A stretch of 64,000 bases of DNA. Origin: Echinarachnius parma. Its lineage: Eukaryota; Echinodermata; Echinoidea; Clypeasteroida; Echinarachniidae. Of the stretch, positions 1 through 64,000 are shown piece after piece. The notes beneath the pieces were generated by a model. It did not search any database. It saw only the letters and a list, made by a program, of their open reading frames with translations, and was not told the origin of the DNA. The translations under genes and the position numbers were made by a program. The stretch covers positions 1 through 64,000 of the forward strand of contig JBAMJV010011327.1 of assembly GCA_037951105.1 (NCBI GenBank). The letters are read 5' to 3'. Each line of letters starts with the position of its first letter. Positions within the stretch are counted from its first letter, which is position 1.

Positions 1-1479
1 CTGCTCGCTTTCCGGGCACAGAGCTCGGTACGGACAATAGCCAGTCTAGTGGTTACATAACCCGCTTTGAAGTTGAATGAATAGCTATTGAAAGTTCTGA
101 ATAGACCGCCTTTCGTGGAGGTTTGCAGCGAGCAGTTTCTGTGATTTTTGAAAAGTGACCTGTAGTGTTTCCATGGCATTTTTCTCTTTTTTGGCAAAAG
201 CAAACTTGTAATTTTTGAGATATGCTTCATAAGGAGAATAATAGCTTTTCTGTGTCTAAATATGAATCGATTGGTGCTATGGATTTTAGTGAGCGTTGCT
301 CTGAAAAGGTGATAAGTTTCTTTTGGAACCCAGTTTATATATTCAATATCCAATTGTCTTACCTTTGAACAGTCCTCGTAATGTGATATAGCTTTAATTA
401 AAACATAGTATATATATACAACATGTCCCAAAATTAATTACAACGGGACTTTCTGCAACAATAACTTTAAAGATCTTAGATCAATCAGAATATTTGTATG
501 AAACTATAACTTATTACTTACATCTTGCAGAAAACTCGATTTGCTTTAGTGGTCATGGAGAATGAGGATCTTTTGTTAATCATGTCAGATGTCCCTTCCC
601 TCCAGGTTTTGTAATGTAAGGAGACGCGTTGTCCATTGTGTTCACAGCGTTTATGAACGAAAATGGACACATGACATGATTGACAAAAGATCCTCATCTC
701 CTCCATGACCACTGAAGCAAATCGAATAGGGTTTTCTGCAAGATGTAGGTAATAAGTTATAGTTTCATACCCTGAAATATCATTCTGATTGATCTACTAC
801 CGGTATTTTAAAGTTATCGTTGCAGAAAGTCCCATTGTAATTAATTTTGGGACATGTTGTAGTACTCTTTGTAGCAACCTCTGTAGATAAATGAAGTATG
901 GAGTAATAATGTGATGTTGCTTTCTTCCAATCATAAATGGAGTTATTTTCTTCCATCTTTTACTCCAGATGTTGTTGTCGATTTGCATTTATCATGAAAA
1001 TGTGAAATTTTTAATTACATATGTGTCAAACATAGTGGATACAAACGTAACATTGTTCCAGTTGTAAACAATTATTTTAGTAATAATCAAGTATTAAAAG
1101 TGAATATTATAATTGTGCGTAGAATATAATAACTGACACTTGGATACAAGCATTTGAACAGATTACATGTGTTTTCCGATCTACAAATAAGATTTTATTG
1201 AAAAGAATTAATTCAGAAATTTATTTGTAGCACTATGAGATTATATTCTTGCTTTATTTGACAAAAAACAAACTTGTGTAACAATTTTATTGGACAAAAC
1301 TTTTTTATTATGCATTGGACAAATTACTAAGTGACATAATTTTACATTTATATGGACATTCATTAGGGATAAAGTAGTTAAATTATAAACATATCTCAAC
1401 ACTGTACAAAAATACTTCAATATATATAATGTAATTGAGGACATTCTTCTACCAAGAGAGATATATGTAACCCATTTTA
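1..1479. other. No recognised gene
   Basis: AT-rich. A 56-codon open stretch (minus, 255-85) has no recognised similarity. GTCATGGAGAATGAGGATCT at about 553 is inverted at about 691, indicating another small foldback repeat across roughly 430-860 (AAAATTAATTACAACGGGAC and its near complement). Confidence 0.5.
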
Positions 1480-1667
1480 GGGGGTGTTTCACAAAGATAC
1501 TAAGTTGAACTGTTCTCTTTAAAAGACATACATTTTTTATGGACATTTCAAATACTTGCATTAAAAAAAAAAAAAATTTTATTCCAAGGCTACAAATGGC
1601 TTTCTATAATTGTCAGGTCCAACTTAGAGCTAAGTTTAACTTAGAATTTGTGTGAAACACCCCCCCA
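1480..1667. mobile_element. Short TIR element (GGGGGTGTTTCACA family)
   Basis: Ends GGGGGTGTTTCACAAAGAT and ATTTGTGTGAAACACCCCC are inverted, each followed inward by a CTAAGTT-type box. The same ends bound the larger nested element at 43730-45286, so this is a short non-autonomous relative. Confidence 0.7.
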
Positions 1668-1848
1668 GGTAAAACTTTGTTTTTATCTATAAATTTATTA
1701 AAACCAACTTGCAATATAAAAGAAATATCATGTCTCTTTTGTTTCTTTATTATAAATACACAAATATAGATTAGAGAACTATACACAATTCTGCTGAAAA
1801 CTGCTTATATATCTACCATAATAACGCCTGCGTAATAAAATGAGTCAA

Positions 1849-2260
1849 TACAGGGTGGCCCAAAAAAAACGGAATGGGGCACTTCCCAAAATATAGTAAC
1901 AAATGTATTATGTCCATCGGATAGAGTCTTTTCAAATGAACAACGATACCAAGAACAGTCAATCAGGTTCTCTTTTTTGTCAATTTGTATTGAGCCAGCG
2001 CTTGATGAATCGGGCATGCTCGCTAAATGGTATTACGGGCAAGGAGTGCGGTTAAACTGGCATTGACTAGTTCGAAATCGACATAAATCGGCACCTGACA
2101 TGGTCTCACTCACTGCGTCCTTAACGAAAACGACCTGACCAAAATTACTGTTCTTGGTATAATTTTTCATTGGAAAGGACACCCTATCCGATGAACATAA
2201 ACATTGTGGTATTATATTTTGGGAAGTGCCCGTTCCGGTTTTTTTGGGCCACCCTGTATT
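1849..2260. mobile_element. Mariner-like MITE (CAGGGTGGCCCA TIR)
   Basis: Starts TACAGGGTGGCCCAAAAAAA and ends in TTTTTTGGGCCACCCTGTA. Further inside, CACTTCCCAAAATAT is also inverted. A duplicated terminus (GGGCCACCCTGTAT) follows at 2261-2274. The TIR and TA flanks fit the Tc1/mariner class; no transposase remains. Confidence 0.75.
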
Positions 2261-2274
2261 GGGCCACCCTGTAT

Positions 2275-4450
2275 AGGGCCTACATTTTTTTATCCTAGCA
2301 GATCTTCTTCAGAGGAATAAAATGAATACATAAAATTTGCTGTTTTCTACATAAATTCCTTCACATAACTGAACAATCTAAAATAGAGCTTTCTCATTGC
2401 CACTCTTAAATTCTAAAAGTTGTTACTGTTGTTAATACCAATCAATACTTGTTTAATATTGCACAATTTTCTAAAAAAAAACATTTCAAAAACTATTTTA
2501 GAATTGCAAATCTTACAATAGTTATTTAATTCCAACAATTTTGGATTTTTCTTAAATGATTAAACAATTTAAATCCTGCGTTTATATTTTAATATGCACA
2601 TAATAATTTTCATGTAAATTTTTTTGTTTTTCATCATTTCCAATTAACTATGCTGTATGCATGGTTCATATATGCAAAGACCTGTAAAGCCATTTGTACA
2701 AATTTGAAATGATTGCAATGAAATGTGCTAAAAAACAATGAAAGTAATTAAATATATTAAATGGCAATTCAAATATTTAAAAATACTGTACACATGAACT
2801 TGATATAAAATCAGTAAGGTAAATTTAAGTAAGAAAATAATCTCAAACAATGACAAAAATAGCTTTAACTCTAGAGCTCTGTAAGATTTCCCTTCAAAAC
2901 AAATTAAATGTTTTCTTTATTAGAAACTCATGTGGAAAAAATAGCTGTATATTGATTTGGCATGAAATATTCTACAATAAAATGCAAATGCTAACCTCAA
3001 CAAATTAGTACCAACATTTGCAGGCAAAAGTCTAAATTCAGGCCCTGTTATTTACCAAGAATTCTAAACTCAGTTGAGTTATTTTCCAAAAATATCTAAC
3101 TAGGTTTTCAGTCTCTTCACATGTAGCGCTTGCTGGCATTCCTGTAACATGATTCAAAGGGGTCCCATGCAAACGTGGCGAGGGGCGAGGGGCGATCTGC
3201 TCCGGGGATCCCCCTTGCAAACGGAGCCCCTACATTGGAACCCTGGGGAGGCACATACCTACCAAAAATTTGATGAAGTGCCCCCCCCCCCCCTACTCTG
3301 GGGGTCCATCATCCACTTCTATGTGGCAACTAGACCACATTTCATTAATTAACCCTGCTAGCTTAGTTCCATGCTAAGTCTATTTCAAATGATACTGTTT
3401 AGTGAGCAACTAACTGTTTTCCCAGTCCCCACCTAGGTTAGCTGGGTGTGAGCCTTTGGTACCCGCTCAGTTAACCCAAATAAAAGATTATGTGGTTAAT
3501 AACTAGCCACATCTTCCAAAATAGGCTTAGCATGAAACTTAGCTAGCAGGCTATTATGAAATATGGGCCCTGGTGGGATATATTGCTATAATGTCCGCAC
3601 ACTAAGTAGACGTAAGTAGTTCCTACATTGTCCGATGCATGATCGAGGCAGTCATCACTTTCCAGCAGGAACGGTTAGCAGTGAGTGTGCTGATGTTGCT
3701 CCGATTCCCGAGGCTGCTTTTGAGATCCTGTTGAATATGTTCTGTTGCTAGCTCATTACTCTATAAGTGTACGTAGCCAGCTCATACCGAAGATAACAAA
3801 TAATTGTCCATAATTGTCCGAACCAATTCGAACCACGAGGATCATGTTATTTCTCTCCCACAGAGGAAGCACACACGTGATGAGAAATCTGTATAAAGAA
3901 AAGGGTCAGGAAAATGTACATTTACTAGAGATGCCAACCCTCCCTGATTTAATAATAATAATAATAATATGAACATTGTATTAAGCGCTATATAAATGTA
4001 ATATATTATTACTATTATTATTATTTATATAGCGCAGCTACTATAAATATATACTCTACTGCGCTTATAGTTTCAGGGAAGTTCCCTGAAATTTATATTT
4101 GTTAATACATACGTCACACCATGCAAATTTCAATGCCTCCCTGCTGTTTGTGAAAGATTATTCCCATAATTCTGTATGCAATTGACAGAAACCTCCCTGA
4201 TTTCTGAATCATGAATTCCTCCCTGAAAGCTGAATGTAAAGGTTGGCATCTCTGATTACACATATACGTATGTTCTAAAATCATATCAATATTGACTATA
4301 ACCATAATTTCTTGGGGACAATTGACTACAGGCACTACTGCAAGTCAATCAGATTTCTTGGCTTTGGAGTTATTTATCATAAAAGTATCCTGTCTATGAA
4401 AACCAGTTGAAAGAGGTTATGAGAGAGAACGATGAAATGTAATACTGTAC
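2275..4450. other. No recognised gene; possible location of the missing last exon of gene B
   Basis: AT-rich sequence, a C11 tract near 3283 and an (AAT)n/(TTA)n stretch with GCGCTATATAAATG at 3950-4030. A Cys-x2-Cys exon resembling gene A's final exon was looked for and not seen. Confidence 0.5.
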
Positions 4451-4634
4451 CAGATTTAGAAGCAGAAATTCCTTCAGTTCTTCTTTGGCGTCCTCTCCCA
4501 AAACCATCATTTCCCGGGGACGTTTGACTTGTGAATGCTTTGCACATACGGCATACCAGTCTGGCCTCTTGACCCGGGGTCTCAGCTTCCTGGTTAGCCA
4601 TCTTCTTTTTCTCCATTTTGGCCAGTAGTTCCAG
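4451..4634 (-). CDS. RLR gene B exon 8 (first half of C-terminal zinc domain)
   Basis: 184 nt; begins LELLAKMEKKKMANQEAE and contains LVCRMCKAF, the first Cys-x2-Cys of the RLR C-terminal RNA-binding domain. Donor TCTG|GTACAG in phase 1 matches the gene A exon border. After the zinc pair the sequence (SQTSPGNDGFGRGRQRR) no longer resembles the family, which normally has a helix with an acidic patch here. No exon carrying the second Cys pair was found between 1 and 4450. Confidence 0.7.
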
Positions 4635-7600
4635 CTGTTTAAAAGAGTTCACGCTAAAATTAATTAGTTTATTGATAGATTGATTGATATAAAATGGTTT
4701 ATGTCAATCTTGACTTTGGAATGCTATAGAGTTTGCAAATAACTGGGTAGGGTTTCTGCCTTGAAATTCAAGAATGTTCTGCTTAGTTCTCGGTTGCAAC
4801 TTTATTACTAGTCAACGATAATGGTTTTGAAGATGTGTGAAGAATTTCTTCTCCAAGTACTTCATAATTATTAGCTTTAATGTTTCTTTATCACTGGAGT
4901 AGATCTATACAGTCGGCTTGCGGTTGCACCATGTGAGAAGGGAAAATTGGAGAGTCCTGTGAAGGACTGTTGGTATTCTTTCTTGGGTATATAGTCCTAA
5001 AAAGGACTACGGTAGTCCAGGAAAGGACTGTTGTTTTCTTTCTTGAGCTTGAAGTTCTAAAAAGAACTACAGTGCTGGTATGAGTTATGGGTAAGGAGAG
5101 GATGGGTAGTAGGAGGGGCTCGACATTTCAAACAGGTTGACTGTCCGTCGTCAGGAGTGGGGTAGATCTGTGTGTAGTTTCTTTGGTTCAGGGGGGATGA
5201 TCTATTCATTCATTCCCCCCCCCCCCCCCCTCCCCCTGAACAAAAGAACTTTCCGCAAATATATTACACCAGTGTTCTTTACCTGTTTTTCTCCCACCAA
5301 TCCCAGCCATTCTTCCTTCTTCATGCGGTTGATCTCCCGAATGGCTTCATCCATCTCCACAACTCTCTTCCTGTTCGTCTTCTCTCTGTTCTCGTTCATG
5401 GATCCTCTGAACATAAATAATTCGATTCCAAACATAAAATAATAATAATAATAACATTATATATTTCTTTTTTTTAAAATTACAAATAACTTCAGTTCTT
5501 TACAATCGGCTTCATGCGGTTGATCTCCCGAATGGCTTCGTCCATCTCCTCAACTCTCTTCCTGTTCTTCTTCTCCCTGTTATTCTTCTCCCTGTTCTCA
5601 TTCATGGATCCTCTGAACAAATATAAGATGATTCAATTCCAAACATTATGTATTTTATTTTTGTAAATAACTTAATTTCTTTACAAATCGCTTCATGCGG
5701 TTGATCTTTTGAATGGCTTCGTCCATTTCTTCAACTCTCAATCTTCCTGTTCTTCCTCTCTCTCTGTTCTTGTTCATGTACCCTCTGAAATATTATCTAA
5801 TTTAAGATAATTGATAAGTATATTAAATGAAAAAAAAAAAGAAATAGGGTTTCCCTGGAATTCGAACCTAAGACCTCCGGATTGCTAAAACCGCTGCTCC
5901 ACCAACTGAGCTAGAAAAAGCCCCTGTGCTAGTGTTCGTCCGTTAAACCTTTTCAATATATGTTCATTAAACTGACACAAACTTGAAGGCTAAGAAATCA
6001 ACTTGGGAATATGTGCGAGGAATCACCAAAGTGATGCAGCTTTTTTGTATAAATTATTTCAAACATACAGAGACAAAAACCAACACAATTAGGGCCTTTT
6101 CTAGCTCAGTCGTAGAGCACCTGTCTAGCAATTCTGAGGTCTTGGGTTCGAATCCTGGGGAAACCGTACTTTTTTTTGTTCCCTTGGACTGGACGGTGCC
6201 GATCTCGTTGCTGACAAAGTTGTACGGAATCATGAAGTACGTTACAATCTAAAGGTTTCATACGTGATATGTAACGAGCTATGTGACCTAGCTTCACCTC
6301 CAATTCTATTATTCATTTTATGTGTGACTTACCGTTCAAGAATGCGGAAGCATTCAAGGTTCCTAGCCCTGGCACAACCCTTGGACTGGACAGAGTCAAT
6401 CTCATTGGTGGCTGACAAAGTTGTACGGAATTATGGAGTTATAAACTAAAAGTTACATAATGTGATATGTAATGAGCTCTGTAACCTAGCTTTCACCCCC
6501 AAGTCTATTATTCAGACCTACTTATTTAGACATATTTAGACTTACCGTTCAACGATGAGGAAGCATTCAGAGTTCCTAGCCCTGGCGCGTCCCTTGGACT
6601 GGACTGTCCCGATCTCGTTGCTGACAAAGTTGTACCGAATGATGAAATTACAAGCTGGCACGTCGAGTCCTTCCTGGACAATGTCCGTAGCAATGAGGAG
6701 GTTGGCTTGACCTACAAAACATATACCGATAAAAACTCAATTAACAGAGATTAAAAGTCAGTCAATCGATTAAAGTTAGTTGGCCTTTGTAGATTACTAT
6801 AGCAGTCCTCATAAATGTCTTATCTCCTCCTTTTTTTGCACATTTTTTGCAAAAGTGTGTTTTCTAAAGCTCACAAGAATATGTTTATAACATAATTATT
6901 ATATACATGTATATATATATATATATATATGCATGACGTTTTGAATGTGTTGAAAACAAGGAAATGCAGCATGCTACATTTATATGCTCCATATTGATCA
7001 GCTGTTGGCTGAAGTTCAACAATTGGAAAGCTTTATGAAACAGGGCCCTGGGGAGGTGTTGAATAAAGAGTTGCGATTAATCGCAAGTCAGAAAATATAG
7101 GCATCTAGGCCAATCAGATTTGCGTTTTGAGCATTTGATGACATAAATGGTACCCTGGGGTACCAAATGAAAATCTGCCATTTTGTTTAATTTTTTTTTT
7201 TTTTTTCAGGGCTGTACACTGGGATACCAAAGAATATGAAATTATTTTTGTATGCTTTATTAACGTTCAAAAAGCTCTCTTTTCGCCCGGGGCAGCGTGC
7301 ATACAAGCGCTGCATGCACGACGCAATACACCAGCGGCGTCCATGATTGCCCTGCGGTACGGTTGTACTTCGGGTGGACACAAGATGGCGCCACTCAACG
7401 CAGGATACCGGGGTACAACGGTACCCCGGGGTACTGCGCGTGTCATCATTTGCAGACTTGCGATTAATTGCAACTTTTGCGTTTGGTTGCAACTCTTTAT
7501 GCAATACCCCAAAATCTAATGATAATACATGTACGTATTAGGATATCTTATAATCTTATACCAACCTGTCCTGAACAGCTGCAGGGCTTCCTCCTGTTTG

Positions 7601-10600
7601 GACGTCGACTGAGCATCCTCAACCTCCTTCCCCTGCCCAACGATTCTTGTCGGTCTGATGCGACTCGCTGGATTGGTTCTAACTACGCTGTTCAAGATGA
7701 AATCCAGGAGCGCCAATGTTGCAAAACGGGTCCTGGCCAGGAGAATCCCTTTGATATACAAGTAGAGTGAACATAAAGCAAACACACCATAGACAATATG
7801 TTACCAGAGATGAATACATAATTTGTTATATACAATACACCTATTGGAAAACAGTAGCGGTAGTGTGATGCGACTCGCTGGATTCGTTCTAACGACGCTG
7901 TTCAAGATGAAATCCAAGAGCGCTAATGTTGCGAAACGCGTCCTGGCAAGGAGTACAAGAAGAATGAGCAGAAGAGCAAACACAACATAGACAATGTTAA
8001 ACAGAGATGAATAAATTTGTTATATACAATACACCTATTGGAAAACAGTAACTGTAGACTGATGCGACTCGCTGGATTCGTTCTAACGACGCTGTTCAAG
8101 ATGAAATCCAGGAGCGCCAATGTTGCAAAACGGATCCTGGCAAGGAGAATCCCTTTGATATACAAAGAGAATGAGCAAAAAAGTACACCATAGACAATGT
8201 TAACAGAGATGAATACATTTGTAATATACAATACACCTAATGGAAAACAGTAACTGTAGTATAGGAACTCTCTTAGTTATACAGGCTGTTTTGCCTTTTG
8301 AGGCTCTTCAGTAACTAAACTTGGGGACAGTGGTAAGAACATATATATGTACCCAGAGAGGGTGTATTAAAAAGATGTACATTTGTTATGTACAATTCAA
8401 CTCTAGAAGAACAATAATCAAAATCAATAAATACAAATCTTGTTCCCAAAAACTTAAGTGGAAGACAATTCTGTAAAGTCCCACCATTAACATTTAACAT
8501 ATTCTAAAAAGTTCCAGGTCATTGCAAGAAAAAAGCTTTAACAATCATAATAATAATCAACTTTTAGCCTAACAATTTACCTCTAGAATTAGGCTTCTCC
8601 CTAAAGGTTTTCTCCAGGAGGTCCACAAGGCGTTTGAGCTTTGGTATCGTCAGCGGTTGCTCCTCCTGGACGAGCCCCATCAGCTTGGGGATGAACCCCT
8701 GGTAGGTTTCTCGACACCACTTTCCACCCGCCGTCGCATCAAAATCTTCTACATTCTGCGTTATGAACGTTTCAAATGCGTGGAGGACGTATTTCGCCGG
8801 GAGGTCCTCGTACGCCATCAAAGACAGATTGAGTTTCAACAGGTAGGTCATGACTGCGCACCCATCCTTGTTTCCTTTTTTTCTCTCGTACGATGCCAGC
8901 GGTCCGATCCAGGTCAGGTACTCAGGAGATCCGTAGCAGCCGTTCGGGTTCCCCGGCTGCATCTGGGAGTGGCTTACAAGGTTGTGTCGCTTCTCGATGG
9001 CGTGCATGATCCGTGTCAAGATTTGAACCATCCTCGTGCTGACCTGGCAGGGTGCCCGCACAGGTGTAGAGAGAATCTCATCCTTCTCGGGAAGATTGTT
9101 GAATCTCTCCAGCTCTGCAAATGGTAAAGAGCAACAAATTGCAAAATTTTACGTTGGAACTATACTTGTGTTCTGCCATACGAGGGAGAAATAGCTTTAT
9201 ATGATTGTTGAAATCCTTCCCCAGGTGCCGATGGAATTAATTCTAGTTGTGGAGCAACTTCCAACTTATCTAAAAATACACACTTTCTGCTGGAATGTCA
9301 GTTGTTTTGTGATGCCTACAAATTCACCCGATGTTGGTGATTTCACTTTGAAAAATCAGGCATCAGGAAAATATGGGGAAAAGGTTCAATATCAGCAAAA
9401 TCGAATGCATTGGAGTGGCGATACTGGATGCATCGGAGTGCTGAACTGAAATGGCAGCACTAGTGCCGGTCCTGACAGAGCTACATAAACAGGTCTGACT
9501 ATACATTATATCAGTGGAACCACTTTATAAACAGCCCTGATAAATAACAAAGTAATCTTTCTGATCCCAGCCACTTATATTCTTTTGTATTTTCCCCCTT
9601 AAATTACAAGATATATACTTGATATAACATTGTATAAACTCCCATGGTCCCAAGGACCTCATTATAAAGAGGTTCCACTGTAATCTACACATGTTAATAC
9701 CTTTAACGTTTGATGGTTCGCTGACTGTCCTCACTCCCGAGCAGTCGAGGTTGGCGCAGAGGTTGACAATGTGGCAGACCGCATTACTTGCTCCTCCTGT
9801 TCCTAGTGATGCTGTGAGTCCTGCAAGCGGGTTGAATAAAACAAGTTGCTCCCTTAGTAAGTGTTTTATTAAATGTATTTACAATGTTTGACAGACTGAC
9901 TGTCTTGGCTCCTGAGCAGTAGAGGTTGGTGTAGAGGTTGACGATGTGGCAGACCGCATCACTTGCTCCTCCTGTTCCTAGTGATGCTGTGAGTCCTGCA
10001 AAAGGGTTGAATAGAACAAGTTGCTCCCTTAGTAAGTGTATTATTATATGATATCTTTAATGATTGACAGTTCAGCAACATTCTTCACTCCTGAGCAGTT
10101 GAGGTTGGCGCTGAGGCTGACGATGCATCAGACTGCATCACTAATTCCTCCTCGATCCTGTTCCTAGTGATGCTGTGAGTCCTGCAAAAGGGTTGAATAC
10201 AAAAAATCCTCCCTTATTATTATCTTATAGATATCATGAATGATTGACAGTTCAGCAACATTCTTCACTCCTGAGCGGTTGAGGTTGGCGCAGAGGCTGA
10301 CGATGCATCGGACTGCATCTCTAATTCCTCCTCGATCCTGTTGGTGCAGAGGCTGACGATGCATCAGACTGCATCACTTCCTCCTCGATCCTGTTCCTAT
10401 ATAGTGATGCTGCAAGTCCTGCAAACAAACCTTTCATAGTCAGAAACTTTCATAGTAGAAATATAAATGTTTGTAACTAAATTATATATATGTTTGTATA
10501 TATATATCTATTTATATATATTGAGGCGAGATTGATAGATGAACTAGACAAGCAGCTTGATTATTTCCTTTGAAAAAACAAATTGTGAAAGAAAATAATT

Positions 10601-11968
10601 AAGAAACTGGAAAAATCCTGAGGATTTTTGGTGGTTGAATCCTTTAGAACTAAAATATTTTCTTTGAGAGAAAAAGTTACGCTCCATACTAGCCGTCATT
10701 GATTAGTATAGTGAACACTATTCCAGCATACATGTAAATGATCATACTACCTATTTTCTCTAGCAGTTATGTAGCTTGTATGCAAATCAATAACAAAAAC
10801 AAGAAAATCTTTTTAAAAATAAAGAAATGCAGTATAAGAATGTTCCCCAAATAATTTGTTTGCGTCAACCCCCTCCCCCCTCCCTCTCAGGTCAACCACG
10901 GTACGCCACTGCTTAGCTAGAATAACTTTTTACATTGTTGTTATGGGTCTAGTAATTCAAAATACTAAGTCAATCACAATACCGACTATCTGTGGAAGAT
11001 CCCGGAAGGGCCGCCCGATCAACCAAGCTCCTCGCTTTTCCTCTTCCGCCTCGATCAGTCTCCTCTTCTCCCACATGTACTCCTTCATGATCTCGTTGTA
11101 CGAATGGCCCAGCGTCGTGTGGTGGCATTCGTCAAAGACCAGCATCGAAACCTCGTGGAAGTTGAAGCTCCCGTTGCGAAGCGCGTTGACCAGAATCTGA
11201 GCCGTAATCATCAGCACCTTGATGGACGGCTGGTCGAAGTTCCGCCTGAACTGTAGCGTCTTGGTGACAGCAGCCACTGCGCTAGGGTCAAAGACATCCC
11301 AGAATGCATCCCGCTGTTGGCCCTTCAGGTGACGTGTTGGGACGATGAAAAGAGCTGAAAATGACGGAGAAAGTCGACAAATGGTGTACATTAGTGTATT
11401 CACAGATGGATTATAGATGCATATATTAAAGATAAGGCTGTTTTGGTTAATTCAAGGAGTTAGCTGGCTAAGTTGAAATTTACATGTAGTTAATACAGTT
11501 TGCACTCTGCAGAGTTTGGCAATTAAGTAATGTACAATTTGGCATTAATGAATTATGAAAGACGATCTAATTTTGGTATAATGTGCGCAAATAAAGATGA
11601 TGTGCATTCTCCTGCCATATATAGTAATCAGTCCGACTATTTTAAAATCAAATTATCTCCTTTTTTTTGGGGGGGGGGGGGTGCATGTGTGTGCATCAGC
11701 CACCTTCAAAGAGAGGCGCTTGCTTCCCTGTGCATTTTCTGATCATTTTCGGGTTATTAAAGTCTATCGATAGATCTAACGGTTCTAACCTTTGAAGTGT
11801 TTGCCTTCTCGCCCCTCAGCTTCCCGCATCCGTTTGTAACAGAGGGCCGCTGCTGCCAGAGTCTTGCCCGAGCCGGTCGGGGCACAGATGATGTAGTTGT
11901 ACCCCCGCAGACCCGGAGTAATCAGCTCCTCTTGGTAACCCCTCAGCTGCTTCCTATGATGACTCATT
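4451..11968 (-). CDS. RLR gene B: LGP2-like DExD/H-box RNA helicase (8 exons, 3' end not found)
   Basis: Exons: 11967(or 11968)-11790, 11354-10983, 9820-9701, 9114-8581, 7748-7566, 6711-6546, 5406-5283 and 4634-4451. All have AG/GT borders and compatible phases, with no stop in about 620 codons. Superfamily 2 motifs appear in RLR order: I APTGSGKT, Ia PTRHLK, II DECH, III LTASLGTGG, the RLR-specific helical insert, V ATDIVQEGLDVP and VI QSKGRARA, then the linker and the first half of a C-terminal zinc domain (CRMC). Known family role: cytoplasmic dsRNA-stimulated ATPase that senses or tunes sensing of viral RNA. If a terminal exon of about 63 codons like that of gene A exists, total length is near 680 residues, the usual LGP2 size, and no CARD is seen. 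The first ATG (11967) has A at -3, but an acceptor ends one base before it, so upstream exons remain possible. Five of the eight exons have decayed tandem copies beside them. LGP2-like is inferred from architecture, not from a phylogeny. Confidence 0.88.
4913..5155. repeat. Half copy of the AGTCCT-palindrome element
   Basis: GCGGTTGCACCATGTGAGA, then GTCCTAAAAAGGACTAC-type palindromes, ending GTTGACTGTCCGTCGTCA. Matches the left and middle part of the full element at 16837-17326. It sits in the intron between gene B exons 7 and 8. Confidence 0.7.
5283..5406 (-). CDS. RLR gene B exon 7 (linker/pincer helix)
   Basis: 124 nt, encoding GSMNENREKTNRKRV, then MDEAIREINRMK and EEWLGLVGEKQ. Charged helical sequence as in the RLR pincer between helicase and C-terminal domain. 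Acceptor ATGTTCAG, donor ACAG|GTAAAG. Same length as gene A exon 5 (124 nt). Two truncated copies lie upstream. Confidence 0.82.
5507..5784 (-). pseudogene. Two truncated copies of RLR gene B exon 7
   Basis: Copies at 5612-5507 and 5784-5690 repeat the acceptor and the first about 33 codons (GSMNENRE... to AIREINRMK), without the exon's end or donor. The nearer copy has an extra short duplication of its AGGGAGAAGAA segment. The farther copy has diverged further. Flanks ATTCCAAACAT and CTTTACAATCGCTTC repeat as well; spacing is about 172-206 bp. Confidence 0.82.
5848..5935 (-). repeat. tRNA-like sequence (SINE head or tRNA remnant)
   Basis: On the minus strand CTAGCTCAGTTGGTGGAGCA (A box) and GGTTCGAATTCC (B box) lie at tRNA spacing. 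Stems are imperfect and it is embedded in an intron of gene B, so a tRNA-derived repeat is more likely than a working tRNA. Confidence 0.55.
6098..6172 (+). repeat. tRNA-like sequence inserted in an exon 6 copy
   Basis: CTAGCTCAGTCGTAGAGCA and GGGTTCGAATCC form A and B boxes with a plausible T arm. It truncates the decayed exon 6 copy at 6176-6240. Probably tRNA-derived. Confidence 0.55.
6176..6440 (-). pseudogene. Two decayed copies of RLR gene B exon 6
   Basis: The copy at about 6434-6327 resembles motif VI (VQSKGCARAR, with one conserved Arg changed to Cys) and keeps a donor-like GTAAGT. The copy at about 6240-6176 is cut by a tRNA-like insertion at 6098-6172. The flanking block (GTGATATGTAATGAGCTCTG-like) repeats with them, so the unit is about 200 bp and lies on the 3' side of the true exon. 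Confidence 0.8.
6546..6711 (-). CDS. RLR gene B exon 6 (motifs V and VI)
   Basis: 166 nt, encoding GQANLLIATDIVQEGLDVP (motif V), YNFVSNEIGTVQSKGRARA (motif VI with both conserved arginines) and CFLIVER. Acceptor TTTTGTAG, donor AACG|GTAAGT. The length equals the equivalent gene A exon (166 nt). Two decayed copies follow on the 3' side. Confidence 0.87.
6712..7565. other. Gene B intron 5, no coding signal
   Basis: (TA)n at about 6908-6932. TGGTACCCTGGGGTACCAAA and related GGTACCCCGGGGTAC palindromes at 7148-7450 suggest an unclassified inverted repeat. Confidence 0.5.
7566..7748 (-). CDS. RLR gene B exon 5 (motif IV region)
   Basis: 183 nt; starts GILLARTRFATLAL, then VGQGKEVEDAQST and KQEEALQLFRTG. 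Acceptor TATCAAAG is short of pyrimidines; donor ACAG|GTTGGT. Corresponds to the start of the second RecA lobe (the 'IIFTRTRQSA...' block of LGP2). Two truncated copies of its first half lie just upstream. Confidence 0.85.
7864..8152 (-). pseudogene. Two truncated copies of RLR gene B exon 5
   Basis: Copies at 8152-8058 and about 7955-7864 repeat LARxRFATLALLDFILNSVV to ASRI, then run into identical AT-rich sequence (ACTACAGTTACTGTTTTCC-like, minus strand). Each lacks the second half of the exon and its donor. The upstream one keeps the acceptor region. The intron flanks (AGAGATGAATACATTTGT) are repeated too, giving a unit of about 200 bp. Confidence 0.85.
8581..9114 (-). CDS. RLR gene B exon 4 (helical insert domain Hel2i)
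   Basis: 534 nt, beginning ELERFNNLPEKDEI and ending KPNSRG at donor AGAG|GTAAAT. It matches the alpha-helical insertion between the two RecA lobes that is special to RLR and Dicer helicases and contacts the dsRNA backbone. SPEYLTWIGPL, LLKLNLSLMAYEDL and PKLKRLVDLLEK follow the family pattern (compare LRRYNDALLI and NPKLEMLEKIL in LGP2). Confidence 0.87.
9513..9680. mobile_element. MITE, AGTGGAACC...GGTTCCACT ends
   Basis: 168 bp with inverted ends AGTGGAACCACTTTATAA and TTATAAAGAGGTTCCACT. It lies in intron 3 of gene B, next to the donor of exon 3. Related ends occur at 16074-16813 and 22190-22302. Confidence 0.72.
9701..9820 (-). CDS. RLR gene B exon 3 (motif III)
   Basis: Exon of 120 nt encoding GLTASLGTGGAS, then CHIVNLCANLDCSGVRTV. 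Acceptor GCTTGCAG, donor AAAG|GTATTA. This is the motif III segment that couples ATP hydrolysis to strand movement in superfamily 2 helicases. It is the only copy of a five-member local exon array that keeps both splice sites and an open frame. Confidence 0.86.
9885..10418 (-). pseudogene. Array of four decayed copies of RLR gene B exon 3
   Basis: Copies start near 9995, 10181, about 10345 and 10418 on the minus strand, repeating the motif III exon. The 9995 copy keeps GLTASLGTGGAS but has Cys to Tyr changes (NLYTNLYCSG) and no donor. The 10181 copy has an insertion after LGTG that shifts the frame, and its donor GT has become AT. The two distal copies are truncated into one another. Spacing is roughly 75-190 bp. 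None looks able to splice as an alternative exon. Confidence 0.85.
10983..11354 (-). CDS. RLR gene B exon 2 (motifs Ia-II)
   Basis: Acceptor ATTTTCAG; 372 nt. Encodes ALFIVPTRHLKGQQRDAF (motif Ia), MITAQILVNAL, motif II FDECHHT and YNEIMKEYM, and ends RDLPQIVG at donor GTATTG. In gene A the same protein segment is fused to motif I in one exon, so this gene has one more intron here. No degenerate copy was seen beside this exon. Confidence 0.88.
11790..11967 (-). CDS. RLR gene B exon 1 (helicase motif I)
   Basis: Starts [16 protein letters not shown] and carries the Walker A/motif I APTGSGKT, followed by a helix. The donor after CACTTCAAAG is GTTAGA (phase 1). Immediately upstream is CTGACAG, a possible acceptor, so the methionine is either the initiator (A at -3) or internal. 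LGP2 family members also begin almost directly at this helicase segment. Confidence 0.85.
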
Positions 11969-12133
11969 CTGTCAGGGTTATAGCTAATAATACAAAGGAA
12001 AATACTGTTGAAAACTGCTTACTTAGATCGGCTAAAAAAAATCATTGGTGTAATAAAATGAGAGATATAGTACAGAGCCTAGCTTTTGATCCCAGCTGGA
12101 TCTTCGCCGGGGCAAAAGTGACAATAAAAACAT

Positions 12134-12266
12134 GCTGCCAGAGTCTTGCCCGAGCCGGTCGGGGCACAGATGATGTAGTTGTAGCCCCGCAGACCCGGAG
12201 TAATCAGCTCCTCTTGGTAACCCCTCAGCTGCTTCCTATGATGACTCATTCTGTCAGGGTTCTACT
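12134..12266 (-). pseudogene. Truncated copy of RLR gene B exon 1
   Basis: Nearly identical to the acceptor end and first 43 codons of exon 1, through motif I (APTGSGKT and LAA). It then breaks into unrelated sequence at CTGGCAGC|ATG and has no donor. The copied block begins in the upstream intron or leader (CTGACAGAATGAG), so it is a genomic and not a retro-copied duplication. Very low divergence implies it is young. Confidence 0.85.
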
Positions 12267-12304
12267 AATTCTAGTTGAAAACTGCATGGTGGACAAAATA
12301 AATT

Positions 12305-12917
12305 AAACCTAATGGCCCGTATTCACAAAGGAGGTTTGTACAAACCCTGGTTCAAACCGCGGTTTACATCTTGTCGAAAAAACAGTTGAAAATTAGTTGC
12401 CAACTGGTAGGCCTACCAGTTGATACCACCAGTTGGCCAACTGGTTTCAATATGGAAATTGGTACACTGGAATCAACTGGAATCAATTGGAATCGAGTAA
12501 GAATCCAGTAAGGCTTACCAGTAAGAAGACCAGTTAAAGTAGTTGGTTCCAACTGGTATTTTGAATTGGTTTCAACTGGTATTTCTATTGGTTTTAACTG
12601 GACTGCTGCATCTATCCATTTATCTTTACTGGGAACCGGGAATGTAAACTGCTACCGCTTGATGCCAGTTAAAACCAGTAAAAACCAGTTGAATTTCCAA
12701 CTGGTTTCAACTGGTTTCAACTGGTTTCAACTTGTTTCAACTGTTTTTTCGACCTGGGAAGCTGTTGGAGAGAGAATGTAAATTCCTTACTTGTTAACAA
12801 TGTTGATGGTACACATTCTCTCTCCATCAGTTTACAATTGGCATTCCATAGATGTAAACCGCGGTTTGAACCGGGGTTTGTACAAACCTCCTTTGTGAAT
12901 ACGGGCCATTAGGTTTG
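12305..12917. mobile_element. Long-TIR element with internal AACTGG minisatellite
   Basis: Ends AACCTAATGGCCCGTATTCA and its complement enclose inverted arms of about 60 bp. GTTTGTACAAAC and AAACCGCGGTTT inside the arms are themselves palindromic. The middle is built of direct and inverted AACTGGTTTC/CCAGTTG units. No coding capacity. Confidence 0.82.
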
Positions 12918-13205
12918 GGCACGTATCCTCCTCCTAGACCTAGGTGGCAAAAACAAGGGGAAAACATTTAATATTGCACATTTATATTCAAAGCAAGATT
13001 AATTCACACATATACGCTAGCTAATCTACTTCATTTATTCTCAATATATGTATTCAAATACATATATCAAACCAAACTAGATTGTACGTATGCCGTTAAA
13101 GCTGATCGAGTACATATTCGTGGACGTATATACTTGGCAGAGTCTAGCTATTTTAATGCCCAAATCCAATTAAAACTTAATATAACTAACATTCTTTTAA
13201 TATAT

Positions 13206-14728
13206 TCTATTATATTAATACGGTAAGCTTCAACCCCCCAAAATGGTTCCCACTCGAGATATCCTCACCCCGAGGATTCGGCGACTTCCCGACCGTCGCG
13301 ATCGAAGGATATACGTTTTGCGGAGGACAATAAGGCATTCCCGAGTCGCTCACGCCCCGTGGTCGTCGTCCAGATCGAATAAAAGGGAAAGTCAGCAATG
13401 TCGATTGCCCGTTTAAGACGCCGAGCATTGACTAACGATTTATCGCCGTAAAAGTATTTGTAAGAATATCAATTGGAGTAGATAAAACAAATAAAATATC
13501 GAGAAACCATTTTAGATATAACACGTTGCGAAACTACCCAGGTTTTGATAAATATCAATATTTATATTACGCGGATGGTATGGTAATGATCGCTATTGCC
13601 GATTGGCATCGTGTTTGTAAGTGCATAGACGACCAAATGCGACAACTTCAATTTAGCTGCGGTTATACAACGCGCGATGGCTGTACAGCCGTGTATACAC
13701 GTCGCGCAGTCATCTAATTACCCCACCGAACCGTAGTTTATTTGCATAGCTCACTGACCTGCTGACCATCGTCTCTGGTCACTATCTCATTCGCCCTACC
13801 GTACACGATACTATAATTGCGCCAGCTTGTGGTAAGATGTATTAAGTCCGCGAGCTCACATGCTTTGTACACAGCTGAGCGGGCGTGCAAAGTGCATTGA
13901 AGTGAATAAAGCGGGGTGGACAATGGTGGAGCAGGGGAGTTTTATACAATCTCGACATCTTGCGGTAAGATGAGTGTATTATGCCATCCGCGAAGAGAAG
14001 ACGCCTGGGGGTGGGGGGGGGGGGTATCTGCTCATTTATTATGCAATGCATGTACTGACGGCTACTATTCCCTTCAACCATGGAACTCCCATATCCTTGC
14101 TTTAACGGAATGTAATAATATATCATCGGGTTTCACAAGAATATGACAAAATGTATACGCCGGAGAACTTAGATTGGATATGAAAAGTTAATGGGATGCA
14201 TGTATATAGACGGCTACTATTCCCTTCAAAGGAATATATCATCGGGTTTCACAGGAATATGACAAAATGTATACGCCGGAGAACTTAGATTGGATATGAA
14301 ACGTTCATGGGACACGACGGGTTATGTGTCATGCAGGCAATTGGAGTCGCGGGGGGGGGGGGGGGGGGGGGATGAACGGCGAAGCTACTGTATATTAGCA
14401 AGTACACGAACATAGTGTACTGTATCTAATTTAATACAAGCGGAACAAATTATGGACTCTATAAAATATGGGGTATAATTGAATAACTTTCCATGGGTAC
14501 TAAACCATTATGATTTTGTTATACATTGGCCCGATATCGTTGGACGGGACCCTAATGCGTCGGGGCCCCGTCCAACGACGGGTTGTGGGGCGGGATTGAG
14601 TCGCCCGTGTTTATTTTGTCTTATACTATTTAAATTATGACTCTGGGAATAGTAAAGATTTAAAGTATCGTTATGTCATCATCGCCTTTCTCTCACAAAA
14701 ACCCGCGGATTTCCGCGGGTACAGCTAG
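13206..14728 (+). mobile_element. Non-autonomous Helitron-like element, copy 1
   Basis: Starts TCTATTATATTAATACGG. Ends with hairpin CCCGCGGATTTCCGCGGG, TACAG and a terminal CTAG, followed by T. The 5' TC, 3' hairpin-CTAG and lack of TIRs are the Helitron signature. A second copy at 47142-48756 has the same ends. An open stretch (NYPGFDKYQYLYYADGM) is present in both but differs by replacement changes and is probably not coding. This copy has an internal duplication of about 130 bp near 14060-14310. Confidence 0.82.
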
Positions 14729-16073
14729 TGACTATATAATGCTTCAATAAATTTTTTTTTTTTTCTCAACATATTCTCCACAGTTTTTTAAATGGGAAAT
14801 GGGAAAACACTATTGAGGGAATTAAAAAAAGACATCACATACCTTTTTATTTTGTGGTGATCACAGTCCGGCCGGATCAGAGCTTTGCAGTGCACAAAGT
14901 TTGGCAAAGGCAGCTAAATAACAGTCAACATCAACGGTGGTGGGCATGTGTGCCGGAGTACAGTCTTGACGTTGTACTTGTTGTAGCTCAATAAGCAGCA
15001 GGGTTTCAAATTGCCATGGGAACATCATACTAAACGAACCAAAACTACATTCCACTTCTAATAATTATACTGTAAGTCAAATTCCTTGACCATTATACAT
15101 GATGATATAAGCACAGCATTATTATGTAGGCTCTATGCCTAGCATCAGCTCGGATGAGATCAGACTTTGGCCCGGGGAATCCCAACTTCTAGTCGTTACG
15201 TGCAGACCCACTTGCAACAGTACAGGCATGGTTTGGTACATACTCCAATTTATTTGTCTCCAAATAATTACAAGATAAAGGCTGGTTAAGTGAAATTCCC
15301 TGTCCTGCATGAAACAGGGTATAATACTCCGACTTCTAGCTTAGCTCTATGGATGAGTTATAATTTGGGGAATCCCCACTTCTAGTCTTTATGTGCAGAC
15401 CCATTTACATATAGTCATGGTTTCGTGGACTACTATACTTGGTATACTAAAGTTGGTATAAATTGGTATAAGTTACCAATTATTCATCCCCAAATAATTA
15501 CATGATAAAGTCTGTTATAATCTTCTAGAAAAGTGCAATTTGTGAAAGGGTATATTCAATATAATAGTATATTTTCTATATAATCAACAGTTTGATGCTG
15601 CTGACACAACATACAACACACATCAAACTGTTTGAAATCATACTCCTATTTTCTCTTACTAATTGGTATACAATTATTGGTATAATGTTTATAAATAAAT
15701 ATCTACATGTAGTCAAGTGTCCTCTATTAAAAATTGACTTTAACTAAGCACATGATAAATTGCTATATCTATAGATATAACCAGCATAATACACGTCACA
15801 CAAAAAGGATACATGTATGCATGAATACAAAATCAGAAACAACCAGATATATATATTTAAGCATTATTTTAATATCAGGTTAAAAATATGACAATGATTA
15901 AATACTGTATTTCTAGTTGATTGCACAATGTACAGTCAACTCATATACACAACACTGTTGTATTAAACAGAATTCTGTTCAGAATTAAAGTACCAAATTC
16001 TCTTTTTTCAATAACCATTTCCTTTTCATGTACTGTAATTGTTTTGCAACCATAATACCTAATATAAGAATAG
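14729..16073. other. Upstream of gene B, nothing recognised
   Basis: Two related stretches (CCCAACTTCTAGTCGTTACGTG at 15180 and CCCCACTTCTAGTCTTTATGTG at 15375) form a local direct repeat. An open stretch at 14861-15055 (minus) has no family match. Confidence 0.45.
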
Positions 16074-16813
16074 AGTGGAACCTCGTTATAAGGAGCTCTG
16101 ATATAACGAGAGCCTCTTATAATAAGGTAATTTCGCAGGTCCAAGCTCTATACAGGGTGGCCCAGAAAAGATGCAACACCTATGATCGTTAATTTCATCA
16201 ACACCATCGACCAAATGTCATTGTTTTTTGTTTGATTGGGTAGAACATTCTTTTTCCAACAAAATGATACCATGAGCATTGATTTTGGGTAAGGCATTTG
16301 GATCCTAGGGCCATATTTCTGAGGCAATGTCGTTTCCTAAATTTGCTACTTTTTCGTCTCCAGCGATCCTCGGAACACTGAGACATTCTCGCCCCACGGC
16401 CTGCCATAGAATTAGCTGTACAGAAGAACCGCATGACTGCTCTCCCTTTGTAAGGAAGACAATGTGAGCAATTCTTATGTACAGCTAATTCTACGGCAGG
16501 CCGTGGGGCGAGAATGTCTCAGTGTTCCGAGGATCGCTGGAGACGAAAAAGTAGCAAATTTAGGAAACGACATTGCTTCAGAAATATGGCCCTAGGATCC
16601 AAACGCCTTACCCAAAATCAATGCTCATGGTATCATTTTGTTGGAAAAAGAATGTTCTACTCAATCAAACAAAAAACAATGACATTTGGTCGATGGTGTT
16701 GATGAAATTAACGATCGTAGGTGTTGCATCCTTTCTGGGCCACCCTGTATGTTCCTCCTTTTTTTACCATGATATAACAAGGTAATTTTCTCGGTCCTAA
16801 AGACTTCCACTGA
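16074..16813. mobile_element. MITE hosting a nested foldback element
   Basis: Outer ends GTGGAACCTCGTTATAAGGA and the diverged inverted TATAACAAGG...CTTCCACT lie on both sides of the foldback element at 16151-16750, which inserted into it. Confidence 0.6.
16151..16750. mobile_element. Foldback element with ~270-bp inverted arms
   Basis: Arms of about 270 bp (16151-16422 and 16480-16750) are near-perfect inverted copies, beginning TACAGGGTGGCCCAGAAAAG and ending with its complement; loop about 57 bp. The ends match the CAGGGTGGCCCA group at 1849 and 58091. Both arms read the same peptide (MSQCSEDRWRRKSSKF), simply because they are copies. Confidence 0.85.
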
Positions 16814-16836
16814 ATTCCAATATAACATTTAATATG

Positions 16837-17326
16837 TGAGGTTTGCGGTTGCACCATGTGAGATGGGTGGATTGGTGAGTCCTGAAAAGGACTATGGTAG
16901 TCCTAGAAAGGACTGTTGTTAGTCCTAGAAAGGACTGTTGGTGTAGTCCTGAAAAGGACTGTTGGTATTCTTTCTAGGAGAGTTCTAAAAAGAACTATTG
17001 GTAGTCCTAGAAAGGACTGTTGGTAGTTCTAAAGAGAACTGTTGGTAGTCCTAGAAAGGACTGTTGGGATAGTCCTGAAAAGGACTGTTGGTATTCTTTC
17101 TAGGAGAGTCCTAAAAAGGACAGTTGGTAGTCCTAGAAAGGACTGTGGGTAGTCCTAGAAAGGACACTTGGTTTGCGAGGAGAGGGTGGATGGTAGGAGA
17201 GAGCTCGACGTTTCGAATAGGTTGACTATCCGTCGTCACTCCTGAACAGTCCTTTCTAGGACTACCATAGTCCTTTTCAGGACTCACCAATCCACCCATC
17301 TCACATGGTGCAACCGCAAACCTCAC
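16837..17326. mobile_element. TIR element made of AGTCCTAGAAAGGACT palindromes
   Basis: Inverted arms of about 80 bp (GTGAGGTTTGCGGTTGCACC and complement) enclose about 12 units of GTAGTCCTAGAAAGGACTGT or close variants (AGTTCTAAAAAGAACT, AGTCCTGAAAAGGACT). Each unit is itself a 16-bp palindrome. Confidence 0.82.
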
Positions 17327-18266
17327 GTATTATATACACCACCATGGAAACCGATACTTACAAGCAACATTTAAATATAACATTTGTTAATTGATATAGG
17401 ATTCAACTGCTCTTACTGGGAAATGCAAACATATTGAATGTATTGTAATTATTACTTTCATCAAATTCTACTCTATGAATCAATTTCTCATCGGTGACAA
17501 ACATTTAGTCCATTATCACTGATAGCTGATAACTAGATAAACTCTTTCACTGGAATGTCAAAGAGACCTTTATTTTCTCTTAACAGAGGCATTTGCATGG
17601 ATATAAATGAGAAGAGACAAGCATATATCCACGTAGTACACAGTAACAGTCAATATGGGGGCTAGGCAAGTTCTACAGATGTAAAGCGGTTGAACTGGTT
17701 AGCAGTATAATTTATGTCCTTTTGATCTAGGACTAAAGATATGTCACTGATGAGAGTTTGGGCCAATACAAACTAAAACTAGTACTACTAATGAACCCCC
17801 ACATTCACACCAAGTCTTAAAATTGAAATTCAATACATTTGCACACTTAATATCTGCACATACATTGTAGGCATGGTTCATCAGGGCATTGCAAAAAAAA
17901 AAAAAAATCTGACTTACCCAATCAGTCGGGCAAGTTTCAATGATAATATCTTGCACCAAAACATACAGTATGTTGTTATGATATTTGTGCACATTAACAC
18001 ATCTTGCGTAATAAATTGCTGCCAATTATTTTCTTGCATTTCATAATTTCATAATCCTGTAACATAAAAACATTTCCGGATAATGGGAATCTACTAAACT
18101 CTACTACTAATTGGAATATATACTAAACTCATTATATCGATCCACAAAAAATACAGATAAAGTAGAAAACGGCCAACATTAAATTCCTGTCAGGAGATAA
18201 TTGCAAAAATAATAAGTGAAATAAACCACTACACATTATACATGTCATGTATATACATGTAGATAT
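17327..18266. other. No recognised feature
   Basis: AT-rich, without convincing coding or repeat structure apart from an A14 run near 17896. Confidence 0.45.
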
Positions 18267-18692
18267 GGGGCCCGGGGGGGGGGGGGGGGGGGTCTGTCCT
18301 CATTGAAAGGGGGGTATCATGCGTGACCAAAAAAACGAGTAATTAGGGTGTTTTTTTTCGATCAGCGGAGATACTCGAGTATCTCAAATAGGGTCTCAAA
18401 ATCACCCAAAATCAGGAAAAAGGGTATCTTTTTTAGGCTGATGAATTACTCGTTTAGGGCCTCAAAAAGATGAATTACTCGTTTAGGGTCTCAAAAACTC
18501 AGCTTACTTGCTTAGGTTATCAAATTTACAAAAAAATTGATTACTTGCTTAGGGTATCAAATTACCGATAATCATACTTACTTAGGGTGTATTTTTTGCA
18601 CCACGCAAATACTCGTTTAGGGTGCTTTTGGCAAGTCCTTGGTCACGCATGATCCCCCCTTTCTATGAGGACAGACCCCCCGGGTCTGGGGC
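18267..18692. mobile_element. TIR element with ACTCGTTTAGGG internal repeats
   Basis: Ends read GTCTGTCCTCAT...GGTATCATGCGTGACC and the complement GGTCACGCATGATCCCCCC...ATGAGGACAGAC. The interior repeats ATTACTCGTTTAGGGTCTC and TACTTGCTTAGGGTATC. Non-coding. Confidence 0.75.
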
Positions 18693-19484
18693 TCAACACA
18701 AGCACTTCTGGTGACAGTAACAACTCAATGTCCGGCAAGTAAATTGTTTAAAAGTAAAGTGTTAGTGGCCTGATTGGTCAACTAGGAAGAATAAGAGAAT
18801 CATGTCTTTTTAATTCATACTATTCCCTAATCTTAAATTGAAGTTTTGATCAATAACGAGCGAGATAGATTTTGATTTAGTACATAGATGGTTTACACAT
18901 GAAATGTATTTTCGGGGGCCAATACATGTTTGATTCAGGTCGTTACAAATTTGGAAAAAAATCATTTTACTTGCCCAAATTGGCAAACAGCAGAATATTT
19001 GTGTAATGAGTATCATAATCCTGTGAATCATATATTAAAGACAATGATATTAATAACCACTACAATATTCTTATTTCTTTACATTGCAATTTTAAGAATA
19101 TAAATTTGATAGCTATATAACATTTCAGGAATATTTCAGGATCTTAGGAGCATGAACATTTTTCAATAACTGGAATAATGATATATGTTTGAGTTGATTG
19201 AATGTAAACAATAATTTTCTTGGTAAATATACATTCTTGATATACCTGCAACAAACTACACCTTTTAAAGGTTTTCTTGATTACATGTTGTTTTCTCTGA
19301 CACATTAATAAACAATCACACCAAACCATTTATAAGCATAATACCATTTTCTTATAATTTGTTTCATTCATACATCTTAATTATACTTGCTTTTTTTAGT
19401 ACTTAAAAAAAAAAGATATTATTTGCCAAATAAAGAAACTCATATTTAAACATGACGTTTTCTTATTAATCTTCCCTTCAAAAC

Positions 19485-20060
19485 ATCCTCATAATGATTC
19501 TTGCATAAATCTTGAAAACTTTTTTTTTAAATGATGACATTTGCCGAACTAAAGAAACTCATCAAATTTGCCAGGCTTTTTTGTGGGGAGGAATTTATCT
19601 TCCTGAATTTAACTTCCAGAGTTCACTTGGAATGTTGCCGTTATCAATTAAATCTCAATTGAAGCTCATTTGGTGGTATGTTGCCATGCTAACTAATTTG
19701 AAATACTAGTACAATGATTGCATAAATCTATTCCTGGAATTAATTTTCAAACACTACAATGTGATTAACCAATGCATGCAATACAAACGATTCTCGTACA
19801 AATTTGCCAAGCTTTTTTTTTCTTGGGGGGGGGGGGGGGGGGTGGCATTAATCTTCTGGAATTGAACTCCCGGATTTCAATTGGAATTTTGCCGTGATCA
19901 ACTCTCAATTTGAAGTACATATGGTGTCATGTTGCCGTGTCGAAAAATCTAAACTAAAAATACAATCACACAATATTTTCCTGGATTTAATTTTTAAACA
20001 CTACAATGTGATTACCCAACGCATGCAATACATACATGAACAAATTTCCCTGCTTTTGAA
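19485..20060. repeat. Two diverged direct repeats of ~310 bp
   Basis: Blocks TTTGCCAGGCTTTTTT...GTTGCCATGCTAAC (about 19565-19695) and TTTGCCAAGCTTTTTT...GTTGCCGTGTCG (about 19802-19943) align over 130-150 bp; shared flanks include AACACTACAATGTGATTA.CCAA. No coding potential. Confidence 0.6.
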
Positions 20061-20903
20061 CTAATAGTACAATCAGACAAATTTTTACATAAAACTAATG
20101 TAAAAAACACCGATTACCCAAATGAAAACAACAAAAATTAATGTTGCAAGCCTATTCAGGTCGAGTTAATACAGCTACAAGCCCCATTATATGGGTATCA
20201 ATATATTATTATTTTCTATAAATATGTTTTATATACCATTTATATATTACTTTATTTCACATTCCTCATCGTATTCACCTCTTCTATCAAATTGTCTTAT
20301 TTTCTTCAAAAGACAAATTGTATCATTCTTTTGAACCAACACAAAAGTAGAAAACAGCAGAATTTTAAATTCTCTTTCTCAAACATCTCACACTCAACAG
20401 CTGCTGTAATTTTATCTGTACATTTAATATTACAATACAAATTAGTACTGGCCCAGTCAGCCCTTGGCCACAAAAAATGTTCTTCACAAATGGTGTACTG
20501 AAATTTCAATCAAATAGAATTCCATCCTGGGATCCTGTGTTGCATTCCAATAGATGAGGATGATTTTGAAGAACAATCACTGCAAATTTTGGCAATTTCC
20601 GTCAAAAAATAAGACAGACGTGACTGAACTGGAATTGTTGTAAACATCCTGCCGCTTGTCACATCATTTGCAAGCCGCTACCTAAAGTTTTGTAGAATTC
20701 ATTTGTTTTCTTATCTATTAGAGAGTTCTATGTACTGTATTAGAAAGTGAGTGAATATGTGTATCATCAATATCTTCATTTCATATCATGAAATTAATTG
20801 AGAACAATTATTTTTTACGAACACAAATTGGGAATATGTAAAATTCTATGTAAAAAGCAAACAAGTGGATGCTTGTCACACTCATCAGCAATTCTGAAAA
20901 CAT

Positions 20904-21319
20904 TAAAGGGGACCACCGGGCAAGTAACAACACATTACTATATGTTTTGGTACTGTTTTGTGATATCAAATAGATACCCAACATTTTACAAAGGGTTGTG
21001 TAATTAAAAAACAAAGCAATTAATTTCCACCACTTACGGAACCACTACTATTTCCTGGTTCCTGGTTTGCGAGTGCGCCAATGCTATTCACGCGTACGTT
21101 TGTAGGCAATATAATCCCGGGCGATTCGCTTGCTGCACACGCAGTAGTCTACTCAATTCAGACCGCATGAACGCATGCTTTCGAATGGTGATGCGTTTTC
21201 TAATTTATTTTGTTCTTTTCTGAAAACCTATTTTTGTGAACTTGTTGATGGAATGGAATACTAAAGATGTTACCTTTCTATAATAAGAATATTAGATTTG
21301 GGTGGTGGTACCCTTTAAA
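20904..21319. mobile_element. TIR element (AAAGGGGACCACC ends)
   Basis: TTAAAGGGGACCACCGGG at the left and GGTGGTGGTACCCTTTAA at the right are inverted. It lies directly beside a second TIR element (21338-21705). Confidence 0.65.
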
Positions 21320-21337
21320 TAACTGTAAATCTAATTA

Positions 21338-21705
21338 TTAAAGGGATGCCTGTAAAGTGTCTCACTCCACGAAAATTACTTGGAGCTTCCTCGTTTCTCT
21401 TCTACCGTGTTGTTTAGCTTATGGTAAGAGAATAATAAAATAGGGTTAGATTTTTTCAAATGCCCCTTTAGTATAACGATATCTATCATTCAGCTCAAAA
21501 GCGTTAATTAACGGTCATAAACCTCATAAACGTCCGTTGTAAAAGCTGACGCATATTTTCGCTTTTTTAACCAGGAAAGCAGTGTTCTTTTTCAATGAAT
21601 CTTTCACACATCATTCGGACATATCTTACAATGAGTTTGGTACAGGATTGAAATCTCAAAATGTCATTTTGGGCAATATCCGACACTTTACAGGTGCACC
21701 TTTAA
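21338..21705. mobile_element. TIR element (TAAAGGGATGCCTGTAAAGTGTC ends)
   Basis: Left end AAAGGGATGCCTGTAAAGTG and right end CACTTTACAGGTGCACCTTT are inverted over about 20 bp. 368 bp, non-coding. Confidence 0.72.
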
Positions 21706-22189
21706 GCAACCGATTCTGCTTCAATATTCACAAATTTGTTCCTCTCATTCCTTTAATTTCATTGCAACCAAGTTATTTCCAGAGTGGAATTCCCCTTTCA
21801 TGACAGATGGGACAAACAGTGGCCAATTACGGGGCAAGAATCATATCGGAATAAAGGCACTTAAGTAAAACTTCAATACAACATCACCATTCTACAGCAG
21901 CACAAACACAATTTGGAGGCTCTTCTAACTTTCAAAAAATCTATAATATATTACTGTTAAATTGCTTATTGCTAATTGCTATTTGCTGAAAGAGCATTCC
22001 TAAATAGTTCTAGATTGTACCATTTCAAATGATAAATTGTACTATACATTTTAAATGCAAACACATACATCAAATATGAAAATAAATCAAATTGTATTTA
22101 GAGTCGTTGAGACAAACTTAACAATGCATGACTAATCAAAGTAGGATGGTAAACAAGTAAAAGTGTGTTGAAGAATGAAATTTAATTAG

Positions 22190-22302
22190 AGTGGAATCTC
22201 ATTAATAAAGTGCTCAGATGTAAAAACAAATCATCTGATAACATGGTAAGTTTTCTGTTACAAGCTCCGTCATCATTATAACAATTAGGGTCCACTGTAA
22301 AC
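22190..22302. mobile_element. Short MITE related to the TGGAACC...GGTTCCA group
   Basis: GAGTGGAATCTCATTAATAA and the diverged inverted end TTATAACAATTAGGGTCCACT enclose about 110 bp. Confidence 0.5.
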
Positions 22303-22717
22303 AGAAAAAGCATCTTGTAAGAAATTATAACACATGAACTGGAAATTAAGGCAGTATTTAAACTAACATATAAGAATATATTTAATAATTATCCTAAAAA
22401 GAGGGCTAAAGGCGAGGTGTCTCTAGCTGTGTCTTCAATTTATTATCACCAATATTTCCTCCATGTGGCCTTCATCAAGGCTGTAGAGAAGACAAATTAA
22501 TGAATTAATTAACCCGATGGACACACTTGGATTTGGAACTCAACAACCCATTGTTTGGAGAGCGCACGATCTACAAATTTTACAAATTAATAACATGACA
22601 GAGTTTAAAGTTTTGATTATGAAACGGGTGCCGGGATGACAGCCATACACTGGTTTGGAACTCAAGATCCCATTTAGTGCACACACTACTATTCTTACCG
22701 ATCGAATACAGGATTAA

Positions 22718-23133
22718 ATATTTCCGTGATTTATGAAACTGGTGTCGGAATGATTATATTCGAACCTGTCTCACTACTCAACAAGATACTTCAAAGAAAG
22801 CTGCGGATTTCTTCCACTTGGCAAATGTCTTCTCCACCTTCCCATACTTGTACGAGAATATCAAAGATTTGATGACGAGGATGAAGACAGATTTCCATGC
22901 AAGGTTCCCAACCAATAACAGGATAATTTCTGTGATTTATGAAACTGGTGTCGGAATGATTATAATCAAACCTGTCTCACTACTCAACAAGATACTTCAA
23001 AGAAAGCTGCAGATTTCTTCCATTTGGCAAATGTCTTCTCCTCCTCCCCATCCTTGTACGAGAAGATGAAAGATTTGTGGACGAGGTTGTAGCCAGTTTT
23101 CCACGTGACGGTGAAGCTACCAATCAATAACAG
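22718..23133 (-). pseudogene. Two decayed copies of RLR gene A terminal exon
   Basis: CTTCAAAGAAAGCTGCRGAT, CAAATGTCTTCTCC and TTGTACGAGAA blocks at about 22785-22910 and 22985-23110 mirror the terminal exon at 23210-23290 (plus-strand reading). Each unit of about 200 bp carries the exon's 3' half and following DNA (AACAGGAT.A.TTTCTGTGATT). The CKGC part is missing, and the Leu/Phe-rich end is altered. Confidence 0.83.
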
Positions 23134-23198
23134 GATTAATTACTGTGATTTAATTACTGTGATCAGCAGGAGCCGGGCTGATTATTAAACCTTTCTTA

Positions 23199-23389
23199 CT
23201 ACTCGGAGGCTACTTCAAAGAATGCTGCGGATTTCTTCCACTTGGCAAATGTTTTCTTCTCCTCCCCATCCTTGTAGCTGAAGATGAAAGACTTGGGGAC
23301 GAGGTTGTAGCCAGGAACCCACACAAGGTTCCGCTTGAATTCCAGAGCTTGTCCCAGCTGGTTGCCACACCCTTTACACTTGACAAAGC
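23199..23389 (-). CDS. RLR gene A exon 7 (terminal; second Cys pair)
   Basis: 191 nt including stop TAG at 23201-23199. Encodes GFVKCKGCGNQLG, then LVPKSFIFSYKDGEEKK and WKKSAAFFEVASE, the end of an RLR C-terminal RNA-binding domain. Acceptor CACATGACAG. The intron before it is about 5.4 kb and full of repeats. No clear polyadenylation signal follows; two decayed copies of this exon's 3' half lie just downstream. Confidence 0.86.
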
Positions 23390-26300
23390 CTGTCATGTGG
23401 AATAAAAGTAATGACAGTAGTAGTTGTAACAATAATAATAATAACTAGATGTTGAATTCGTCACATTTGACGAATTAAGGTTATACATATCGATTTATTA
23501 TGATAAAAGGATGATTCCAAAAATAACTACTCAATCATCATAGAAATAATAGCAGATACCCCCCCCCCCCCTAATAAAAAGTAAAAAAGAAGAAAAAAAG
23601 AAAGTAAAAAAAATACTGCCTTGGATTCGAACCCACGACCCTTAGATCTTGCATCGCAACTTGTTCCGCAAGACATATCAGTGATTGGACTTGTCAATGT
23701 ACGATATTCAGCCGTCTGGACTTTTTTCTCAAAAACGCGGAGGAATGATGACGTCATTCTTTTTTCCTAAAATAAATCATAAACACTACTAAAGTTGTTA
23801 TAATCTGTAGTTTTATGCTGGATTTAGCATGAAGGTAATGCTATCTTTCATAATTAGCCGAAAGTCTGGATAAATCTGGTGAATAATAGCTTTTGTTGAT
23901 TATTAAGTGCAAGTCATGCATTTCTGGAATCCTTGAGACAAGACAATTGACCGATTTTTGAATTATTCGCCGATAGATGGCGCTATTCCACGCCAAATCA
24001 TGGAGCATTGCAGGATAATTGTAAATTGAAAACAACTAATGTATTTTAATGTTTTAGCTCTGAAAATTGTTTCGACTGACTTCTTCGGATATTATAATAT
24101 GATTTTCAATGACTAATAATTTATCTGGGCCAGCATTAAATTGATAATTCTCATCTTCTTTCCTGAAAGGCAACTTGACATTTGCTAAGTAACTTTTCAC
24201 AATAACTGCTATATAAAAGTTATATTTCAAGCCTGGCATTTGTGATCTTGAGGACTATGCATTAGGAGTAGCGCTCGTGTGAGTCAGCTAGTAGTAAATA
24301 TATGCTTGATGGAAGTGATGGTAAGTGAGACATGTTAATACCCTTAAATAAATAAAGCATTTTGTACTATTTTATCTACTTTGTATGTCCAATGTTGGCT
24401 TTTCAGGTTTAATAATGGCCGTTTGACACACGCATACATGATGAATGGAGCGTTTTCGTGCGTGAGTGTATGTTATTAAATGGACCTCGAGTCTAAATTG
24501 TTCTAAAAGTCTACACAGATTCTTGAACGTGCAAATAATGAATGGTTAGTTAAATATGGAACAGTGAGTTATTTTGACATGTATATGAACCTAATTTACA
24601 TATCCTTAACGCCATTTTCATAATCCGATCTTATCTTATGAAATGTTCCTTTCATTATAACCTACATGTGTGCTGAATTTCACGTCCATGGCGTACGTGG
24701 TTATTGAGTATTCATGCTTGATTTATTTGACCTTTGACGGTAAATATGACAATGAAATATGCATTTTCGCGATTTGGTGTTAACTTATGAAATGATGGGC
24801 TTGTAAATCCCTATCTACATGCGAAGTTTCGCATTAGTAGCATAATTCCTCCAGCAGTTATATGTCGAAAGCATAGTTACGTGTTTGGCTAAACCTCAAT
24901 TTTTATCAGATTTTGACAATTTTGACAATTCATCAGGATCCAGTTAACATAACAAATTGTTGTGAAAAGATTGCGAATAGAGCAGGACATCAGCTACGAT
25001 ATATCAAAATTTGGGAGAAAATTGAATGAGAATAAGCGAGATATGGTCAATAGTCCGCTGTGATCGATTTCAACGTTGATTGAAATTGATTAAAATTCGC
25101 ATTTTCAACTTTAACCGTCAATACGATGACTTTATAACATTTACTCGGCATAAATGAGGTATGAATTCGTATCTACAACTCATAATCTATCCAAATATGA
25201 AAATAAAATTGGGTGTTTGTGGACTTTTGAAATGTTATGGCCGAATTAAAAAAGGATGTTTTTACCATATTTTGCCAATTATTTGTTTTGAATTGTTCGC
25301 CGTTAGATGGCGCTATTCAGACTTAGCCAATTTTCACACTCGTGCGCTATTTAAATTTTAACGGTCAATATGATGACTTTGTAACATTTACTCGGCATAA
25401 ATGAGGTATGAATTTGCATCTACAACTCATAATCTTTCCGGATATTCAAAGAAATTTGGGAGTTTGTGGACTTTTAAAAAAGTTATGGCCGATAAGAGAC
25501 CAGACTTAGGAAATTTTCACGCTCGTGCGCTATTTAATTTTTAACCGTCAATATGATGACTTTATAACATTTACTCGGCATAAATGAGGTATGAATTCGC
25601 ATTTACAACTCATAATCTATCCGAATATTAAAATAAAAATGGGTTTTTGTGGACTTTTAAAAAAGTTATGCCTGAATAAAAAAATGGTTGTTTTTGAGCA
25701 TTTTCAGATTTTAAGATCCTTAGACGGGCGCGTACGCGCTTGTTACGTAGCGCATGCGCATGCGCATAATCGGAAAAGTTGCCACTTGGCCTGATAATTG
25801 TTGGTGCCAAATTTAAAGGGAAATAGAAGATGCATGACAGAGATACATCCATGAATGAAATTTCACAAAATGGCGTCCCGATGACGTCACGAATATTTGG
25901 CGGCACCCAAAAGTTTGGCAGTTCTAAGTTAGACCAAGATCTATCATCTCGCAAAGTTTCAGGACAATAGCTGCACCCGTTATTGAGGTTTCCGACGAAC
26001 AAAATTGTTGTTTTTGTGTCTGTAAATGCACTTGCATACAGACACAAAAACAACACTAGATTTTGAATTCGTCACTTTTGACGAATTAAGGTTATACATA
26101 TCAAATTCTTATGATAAAAGCATTATTCCAAAAATAAATACTCAATCATCATATAAATAATATCACATACTCCCCCCCTAAGGCCAAATAAAAAAAAAAC
26201 ATGTTTAGCGTCCTGCTCTTTTGAAAAAAGGAAGGAGGCCCTTTTTTTTTTTTTTTTTTTTTTTCAAAATGGCCGACTTTTTTCAAAATGGCCGACTGAC

Positions 26301-29300
26301 CCATTTATCCAAAATAACGAATGAGTCTATATTAAAAGTACGATCTTTTTCAAAATCATTTTTTCCCCCCCCAAAAAAAAAAAAAAAAAAAAAAAAAGAA
26401 AAAAAATTACATTTTTTTCGGATTTTTCACAAAAAAAAGAAAAAAAAGAAAAAGCAGGCAGCCTCCAAAAAGGAAGCGGGCGGGGACGCTAAACATGTTT
26501 TTTTTTTATTTGGCCTAATAAAAAGTAAAAAAGAAGAAAAAAGAAATTAAAAAAATATTGTCTTGGATTCGAACCCACGACCCTTAGATCTTGCGTCACA
26601 ACTTGTTCCACGAGACCAACATTAGATCTCTTGACGAAAATGGGAAATCGGGAATGATATATCAGTGATTGCACACTGCATTTGTCATTGTAACAGTGAA
26701 TTATTTGACCTTTGAACCTAATTTACATTTCCTTAACGCCATTTTCATAATCCGATCTTATCTTATGAAAATTGTTCCTTTCATTATAACCTACATGTGT
26801 GCTGAATTTCATGTCCACGGCGTACGTGGTTATTCATGCTTGATTTATTTGACCTTTGACGGTAAATATGGCGATGAAATATGCATTTTCGCGATTTGGT
26901 GTTAACTTATGAAATGTTGGGCTTGCAAGTCCCTATCTACATGCGAAGTTTCCCATTGGTAGCATAATTCTTTCAGCAGTTATAGGTCGAAAGCATACGT
27001 TTTAGCTAACCCTCAATTTTTAACAGATTTGGACTCTCATTTCCAATCAAACAATTCATCAGGATCCAGTGAACAAAACTAAATGGTGTGAATAGATTGC
27101 GAATAGAGCAGGACACCAGCTACGATATATCAAAATTTGGGAGTACATTGATGGAGAATAAGCGAGATATGGTCAAAAGTACACTGTGATCGATTTCAAC
27201 ATTGATTGAAAGTGATTAAAATTTGCATTTATAACATTTTACTCGGCATAAATGAGGTATGAATTCGTATCTACAACTCATTAATATATCCGAATATTAA
27301 AAGAAAATTGGATGTTTGTGGACTTTTTAAAAAGTTATGGCCGAATAAAAAAAGGATGTTATTACCATGTTTTGCCATTTTGCGTGCGCGCGTAATTTTG
27401 ACTTTGACGCGCGCGTACTCCGTTATTATGAGTCAACAATGACTCAAATTGATAGGGTGTGTTGAGGGATCTATAAGGAATGCAAAACATGTGAAAACGA
27501 CAATTTTCCTATTCATTCGCGTTACGCGCGCAAATACGCGCGCGCGGAATTTTTTGAAACGCTTAAAATTGTCTGAAACATATAGTAAATTACTAGGGTT
27601 GGGGTTTTGAACATTTTTTTACATTTTTTTTCATTTGACGGACGCGTACGCGCGCGTCTCCGAGTGTAATTGCACGCGCATGAGCTTAAAAGATGAGCAT
27701 TGACCTGATCAATATTGATGCGAAATTTGAATTGAAATTGATATATCATGACTGAGATGAATGATGATTATTGAAATTTGACAAAATGGCGTCCTGATGA
27801 CGTCATTGTGATGTGACGTCATTGTGATGTGACGTCACTGAAAAAGTTAGCAGATCTAAGTTAGATCATGATCTATCATCATGTGAAGATTCATGACAAT
27901 TGATTCATGTGATCTTGAGATATGCGACGAACAAAATTGATGGGAAGAATAAATAAATAATAATAATAAAAATTCTAACAAAATCAATAGGTTATACGTA
28001 TGATATACGTATAACCTAATAACATAATAAACACTAGATGAATCTTTGAGTGCGCGCAGTCGAAATGTATGCCTCCGCCATTGCGCGATTTATATGAGGA
28101 GAGTCACCTTAGACCTTTGACTTAGCGACCCTTTAATCTAATCAGTTCATTAGCTCCTCAAGACACATACATGTACCCAGTTATATGGCAATCTGTCAAC
28201 CAAATCTTGAGATATCACGATTAAGAGTAAGAGCTATTTTTCACATACAATGACCCCTGTAACCTTTGACCTCATGACCCCAAAATCTAATCACTTCCTT
28301 CTCCCATTATGATACATGCATGTATTAAGTTTGGTGACAACAAGTCAATTGGTTCTCGAGTTATCGCGATAACGAGCTATTTTTGCATATAATGAGCCCT
28401 GTGACCTTTGACCTAATGACCCCAAAATCTATTTAGTTCATTGGCTCCTCAAGATACATACATGTACTAAGTTTGATAGAAATCCCTTAGCCGGTTCTTG
28501 AGATATTGCAATAACGCCTTATTTTTGCATATATAATGAGCCCTGTGACCTCTGACCTCATGACTCCAAAATATAATCAGTTCATTGCCTCCTCAAGATA
28601 CATACATGTACCACGTTTGGTGGAACTCTGCCAACCGGTTCTTGAGATAATTATAATGGATATACTAATAATGATAACATGAATAATAATAATTATAATT
28701 ATTATCATAATAATGACAATGCTAATTATAACAATAAAAATCATGATGAATATTGATAATAATCAATAATAATACAATGATATTTTGTGGAAAACTCTAC
28801 TTTTGTCCACCATACATACCGACTGTCCGTGATTCTCGGAATGCCCTCACACCCGTGCGTGTTATTTGGGTTCGGTCCTTGATCGTTTCGTCTAGACATG
28901 TGTAGTTCGCTAGCCTCCTCTCAAGGTCACTGGCTTTGCAGATGAAGGCACTACAACTATTGCAGAGAAGTTTCCAGTCTGATGTTGCGCTGCTGGCTGC
29001 TCTGGCTTCTTTCTCCGCTTCCTTCTGTTCCATCTGCTCCAAGATTGATTTCTGGGAATAAGAAACAAATTTTGTTTGAATAAGTTGATGTATAATTCGC
29101 AAGAAAAGAAACTGGACACTTGTATAAGACCAAATATTTCATATTCATTTACGATAAAATATATGAGATAAAATGACCCTCTTCAATATTGGCATAGAAT
29201 CCTGATGAAATCATTTATGCATGACTTGTCACGGTCAATTATCCACAGCAAGGTCTGTTTTCAAAAGTTGCAAAAATGGAACATCCATTCAACCATATAA

Positions 29301-32300
29301 ATGTTGATAAGCATAATCTAAAATGCTTTATTCATGACATGGCATAATTTTTCATTACAATTGTGACCTTTTCTATTCCCATCTCAATAAAAAGTATACA
29401 TGAAGAGGTTATAGGTTTTATTTTCATCCAAAAGTAACAAAATGGGGAATTCCATGGCAAAGGTTTATTAGTCGAAACCAGCTTATGCCCATAATTCAGC
29501 ATGAAAAATGGTATAAATTCTTCTCAAGAATTCTACCGTAGTCCAAAGATCTTCAAAACCTGATGTCACCCTTGGTCAAACAGTTGGGCAGTCTTTAACA
29601 TGACATTTCTCTAGGTAACTATAGTTAAAATTGCAGGGGACACATGAAACAGACAAGCGTCATGCTTCTAATACATACCAGTATGATTATGCTCTCATAA
29701 CCTGGCCCTGTTTTATTGACAAATTTGTATTTTCAGAGTTTGTTCTTAACAATGAAGGGCAATTCCAAGGTAACAGCGTGACGGTAGGAGGGTGTTTCTC
29801 ACGATGAAAGTCTAAATAACTCACAAAATAAAAATGTCCAGAACCAAATTTTGATATGCATCTGTTACCACTATCCTACTAATTATTTACAATAGGAAAG
29901 AAAATCAAAATTCCCACTAAATTATGAATTATGAATATCAATATCTGCGGTAACAGCGTGACGGCAAAAAGACATGGGTTTCTTACATGGTAAGAAACTA
30001 AGCAAACTCTGTGAACTACAGGAACATTTTGCAATTTTGTCACATTGATTCTTTGTACTAGACATCAAGCTAGAACATCCAAATAAAAATGTAGAAAAAA
30101 TCCAATGTTCATAGTAAATATGATATCATAAACGTATCTGTGCACGGTAACAGCGTGACGGTAACAGTGTGACCTCTGAATTGTACATGTTATATATATG
30201 GGAGATATTGATGAGATGAATAAGATTATATAATTTTGATGTAGTCATCCAGAATCTATACAGAACTAGATGAATGGGTAATATAACCCAGATGCTCTGA
30301 ATTGATGGTTCGCATGACACAAATTTGCAGCCTAGCACCCTCTATTGATCAAAAATGTTTTTGGACAAAACTGAAATTCTTATCTTTTTCAGAATTTAGT
30401 TTGAGGAACCATCAAATATCAAACCCAAAATACAAACTTAATTGCAACAATGAAATATTAGACCTTTGACATCTGACCTTTGACCTTATTTCTCAAATTA
30501 GCATACAAATGTTTAATTTTATGTGGCACAGTGCATATCTACAAGTGATTTGTTTCATGTAACATGATTTCAATGTCAGTAAGTTTTTGTGTTTGAATTG
30601 GTAATTATCCGAGTGACCTTTGACCTGTGCTCCAAACATTTTCATAGAATTTTCTTTCATCTACAGTACTCTTTCTTACATTAATTCTGGCATTTTTTTG
30701 TGAGATAAAAAATAAACTACAATAATTTGACCTGTTGACCTTTGACCCCATGACCAAATTCTATAATCAGGTCATCTACTTCACTGAACGCATACCAGTA
30801 TTAATTATCATGTCATCCTTCAAGGATTCTTGAAATATCTTGAGAATAATGTATTTTTTGCATATTAATTAGCTGTGACCTTTGACCTCATGACCCCAAA
30901 ATGTATCAGATAATCCATACCTCTGAATACATGTCTTGTACAAAGTTTGAACAGAATCCATCCAACGATTCTTGAGATATTGCAAAAAAAAAGTAGGTTG
31001 CGTCACGCTGTTACCCAAAAAGTAACAGCGTGACCAAATTGATATTGCTTAGATTAATTAGTGGTAAAAGATAATGCTGCTATTTAGCATCCATAATATA
31101 GCCCTATGGGTGAATGAAGAAGAAACAAAAAATAATTTCATTCCCATTCATATTTTTCCAGAAATATTAAAAATACCTGTTTTTAGGGTAACAGCGTGAC
31201 ATATAGATGACTATAAATGAAACAGTCACTGAAGCAGAACAAAGAGCGAAAATGCTGAAATAGATATTTATCTGATAAATTGAAGTAATGTTCTTACCAA
31301 CACTGAAAGAAAATTTTATGAAAACCAATTTTTGCAGCTCTTTTAAGCTTAATATTTACAAGTATATTTTGTGAAAATAATTGAAAATTAATTTATGCTA
31401 ATTAATTCATATGAAATAATAGTTTACGCCAACATTTTTTTTGAACAAAGTGCATTTCTGAATAGTTTAATCTTTAAGCTTTAATTTGATACCAAATATG
31501 TTATGATTCGACGAATTTGAAAAATGGGTGCTTATGTCAATGTTTGCTTGGAATTGCCCTGAAGTTAAATAATGTCATAATTTACTTGCCCCGACATCTT
31601 GTTTGAAGTGAAACGCTTACTATCATTTCAGTCGAATGGTGCGGTCCTCCATTGTTTTTGCTATTTTTTAAAACAGACCTTGCTATTGTTAATTGACCAT
31701 GGCATTTCATGCATGAACGATTACACCTTTAATTAAAACCCTGCATGTAGAGGACTAAATTCCCTTTAATTTGATATATTATATTATTACACATACAGGC
31801 TAGTTTTCCGATTCAATAAATCATGTATTTTGTTCCCGTCTCGGGTTTGTCAGTCATAGCGCTCAATATTGTTATGATATTACCATCCTAACGTGTATTA
31901 TGCAGCTCTAGAAATGTGTATTTGCCATTCAATATCAGACGATATTACCCCTCCATGGAGCTGATATGCAATCCAGCGCGGAAGTGCGCAAATTCATACG
32001 CGCGTTTATTAATGACGCATGAATGGCTTTGCGCGTATCTAATTGTGACGTATGAATACGTTTACGCACCTCTGCTACAGTACGCGCAAATGGCCCTTCA
32101 TGGGTTGAAAATGTTTCATCAGTAATTTGAGATTCAATGCATTGGTCTTCTTCACTGAACAAGACGGAGTAAGATGTATGTTTTTGTTTATTTATGTTTT
32201 GCTCTGGATAGTATGTATAATAATAATAATATTGACTGGCTTGTTCTTTCGTGATATATCAGAAATATTGCATTCGCTAGGATCATATTGCACTCGTCTT

Positions 32301-35300
32301 CGACTCGTGCAATATGATCCTAGCGAATGCAATATTTCTGATATAACACTCAAGGCCAGTCAATATTATATAAATGTTCACTTTATCGTACATTAATATA
32401 AAATATTTCGAGTTATACAAGTGTCCAGTTTCTTTTTTTGCAGAGTATATATTCTCACTCATCCAGTCGAAGTAGATATAAACAAATTTATGCATTAAAT
32501 TCTGGACAAACTTATTTGTGTAAAGACCACCACCCTCCACTTTGAAGGGTTGCCAGAAGAAGCCAATAGACATCAGCGACGTCGCAATTACACAAGTATG
32601 TTTGTCCAGAATTTGATTCATAAATTTTTGATAAATTATGTTTAATATTTTGAACTTTTATCATAAACCATGTGCACCTTGTAATGGTAGACTTCCTGAG
32701 AAGGAATCATCTTTTTAATAATATTTTATCAGTATGGTGAAAATTAGCTTTGTGCACCCCGAGATTCATCCGCGGCCGGTGGAACTATGTTAATACATCC
32801 GCCATAGGTTATAAGTTATAACGTGTACATATGGTTGCCCCGCAGCTAGTATGCTCACTGGGGAGTTCAGAATGTGTGTACAAGATAATTGTGCGGGTCT
32901 GAACTGTACCAAATGACCAGGGATAATAATAAGTGCTTAGAGGCTGTTCTTCATTAGGCGCTATACAAATACGATCTATATTATTATTAATATTATTATG
33001 TTTGGGCCATAATCAAGATTTTTCAGTTTTTGGTCTGATGAACTACTGTAACACTAATCAATTTTTCACAGATTATTCCTCTTATTCTGCTAATCAATAT
33101 TTAAACCTGGCTTGGACTCCCACCGTCGGTCTATAATGGAGATCAATGCCTCACTTGTTGCTTAGCAACCTCCTGAAGTCACCCCCCCCCCCCCCCCCAT
33201 TATCAACATAAATCTCATTCACCAGTCCTAAAACATGGCAGCCAGTAGACGCTGACCATCAATCCACAAATACTGGTAATCAGTAACTCCCCTGTCACTT
33301 AGCAACCTCCCGAAGCCACACCTCCCTACCCAGACTGTCAGCAACTTGAATCATATTCACCACTGCCCTGAAACATGGCAGCCAGTAACTTCAGTGACTA
33401 GACGCTGACCATCATTCCAAGAATATTCCAGATCAGTGACTCGCTTGTCGCTCACTAGCAACCCACTGAAGCCACACCTACCTGCCCATACTGTCAGCAA
33501 CTTGAATCACATTCACCACTGAAACATGGCAGCCAGTAGCTTCAGTAACTAAATGCTGACCATCATTCCAAGAATATTCCAGATCAGTGACTCACTTGTC
33601 GCTCACTAGCAACCCACTGAAGCCACACCTACCTGCCCATACTGTCAGCAACTTGAATCACATTCACCACTGCCCTGAAACATAGCAGCCAGTAACTTCA
33701 GTGACTAGACGCTGACCATCATTCCAAGAATATTCCAGATCAGTGACTCGCTTGTCGCTCACTAGCAACCCACTGAAGCCACACCTACCTGCCCATACTG
33801 TCAGCAACTTGAATCATATTCACCACTGCCCTGAAACATGGCAGCCAGTAACTTCAGTAACTAGACGCTGACCATCATTCCAAGAATATTCCAGATCAGT
33901 GACTCACTTGTCGCTCACTAGCACCCCACCGAAGCCACACCTACCTGCCCATACTGTCAGCAACTTGAATCACATTCACCACTGCCCTGAAACATGGCAG
34001 CCAGTAGCTTCAGTAACTAAACGCTGACCATCATTCCAAGAATATTTGCAATCAGTGACTCACTCGTCGCTCACTAGCAACCCACTGAAGCCACACCTAC
34101 CTGCCCAGACTGTCAGCAACTTGAATCACATTCACCACTGAAACATGGCAGCCAGTAGCTTCAGTAACTAAATGCTGACCATCATTCCAAGAATATTCGC
34201 AATCAGTGACTCACTCGTCGCTCACTAGCAAGCCACTAAAGCCACACCTACCTGCCAGCAACTTGAATCACATTCACCTCTGTCCTAAAACATGGCAACC
34301 GATGACTTCAGGGACTAGAGCTTAACCATAAATCCAGTATAGTAGTATAGATCAGTAACTCACCTGTTGCTTCTTAACCTCCTCAAGCCACACCTCCCTG
34401 TCCATATGGTTGGCAACTTCAATCGCTTCGGCCATCTTTACCACCCTATCACGATTCTTGAACTCCCTGGATTCATTCAAAGATCCACTGAAAATAGAAA
34501 TAAATGAAGAAAAAATATTGCTGAAAACTGCTAAATCTACTTAAAAATTGCCATTGTAATAAAACAAGAGTACCGTAAAACTCTGTGTATAAGACGCACT
34601 TTTTTTCCGTCGGAAAATTTGCAAAGTGGGGGATGCGTCTTATACACAGGGGGGACACCTTGTAGTCATGTTGAATGTGTATAACACATGGTTTAGGGTA
34701 TGACAAGAACTTACAGTCAGTTGTAGCATTCAGCTAAATATACCTTTTTCTCACACAAAAAATATTGGTTACAGATGTAAAAATTGCAAGTTTATTGAGC
34801 AGTAATACTGCTGCTAATGAATATTCATACATTCGTGAGCAGCAGTACTAATTAAATATGCAATTTTCTAACCAGTGGTTATAAATTTTGCTTATAATTA
34901 AAATTAGTTAGTAGTAAATTTAGAAAATTGCATTATATTTAGTGAGTATTGGTGCTCATGAATATTCATGAATATGAATATGAATATTTATGAGCACCTG
35001 TGTTACTGCTAAATAAATGTGCAATTTGTGTACTAACCACTATTTTTATGTGAGAAAATTATTGATGAATGCTACATTCAAAATTAAGCTTTTGTCATGC
35101 CCTAGACCAGTGGTATAAGCATTCCAACAGCACTTCAGGGTAAAAAAAATAAAAATACAGGGTGTCCCCCCCCCCTTTCTGTGAAAGTTGGGGGTGCGTT
35201 TTATACACGAGTGCGTCTTATACACGGAGGTTTACGGTAAATAGAGCTTTCTATCATAACAGAATCTTTGTCAGGCAAAAATGACCTAGAAAAGAGAGAT

Positions 35301-38300
35301 CTTAAAAGATAAATATTGAAAATAAATGACTAGATTAGCTATAGCCATCTTTACCTCTGCCTTATATGTGACGTACGTTGACCGCATGACTTATGATTTC
35401 ATAAGATTTTAGCGATCTATCCATAACAAATATATTTTCAAATTAGTTGTGAAATCACAACCCCAAAATACATGTACCAAGTTTGATGGTAATCCATCAA
35501 TCAGTTCCTCAGATAATGCAATCATGAGCTAGTTTTACATATATAATATGCCCTGTGACCTCATGACCCTAAAATCTAATCAGTTCATTGGCTCCTCAAG
35601 ACAGATACATACATGTATCAAGTTTGGTGGTAATATATCAATTTGCGAGATAACAAAATCACAAGCTAATTTTCCATGAAGAGACCTTTGATCTTTGACC
35701 TCATGACCCCCAAATCTAATTGGTTCAATGGCTTTACAAGGTAAATACATGTACCAAGTTTGATGGAAATCCCACAATCATATGAGATAACACCATCACA
35801 AGCTATTCTTGTATACATAAAGAGCCCTGTGACCTTTGACCGCATGACCCCACAACACAACTTAAATTTGTTTTGGGCTCCCAAAGATGCATACATGTTA
35901 GACTTTGATTGTAATCCAGCAATCACTTCTTGAGTGCTGGGCATGGCCAAAAGCACTTCCAAACTTCCTGACTCAGGAAGAATCTTAGGAAGAATTTATA
36001 CAATCTTAGCCCCTTGCCAATGGGAATCTGGCAGGCTAGGTCATTGGGGATTTCATAATCTCAGTGAATCGGTTAAGAGTCCATACCCACCTCTCCACAA
36101 TGAGATAGCACTTGGATTTCTGGGCTCTCGCCCTCCCCTTGGATTGCACCGTTCCAATCTCGTTGCTCACAAAGTTGTACCGGATGATGACATTGCAGGC
36201 GGGAATGTTGAGTCCCTCCTGGACGATATCCGTTGCCACAAGAAGGTTCGCACGTCCTGCAAAAGAAAAAGGAAAAATGTAATGGAAACAAAATGTGACA
36301 GTTTTGTGGCACGATCGGATGGGTTACTGATGGTGCCAAATGGAATTAAAGTTTTTAAGAAAATAAATGGGGAAATTAAAATAAAGAAAACAAAAAACAA
36401 ACAAAGTTTGGAAGAGCATTACATACCGTTATGCTTCCATACAAAATCATATAGACCTTGATCATTTTTGCAAAATCTTTTGTATTACCAGGCTATCAGA
36501 TTTCTACACATATGTGACTAACGTATTTTCATCTCCTAAAAAAACAGATTTGCACTTTGTCCTCCGAAACTGTTGTACTTTTACAAACTCCTTACCAATT
36601 TGTTTGTTTTAGTTCCTGAAGTTGATTCCATGTGTTTAGGAGAGGCCGTTTCTAACAAGGGTCTTATTAACACAGGATTCACCTAGCTAAAACTAGCTTG
36701 GCTTGCCGTTATTTCATCCACCAAGACAATTGTAATATTGTTAATAATTTGTTAATAAGCTGGCTCACCTTTGGAATGACAAGCAGTCAAGAGTTGCTAT
36801 TATCAGTTAGGGATATAATTAAGACCAGCTCTTTTACAGGCGAACCTCAACTATCTGGCTTCTTCGGGACTGGCTCCCATCAACAATTTGGCCAGATAAG
36901 CAAATTATGCTCTGAAAGCAGTTTTGTGAAGTTCAATAGGGTTTAATTAATCATGCAAACATGTGATATAACTTATTTGGTACATGTTTTGTGAATCAAA
37001 CTTCTTGCTAATTTTGTGCATGCATCACGCAACTTTTGAGAGAGGTCCGGGCAACATTTTCAAGGTGGAAATGAAAAAAAACAGCAAACATAAAACTGCG
37101 AGATCCCTTCGGTTTAATTGGGTTTGCGGAAAACTGATGGCTGGATAACAGAGGTTGGACTTTACTCACCCGCTGAAATCTGCCAAGGCAGCTTCTTGCC
37201 TGGCCTGACTTTGACCATCATCGATCTCCTTGCTCTGGCCCACTATCCGCACCGCAGAGATCTTCGCAGAGAGTCCTGCTAGCTCTTCGTTGCTCTTGAT
37301 GAACCTGTTAAGCGCTAAGGTGGCATAGCGAGTTCTTGCGAGGACAATCCCTAAAGGGGGAAATACGGGGAGTCAAAGAGTTCAAATTAGCATGTTTTAA
37401 ACATAATAAAAAGCTCATAGGGCAGCTGGAGGGGGACCAAACATTGAGATCTGCTGCTTTAGTGAAAAGGTTTAAAACTGAATATTTGTAAATGACCATG
37501 CTTTGATTTGTAGGTTGTAGCTACAACCATTTTTGTTGGAGGTGAAAATAAATGTAATATTACCAAAATGTTCTAAAAGCATGCACAAACACAAGCTGGC
37601 CCTTTTATTACTGGGGTCCCAATGTATATCCGATACAAGAAGGAATCAACAATCAAAATGTTGGAATGTTGGAATTAGTTTGCAAGAAAAGAGACCCGAG
37701 GGTTTTCTATAGCTCAGTCGGAAGAGTACCGGTCAAGCATCCGGAGGTCTCGGGTTTGAATCCCGTTGGAATCCTATTTTTCTTTGCTCTTTTTCAATCA
37801 CAGTATAATAAGTTTCTGATTCATTTGAAAGATGTATGATTTTAAGTTCTGAACCTTTCGACTCCGGAATCTGTCCGTAGACGTCCTTGATTTGCTGAAT
37901 CAGTTGATTCAGCTTAGGGTTGCTCATAGGGTCGTCCTCCAATGCCAACTCCTTCAGTTCCGGCAGGTAATTCTCATAGATGAGACGGCAATGTCGGCCG
38001 GCTGGAATGAAATCCTCGCTTCCCACCTTCTGCATCTTGAATGTCTCTATGAATTCCACGACATCTACTGCTCTGAGATCCTCATAGATCATCAGCGCCT
38101 GGTTCAGGCGAAAGAGGTACGTGGCGCAAATGTGGAGCTCTGGAAAGCGGTCTTCTGCAAGGGACCGGATTCTGGCGATCCAGCTCTCGTAGTCCAGGGA
38201 TCCAAAAGTTGGAGGGACAAATGCCACGGCTGCTTTCTCAATATGTTCCACCAGAACATGCAGCTGAATTTCACCCATGACGGTCTCCAGGATCTCGATG

Positions 38301-41300
38301 ATGCGGGAACTTGTCCGCGTTGGGATCTTTGTCCGTGTAGAGATGATCTCATCTTCTTCTGGAGGTCTGTTCAATTCCTTCAACTCAGCAACATTTTGGG
38401 GCTTGGTCACCACCTTTACCCCAAAGCAATCCAGATTGGCACAGAGCACAACTAGGTGACCATGCGCATCATCAGACGTTCCCGTTCCAATGGAAGCTGT
38501 CAAACCTTGTATCAAACAAAAGAAAACAGAAATACAATCAAACTTGACATTTACCACATAATCAAATATTATCCAAGTGATTTTTATTAAATATGGGTCA
38601 GTTGTATTGTATGCATGTATTGTGTACCCTAAACGATCTGCAAAATTGAACACAGCAATAATATACCTAATAAACATTGTATGTCAACACTAAAAATGAT
38701 TGGCTTAAATATAGAGTGAGTTAGGAAGAGGAGTTTCAATGCCCACACTCCCATGGCCCACACGGTGTAAAAAGAAAGATTACAATTTCTTATCTAAGCT
38801 GCCCTACAACGGGAAACTCATCTCCCTTGTACTGCACAAACAGAAATATAACGATCACTTACCAAGTACTTGAGGGAGTCCTCTAGTTGGACGTCCAATG
38901 GGCCATGATGACATCTCTTCAGCATAAAGCGCTTTCTTCTCCCTCAGGTACTGCTTCATGATCTCATTGTAAGGGTGGTTGAGGGTTGTGTGGTGGGCCT
39001 CATCAAAGACCAGCATAGATGCATCAGACATCTTAAACTGCTTCTGGGCAATTGCATTGACAAGGACCTGTGCTGTGATCATCAAGATTCTAATATTGCC
39101 TTTGGAGAAGACATCGCTGAATATCTCGCCTTCTCCGAGGGAAGCGACTTGCCCTGGTTGGAAGAGGTCATTGAAGGCATCTCTCTGCTGCTTCTTCAGA
39201 TGTCGGGTAGGGACAATAAAGATTCCTTTGAAGGACCTTTGGGGTCCCATTTTCTTCATTCTTTCGTAGCAGATTTGTGCAGCAGTTATGGTTTTTCCAG
39301 ACCCAGTTGGAGCACAGATGACATAGTTCCACCCCTTCACACCAGGATCTGCAAGCTCCTTTTGGTATTCTCTCAATTTCACTGACTTCTTGTCATCAAC
39401 CTTCGGGTTAAAATCAAGAGTTGGATATACATCTTCTTTCTGGGTGCTGGTCACTGCAATTGCCACGTCATCGTTATCGAAATGTGCTTTCTCTCTCTCT
39501 GTAGATGACGAGTCTTTGACAACATCTGCACTGAGCCCAACAAACTCAACTTCTTTGTCAAGTTTGGCTTGATCTATTCCTTTACTTTTTGAGTTGTTGT
39601 CTGATGGCCCACAATCTTTCACTGTGTCTTGCTGTCCAAGAGAGAAGGGCTTGACCAAGTCTTCAACTTGAGACAAACTCATGTCTTCCAGTTGGTCACT
39701 GCCGTGCCCAGGGGTAGAAGAGGGTTGAACTTGATGCTCTAAAGGAAGTTGTGATACTACATCTTTGTTGCGAGTGGAGGCATCATGGGTATGCAGAGAT
39801 CCAGCTCCACTGATAATAGAACCTGTATGTGGCTGATTTTGTTCCTGGCTACCCGGCTGCAAGTTCTGTCCACCACTGCAGATATTGGAAGTTGTGCGGG
39901 GCGGCTCAGCACTCTTGAGGCAATGACTAGTTTGAGCAGAGACATCAACTGCCCTCATAGATCCAGTCACACTCAAGATTGAACCTGTATGTGGCTGACT
40001 TTGCTCCTGGCTACCTGATGGCGAGTTCTGTCCACCACTGAAGACATTGGAAGTTGTGCGGAGTGGCTCGGTGCTCTTGAGGCCCAAACTAGTCTCAGCA
40101 GAGACATCATCAGCTTTCAGAGATCCAGCGGAACTTACGGTTGAACCTGTATGTGGCTGATTTTGTCCCTGGCTACCTGGCTGCGAGTTCTGTCCGCCAC
40201 TGAAGATATTAGAAGTTGTGCGGAGCTGCTCGGTGCTCTTGAGGCCCAAACTAGTCGCAGCAGAGACAACATCGCCTTTCAGAGATCCGGCGGAACTTAC
40301 GATTGAACCTGTATGTGGCTGATTTTGTCCCTGGTTACCTGGCTGCGAGTTCTGTCCGCCACTGAAGATATTGGAAGTCGTGCGGAGCGGCTCGGAGCTC
40401 TTGAGGGCATGACTAGTCTGACTTGTGGCTGAACTTCCATTCCCTTGAGCAGATGCAGGCTGGAAAGCTATTCCTGTTGGGTAATCAGCTGGTGGAAGTT
40501 GGTGTGTGCTTCTACCAGCATTCATAGATGGGTCAGTCTGCTTTTCAACTCCAGTTGCTGCAGGACTTCTATCACTTGGAGTAGGCTTAGAAATGCCTTG
40601 AGCTGATGCAGGCTGCACAGCATACCCTGTTGGGTAACCAGCAGGAGGAGGCTCACTCCTGACACCAGCTGCTATTGGAACTTGATTTCCGTTATTGGGA
40701 GTAGGCAGCACAATTCCTTGTGCAGATTCCGGCTGCACAGGGATTCCACTCTGATTGGGCGGTACAAGAACTGCCTTAGAATGACTGGTATTTCTATGAG
40801 GTTCATTGCTCTTCAGAGACGAGTGTGAACTGATCAGGGATCTGGAGTTTGGTTGCTGCAAAGGATCTTCTGGCACTTGCTGGTTTAGGAAGTGTGCTCG
40901 CATCTCACTACTAGCTGTTGGTAATGGTTCTTTGGTTGTCAGCTCAAAGCTCTGGTCTGAAATCCCTTGCACATAACCAGATCCTGCTGGAGAAACTGCC
41001 TCTGGGCTGCTGGTAACCTTTGGTGGATGAAAATCCTGTTGAGGAGTTTGAGGTCCACCACGATTGGTTTGCAGCTGACCTTGTAGACCATGACCTTCTG
41101 AATGACCTTTTGGTTGACTTTGATGATGTGAAGATTGCAAACCTGGAACTGTTGGGTCTGCTGAAGTTATTGGTGGACTCTGCTCTGGATAATTCAAGCC
41201 TCGATACATAGGGCTGAGAGGATTAGCGGTAGCTCCTTGTGGACTGTTGGTAACTGTTTGGAGCTGGACGGATCCAGGAAGGCTTTGTGGCGACTGCGAC

Positions 41301-41488
41301 TCCACACCCATGCCTTGTGATTGTTGCAAACCCTGTGGATGACTCTGTGGATAACCATGTGGATGACTTTGAGGATGACTAGGTGAATGACCTTGATATG
41401 AAGGAGGCATGGGCTGCTGTCCAACAGGTGATGTGTTTGATGGATAAGCACTGGTAGGACTAGGAGAAGGTGATTCTGTATATACCAT
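23199..41488 (-). CDS. RLR gene A: RIG-I-like helicase with a long repetitive low-complexity N-terminus (7 exons)
   Basis: Exons: 41488(or 41475)-38863, 38505-37855, 37350-37170, 36256-36091, 34487-34364, 29051-28820 and 23389-23199 (stop TAG), about 1,390 codons. The C-terminal half has RLR order: motif I APTGSGKT (residues about 726-733), Ia PTRHLKKQQ, II DEAH (829-832), III LTASIGTG, helical insert, motif V ATDIVQEGLNIP, VI QSKGRARA, linker, and a four-Cys zinc C-terminal domain (CNSC...CKGC, 49-residue gap as in the family). The known family role is cytoplasmic dsRNA sensing. Instead of a visible CARD or death-fold, residues 1 to about 690 are Pro/Ser/Gln/Gly-rich. ATG 41488 has a weak context and an acceptor-like ATATACAG follows it, so signalling-domain exons could lie upstream. 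Exons 3 and 4 do not match in phase by one base, so the gene is either mis-assembled there or damaged. Confidence 0.85.
23440..26052. repeat. Long dispersed repeat, copy 1
   Basis: Begins ACTAGATGTTGAATTCGTCA and ends CGACGAACAAAATTG. Contains a tRNA-like B-box stretch (GATTCGAACCCACGACC, 23630-23646), conserved text such as CCTTAACGCCATTTTCATAA and GGCGTACGTGGTTATT, and three direct repeats of TTTACTCGGCATAAATGAGG (about 25139, 25385 and 25569). Shares start, order and end with the copy at 26053-27930. It lies in the last intron of gene A. No protein detected. Confidence 0.7.
26053..27930. repeat. Long dispersed repeat, copy 2
   Basis: Starts ACACTAGATTTTGAATTCG and ends CGACGAACAAAATTG, like copy 1. 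Has one TTTACTCGGCATAAATGAGG unit where copy 1 has three, and is interrupted by a PIF/Harbinger-like MITE at 26182-26515. The adjacent CGCGCG-rich stretch near 27380-27680 is unusual against the AT-rich surroundings. Confidence 0.7.
26182..26515. mobile_element. PIF/Harbinger-like MITE with TAA target duplication
   Basis: Ends GGCCAAATAAAAAAAAAACA and the complementary ATTTGGCC, with GTTTAGCGTCC also inverted. Flanked by TAA (26179-26181 and 26516-26518). The empty site is visible in copy 1 of the host repeat, where CCCCTAATAAAAAG is continuous. Interior is A/T homopolymer. Confidence 0.82.
28070..28660. repeat. Tandem ~135-bp repeat rich in TGACCTTTGACCT
   Basis: About four units of GTGACCTTTGACCTCATGAC, CCAAAATCTAATCAGTTCAT, ACATACATGTACCAAGTTTG and a CGGTTCTTGAGATA block. 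The same family recurs at 35470-35935 and in pieces at 30460-30990. Confidence 0.75.
28820..29051 (-). CDS. RLR gene A exon 6 (C-terminal domain, first Cys pair)
   Basis: 232 nt, KSILEQMEQKEAEKEARA, then LLCNSCSAFICKASDLERR, matching the RLR C-terminal domain start (compare LLCKNCSVLACSGEDI in MDA5). Acceptor TTCCCAG, donor AGTCG|GTATGT. The zinc ligands are CNSC here and CKGC in the next exon. Confidence 0.86.
29207..31722. mobile_element. ~2.5-kb TIR element with GTAACAGCGTGAC motifs
   Basis: Imperfect inverted arms lie at 29214-29310 and about 31630-31716 (CAAGGTCTGTTTT against AAAACAGACCTTG; TCAATTATCC against TTAATTGACC). A second inner pair is GGGCAATTCCAAG (29756) and CTTGGAATTGCCC (31548). 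Six perfect and one near-perfect copies of GTAACAGCGTGAC lie between. No transposase reading frame is seen. Confidence 0.55.
32233..32366. repeat. Perfect ~41-bp palindrome with 13-nt loop
   Basis: Arms run ATATCAGAAATATTGCATTC...ATATTGCAC and the exact complement; loop TCGTCTTCGACTC. Looser outer pairing (TTGACTGGC...GCCAGTCAA) extends the hairpin to about 134 bp. Confidence 0.85.
32735..33000 (+). repeat. 3' part of a tRNA-headed SINE
   Basis: Shares GGTGAAAATTAGCTTTGTGC, GTTGCCCCGCAGCTAGTATG, GTGCGGGTCTGAACTGTACC and a (TTA)n tail with the full SINE at 58870-59215. A TA-rich insert near 32775-32815 separates two blocks. Confidence 0.75.
33140..34363 (-). repeat. Tandem array derived from RLR gene A exon 5 and its donor
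   Basis: About eight units, each with the AGTGACTCACTTGTCGCT-type block. These blocks start at about 33141, 33284, 33433, 33584, 33739, 33894, 34052 and 34201; the same block at 34351 is the true exon end. Spacing is 143-158 bp, mostly 149-155. On the plus strand CCACTGAAGCCACACCTACC and GTCAGCAACTTGAATC align with the exon's CCTCAAGCCACACCTCCC and TTGGCAACTTCAATCGC. Each unit therefore holds the last third of the exon, the donor and intron sequence. The coding frame is lost. Confidence 0.87.
34364..34487 (-). CDS. RLR gene A exon 5 (linker/pincer helix)
   Basis: 124 nt, GSLNESREFKNRDRV, AIEVANHMDREVWLEEVKK. Acceptor CTATTTTCAG, donor CAACAG|GTGAGT. Its 3' half and donor have been amplified into a tandem array immediately downstream (33140-34363). 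Confidence 0.85.
34571..35238. mobile_element. MITE (TACCGTAAAACTCTGTGTATAA ends)
   Basis: Left end TACCGTAAAACTCTGTGTAT and right TATACACGGAGGTTTACGGTA are inverted, with TAAGACGCAC next to both. Internal AT-rich palindromes (AATATTCATGAATATGAATA). It lies in the intron before gene A exon 5. TA-flanked, probably mariner/pogo type. Confidence 0.78.
35470..35935. repeat. Tandem ~130-bp repeat, TGACCTTTGACC family
   Basis: Three to four units with TACATGTACCAAGTTTGATG and GCCCTGTGACCTTTGACC. Same family as 28070-28660, in the intron between exons 4 and 5 of gene A. Confidence 0.72.
36091..36256 (-). CDS. RLR gene A exon 4 (motifs V and VI)
   Basis: 166 nt, GRANLLVATDIVQEGLNIP, YNFVSNEIGTVQSKGRARA, KCYLIVER. 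Acceptor TCTTTTGCAG, donor GAGAG|GTGGGT. Highly similar to gene B exon 6 and of equal length. Confidence 0.86.
36842..37165. mobile_element. Short inverted-end repeat near gene A exon 3
   Basis: CGAACCTCAACTATCTGGC and the imperfect complement GGCTGGATAACAGAGGTTGG bound about 320 bp that ends just before the exon 3 donor. Confidence 0.5.
37170..37350 (-). CDS. RLR gene A exon 3 (motif IV region)
   Basis: 181 nt, GIVLARTRYATLALNRF to QEAALADFSG. Acceptor TTTAG. The only good donor (AGCGG|GTGAGT) leaves phase 2, whereas exon 4 needs phase 1. The equivalent gene B exon is 183 nt and ends in phase 1. One surplus G in the GGG run at 37169-37171 would explain the mismatch. Confidence 0.78.
37698..37775 (+). 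repeat. tRNA-like sequence between gene A exons 2 and 3
   Basis: TATAGCTCAGTCGGAAGAGTA (A box), a short anticodon stem CCGG/CCGG and T arm CGGGTTTGAATCCCG. The acceptor stem can form 7 pairs, three of them wobble. It resembles the intron SINE heads near 5848 and 6098, so a tRNA-derived copy is favoured over a functional tRNA. Confidence 0.45.
37855..38505 (-). CDS. RLR gene A exon 2 (motif III and helical insert)
   Basis: 651 nt, from GLTASIGTGTSDDAHGH to QIPESKG. Acceptor GATACAAG, donor AAAG|GTTCAG. Contains LCANLDCFGVKVV, LFRLNQALMIYEDLRAVD and NPKLNQLIQQIKD, all typical of the RLR Hel2i insert. It equals gene B exons 3 and 4 fused without an intron. Confidence 0.87.
38863..41488 (-). CDS. 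RLR gene A exon 1 (low-complexity repeats plus motifs I-II)
   Basis: About 875 codons open. Residues 1-230 are rich in P, S, Q, H and G (SHPQSHPHGYPQSHPQG). QPxSAQG recurs three times (about 252, 292 and 343). Four 54-residue repeats span about 357-570, each with RTTSN, SGGQN, QNQPHTGS or a variant, and a GSL/GSM...VSA tail. Residues 570-700 are acidic and polar. The helicase begins at KLREYQKELADPGVKG (about 704), followed by motifs I, Ia and II. Donor CTTG|GTAAGT. Gene B has an intron between motifs I and Ia that is absent here. The disordered region is probably unstructured; its role is unknown. Confidence 0.86.
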
Positions 41489-41876
41489 GAAAATTAAAGC
41501 AGAAAAGGAACATACATTGTCGTTAATTGTATAGATATCTAGATCAAATTATTTTTCATTCAGAACTATCACATTTAATTAAATGATAGATTCAAGACCT
41601 AGTTAGACTTGGAGTAAAAGCCTGTAAAAACATGTAATCTCAAAAGTATTCTTTTGTATGTACATGTACATTGAAAAATGTTTTTCTAATATACACATTA
41701 CTGAGCCTGCTCTTTTCCCATGTTTCTGCCAAACTTGTAAGCACAATATACAATGTATATATGATTTTTGGGGTATGGATTAATACCTTGGTCCATCAAG
41801 AACACTATACACAAATGAAAGGCGACCTTTGTTCATTTTGTTTTCATTCTGTGTAAAGTTTATTGTGAGCATGACA

Positions 41877-43154
41877 GTAACTGACGTTACAGTAACGTCA
41901 GTTACCTATGCTTTATCTATGGGGTTTACATGGAACTGATTTTGTCACTGTTTCTACACAAATATCATACTAGTGAAATGTTTAATAATGATATCAACCT
42001 AGAAAAGGATCAAACAATGGGAAATGGACCTATGGGGCTAATTGACTACTTACATGTATGATGTACTTTACTTTGTACCTATGGGTGGTAACTGACGTTA
42101 CACGTGTACTTTAGGTTGAGGTCGTATAACTAATTTGTTGATTCCTCATAAATTATACCATGTCAGTCACATGTTATTAACTTTAATAGCAAAAGATTCA
42201 AAACAGTGATTTTAATTAATTATCAATGATTTGGAATGGATATGGGGTGTGGGGATCTAAGGGGTAAGCCCCTTTGCCATATCACAGAAATAAAGAGAGG
42301 ATTTTGCCTTCTTTACACCACTTCATTAACAAAAGCAGACAAATTAAGGGCTTTCCACCCCTTTACACTTACTGGGAGATAAATTTACAGAGAAACAAAA
42401 GGAAATTAAAATTAAAATAAGATTTTTTAAATCCATGATTTTGGTAACTGATGTATCACAATGTTTCGTCTTTTGAAAGAACTTTCTGATTTACCTGATA
42501 ATAACTGGCTTGGACTATTTAACAAGTGCCTCCTGAAGGTAAATGAATCTGTCAATTATTATTGTTCCCTTGGTAAATCACATAACATTATGGTAATTGA
42601 CGTTAAATCATGGTAACTGACGGTTACACATTTTGGAAAGCCAATTTTGACCAATTATTATTATTATTTTTTTTTTTTGTAGTGTTCTTTATCCAGGTTA
42701 GCCTCTTCAGTGCTCTTTTTGCTCTGTTCTCCCAGAGGGACCTGCATCTAATATTACTATGTACAACTCGGCCATTTTAATACACTTCCGCACTATATTG
42801 TGCACTTTCTCCATTCCCTGGGGAGCATTCCAGCAGGTGCTACTTTATAGTGCACTCATGCTATTGACACACCCTCATGCATGCCAATTGTACCCATATT
42901 GCACCTGGGCGGGGAGCAGCAATGTGGATAAAGTGCCTTGCTGAAGGACACTAGTGCTGTATTGGCGGCATCGATCTGGGTTCGAACCTGGCTCCCGTGC
43001 TTGGCAGTCTAGCGCCTATCCGATCGTGCCACAACACCTCCGGGCATTCCAATTTTGTTTGTATAGATATAAAGAGAGTTGGTCAAAGATTACAAGTCTT
43101 AAGTAGCAGCCCATATATCACCTTCTTTGTGGAATGAATTGAAACTGACGTTAC
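41877..43154. repeat. Region with dispersed GTAACTGACGTTAC motifs
   Basis: Perfect copies at 41877, 41892 (reverse) and 42088, and variants at 42593, 42613 and 43141. Otherwise AT-rich and non-coding. A TGGAATTGCCC block at 43511 recalls the element at 29207-31722. A SINE (42695-43045) lies inside. Confidence 0.55.
42695..43045 (-). repeat. tRNA-headed SINE, reverse orientation
   Basis: On the minus strand a B box (CAGGTTCGAACCCAGATCG), then CCTTCAGCAAGGCACTTTATC and CCACATTGCTGCTCC, as in the SINE at 58870. Confidence 0.68.
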
Positions 43155-43729
43155 ATCCAGATCTAATCAAGATTTTTGTCAAATTCAATAACCAAACCGG
43201 CAATATTTGTCATGCCATTTGGTAAAGTGATATTCTGGCAACTCTATTCATGTGAAAGTCTATCAATTGAAGTATTGGTTAAGTAGATGTACTGATCGCA
43301 AATTGTATACTGTGAATTTATCTTTCTCATCACCAAATTTTCTACATTTATACAGTTGATGGCCATTTTGAAAAAGAAAATGGCCATCATTGAAAAAAAT
43401 ATGATCATTGGTTCCTAAAAATTTAACCCATATACATGTATTGTTTAAAAATATGAGTTATTTGAACCAAATATAATTTTTTATTTTTGGCATCTATGTC
43501 CCTTATGTCGTGGAATTGCCCATCGGTGCATCCCTTGCATTTGTTGATTCATCATGAGAACAAAAGCCGGGCAGATCACGAGACGTTGTCAATGCTGACT
43601 AAAGAATTATGTATTTGATCAGCTTGCCAAAGTTATCATTAACAAATAAAATTGTAATTTAACTTAAAATAATTTGTTGACATCATGTCCATGCATCCTT
43701 TGCAATTCAATTGTGTTCATACTTGACGA

Positions 43730-45286
43730 GGGGGGTGTTTCACAACTTAGATCCTAAGTTGAACTTAACTCTAGTTGGACTTAAAAAGTATGGGAAGCTG
43801 CATGAACTAGTTACTTTGAAAAATTGTTGAAAAGGTTCTTTTAAAGGGACTGTCTGCCTTTTGCAAGCCATATTTTAAAAGTTGCGAGGTTATTGTCTTA
43901 CATGATAGAAAATGTCATTTACCAGCTTGCCTGAAAAATTTAGGGCTTGAAACCTATTTTCATGGAGTTATAAACCTCCAAATAATAAAATGTGGATCGT
44001 GTTTTATTGTCCCATTCATAATCCTTCGCCGGTCTGTAAATTTGTTCATTCCCTACTGTAGCGCGGTGCTAATCGATCTCACTCTCTGCACCGCTCATAC
44101 TCGGGGGTCCGTGGCCGGGGTGAGAGGTTGCCTGGCCCACATACACACATTACAATACTGTACTGTTCAGCCTGCATTGCACTGATAATGTGTAAGGCCC
44201 ATGTCAAAAATGCTTGGCGCATATATGCATTAAGTTTACACCGGTTGCAAAGCTAACTCATAACTCCTTGCAATAACTACGCGGCTGAAAAGTACTAGAT
44301 ATGCGTGTCGAATGGTCTGGTTTGCGATGGGGTCACGGCGGGGAGTTTCCCGGGGAGTTTACGCCAAGCTCTCCGTTACATTGCCTAGTTAGGGCGCTAC
44401 AGGGCTATACGTAGACCGATTGTTTTTTTTTATCAATTGGTTAATTGTTTCGAGGGTTAGCATGCATAAATCAGAATAAAATATTCCAGATCTGTGAAGA
44501 TTCCATTCTATAAAACGACTTCTACTTGGAAATAACAGAGTTTTTAAACCCCGTAAGTGACGCCATTTTTTGTATTTCCCTCACGTCCGCATATTGCGTG
44601 TATACATATCAAAACCCCGCGTCTGCATTTTATACATTTCACAGACTTCCACTTCCCTGGTTATACTGCGTGACATGTTTAGTGTTCCACAGACTTGCAC
44701 GCTAAAGTGCCTGCTTACCGAAGAATCAATCAAGTAAGTTGTATTCTTCAAACTTCCAATCTTTTCCTTCTTTTTTTTTTCATTTGAGATTGTTATTTTG
44801 TAGCATGCATATAAGAAATTGTATCTATACACAGGTTTCTCGTGAATAAGTTCATTATAGTTGTATTCTGACAATGAATCAGCTAAACATATATCAAGTG
44901 GCCGAAATGTAGTACATTGAAGAGACGTGATCTTTGCTATTTTTTCTTGGTAGTTTTTCCTTCATAGAATCTAAATTACAGCGTTGTTCAATTTAAAATT
45001 TCACAAGGGTGTCATATTTATCCCCATCTAGGTACTGGAAACTTTTCAGATGATTTGTAAAAGGCGGACAGTCCCTTTAAAAGACATAAAATAATGATTA
45101 AAATTATCCTTATATTTTCTATTATCAAGGAGATTCCATGTTCTTGATGTAAAATTTATGACAGTCTAAAATACTTGTATTCCTGCTTTTGAATATATTT
45201 TATTGTAAGGCTACAAATGGCTTTCCATAATAGTTAGGTCCAATTTAGAGTTAAGTTCAAATTAGGAACTTTGTGAAACACCCCCA
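43730..45286. mobile_element. Nested TIR elements
   Basis: Outer ends GGGGGTGTTTCACAACTTAG and TTTGTGAAACACCCCC match the short element at 1480-1667. Inside sits an element of about 1.2 kb (43843-45078) with ends AAAGGGACTGTCTGCCTTTT and AAAAGGCGGACAGTCCCTTT. Removing it restores a short MITE like the one at 1480. A fragment of the inner type occurs at 57932-58060. Confidence 0.78.
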
Positions 45287-45324
45287 GATCTTTAACTTTT
45301 AATAAATATATTCTTTTTTACTCT

Positions 45325-46330
45325 GCCAGTGACCTTCAGGAGATGTTAGAGATCACGTTTGGGTATGCAAGACGATGGCGCTATAAGATCAACCCCTCCA
45401 AAAGTGCTGTGGTAACTAGCAAAGGTGGTAAGGGTACAATCAAAACTTCATGGACTGTTGGCGACAGCGAAAAAATTAATATTTTTATTTCGGGGGCTCC
45501 ATTTTTGGGGGCTACTTTTCCAACTTTCGGGGGCTACAAATTTCCGGGCTCTTTTTCGAATTTCAGGGGCTACTAATAAGCTATAATGCTGTAAGTGATC
45601 ATTTTATAAGCATTTGATCACAATCCAAACAGAAAAATCACGAAAAAAAAAAGAAAAAAAAGGGGGCAAATTTTTTTTTCGGGGGCGAATTCGCCCGCCG
45701 CCCCGTGTATTTTTTTCGCTGGTTGGCGATGTCACTATTGAGGGGAAAGTTTGTCACCCGCATCTTGGAGTCCAGAAGTCGAGTGTTCGCAGGGATCCAA
45801 CTGATGAGATAATTGGGAAGGGTCTTTGTACTGTCCATGCCCTATCGGGAGCTGGTGCTTACTCCGGTGGTCTTATTCCCATTCTGTCAGCTCGTTTGCA
45901 GAGGACCTTCTGCATCCCCAGAATGCTATATGGCTCGTCAATCTTTAACTTTACTAAGTCAATGTTAACTAAACTGGACCGAGCACAATCTCATCTATTC
46001 AAAAAGATCCTGGGTGTACCCTTAACTGCTGCTGATGAAATAGTCTACCTCCTCACGGACCTCGTCCCGATGTCTCATCAAATTGACCTTGATAAGCTCC
46101 TCCTTCTTGGTCAGGTCCTCAATCTTGACAGTTGAAGGTTTGAATCGCGGACTTTTCTAGCAGCTATTGCGGTGAATGCTCCTTCCATCCAAGCACTCCT
46201 CTGTATACTGCAGAGATATGATCCTCCTGGTATTGAGAGTTTGATGTCTCCATTTTCATATCTCAAATGGAAGATTAAAGATGATGTACATGCGAATACT
46301 GTTGTTGCTGTACTCTCAAAGTCGTCCCTT
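45325..46330 (+). pseudogene. Broken non-LTR retrotransposon reverse transcriptase (C-terminal part)
   Basis: Reads ITFGYARRWRYKINPSKSAV (the RT segment after the catalytic YADD, with the NPxKS box), then VCHPHLGVQKSSV, LSGAGAYSGGLIPILSARLQ, IPRMLYGSSIFN and LDRAQSHLFKKILG, the thumb and connector of CR1/jockey-like elements. It is 5'-truncated, interrupted by a 257-bp MITE and frameshifted near 46135. No element end was found. Confidence 0.8.
45465..45721. mobile_element. hAT-like MITE inside the reverse transcriptase, with 8-bp target duplication
   Basis: Ends CAGCGAAAAAA and TTTTTTCGCTG, flanked by GTTGGCGA at 45457-45464 and 45722-45729. Taking out the element and one flank leaves the RT frame open across the site. 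8-bp duplications and CAGNG ends are typical of hAT elements. Confidence 0.88.
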
Positions 46331-47054
46331 AAAGGACAATGAAATCCAGACAAATTGTTGTATGCACTATAACACACTAAATAGGATGAATAGTCCCTGA
46401 AAAATTGATCACAATCGGTCAAAAAATAAGAAAACTATGGCTCTTTGAATAGAGCCATTTATTTCTTTGAGTGACTCAAATTGGCAACGCACTCTGGCAA
46501 GGCTTGGTACGAACAGTCACGTCACGTTCACGTATCACGTCACGTTAACGGTTCTGTACCTTTTGTGAAACAGGTCACCCAAATCTACGAAGTGTAGGGT
46601 AAAGTGACCCAACAATTTGTCGTTTTCCATGCCGGTAAAACTCGAAGTGTCGCGTTAACCGAATCGTGACGTGAGCGTTTAATCAAGATTTTTAAAATTG
46701 CAAACGCTTGTTACTAAGACTAGACATACACGCACAAAGAGATTTTAAAATGTCGACGAAAATGCCGATACCCCCTTATCAAATCTTTTCAATCATTATG
46801 TTTATAATATGTACGTGCATAATTCAGAGTAATCTGAGACGATAATATACAGTTCTGTCATTTAGGTAATGTACAACCATACCACTTGCATTATTTGTCT
46901 TGTTATTGGAGTATTTCTAAAGACGTGTCGTGCGTGGATTTTGGCAAACATGTTGATTTCCAGCTGAATTGCTACACGCAGCGGACAATTCAGTTCGCAT
47001 ACGCCTGAAGTTCCCGTGCTCGACGTCTGCGCGTACGGGCCCATGCCTGTGAAA
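46331..47054. other. No recognised gene
   Basis: CACGTCACGTTCACGTATCACGTCACGTTAACG near 46510 repeats the word CACGTCACGT; otherwise unremarkable sequence between the RT remnant and the GTGA microsatellite. Confidence 0.4.
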
Positions 47055-47105
47055 GTGAGTGAGTGAGTGAGTGAGTGAGTGAGTGAGTGAGTGCAGCGAG
47101 TGAGT
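47055..47105. repeat. (GTGA)n microsatellite
   Basis: About ten GTGA units with one interruption (GCAGCGA). Confidence 0.9.
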
Positions 47106-47141
47106 AGGTCTACTGCAGTGATCAACGAGTTTAAAAGTAAT

Positions 47142-48756
47142 CTATTATATTAATACGGTAAGCTTCAACCCCCCAAATGCCTCCCACTCGAGATATCCTC
47201 ACCCCGAGAATTCGGCGACTCCCCGACCGTCGGGATCGAAGGATATACGTTTTGCGGAGGACAATAAGGTATTCCCGAGTCGCTCCCGCCCCGTGGTCGT
47301 CCTCCAGATCGAAGAAAAGGGAAAGTCAGCAATGCGGCATTGCCTATTTAAGGCGCCGAGCATTGACTAACAATTTATCGCCGTAAAATTATTTGTAAGA
47401 ATATAAATTGGAGTAGATAAAACAAATAATATATTGAGAAACCATTTTAGATATAACACGTTGCGAAACTACCCAGGTTTTGATAAATATCAATATTTAT
47501 ATTACGCGGATGGTATGGTTATGATCGCTATTGCCGATTGGCATTGTGTTTGTAAGTGCATCGACGACAAAATGCGACAACTTCAATTTAGCTGCGCTCA
47601 TAACACTCTGGCAGAAGGCTGTGCATTGTATTAAGCCAACGGAGTCTTCTTAATCACCCCCGCCGTAACGGAGTTTGTTTGCATAGCTCACTGACCATCG
47701 ACAATGGTCATTCTTTTGCTCATTCGCTCCGTACACGATTATACATTCTCGCCATCTTGCGGTAAGATTATTGTATTATGCCAGCCGTGAATCAGTGGAA
47801 GCTACTACATTTGTACTATACCAGAGAAGACGTCTGGGGGCCGGGGTGTGGGGGGGGGGGGGTAGAATGGATGTGGGAGGTATCTGATCATTTATTATGC
47901 AATACGTATACTTATAGACAGCTACTATTCCCTTCAAAGGAAAATCAGCATCGGGTTTCACAAGAATATGACAAAATATATACGCCGAAGAACTTAGTTT
48001 GGATATGAAAAGCTTAGGGGACACGGGGTTATGTTTCATGCAGGCAATTGTGGTCGAGGGAGGGGGGGGGGGGGGTGGGGGGGTGGAGCGGCGAAGCTAC
48101 TTTATTAGCAAGTACACGAGCATAACTGTATCTAATTTAATACATTGACCGGATGTATCGTTGGACGGGGCGGGATTGAGTCGCCCGTGTTTATTTTGTC
48201 CTATTTAAAGGGATAGTTGACTATTGGTTAAACTTAACTTTAGTAATCAAAACCTGCACCGTTACGGTACAAAATAATAGTTAAAATTTCACCATGCTCG
48301 AAAAGTATACACAATTACAAACGACTAAGTAAATCCTCTGTTATCATTCATAAAGAGTCATTGCAACTCAAGAGGGCGCTTCTAAAAGAATGGTTGGTTT
48401 GGGCCATTTTCATACAAAATTGTGCATTTAAAGTTTTGTTAAAATAATGATTCAATAGAGATTATCATCAACAACTTTCCCCCGGTGTAGAATTTTTGAA
48501 TACAAATATGTTTATGGTGTAGATATTTCATCCGTTTCTGAACCGATTTTGATCAAATAAAGGTTATTCTGTCATTAAAATTGTTTGTTCTTTCAAATTT
48601 GACAGTTAGTTCTTCCGTGTCTTACAAACAAATATCAAGGGCACTTCGGGAAATACCAATACTCATACTTTGGGAATAATACATTTTTAAAGTATCGCTA
48701 TATCATCATCGCCTTTCTCTCACAAAAAACCCGCGGATTTCCGCGGGTACAGCTAG
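47142..48756 (+). mobile_element. Non-autonomous Helitron-like element, copy 2
   Basis: Same termini as the element at 13206: 5' TCTATTATATTAATACGG and 3' CCCGCGGATTTCCGCGGG plus CTAG. Flanked by A at the left and T at the right, the expected Helitron A/T target. A MITE (about 48206-48671) has inserted into it and is absent from copy 1. Confidence 0.85.
48206..48671. mobile_element. MITE nested in Helitron copy 2
   Basis: Starts AAAGGGATAGTTGACTATTGG and ends near TACCAATACTCATACTTT. Shares TATACACAATTACAAA and AACTCAAGAGGGCGCT with a relative at 61078-61406. Confidence 0.65.
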
Positions 48757-48879
48757 TCTTGAATATTTAAATAAGAACACTAAATATTAGTGAGAGTGAC
48801 AATTTTTTGAATTTTAATTGAAAAAAATAAAATCTTACAAACGGCTTACAGTGCAGAAGGCCGGTACAATGAGCCCCCC

Positions 48880-49730
48880 CCCCCCCCCCCCCCCTCCCCC
48901 AAAGACACCTCAGAGACTTCTGCAAACAAACACAGTGTTAGGGAGGTCACCTGTCTACAGTGGCCACATTTAATGTTTTTCTTAGATGGTCACTAAACAC
49001 AAGTATGTCTGTATTAGCCGAGGTGAACAATGAGTCCCCCCCCCCCCCCCCCCCACCACCCCAAAGAAACCTCAGATACTTTTTGCACAGAAACACAGTG
49101 TTAGGGAGGTCACCTGTCTACAGTGGCCACATTTAATGTTTTTCTTAGATGGTCACTAAACACAAGTATGTCTGTATTAGCCGAGGTGAAGAGTGAGTCC
49201 TCCCCTCCCCCCTCCCCCTCCCCCCCCCCCCTCAAAGACACCTCAGAGACATTTGTAAAGAAACGCAGTGTTAGGGAGGTCACCTGTCTACAGTGGCCAC
49301 ATTTAATGTTTTTCTTAGATGGTCACTAAACACAAGTGTGTCTGTATTAGCCGAGGTGAACAATGAGTCCTCCCCCCCCCCCCCCCCCCTCCCCCAAAGA
49401 CACCTCAGAGACTTCTGCAAACAAACACAGTGTTAGGGAGGTCACCTGTCTACAGTGGCCACATTTCATATTTTTTGTAGATAGTCGCTAGAAACACAAG
49501 TTTGTCTGTATTAGCCAATGTGAACAATGAGTCCCCCCCTCCCCCCCCCCCCCCCCCCCTCCCCCTCAAAGACACCTCAGAGACTTCTGCAAACAAACAC
49601 AGTGTTAGGGAGGTCACCTGTCTACAGTGGCCACATTTAATGTTTTTCTTAGATGGTCACTAAACACAAGTATGTCTGTATTAGCCGAGGTGAAACAGTG
49701 AGTCTTTCCCTTCCCTCAAAAAGACTCCTG
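48880..49730. repeat. ~165-bp tandem array with poly-C tracts
   Basis: Five copies of GTTAGGGAGGTCACCTGTCT at 48937, 49101, 49269, 49432 and 49604 (163-172 bp apart), each with CAGTGGCCACATTT, ATGTCTGTATTAGCC and a 15-30-base C run. It lies upstream of the first FDXR exon seen; no coding homology recognised. Confidence 0.88.
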
Positions 49731-50192
49731 AGAGAGTACATCCCTTAGGTTTCTCTTCATGAATTATGCACAAGGGTGTATCAATTTAATATGATGTGAA
49801 TTTCGGTCAGTGAACAATTTTTAGTAGGGTAGATATAATATGTCCAGACACATGCCAACAGGCTGTCACTTCTCCTTTTCATTTGTTTGGGTTCACAGAA
49901 AATCTTAAGTTACCCATTCTTAGACTATTATCTTACCTGTTCAGGACAGAATGATTTTGCTACAACATGTATTCTCCATCTATAGACCAAACCCCAAATA
50001 TTTTCGGGACCAGTCCTGAACGGGTTTAAAAATGAACTTCATGATGCGTTCTCCATGGCTTACATACATACATGTGTTCACATGAGGTCTTCACCCATTT
50101 TGTACTGTACTACGGGCATTGTCTTGTAGCCTGGCTGATTTTTGTACACTGTATTTAAATGAAGAAAAAAAAAATCCATGTACTCATTCCAG

Positions 50193-50395
50193 ATCTCCCA
50201 AGACCAAAGAAGCGCATCACGGAACTCATGCTGAAAACAGCGCAGGGCGCCCCCGCTGGTCCCGAGAGTGACAGGCAAGAGGCAGCATCCAGGGAGTGGC
50301 ATCTCGACTTCTTCCGCAGCCCCACCGAAATCCTGACGTCATCGGAGGACGGTGGACGGGTGACTGGCATCAAGTTCGATGTCTGCAGGCTGGAG
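50193..50395 (+). CDS. FDXR: FDXR internal exon a
   Basis: Acceptor ACTCATTCCAG, donor CTGGAG|GTGAGG. Encodes LPRPKKRITELMLKTA, then AASREWHLDFFRSPTEIL and GGRVTGIKFDVCRLE, matching the family block that precedes the C-terminal FAD-contacting part. Confidence 0.88.
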
Positions 50396-53300
50396 GTGAG
50401 GAGGGATTCATCAAATGATATGAATAATTTACACAAATACGAGTAACATTGTCCAAATCCTTTTTGTATTCGTATTAACAATAAAATCATGGGACCGGTT
50501 TTTCAAATTTCCCTTTCGTAACAAAGATATGTACGATCAAAGTATTCAGATAAGAAAAACTCCCGTGGAGTTTTGAAACCGTGTAGAAAGTGAGTGCAGT
50601 GAGTTAGTGAATATCTCTTTGCATTTTCGCTCATTACTTGGCCATGCAATGTCCATTTTCAAGACTTGAAATTTTCACACAATACCCTGTGGACATATGA
50701 GATAACAACAATATACATTGCATCAACCCTTCATCACTTTTTGCACATGTCAACAAAGTTACTAGATCCCATTGTCAAAATCCTCAAAACTTACTCGGAA
50801 CTCTTAACGGTTCCCACATGCCTCATTGTATTTGTCTTTAGAAGGATGGAACAGCGTTTGGTTTTCCACATTTCTCTTCAGTTAAAAAAGATATATATGT
50901 ATTAAGGCAGATTTATTTCTGCATTTATTAACAAAATCAAAACAAAATTTACAAAGAACATTTTTACATACATAATAATAAAACAATGAAATAGAAATAG
51001 ACTTTATATAATCATATAAATTGATGTGACAATAATGTATGTATATTATTACAACAAATAAACAAATGCAGCAGACCAACCATCATTGTATGATTTATAC
51101 ATAATGTTTAGTTTTGATAATTTTCTACTGGATAATTATAACTGTACAAAGTCATTGCATGGAATTTTCACACATCACTCAGAGGACATATCAGATCACA
51201 TAAATTTATACACATTTTATCAACAATTTGCCAGTTTTGCACAAGTCAACATACATGTACCAGTTACTTGGGATTCCGTAAATATGCGCGACGATATAAA
51301 GCCATTGTTGCAAACCATGCAATATGTTGCCCATTTTATTATTATTATTTTTGTTGTTGTTGTTAATATTAGATAACAGGTTGCAGCTAGAAACAGTATT
51401 TATTTTAGCCTCGTTTGTAAAAGCATTACTTTTGAAGGTCCCATAAGAGCTGACAAAGTTTTTTTTCTTCATTTGTTGATTGATTAGTGATAAATGATCA
51501 GTTACACTTCAGCACCTTCTTTCCAAATGCTTTTGTAACCCATTCAGGACTGGTCCCGAAAATAGTCGGGCTAGAGTCTTTGGAGAATACATGTTATAGC
51601 GAAATCAATCAGTCCTGAATGGGTTAAGAGTGTTGAAGTGTCATGTGTCGGAACGGCAGTTGTCCCAGTAATTGAAAGTTGAAACCCAAGAAGACCTGCA
51701 TTTTTTCCCCCTTGAGCTTCAAATATTTTGTCGAATCGTTATAATCATTTTATGCTCTTGATTGTACATAGTATACAAATGCAATAAAAACTTGTTGGCC
51801 TAGATTTTAAAATCTTTGTTTCGTGAGAAGAATTTTAACCTTTTGAAATCTAGGCCATCAAGTTTTTATTGCATGTACATAGACAATCAAGAGCATAAAA
51901 TGATTATAATGATTCAACAATCTTAGTACAATCATTGAAATAATTTTATTTTGTTGATCATTTGCACGTATGCAATAAAAACATAGATTACAAAATCTGT
52001 GTTTCGTAAGTTGAAGGATTTGATTGTGTACCTTTTAAAATCTATCGTCCAATCATTTAAATTATTTTATATTGTTGATCATTTGTACATGTGTATGTAT
52101 CCAATAAAAACCTGTTGCCCTAGATTTGAGAAATCTGCAATTAGTTGAAGTCTCATGTGCAGTAATGATAGGTGCCTGGGGGATCGTTAAACCTTCAGAT
52201 GTACATATCGAATATTCCTTTTTTTTCAATCACTGGTATTATCCTATCAAGCACACCATATGGTGCCTTTTTAGTTAAAGGTCATTGAATTTTACATCTG
52301 AAAGGTATAGTTTGGATTCGCAAATCAGACGCGTGCTGCCATTTTGGAAATTATGCCTTGTGCAAGGTGCTGAATATGCATGCTGGCTCAGTTTTATGCA
52401 TTGCGCACGAACAGGCCTAGTCAAAATGACTACCTTGCCTAGTTCAAAATGACTACCTTGCCTAGTTCAAAATGACGATCCTTGGTGCAGCATCCCCACG
52501 CATGGCAATACGGATATTGTTGGTTGAGAGCTCTAGAAGGTCGGTATTCCTGTACAAGGTCCTTGATATTTACTTTTCTGGGACTCAAGCACTGACCCAC
52601 TGAGTTGAGGCCAATAATAATGAGATTCAGGCCACTAAAAGGTAATTAATTTCACATATATCTACAAATGTAGCTCTACCATCCGGACACTGTTTCTTTT
52701 TGTTTGGGGCCACCTAATTTCAGTTTGGGGCAACTAAAACTTGCAATGTCTTGATTTTACTTGCTTGATAGTGCCACCCGGGATATAAGTGGACATCAAG
52801 CATTGAATACTGAAACCTGAGGTGCCATGTACACCATACTATGAGCCAGTGTAAAATTGTTTTGTTTTTTTCCCCAGGGCAAATTTTTAAAGAGAAAATA
52901 TTCCTGAGGGCTATTTGGTGCTCACAAGGTCTATATATTACTTGTATCTCATTTGTTTTGTTAATTTTTACTATTCTCAGACATTGTAATAAATACAGAT
53001 CCCAAACTTTACTGAAGTTAACAAGCATTCTCAGTCAAATAAAAATAATATTTTGCATGCGTGGGTCTAACTAAGATGCGACAAAGACAACAAGGGCAAT
53101 TTTGTTCAACATTTCCATTTGTTTTTCACTAGTACCATGTTTTGGGTCATAAAAAAGAACATTGTGTATGCGTGGGACTAACTAAGATGCGACATAGACA
53201 GCGAGGGCGATTTGATTCAACATTTTCATTTGTTTGTCGCCCTCATGTTTTGGCTCAGGGGGGCTATTTCAAAGGTTCAGGGGGCAAATCGGCGGCCCCC

Positions 53301-56300
53301 GTTGCCCCTGTGTTTGTTTTTATCGCTACTATGAGCAATGTGACGTCTCAAAATCTTGAATCTATAGGCAAAGGGTCAATTTGAGGGGTGTAATGATGAT
53401 GAAACCATATAGAGAGAAAAGAACACCATTCCATTTAATTGACATTTTCCTCTAGATATCATCTCAGGCTGGTTTCGTTTTCACCCACCTGTTTTACACT
53501 GACGGGCATGAAAACGCAAGGTATTCGTGAAACGGTTCAGGTCGCCCCCTGGGAAATCAGCCAGCCAAACAAATTTGCCACATGTGCGGCTTGTACTCCG
53601 TCCCACCAAGGGTGCTCTTCAGAAACCAAATTAGTCGAGTGAACATCCGTGCTATCAAATTGCATCGCAATAAACCATAAATACCGGCTTTAACCCATCT
53701 AAGACGATTTTATTTCGAGCTATAACATGGATTCTCCAAAAACTACTAGCTAAGACCTGTCCGTGCCTTAGTATTTTTGCAATAAACCATAAGGGCCGGG
53801 TTTAACTCATCTAAGACAATTTTACTTCAAGGTATAACATGTACATGTATGTATCCTTACAAAACATGTAGCTAAGACCTCTGCCTGAGTATTTTCGGGA
53901 CCACCAGTCCTGAATGTGTTACTGAAGGTTTTTTAAAAATATTTTTAATAAAGGTTGAATGATTAAACTCACCTGTGGGAAATCATCCAGTTACATACTT
54001 TAAGGTCTACGTACATGTGCCTTAAGGCATAATCCTACTCATCTAAAACCACATACATGTATATCAAATCAAGTGAACATTCGTGATCATCACAGTGTGT
54101 CATAGTCGAGATAAATGTAGTTGGCGTTAACCCATTGAGGACTGGTCCCAAAAATACATAGAAAAATACTATGGAAAATCACAGCCTAAATGCGCAAATC
54201 TGATTGGCTCAAATGCGCGTATTTTCTAACAAGGGATCAAATTCTGATTAATCACAATTCCTTATGCATGCAACACCCCCCTGAACGGTTTAGAACTTAT
54301 TGTAAACACATTGAAGTGGATTTGATTTTTGTACAATGCACAATATTTCTCATTTGACTCCCGACCGAGATATCTGTGGCTTAGTCCTCAATAGGTCATA
54401 GTAGTTATGTACAGTAGACCAAACTCACTTTCATAGATTTCAAGTGGCACTTTCATGCCCGTTTTTTTTTCTTTCTAGAACTAGAAGTTAGGAAACAACT
54501 TTGTTTGCATTTTCAAATGGTATCTTCTTGAGATATATGTACTGTACATGATTTTATTGGAAATAAGATCATTTTAACCCCTTTACTACACGAACCAAGC
54601 GGGCTGTGTACAAAGTCTATGGATATTTCAGAATCTCGAAGGGAACAGGTTAACCGTTTACAAAAATAAATAACAGGTTAAAACTTTAAAAAAACTTTTA
54701 AACACATCAAAGTGGATTTGATTCTGGTACAATGCACAATATTTCTCATTTGACTCCGGACTTTCATAGATTTCTAGTGACACTTTCATGCCCGGTTGTT
54801 TTCTAGAAGTCTAGAACTAGAAGATAAGAAACATCTTTGTTTACGTCATGGTATCCTTCTTGAGATATATGTAAATGATTTAATTGGAAATAAAAAACCA
54901 GGGATCATTTTAACTGTGGACAAACTTGTAGCAATTAATGAATAGCAAGTGACGCTTTATATATCAATAATTTAAGATTGTATTTTTCACACATCGCAAA
55001 GTGTACATTATCAGATCACAAAAATAAATATTTATTAACCCTCTGCCAGTTTTAGCATAGATCTCTTTAAAGGTAAAAAAAATGCCAAAACAAGCCCAAG
55101 AAATTCATAATAGAGCCCCCGTAAATTTGCATAGATTTCACTGCAAAACAAATTGTTAGAGTGCTGTTCTCATGCAGGTGAGCTTGAAAAGTAGCCCCCG
55201 AAAAATACATTTTGATTTTTACCCTGAGCCTAAGCCTATTAAAAAAAATGATTATAATGCACATACATTATTACATACAATACATATTAAATAAACTTTC
55301 CAAATAACTGCATATTACTGCAGTGCTCAGTATATCTATTGATTCGCATCGCATTACAAACGTTAGGGTGGAATGTACATGCTATCACACTTTAAGGTGT
55401 GTCCCTTTAACTATTTTTAAAACAAAGATTGAATGCAATTTAGGTTACCTGTGGGAAATCATCCAGTTACATTGTACCTTGAGGCATTACCTCCTATCCA
55501 TCCAAAACCAAATTAGTCGGGTGAACATTTGTGCTATTACATTTCATGAGAAAATCTGGGATTCTTCTTCTCAGGAGACAAGATTTATAGGATGAGTCGA
55601 GATGAGAATATACGATGTTACAAGAATACATGATGAGACAGGAATACACAGTTATATGTAAAGGTCTGATATACATGCTGGTTGCATTTTTGATATTCAT
55701 CGAAAACCAAATTAATAGCCGAGTGAACATTTGTGCTAAATTACATTTCGTGAGAAAAAATCTAGGATTCTTCTCAGGAGACAAGAGTTATAGGATGAGA
55801 AAAAACAATGTTACAAGAATACACAAACAATGAGACAGGAATACACGATGATACATGTATACTACGTGAAGGTCTGATGTAATAGTTGCATTTTCCTTTT
55901 GAAAATATTGATAGAATGGGACAAATTTAGTACCTGTGGTACAAAGAAATGAAGAGTTTGTTGGTGTGGATTTTTTGTTTATTTGTAAACATACATTCAT
56001 ATGCGTGACTCAAACTGTGCATACCATACATGTATGAGCAAAGTTCAGTTATTTGGTTTACTAAGATCTCGGGACCCTTTTGATTTTGCATGCTTTCTAT
56101 ATAATTGTATAAATGTCGGCTCTGGTCATAATATGATATTTGAGCATCTAGGATTCATGAGGTGCAGGGGCGATGATTCAAATCCATTGAAGATCTTGTT
56201 TTATTATTTGAAAGTCAATTTTCTTGAATAAAGAAATGCCATCTTGAAACCCCCCCACAATTTCTTTGTACGTATTCTACAGAATGTTGAAGGCAAAGAG

Positions 56301-59300
56301 ACTTTGGTAAGGACAGGTGAAACAGAAATGATACCAGGTGCGGTTTGATTCTGCGCAGCATCTAGGCTGCAAAAGTGTGCAAGGTTATGTTTTAAATCCA
56401 TTGGAAATCTTGTTTTATTATTTGAATGTCAACTTTTCTTGAATAAAGAAATTAAATCTTGAAACCCCCAAAAATAATTTTTGGTCATTTCTTATTTTTT
56501 TTTATTATGTATCTATTTTTTAACTACCGTAGAACACCATCGTCAAGCACCCCCAAGCACCAATATGCATCTTGCTTTTAAAGAGCGCCCGCTCTCTGTC
56601 CAAACGTTTGGACAAAGAGCGCCCGCTCTCTGTCCAAACGGGAAACTTTAATCAAGTATGCAAATAATGGTGAGGAATATTCATGAGGATAATAATGGAG
56701 GTGAATCTCATGGAAACGTCTTTAAAAGCAAGATGCGTATAGGTGCTAGGGGGGTGCTTGACGATGGTGTTCTACGGTATATAATTTTTTTTTTTTTGCA
56801 TTTCATAGAAACTTAATGGCAAAGAGACTTTGGTAACAACAGCAGAAACAGAAAGGAAGCCCTGTGGTTTGATTCTGTGCAGCATTTAACCGGTGTATAA
56901 ACTGCACCTGTGTATTAACCGCACCCCCTACTTTGGTTTGTCATTGAAGGGGAAAAAACATTTTCTAGATAATAAAACTGTGCTTGGAATCATTGCAACA
57001 TAATCAAACTATATACAAATTCCATGCTTTCCCGCTAATTTTGGTAAACTTTTGGTACACAAAACAACACAAGTCACATATTTGTTTCTGATTGGAGCAC
57101 AATTCATAACAGAAAAGTACATCAAGCTTTTACTCTGGACACATAAACTGATATTATAGCCATATTGGTATTTACCGCTCCCCCCTTTTTGCAAGTTCTT
57201 CTGCATGGACAAAGGTGAGGTTTATACACCAGCAAATACGGTAGGCTACAAGAGCGTCTAGTTTAATGATTCATTCAAATCCATCATAAAATTTGTTTTA
57301 TTTCTTATTTTCTTTTAATTTGTATAGAATGTTGATGGCAAAGAGACCTTGGTTACGACGGGTGAAACAGAAACGATACCCTGCGGTTTGATTCTGCGCA
57401 GCATAGGCTACAAGAGTGTGCAGGTCGATGAGTCAATACCCTTTGACCACAAAAAGGGTGTCATCAAGAACCAGAAAGGCCGAGTCGAGGGAATGCAAGG
57501 TAAGATACATGGAATTTTATTTCCTGTAAAACTATAATTGCTAATTCTTTTGTTCAATCCTCTGGGAGACGAATAGTCCTAAAAATCCTCTTGACACATT
57601 TTTAGACAAGTTTAGTAAATGAAAAGATAAAACCCCCATTTAATCACAATGGATAGAAATGAATTTCAGCTTGGTTATAAGTCTGAGTGTCTCTACAATT
57701 CATTCAAAACTTTGCATTTAGGAACAAATCAATACATGTAGTAGATCTGATCCCATCTATGTGTATTGTGGCACCCCCACTATGGCACCCAGATGGTTAA
57801 AATACGATATAATGTGTCCCCTGGGACAAATTAATTTTTAGAAATTACAAATTTTTGTTTTGTATTTGTATTGATGGTACATGTACCTAAAACAAGAATA
57901 CTTCAATACTCTGTTGATGAACACACAACTTAAAGGGAGTATCCGCCTTTTACAAATCATCTGAACAGTTTCCAGTAGACGGATGAGGATGACTGTAACA
58001 CCCACATAAAATTTCAGATCGAACAAGCCTGTAATTTGGATTCTACGAATAAAAAACAAATGTGTAGAAATCATCCCTTCATCGAACTATACAGGGTGGC
58101 CCAGAAATAACGGAACGGGGCACTTCCCAAAATAAAGTAACAAAATGAACATGTCCATCGGATAGGGTGTCCTTTCCAATGAACAACGATACCAAGAAAA
58201 GTAATTTTGGACGTGTAGTTTTTGTTCTAGGGCGCTTTGAGTGAGACCCATGTCGGGTTCCTGTTTTTGTCAATTTGTACCAAGTCAGTGTCTGATAAAT
58301 GAGACTTACTGCCCGTCATACTAGTGATACTCTCGGCACCGCTTGGCACGCAGCTGAATGCACACTAACAATGGCGCGCGGAATATTCGCGTGTTCAATG
58401 GTATGTAGGGCAATAAGTCTCATTTATCAGGCACTGACTTGGTAAAAATTGACAAAAATAGGAACCTGACATTATCTCACTCAAAGCCCCCTAAAACAAA
58501 AACTACACGTCCAAAATTACTTTTCTTGGTATCGTTGTTCATTGGAAAGGACACCCTACCCGATGGACATGTTCATTTTGTTACTTTATTTTGGGAAGTG
58601 CCCCGTTCCGTTATTTCTGGGCCACCCTGTATATCGGCCAATAATTGTGTTTAACTAAATAACCAAAATATTACAACAATATTGTAGTTATTCTTGTAAA
58701 GGTGTGCAACAAATAGGGTCTCGAAAATGGAGAATAAACAATTACATAGTCAGTTTTATGAGTCTTAGTTATTTTGTTTAGTATTCGCTTACGCTGTTGT
58801 TCGATCACAATCTGTGCGTGTTGAATTGGCTAGTTTGTGGCACCGCAAGATGGCAAGATGGCACCGCGCGTCTGGAAGTGGTGTGGCATGATCGGTAGAG
58901 CGCGTGCTTTCTGATCGTGAGACCCCGAGTTCGAACCCTGCCCACTCCGTTTGCCCTTCAGCAAGGCATTTAATCCACATTGCTGCTCTCTACCCAGGTG
59001 TATAAATGGGTACCTGGTCTGGTGAAAATTAGCTTGGTGCACCTATAGGGTTGCCCGCCGCTAGTATGCTCCCCGGGGAGTTGAGAATGTGTACAAGATA
59101 GTTGTGCGGGTCTGAACTGTACCAAATGACCAGGGATAATAATAAGCGCTTTGAGCACCTTATTAGGTGGATATTGCGCAATATAAATATTCAATATTAT
59201 TATTATTATTATTTACAAATCCGAACCACCTTTAACTCTGACGCTCCTTTCAACTGTTACCTCCCTGGTCAGGTCTGTACTGCAGTGGCTGGGTGAAGCG

Positions 59301-59443
59301 AGGGCCAAAGGGTGTGATCCTATCTTCTCTCAACGACAGTATAGAGACAGCGAAGTGTATGCTAGAAGACATCTCCTCAGGAGCTATAGACACCAGCAAA
59401 CCGGATGCTCAGGAAAACGTCTTTTCTCTACTTTCACAAAGAG
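50193..59443 (+). CDS. FDXR: Ferredoxin/adrenodoxin reductase, three internal exons
   Basis: Exons 50193-50395, 57328-57499 and 59273-59443 join in frame (182 codons) with GT-AG borders. The protein matches the C-terminal half of mitochondrial NADPH:adrenodoxin oxidoreductase: PRPKKRITELMLKTA, EWHLDFFRSPTEIL, CGLILRSIGYKS and GLYCSGWVKRGPKGVI (the conserved W-x-x-RGP-x-GVI segment near the flavin and NADP site). The known role is FAD-dependent electron transfer from NADPH to ferredoxin in the mitochondrial matrix, for P450 and Fe-S/heme pathways. Missing are the N-terminal FAD and NADP Rossmann exons, not recognised in 41.5-50.2 kb, and the last exon, not seen to 64000. The gene is therefore either partial, spread over large introns, or truncated. 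Confidence 0.88.
51538..51626. mobile_element. ~90-bp palindromic MITE (CCATTCAGGACTGGTCC)
   Basis: CCCATTCAGGACTGGTCCCG at one end and CAGTCCTGAATGGGTTAA at the other. Relatives at 49934-50025, 53690-53930, 54129-54400 and 61686-61780. Confidence 0.7.
51727..51916. repeat. ~190-bp inverted repeat in FDXR intron
   Basis: Arms of about 85 bp: ATAATCATTTTATGCTCTTG, ATTGTACAT, GCAATAAAAACTTG and GGCCTAGATTT recur inverted as AAATCTAGGCC to CAAGAGCATAAAATGATTAT. Further partial copies at 51960-52140. Confidence 0.8.
54300..54915. repeat. Two direct repeats of ~200 bp in FDXR intron
   Basis: AAGTGGATTTGATT, CAATGCACAATATTTCTCAT, ACTTTCATGCCCG and TCTTGAGATATATGTA occur in the same order at about 54315-54580 and 54710-54915. 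Confidence 0.75.
55440..55830. repeat. Tandem ~180-bp repeat in FDXR intron
   Basis: GAGTGAACATTTGTGCTA, CATTTCRTGAGAAAA and CTTCTCAGGAGACAAGA at about 55508-55595 and 55685-55800, with an ATAYACRATGTTACAAGAAT block after each. Confidence 0.75.
56165..56394 (+). pseudogene. FDXR exon b decayed copy 1
   Basis: From 56283 it reads NVEGKETLVRTGETEMIP, preceded by an acceptor-like CTACAG. A 2-base gain at ATACCAGGTGCGG then shifts the frame to an immediate stop. The donor half is absent. Flanking intron sequence (TTGTTTTATTATTTGAA, TTCTTGAATAAAGAAAT) repeats at 56395-56468, so this is a genomic tandem duplication of about 215 bp. Confidence 0.87.
56527..56777. mobile_element. TA-flanked MITE between FDXR exon copies
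   Basis: Ends CCGTAGAACACCATCGTCAA and complement TTGACGATGGTGTTCTACGG, arms about 60 bp, flanked by TA. Also holds a central palindrome around CCAAACGTTTGG. Confidence 0.85.
56804..57270 (+). pseudogene. FDXR exon b decayed copy 2, split by a TIR element
   Basis: Homology runs GAAACTTAATGGCAAAGAG to CTGTGCAGCAT (56811-56887), then resumes at GGCTACAAGAGCGTC (about 57242). The gap is filled by an element of about 355 bp whose ends share GGTGTATAAAC and CACC in inverted order. The break falls at the TA of GCATAGGC in the true exon, fitting a TA target site. Confidence 0.8.
57328..57499 (+). CDS. FDXR: FDXR internal exon b
   Basis: Acceptor TTTGTATAG, donor CAAG|GTAAGA. Encodes NVDGKETLVTTGETETIPCG, LILRSIGYKSVQVDES and KGRVEGMQ. 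Two decayed copies lie upstream. Confidence 0.9.
57932..58060. repeat. Terminal fragment of the AAAGGGA..GCCTTTTACAAATCATCTGA element
   Basis: Matches in inverse the last about 130 bp of the inner element ending at 45078. Confidence 0.65.
58091..58632. mobile_element. Mariner-like MITE (CAGGGTGGCCCAGAAATAACGG TIR)
   Basis: Inverted arms run from TACAGGGTGGCCCAGAAATA through GGGGCACTTCCCAAAATAAA and AACAACGATACCAAGAAAAG, about 115 bp or more each. Same family as 1849-2260. Confidence 0.83.
58870..59215 (+). repeat. Full-length tRNA-headed SINE with (TTA)n tail
   Basis: Head: ATCGGTAGAGCGCGTGC and GAGTTCGAACCCTGC as A/B boxes. Body: CCCTTCAGCAAGGCATTTAA, GTATAAATGGGTACCTGG, GGTTGCCCGCCGCTAGTATG, GTGCGGGTCTGAACTGTACC, then ATTGCGCAATATAAATATTC and (TTA)n. 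It lies just before FDXR exon c. Confidence 0.82.
59273..59443 (+). CDS. FDXR: FDXR internal exon c
   Basis: Acceptor CTGGTCAG, donor AGAG|GTAAGC. Encodes GLYCSGWVKRGPKGVILSS, then ETAKCMLEDISSGAID and FSLLSQRG. The next exon (family block around SFSDWEKLD) was not found downstream. Confidence 0.9.
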
Positions 59444-62400
59444 GTAAGCCGACTTTAATTTTGACTGATTTCTATTTGGCACATCAATATTTTCTTGTTG
59501 GTTATTAAGGGAACCGGTTAAAAGTGTGTATGCTAGAAGACACCAGATTGTATTTTTGTGAAGAAATTGTTTTTTCTCTTCTTTCAACGTCATAATTATT
59601 TGATATTGGCATTATTTAACTCTTAAACATGTGCAATTGTTCATAATTTATAATCGGAGGGTAATGTTTGCAAGTATTACATTTGATACAGCAAAGTGTG
59701 GAAAGCACCAGATAAATTTTGTGTTTGAATGTGTAAGTTTGTGTTTATTCCCATATTGTGTTTGTGTATTTTGGTGTGCATTTGTTTGTTTGTAAAGCCT
59801 GTTGTATGGTAAGAAAGAACACATATTTAATTTGTTCTAGAATAAATGTCCTTGATCTAGTTGTCTGTAGTGTAATTCTCTTCAGTGATTAAACAATGAA
59901 TTTGTGTCTCATTTTGCCTGCTGTTAGAGGACAAGGCAAAACAAAATGCAAAATAATTGTATGGGGTGTACATTCATGCAAGACTGTGTCAGAGCTACTA
60001 TAAAAGTCCCACTGAATTTCGCCGGCCTCAACATTTTCTCGGGGCTTACTTATAGCAGGGCTCGACACTAGCACTTGCCCTATTGCCCGGGGCAAGTAAA
60101 AATTGATGTCGGGCAAGTAAATTTCCATAAATGACCTAGTTTGGTTACCCTGATCGGCAACTAAATAAATTATTTAACTACGAGAGAATAATGTAATTCC
60201 TAACGTGTAAATCTCATCCAGAAGTAAATGGGCAAGTAAATGTTCTATTATTTGGGCAAGTAAAATGTAAAAAGTTATGATTTTACTTGCCCAAATAGGC
60301 CAGTAGAGAACAAAGTTAGTGTGGAGGATTGCTTATAAATAGTATCACAATTGCTGCCATATTATTGTGTGGGAAAAGTTAAGGTTAGTATTTGGTTTAG
60401 GATTATGGTAATAGTTTACTAGGGTTTTTGGTGAATTAAGGAATCTGTGTTGGTTGTAAAAATGAAATACACTCAATAGCAGAGCAATTGTTGCTCGATT
60501 AAATGTTGTGGAATCTCAGACCAATTTCCTCCATAAATTCGTCAGGAAAATACATCGTATGTTTGCAAGTTTCTCAGATAAATCGTGATAGATGACCCCT
60601 GGTGTACAAATAAAGATTAATTGTCATGGATCTGAATTTCAGGTTTTGATAAAAATTATGTCATTCCTCGAAAAATTAATCGGCTCTAGGAGATTTATGA
60701 TGTAGTATGATTAATGCCTTCAAGAGAAAATCTAAATTAAATTTTATAGCATTTGAGTGACCAAATAGCTCATTTTTATGATGCCGTTGGAGGCAGAAAA
60801 ATGTCATATTAAAGGGATTCAGAAGCATTGTCAAGACCATCAAAACCTGGAACTCTAGCGGTTCTCACATACCTCATTGTATGCGTATTACGAATCAAAG
60901 CATAGAATAGCGTATGGTTTCCAAATTTCTCTTCCGTAACAAAGATATTTGAAATTGAAGTGTTCTGAATTTTAATTATCCACTGGAAAGTTATAACCGT
61001 GTACAAAGTCAGTACAATGAGTTAGCAAGTGTCACTTTGCAATTTTTACACATTACTTGACCATATAACATCATATTAAAGGAATAGAGTAACATTTTGG
61101 ATTTCTGGGAAATGGTATACACAATTACAAATGATTAAGTAAAAAGCCTGTTCTCATTCAAAAATAGCCGTTAAAACTCAAGAGGGCGCTCTCTAAAAAC
61201 TCATAGGTTTCAACCATTTTTCATACAAAATTATGCCTGTGATGTTTTGTTAAAATAATGATTAAAAAGAGATATCATCAACAACGAAAGGGAATGATTC
61301 TCATTTCACATGTTTTATTCAATGAACTTTCAAATGGAATTAAAACCAACCAAAACCCTTACACTTGTTGTGGGGGGAAGTACCAATACTCAAGTGTACC
61401 TTTAAACACAAACTAATATAATCAGCATAGATTTGCAACGGGCTAATTTGTCTTAATAATTAAAAGATTACATTTAAGTAATAATGATCCATGATGCAGA
61501 ATAGATATAGAATATTTTTTTCGTGGTACCATGGAATGTATTTTTAGTCAACTTTGAGATGCCTGCAAAAGGAGAACCACACTTTTAAAGGTCCAATTGA
61601 CATTAATAAATAGCCCCTTAGACTGATAGTCTAATAGTTTTGTATAACACAACAATACATTTAATTTTGTCTCGCAAAAAATATTAACCCGGTCAGGACT
61701 GGTCCTGAAAATACTGGGCCTTGAGTCTATGGAAAATACATGTTGTAGCAGAATCAGTCCGTCCTGAACGTAACGGGTTAATCCTTTGTGATTCAATTGG
61801 TTTTTTTTGTTTCAATGCCACAGGGATAATATGGAATTTTGTGACAAAATCTAATTGAGATTAATGATGCTCTTTTGATTGATTTGATACTTTGTTGTAA
61901 GCACAACAAAGTTGATATTGCCATATCAACTCCTCAGGGGATTAAGATAATTATCATCTATTTTACAGTGAGATTTATTACATTAAAATCATGTTGACTA
62001 GTTTTTATCAAGTATCAATTATTGTCGTGTATAATTTGATGATTATCTTACAGCTTTTCATTGTATGATTTATGAGTTGCAGGGAATAAATCACAAATGT
62101 CAAGTTTAGACTTTAAATAACTTAGAATTTACATCTTTTGAGCAATATGTATGATATAAATCATTGGTAAATGATTTATTGGTTATAAATGTGAACAAGT
62201 CTTTTGGTGAATTTTTAATTTCTTTAAAAAAAGAAGTTAATTTGCATGTTTTTCTCTACAAATCTAATGAAGATATGAAAGTACTGTATGCGGTTACAAT
62301 TCATGTCAAGTCAGATCATGTGACTAAATGCGCAAATCAAATTGGTTCAATTACATTAAAAAATCAAACATGTGCATTCACCCAAGGTGCACTTCACTTT

Positions 62401-62484
62401 CCAAATCTGTATATTTATGAGTTTGTAAACTTTCTATTCTTAGTAACAATTTGTGTCATACATACTTTTAAAACATGTATTAAA
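59444..62484. other. FDXR intron or 3' flank, no exon recognised
   Basis: AT-rich. GGGCAAGTAAA blocks recur at 60086-60290. One palindromic MITE (61686-61780) and the MITE at 61078. The expected last FDXR exon was not found. Confidence 0.5.
61078..61406. mobile_element. MITE related to the one at 48206
   Basis: TTAAAGGAATAGAGTAACAT to TACCAATACTCAAGTGTACC, with the shared AACTCAAGAGGGCGCT block. Confidence 0.6.
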
Positions 62485-63600
62485 ATGTTAAAGTGTTCTA
62501 GAGAATTGTAGACTATTTGATTTTTTTACAAGCTTCATCTACGAAGAGTACAATTTAGGGGCAAGGTTGTCCATGAAATGTGCAATTAGACACCTGAATC
62601 GGGCCGACTAAATCTTGTAGAATCTGTACTAAAAATGGATGAGTCTCGTAGTCTGAAGTTTATGCAACTGTTAAATTACGCCTACATGTGTCTCGGGAAT
62701 CAATTCTGTGTAGAATAAAACGAGATGAAAAAGTGTTCTAGACATGTAGATTTTCTACAAGCTGCATCTACGTGTACAAAGAGTGCAATTTAGGGGCAAG
62801 GTTGTGCATGAAATATATGCAATTAGACACCTGAATCAGGCCGACTACCTCAATTTTCCATCTGAATCTGATAATAAAAAACAACTACCCTCTAATATAA
62901 TTCTTCAATCTTCTCAAAAGTCTAATGAAGAAAAGAAAAGAAAAAAAAGCACACTGATGTAGCCTGCTCAGGTGGCTCGTTTAGATCCTTTCATTTCCTG
63001 ACTATCCTTAAATGAGTAGCAGAGAATTTGACTGCCATCTTGTTGACCAGTAGTAATCAGTCTAACACAGTTGCCTTAACCCTAAACAGACCGGGCTTTT
63101 CCGAACCATCAAAAGACTGGGGACCTGGCACTAACCCCAAGGATAATTAAATTGACGTTTGTAAGGAAAGTGTAAGGGATCATGCGAAGTGATGCAGCTT
63201 TTTATTAATTGAATTCAAAGATAATAAGGAAGCAGAAATATTTAAAATGAATGAAAATGAGCAAAGAAAAATAGGCCTTGCGAGCAAAGAAAAATAGGCT
63301 TCGCCGGCGTAGCCTATTTAATTTAATTTTTCTTTACTCATTTTCATTCATTTAAGATATTGACTGGTCAGCTTCCTTTATGTTTGAATTAAATTTGTTA
63401 CCATATGGTTGGAAATACACAATTTCTAATGAAAAAAAAAAGGAATTATCTTTTATCTAGTTAATGTAGCTACTGTAGCATGCTCAGGTGGTGGATTGAG
63501 TTCCTTTAATTTCCTGTCAATATCTTTAATGAGGAGCGGGGAATTTAACAGCATTCTGGTCGGCTTGTATCAATCAGTCTGACAACATTGCCTAAATAAA
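62485..63600. repeat. Two families of local direct repeats
   Basis: AGTGTTCTAGA, GCAATTTAGGGGCAAGGTTG and ATTAGACACCTGAATC recur at about 62493 and 62733. GCTCAGGTGG, TTTCCTGTC/GACTATC and CAGTCTGACAACA/CTAACACA blocks recur at about 62965 and 63482. Confidence 0.65.
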
Positions 63601-64000
63601 AAAAAAACACTAGTGTTTACTGTAATGTTTGCTCTGAAATTTACAGAAGTTATTAGACTCAGGCATAAGACAGAATACTAATCAGAGGGAGTCGATTTAA
63701 CCCTAAGTTATTTTAGCCAATGGATTAAATTCAATAGAATTGTTTGGAAATTTAACCGTTCTGATAAAAAATAATTTCTGTTATAATGTAACATGCTGAC
63801 AGGCCCGTAGCTACATGCAGGGGGGTGCGAGGGGTATGTATGCATCCCCCAAATTCAGAAAGGTCCACTTTTTGTCGGTCTCAGATCCATTTAAACCAGT
63901 GGTCTCAGGCAACATTTGGTCTTGATGCCCCCCCTCCCCCCCCCCCCCCCCGGCCATGATCGGTCTCGGTTCTTATTTGGAAATTTCGCTTTGGACTGAA
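63601..64000. other. No recognised gene at the right edge
   Basis: AT-rich, ending in a poly-C tract (about 63931-63950) and a GTAGCTACATGCAGGGGGG-type repeat fragment. Confidence 0.4.

Follow-up and report, generated by a model that had tools for sequence, protein, structure and literature searches.

Why should five of the eight exons of one immune receptor gene stand beside damaged copies of themselves? The gene in question, here gene B, lies in a window of 64,000 nt from the sand dollar Echinarachnius parma (contig JBAMJV010011327.1, positions 1 to 64,000), which is the whole stretch of DNA that was analysed. Gene B is a RIG-I/MDA5-like helicase gene on the minus strand with eight GC-rich exons (GC 0.53). 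Both helicase halves are recognized by Pfam profiles (DEAD/ResIII with 71.5 bits at a cut-off of 26, Helicase_C with 45.8 bits at a cut-off of 23.5) and match structures of MDA5, RIG-I, and LGP2, with MDA5 6g19 as top match (E 2.3e-61). While these halves resemble those of the RIG-I-like receptors (RLRs) RIG-I, MDA5, and LGP2, the C-terminus of gene B shows only a CxxC, encoded by exon 8; the RLR-specific Pfam profile RIG-I_C scored 23.0 bits against a cut-off of 23.2, and a C-terminal RNA-binding domain was absent among the five families matched by profile. N-terminal CARDs are present in RIG-I and MDA5 and absent in LGP2. In the sea urchin S. purpuratus, RLRs are reported to form an expanded family (PMC8998645). 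The exons of gene B are, in gene order:

11790..11968, minus strand: exon 1, intact, start of the helicase with motif I (AG/GTTAGA flanks; tblastn)
10985..11353, minus strand: exon 2, limits approximate, copies not found (self-comparison, tblastn)
9701..9820, minus strand: exon 3, intact, 120 nt (AG/GTATTA flanks)
8581..9117, minus strand: exon 4, copies not found (self-comparison), strongly variable among four copies of the gene
7566..7748, minus strand: exon 5, intact, 183 nt (AG/GTTGGT flanks)
6546..6711, minus strand: exon 6, intact, 166 nt (AG/GTAAGT flanks)
5283..5406, minus strand: exon 7, intact, 124 nt (AG/GTAAAG flanks)
4452..4639, minus strand: exon 8, limits approximate, copies not found (self-comparison)

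Self-comparison of the window located direct repeats at exons 1, 3, 5, 6, and 7, as the preliminary description had reported, with one, four, two, two, and two local copies beside the respective parent exon. When these 7.9 kb were simulated 50 times with an order-2 Markov model, no such array arose. The copies lie on the gene-5' side of exons 1, 3, 5, and 7 and on the gene-3' side of exon 6, again in line with the earlier account. Repeat offsets are 282 bp (exon 1), 175 bp (exon 3), 210 bp (exon 5), 197 bp (exon 6), and 191 bp (exon 7); the unit length of 180-210 bp given previously thus holds for exons 5, 6, and 7 and nearly for exon 3, but not for exon 1. The copies and the one other element between them are:

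12133..12269, minus strand: exon 1 copy, consisting of the acceptor and nt 1-118 of 179, with 99% identity to the parent over the exon part (self-comparison, alignment)
9896..10425, minus strand: four exon 3 copies, at 9896-9997, 10082-10183, 10262-10347, and 10340-10420 (self-comparison, alignment)
7863..8260, minus strand: two exon 5 copies, at 7866-7953 and 8059-8156, limited to the first 94-96 nt and lacking a donor (self-comparison, alignment)
6180..6514, minus strand: two exon 6 copies, at 6180-6236 and 6347-6435, gene-3' side, no acceptor (self-comparison, alignment)
5510..5789, minus strand: two exon 7 copies, at 5510-5619 and 5691-5789, limited to nt 1-88 of 124 and lacking a donor (alignment)
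5829..6181, no strand assigned: tRNA-like inverted-repeat dispersed element that separates the array of exon 7 from that of exon 6 and does not derive from an exon (contig search, self-comparison)

The outer exon 6 copy ends at the tRNA-like element, which has no Rfam listing at the gathering score.

None of the 11 copies in the window has both AG and GT in the aligned places, and none of the 48 copies on the four contigs that carry gene B is usable, which bears out the observation that exactly one unit per exon retains the frame along with its two splice sites. The aligned AG or GT is missing in 46 of the 48, and the other two would be disabled by a frame shift or stop. The exon 5 copy at 7866-7953 has lost its acceptor as well as its donor. 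Calling the copies truncated is accurate for exons 1, 5, 6, and 7, but not for exon 3, where several copies run beyond the donor. Two of the four exon 3 copies in the window extend to the donor place and read AT there, as do 8 of 17 across the four contigs, and insertions and frameshifts are present. The first exon 3 copy (9896-9997) retains its acceptor, an open frame, and a possible donor, GTAAAT; used as an exon, it would comprise 113 nt instead of 120 and shift the frame.

Across the four contigs, copies stop at nt 88 in exon 7 (15/15), at nt 94-96 in exon 5 (6/6), and at nt 118 in exon 1 (2/2), and they begin at nt 55 in exon 6 (8/8), as is expected if each of these arrays goes back to one founding breakpoint. 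At exons 5, 6, and 7, a unit with one exon boundary and its intron flank is repeated locally. The exon 1 copy is not simply arranged head to tail, as it sits in an insertion of ~230 bp, missing from contigs C316 and C3486, that includes ~100 bp of other sequence. Because the duplicated unit ends inside exons 1, 5, 6, and 7, one exon remains whole and the rest are cut on one side, and the side on which copies lie follows from the unit: those holding the acceptor side come to lie upstream, those holding the donor side downstream. Units of exon 3 contain both exon boundaries.

Gene B is present on three further contigs, giving four near-identical versions of the locus in the assembly. Arrays at exons 3, 6, and 7 occur in all four, at exon 5 in three, and at exon 1 in two. 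Counted with the parent, the units at exons 1/3/5/6/7 number 2/5/3/3/3 in C11305, 2/5/3/3/4 in C13611, 1/5/3/3/6 in C316, and 1/6/1/3/6 in C3486; exon 7 accordingly has three copies in C13611 and five each in C316 and C3486, and no exon 5 copy is found in C3486. This recurrence in separate contigs with differing copy numbers indicates that the arrays are no assembly artefact and are turning over.

The proposal of a local duplication process is supported by these data, although the process is not special to gene B. Similar arrays occupy the rest of the window (19 in 56.1 kb, 17.8% of bases) and six 5-kb regions on six other contigs (9 in 30 kb, 20.0% of bases; at least one array in five of the six). 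Against ~3 comparable arrays per 10 kb elsewhere, gene B has five in 7.9 kb (Poisson p 0.13 for the rest of the window, 0.09 for the six other contigs), and its array density is not clearly above background. In 30 of 33 arrays the smallest offset is 111-333 bp. A unit of one nucleosome was considered and rejected, since the smallest offsets of the 33 arrays run from 111 to 966 (median 193, 17/33 within 140-220) with no sharp period. In the neighbouring RLR paralog, the homologue of exon 7 (34364-34480) forms the edge of an array (33133-34424) with the same geometry, whose units, as read by eye, retain the exon end and donor. Nearby exon copies were also detected, by profile search only, at 2 of 82 exon clusters of the myosin head (65 of 273 candidates scored) and 6 of 81 of SNF2 (all 124 scored), two of the latter six being an apparent allele pair. 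Examples among these myosin and SNF2 copies lie at C5190:227001-229000 and C72:290001-291500.

We consider it likely that the copies in gene B are relics of small local duplications that are widespread in this genome, as sampled in one window and six 5-kb regions, and that sometimes catch the edge of an exon and then decay. Break repair or replication error may have founded the arrays, units would subsequently have been gained and lost by unequal exchange or slippage, and cut copies might be tolerated because they are not spliceable as complete exons. Exon 3 was duplicated whole, and its extra copies were inactivated by change of the donor from GT to AT, a 7-nt insertion, and frameshifts. Small tandem duplications made in animal cells by Pol alpha-primase/CST break repair, as described in one study (PMC8355091), are a plausible source of the founding events; the exon 1 insertion with its added sequence looks closer to a templated insertion. 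A tandem genomic duplication in the potato RdRp gene likewise crosses an intron-exon boundary and yields a further, incomplete copy of the exon together with splicing signals (PMC4974935). A new intron was detected there, whereas in gene B five exons are affected, by arrays of varying length.

Is there anything left to explain about exons? The preliminary description regarded recurrence at so many exons as unusual. The number of arrays does not bear this out (p 0.09-0.13), but their position does so modestly: when the five units were placed at random in the gene, a contact of 40 nt or more with an exon in all five cases had p = 0.006, a post hoc test. Easier detection of conserved exons cannot fully account for the overlap, as four of five arrays were still found with parent exons masked and three of five with exon-derived copy parts masked too. 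That exons are true hotspots for duplication, for example via base composition or chromatin, is unlikely in our judgement. Arrays outside the gene are slightly GC-richer than random pieces (0.398 vs 0.383, p 0.07), in the direction of the gene B exons, but this effect is small and not significant, and we rejected base composition as the cause of the overlap. At the protein level, 9 of the 32 exon clusters of gene B have a copy nearby (44 of 79 matches, other RLR genes left out) as compared to the myosin and SNF2 counts above; the comparison is uneven, because gene B was searched with its own protein, a more sensitive query, its four contigs are non-independent, and the gene was chosen for the feature. 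Only 8 of the 163 myosin and SNF2 clusters have copies. Among 13 further RLR exon loci, none carries an array where the exon was matched; four of these loci belong to the second RLR of the window or to its counterpart, and some of the others are near-duplicates. The exon association is a modest remainder that is unexplained.

One may propose that the decayed copies serve as donors, with gene conversion or unequal exchange returning their sequence to the shared part of the working exon. A comparison of C11305 with C3486 at exons 1, 5, 6, and 7 gives 12 differences in the 411 nt that copies cover and none in the 241 nt that they leave uncovered (Fisher p 0.005). However, this is a single pair out of six, picked post hoc and with exon 3 omitted for want of an uncovered part, and exons 5 and 7 supply all 12 differences. 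Alternative parent bases of these two exons were found among the copies at 8 of 14 sites, vs 21 of 504 parent-invariant sites; shared ancestry, though, gives the same sharing where the base presumed to be older is present in all copies, as at site 57 of exon 7 (15/15). The intron upstream of exon 5 in C3486 fits no unit well and is therefore not a simple contraction product, and pN/pS between C11305 and C3486 is 0.20 for exon 5 and 0.15 for exon 7; the values for exons 6 and 8 were set aside, since two frames are open in them. We hold a donor role to be improbable. Even more doubtful is an extension of it, by which the cut copies would form a local archive and unequal exchange would mix old and new sensor sequence; an in-frame swap of the shared exon part would be possible because copies share a splice site and exon part with the working copy.

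For mutually exclusive exon copies to work, phase, frame, and both splice sites must be intact. Tandem duplicated exons of this kind (PMC9741552; also Dscam) resemble gene B in having local exon copies within one gene, but differ in that 0 of 48 gene B copies have all of these. The reading of the arrays as reserve or alternative exons, selected by splicing or kept for exon diversification, draws on the identity of gene B as an RLR, on AG at the acceptor place in 34 of 48 copies, and on the open frame of the one exon 3 copy. It is nevertheless very improbable and was rejected upon the splice-site and frame check of the 48 copies. Such arrays or copies also occur on other contigs and in non-immune genes (profile search), and whole-exon differences among the four gene copies peak at exons 4 and 8, both copy-free. 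The past selection invoked earlier likewise finds no support, as breakpoint position alone yields the single intact copy at four exons. SpTransformer (Sp185/333) genes of sea urchins are, like gene B, repeat-rich immune genes with structural differences between gene copies; whole genes are duplicated or deleted there beside short tandem repeats, and the family is reported to have no pseudogenes (PMC5103432), whereas gene B holds dead exon pieces in its introns.

That the arrays are an assembly artefact, haplotype collapse included, or dispersed repeats is barely credible despite four near-identical locus versions, and was dismissed because separate contigs carry arrays with differing unit numbers, copies are only 71-99% identical to the parent exon in the exon part, and, in a search with window 5507-6500, which covers no copies but those of exons 7 and 6, exon-derived stretches match only the four gene B contigs among the 40 scored of 3228 candidates, other matches falling in the tRNA-like element.

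Among the papers listed in literature searches, none describes such a pattern in an echinoderm RLR in its title or the opening of its abstract, which does not prove absence. A striking pattern within one gene can arise from small tandem duplications, which make up about one-fifth of the sampled sequence, filtered by splicing geometry, and exon relics in immune genes should not be taken for diversity systems. Genomes of this kind are useful for following the origin of exon pieces, new introns, and coding repeats. For annotators, protein searches report false extra exons at gene B.

Gene B encodes a RIG-I/MDA5-like helicase. Its protein, built from joined minus-strand exon frames at 4.4-12.0 kb, exceeds the Pfam cut-offs for DEAD, ResIII, and Helicase_C and falls slightly short of that for RIG-I_C (23.0 bits vs. 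a cut-off of 23.2), and its closest solved structures are MDA5, RIG-I, and LGP2. The exon copies reported beside exons 1, 3, 5, 6, and 7 in the preliminary description were recovered by direct-repeat analysis, which found none at exons 2, 4, and 8. A protein search of the window placed second matches next to all five array exons, and such arrays occurred in none of 50 simulated sequences matching gene B composition. The exon copies in gene B are real.

The process at work is local duplication, one of the two readings initially offered, and its kind is common in the sampled DNA of this genome. Under one rule applied everywhere (offset 80-1000 bp, ≥60 aligned bases, E ≤ 1e-8), gene B holds 5 arrays in 7.9 kb, the window outside it 19 arrays in 56.1 kb, and a small sample of six regions on other contigs 9 arrays in 30 kb (1, 3, 1, 0, 3, and 1). 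The Poisson probability of at least five arrays in gene B is 0.13 at the rate of the rest of the window and 0.09 at that of the other contigs. With parent (intact, working) exons masked, four of the five gene B arrays were still detected, and three with the exon-derived parts of copies masked as well. Profile searches found a nearby second copy in 2 of 82 exon clusters of myosin (65 of 273 candidates scored) and 6 of 81 of SNF2 (124 of 124 scored), both non-immune controls, and in 9 of 32 gene B clusters on four contigs, where the query was more sensitive than those of the controls and 35 of 79 match rows, belonging to other RLR genes, were left out. What stays unusual is that each of the five gene B arrays touches an exon (p 0.006, post hoc).

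Several other repeats were observed. A further long array lies at 48866-49715 (periods ~161-170 and 333 bp). A tRNA-like element with inverted ends (arms 80%) occupies 5829-6181; this stretch is matched on many other contigs at ~70-91%, and ARAGORN reads a portion of the element as a tRNA whose type is ambiguous, while Rfam does not list it at gathering score. On contig C2768, four myosin exon matches are present twice with equal scores, ~90 kb apart, reflecting either a recent duplication or an assembly effect.

Past selection for exon diversification, the other initial reading, is unsupported, as none of the 48 non-parent copies on the four gene B contigs is usable. When each copy was aligned with its same-contig parent exon, 46 of the 48 lacked the AG acceptor or the GT donor; 34 of the 48 retained the acceptor. 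Both sites persist only in two exon 3 copies of contig C13611, one giving a 113-nt instead of a 120-nt exon with the frame shifted, the other carrying a frameshift and a stop. Every exon 7 copy (15/15) stops at nt 88 of 124, every exon 5 copy (6/6) at nt 94-96 of 183, and both exon 1 copies (2/2) at nt 118 of 179, while all exon 6 copies (8/8) begin at nt 55 of 166; a single founding breakpoint in each array would produce such uniform ends. Exon 3 is unlike the others: several copies extend past the donor, the donor place reads AT in 8 of 17, and many have a 7-nt insertion. Tandem duplication of a unit ending inside an exon would always leave one whole exon; a unit with the acceptor side would place the cut copies upstream, and one with the donor side would place them downstream. 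This rule fits exons 1, 5, and 7 (copies upstream) and exon 6 (downstream). Random placement predicts whole-exon units for ~10% of exon-touching units, vs. one of five here (exon 3). The one-intact-exon pattern requires no selection other than retaining one working exon.

Gene B also occurs on C13611, C316, and C3486 of the 1.2-Gb, 14,790-contig assembly, with long aligned stretches ~95-98% identical and lower-identity segments reaching ~89% over 1.8 kb in C3486. In the same assembly, a contig bearing COX1 and COX2 shows TGA codons within COX1; translated with table 9, it places AGA at serine and ATA at isoleucine positions, and AAA occurs just five times in the two stretches, features suggestive of an echinoderm. 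Because several control genes appear, by eye, as pairs of near-identical contigs (e.g., C902/C3472, C3384/C6793, C1854/C99), the four gene copies suggest two loci with two haplotypes each. Their copy numbers differ, and the arrays thus change over a few percent divergence.

Copies including the parent, for exons 1/3/5/6/7
Window: 2/5/3/3/3
C13611: 2/5/3/3/4
C316: 1/5/3/3/6
C3486: 1/6/1/3/6

Exon 4 (8581-9117; 537 nt) has 13 to 45 differing positions between members of the four, the highest mean difference among whole exons, with exon 8 a close second; its amino-acid changes cluster around SYERKK/SKARAK/SYDRQK, and pairwise pN/pS is 0.09-0.27.

At exon 1, alignment shows the window and C13611 to carry a ~230 bp insertion, in which ~100 bp of additional sequence accompanies the exon 1 piece, with a short CTA match at the site. 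C316 and C3486 are continuous there and have no copy; alternatively, these two may have undergone a deletion. Nearby, an element at 12305-12916 has 67-bp inverted ends 98.5% alike; judging by the alignment, C13611 seems to have a shortened version, and C316 and C3486 seem to lack the element at this position.

Copies might also serve as an archive whose sequence is exchanged into the working exon, which we consider improbable. In its favor, the four versions of gene B are mosaics whose closest pairs shift along the gene, and between the window's version (C11305) and C3486, a pair chosen among six after seeing the data, 12 of 411 nt differ in the copy-shared parts of exons 1, 5, 6, and 7 vs. 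0 of 241 in the unshared parts (p 0.005). All 12 differences fall in exons 5 and 7; exon 3 has no unshared part and was omitted. Exons 5 and 7 have 14 alternative parent bases, 8 of which are present among the copies, vs. 21 of 504 at invariant sites. However, old shared ancestry accounts for part of this base sharing, and the C3486 exon 5 intron matches no unit well.

Among 13 further RLR exon loci, nine from other places and four from the window's second RLR gene and its counterpart, none had an array over the part of the exon that was matched. This second gene (~34.4-41.5 kb) shows the same geometry as gene B: its exon at 34364-34480, homologous to exon 7, makes up the margin of an array spanning 33133-34424 (unit ~156 bp), whose units, on visual inspection, preserve the end of the exon together with its donor. 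Within its long N-terminal exon, an array with a 162-bp unit spans 39777-40421, with about four copies of 54 residues in frame.
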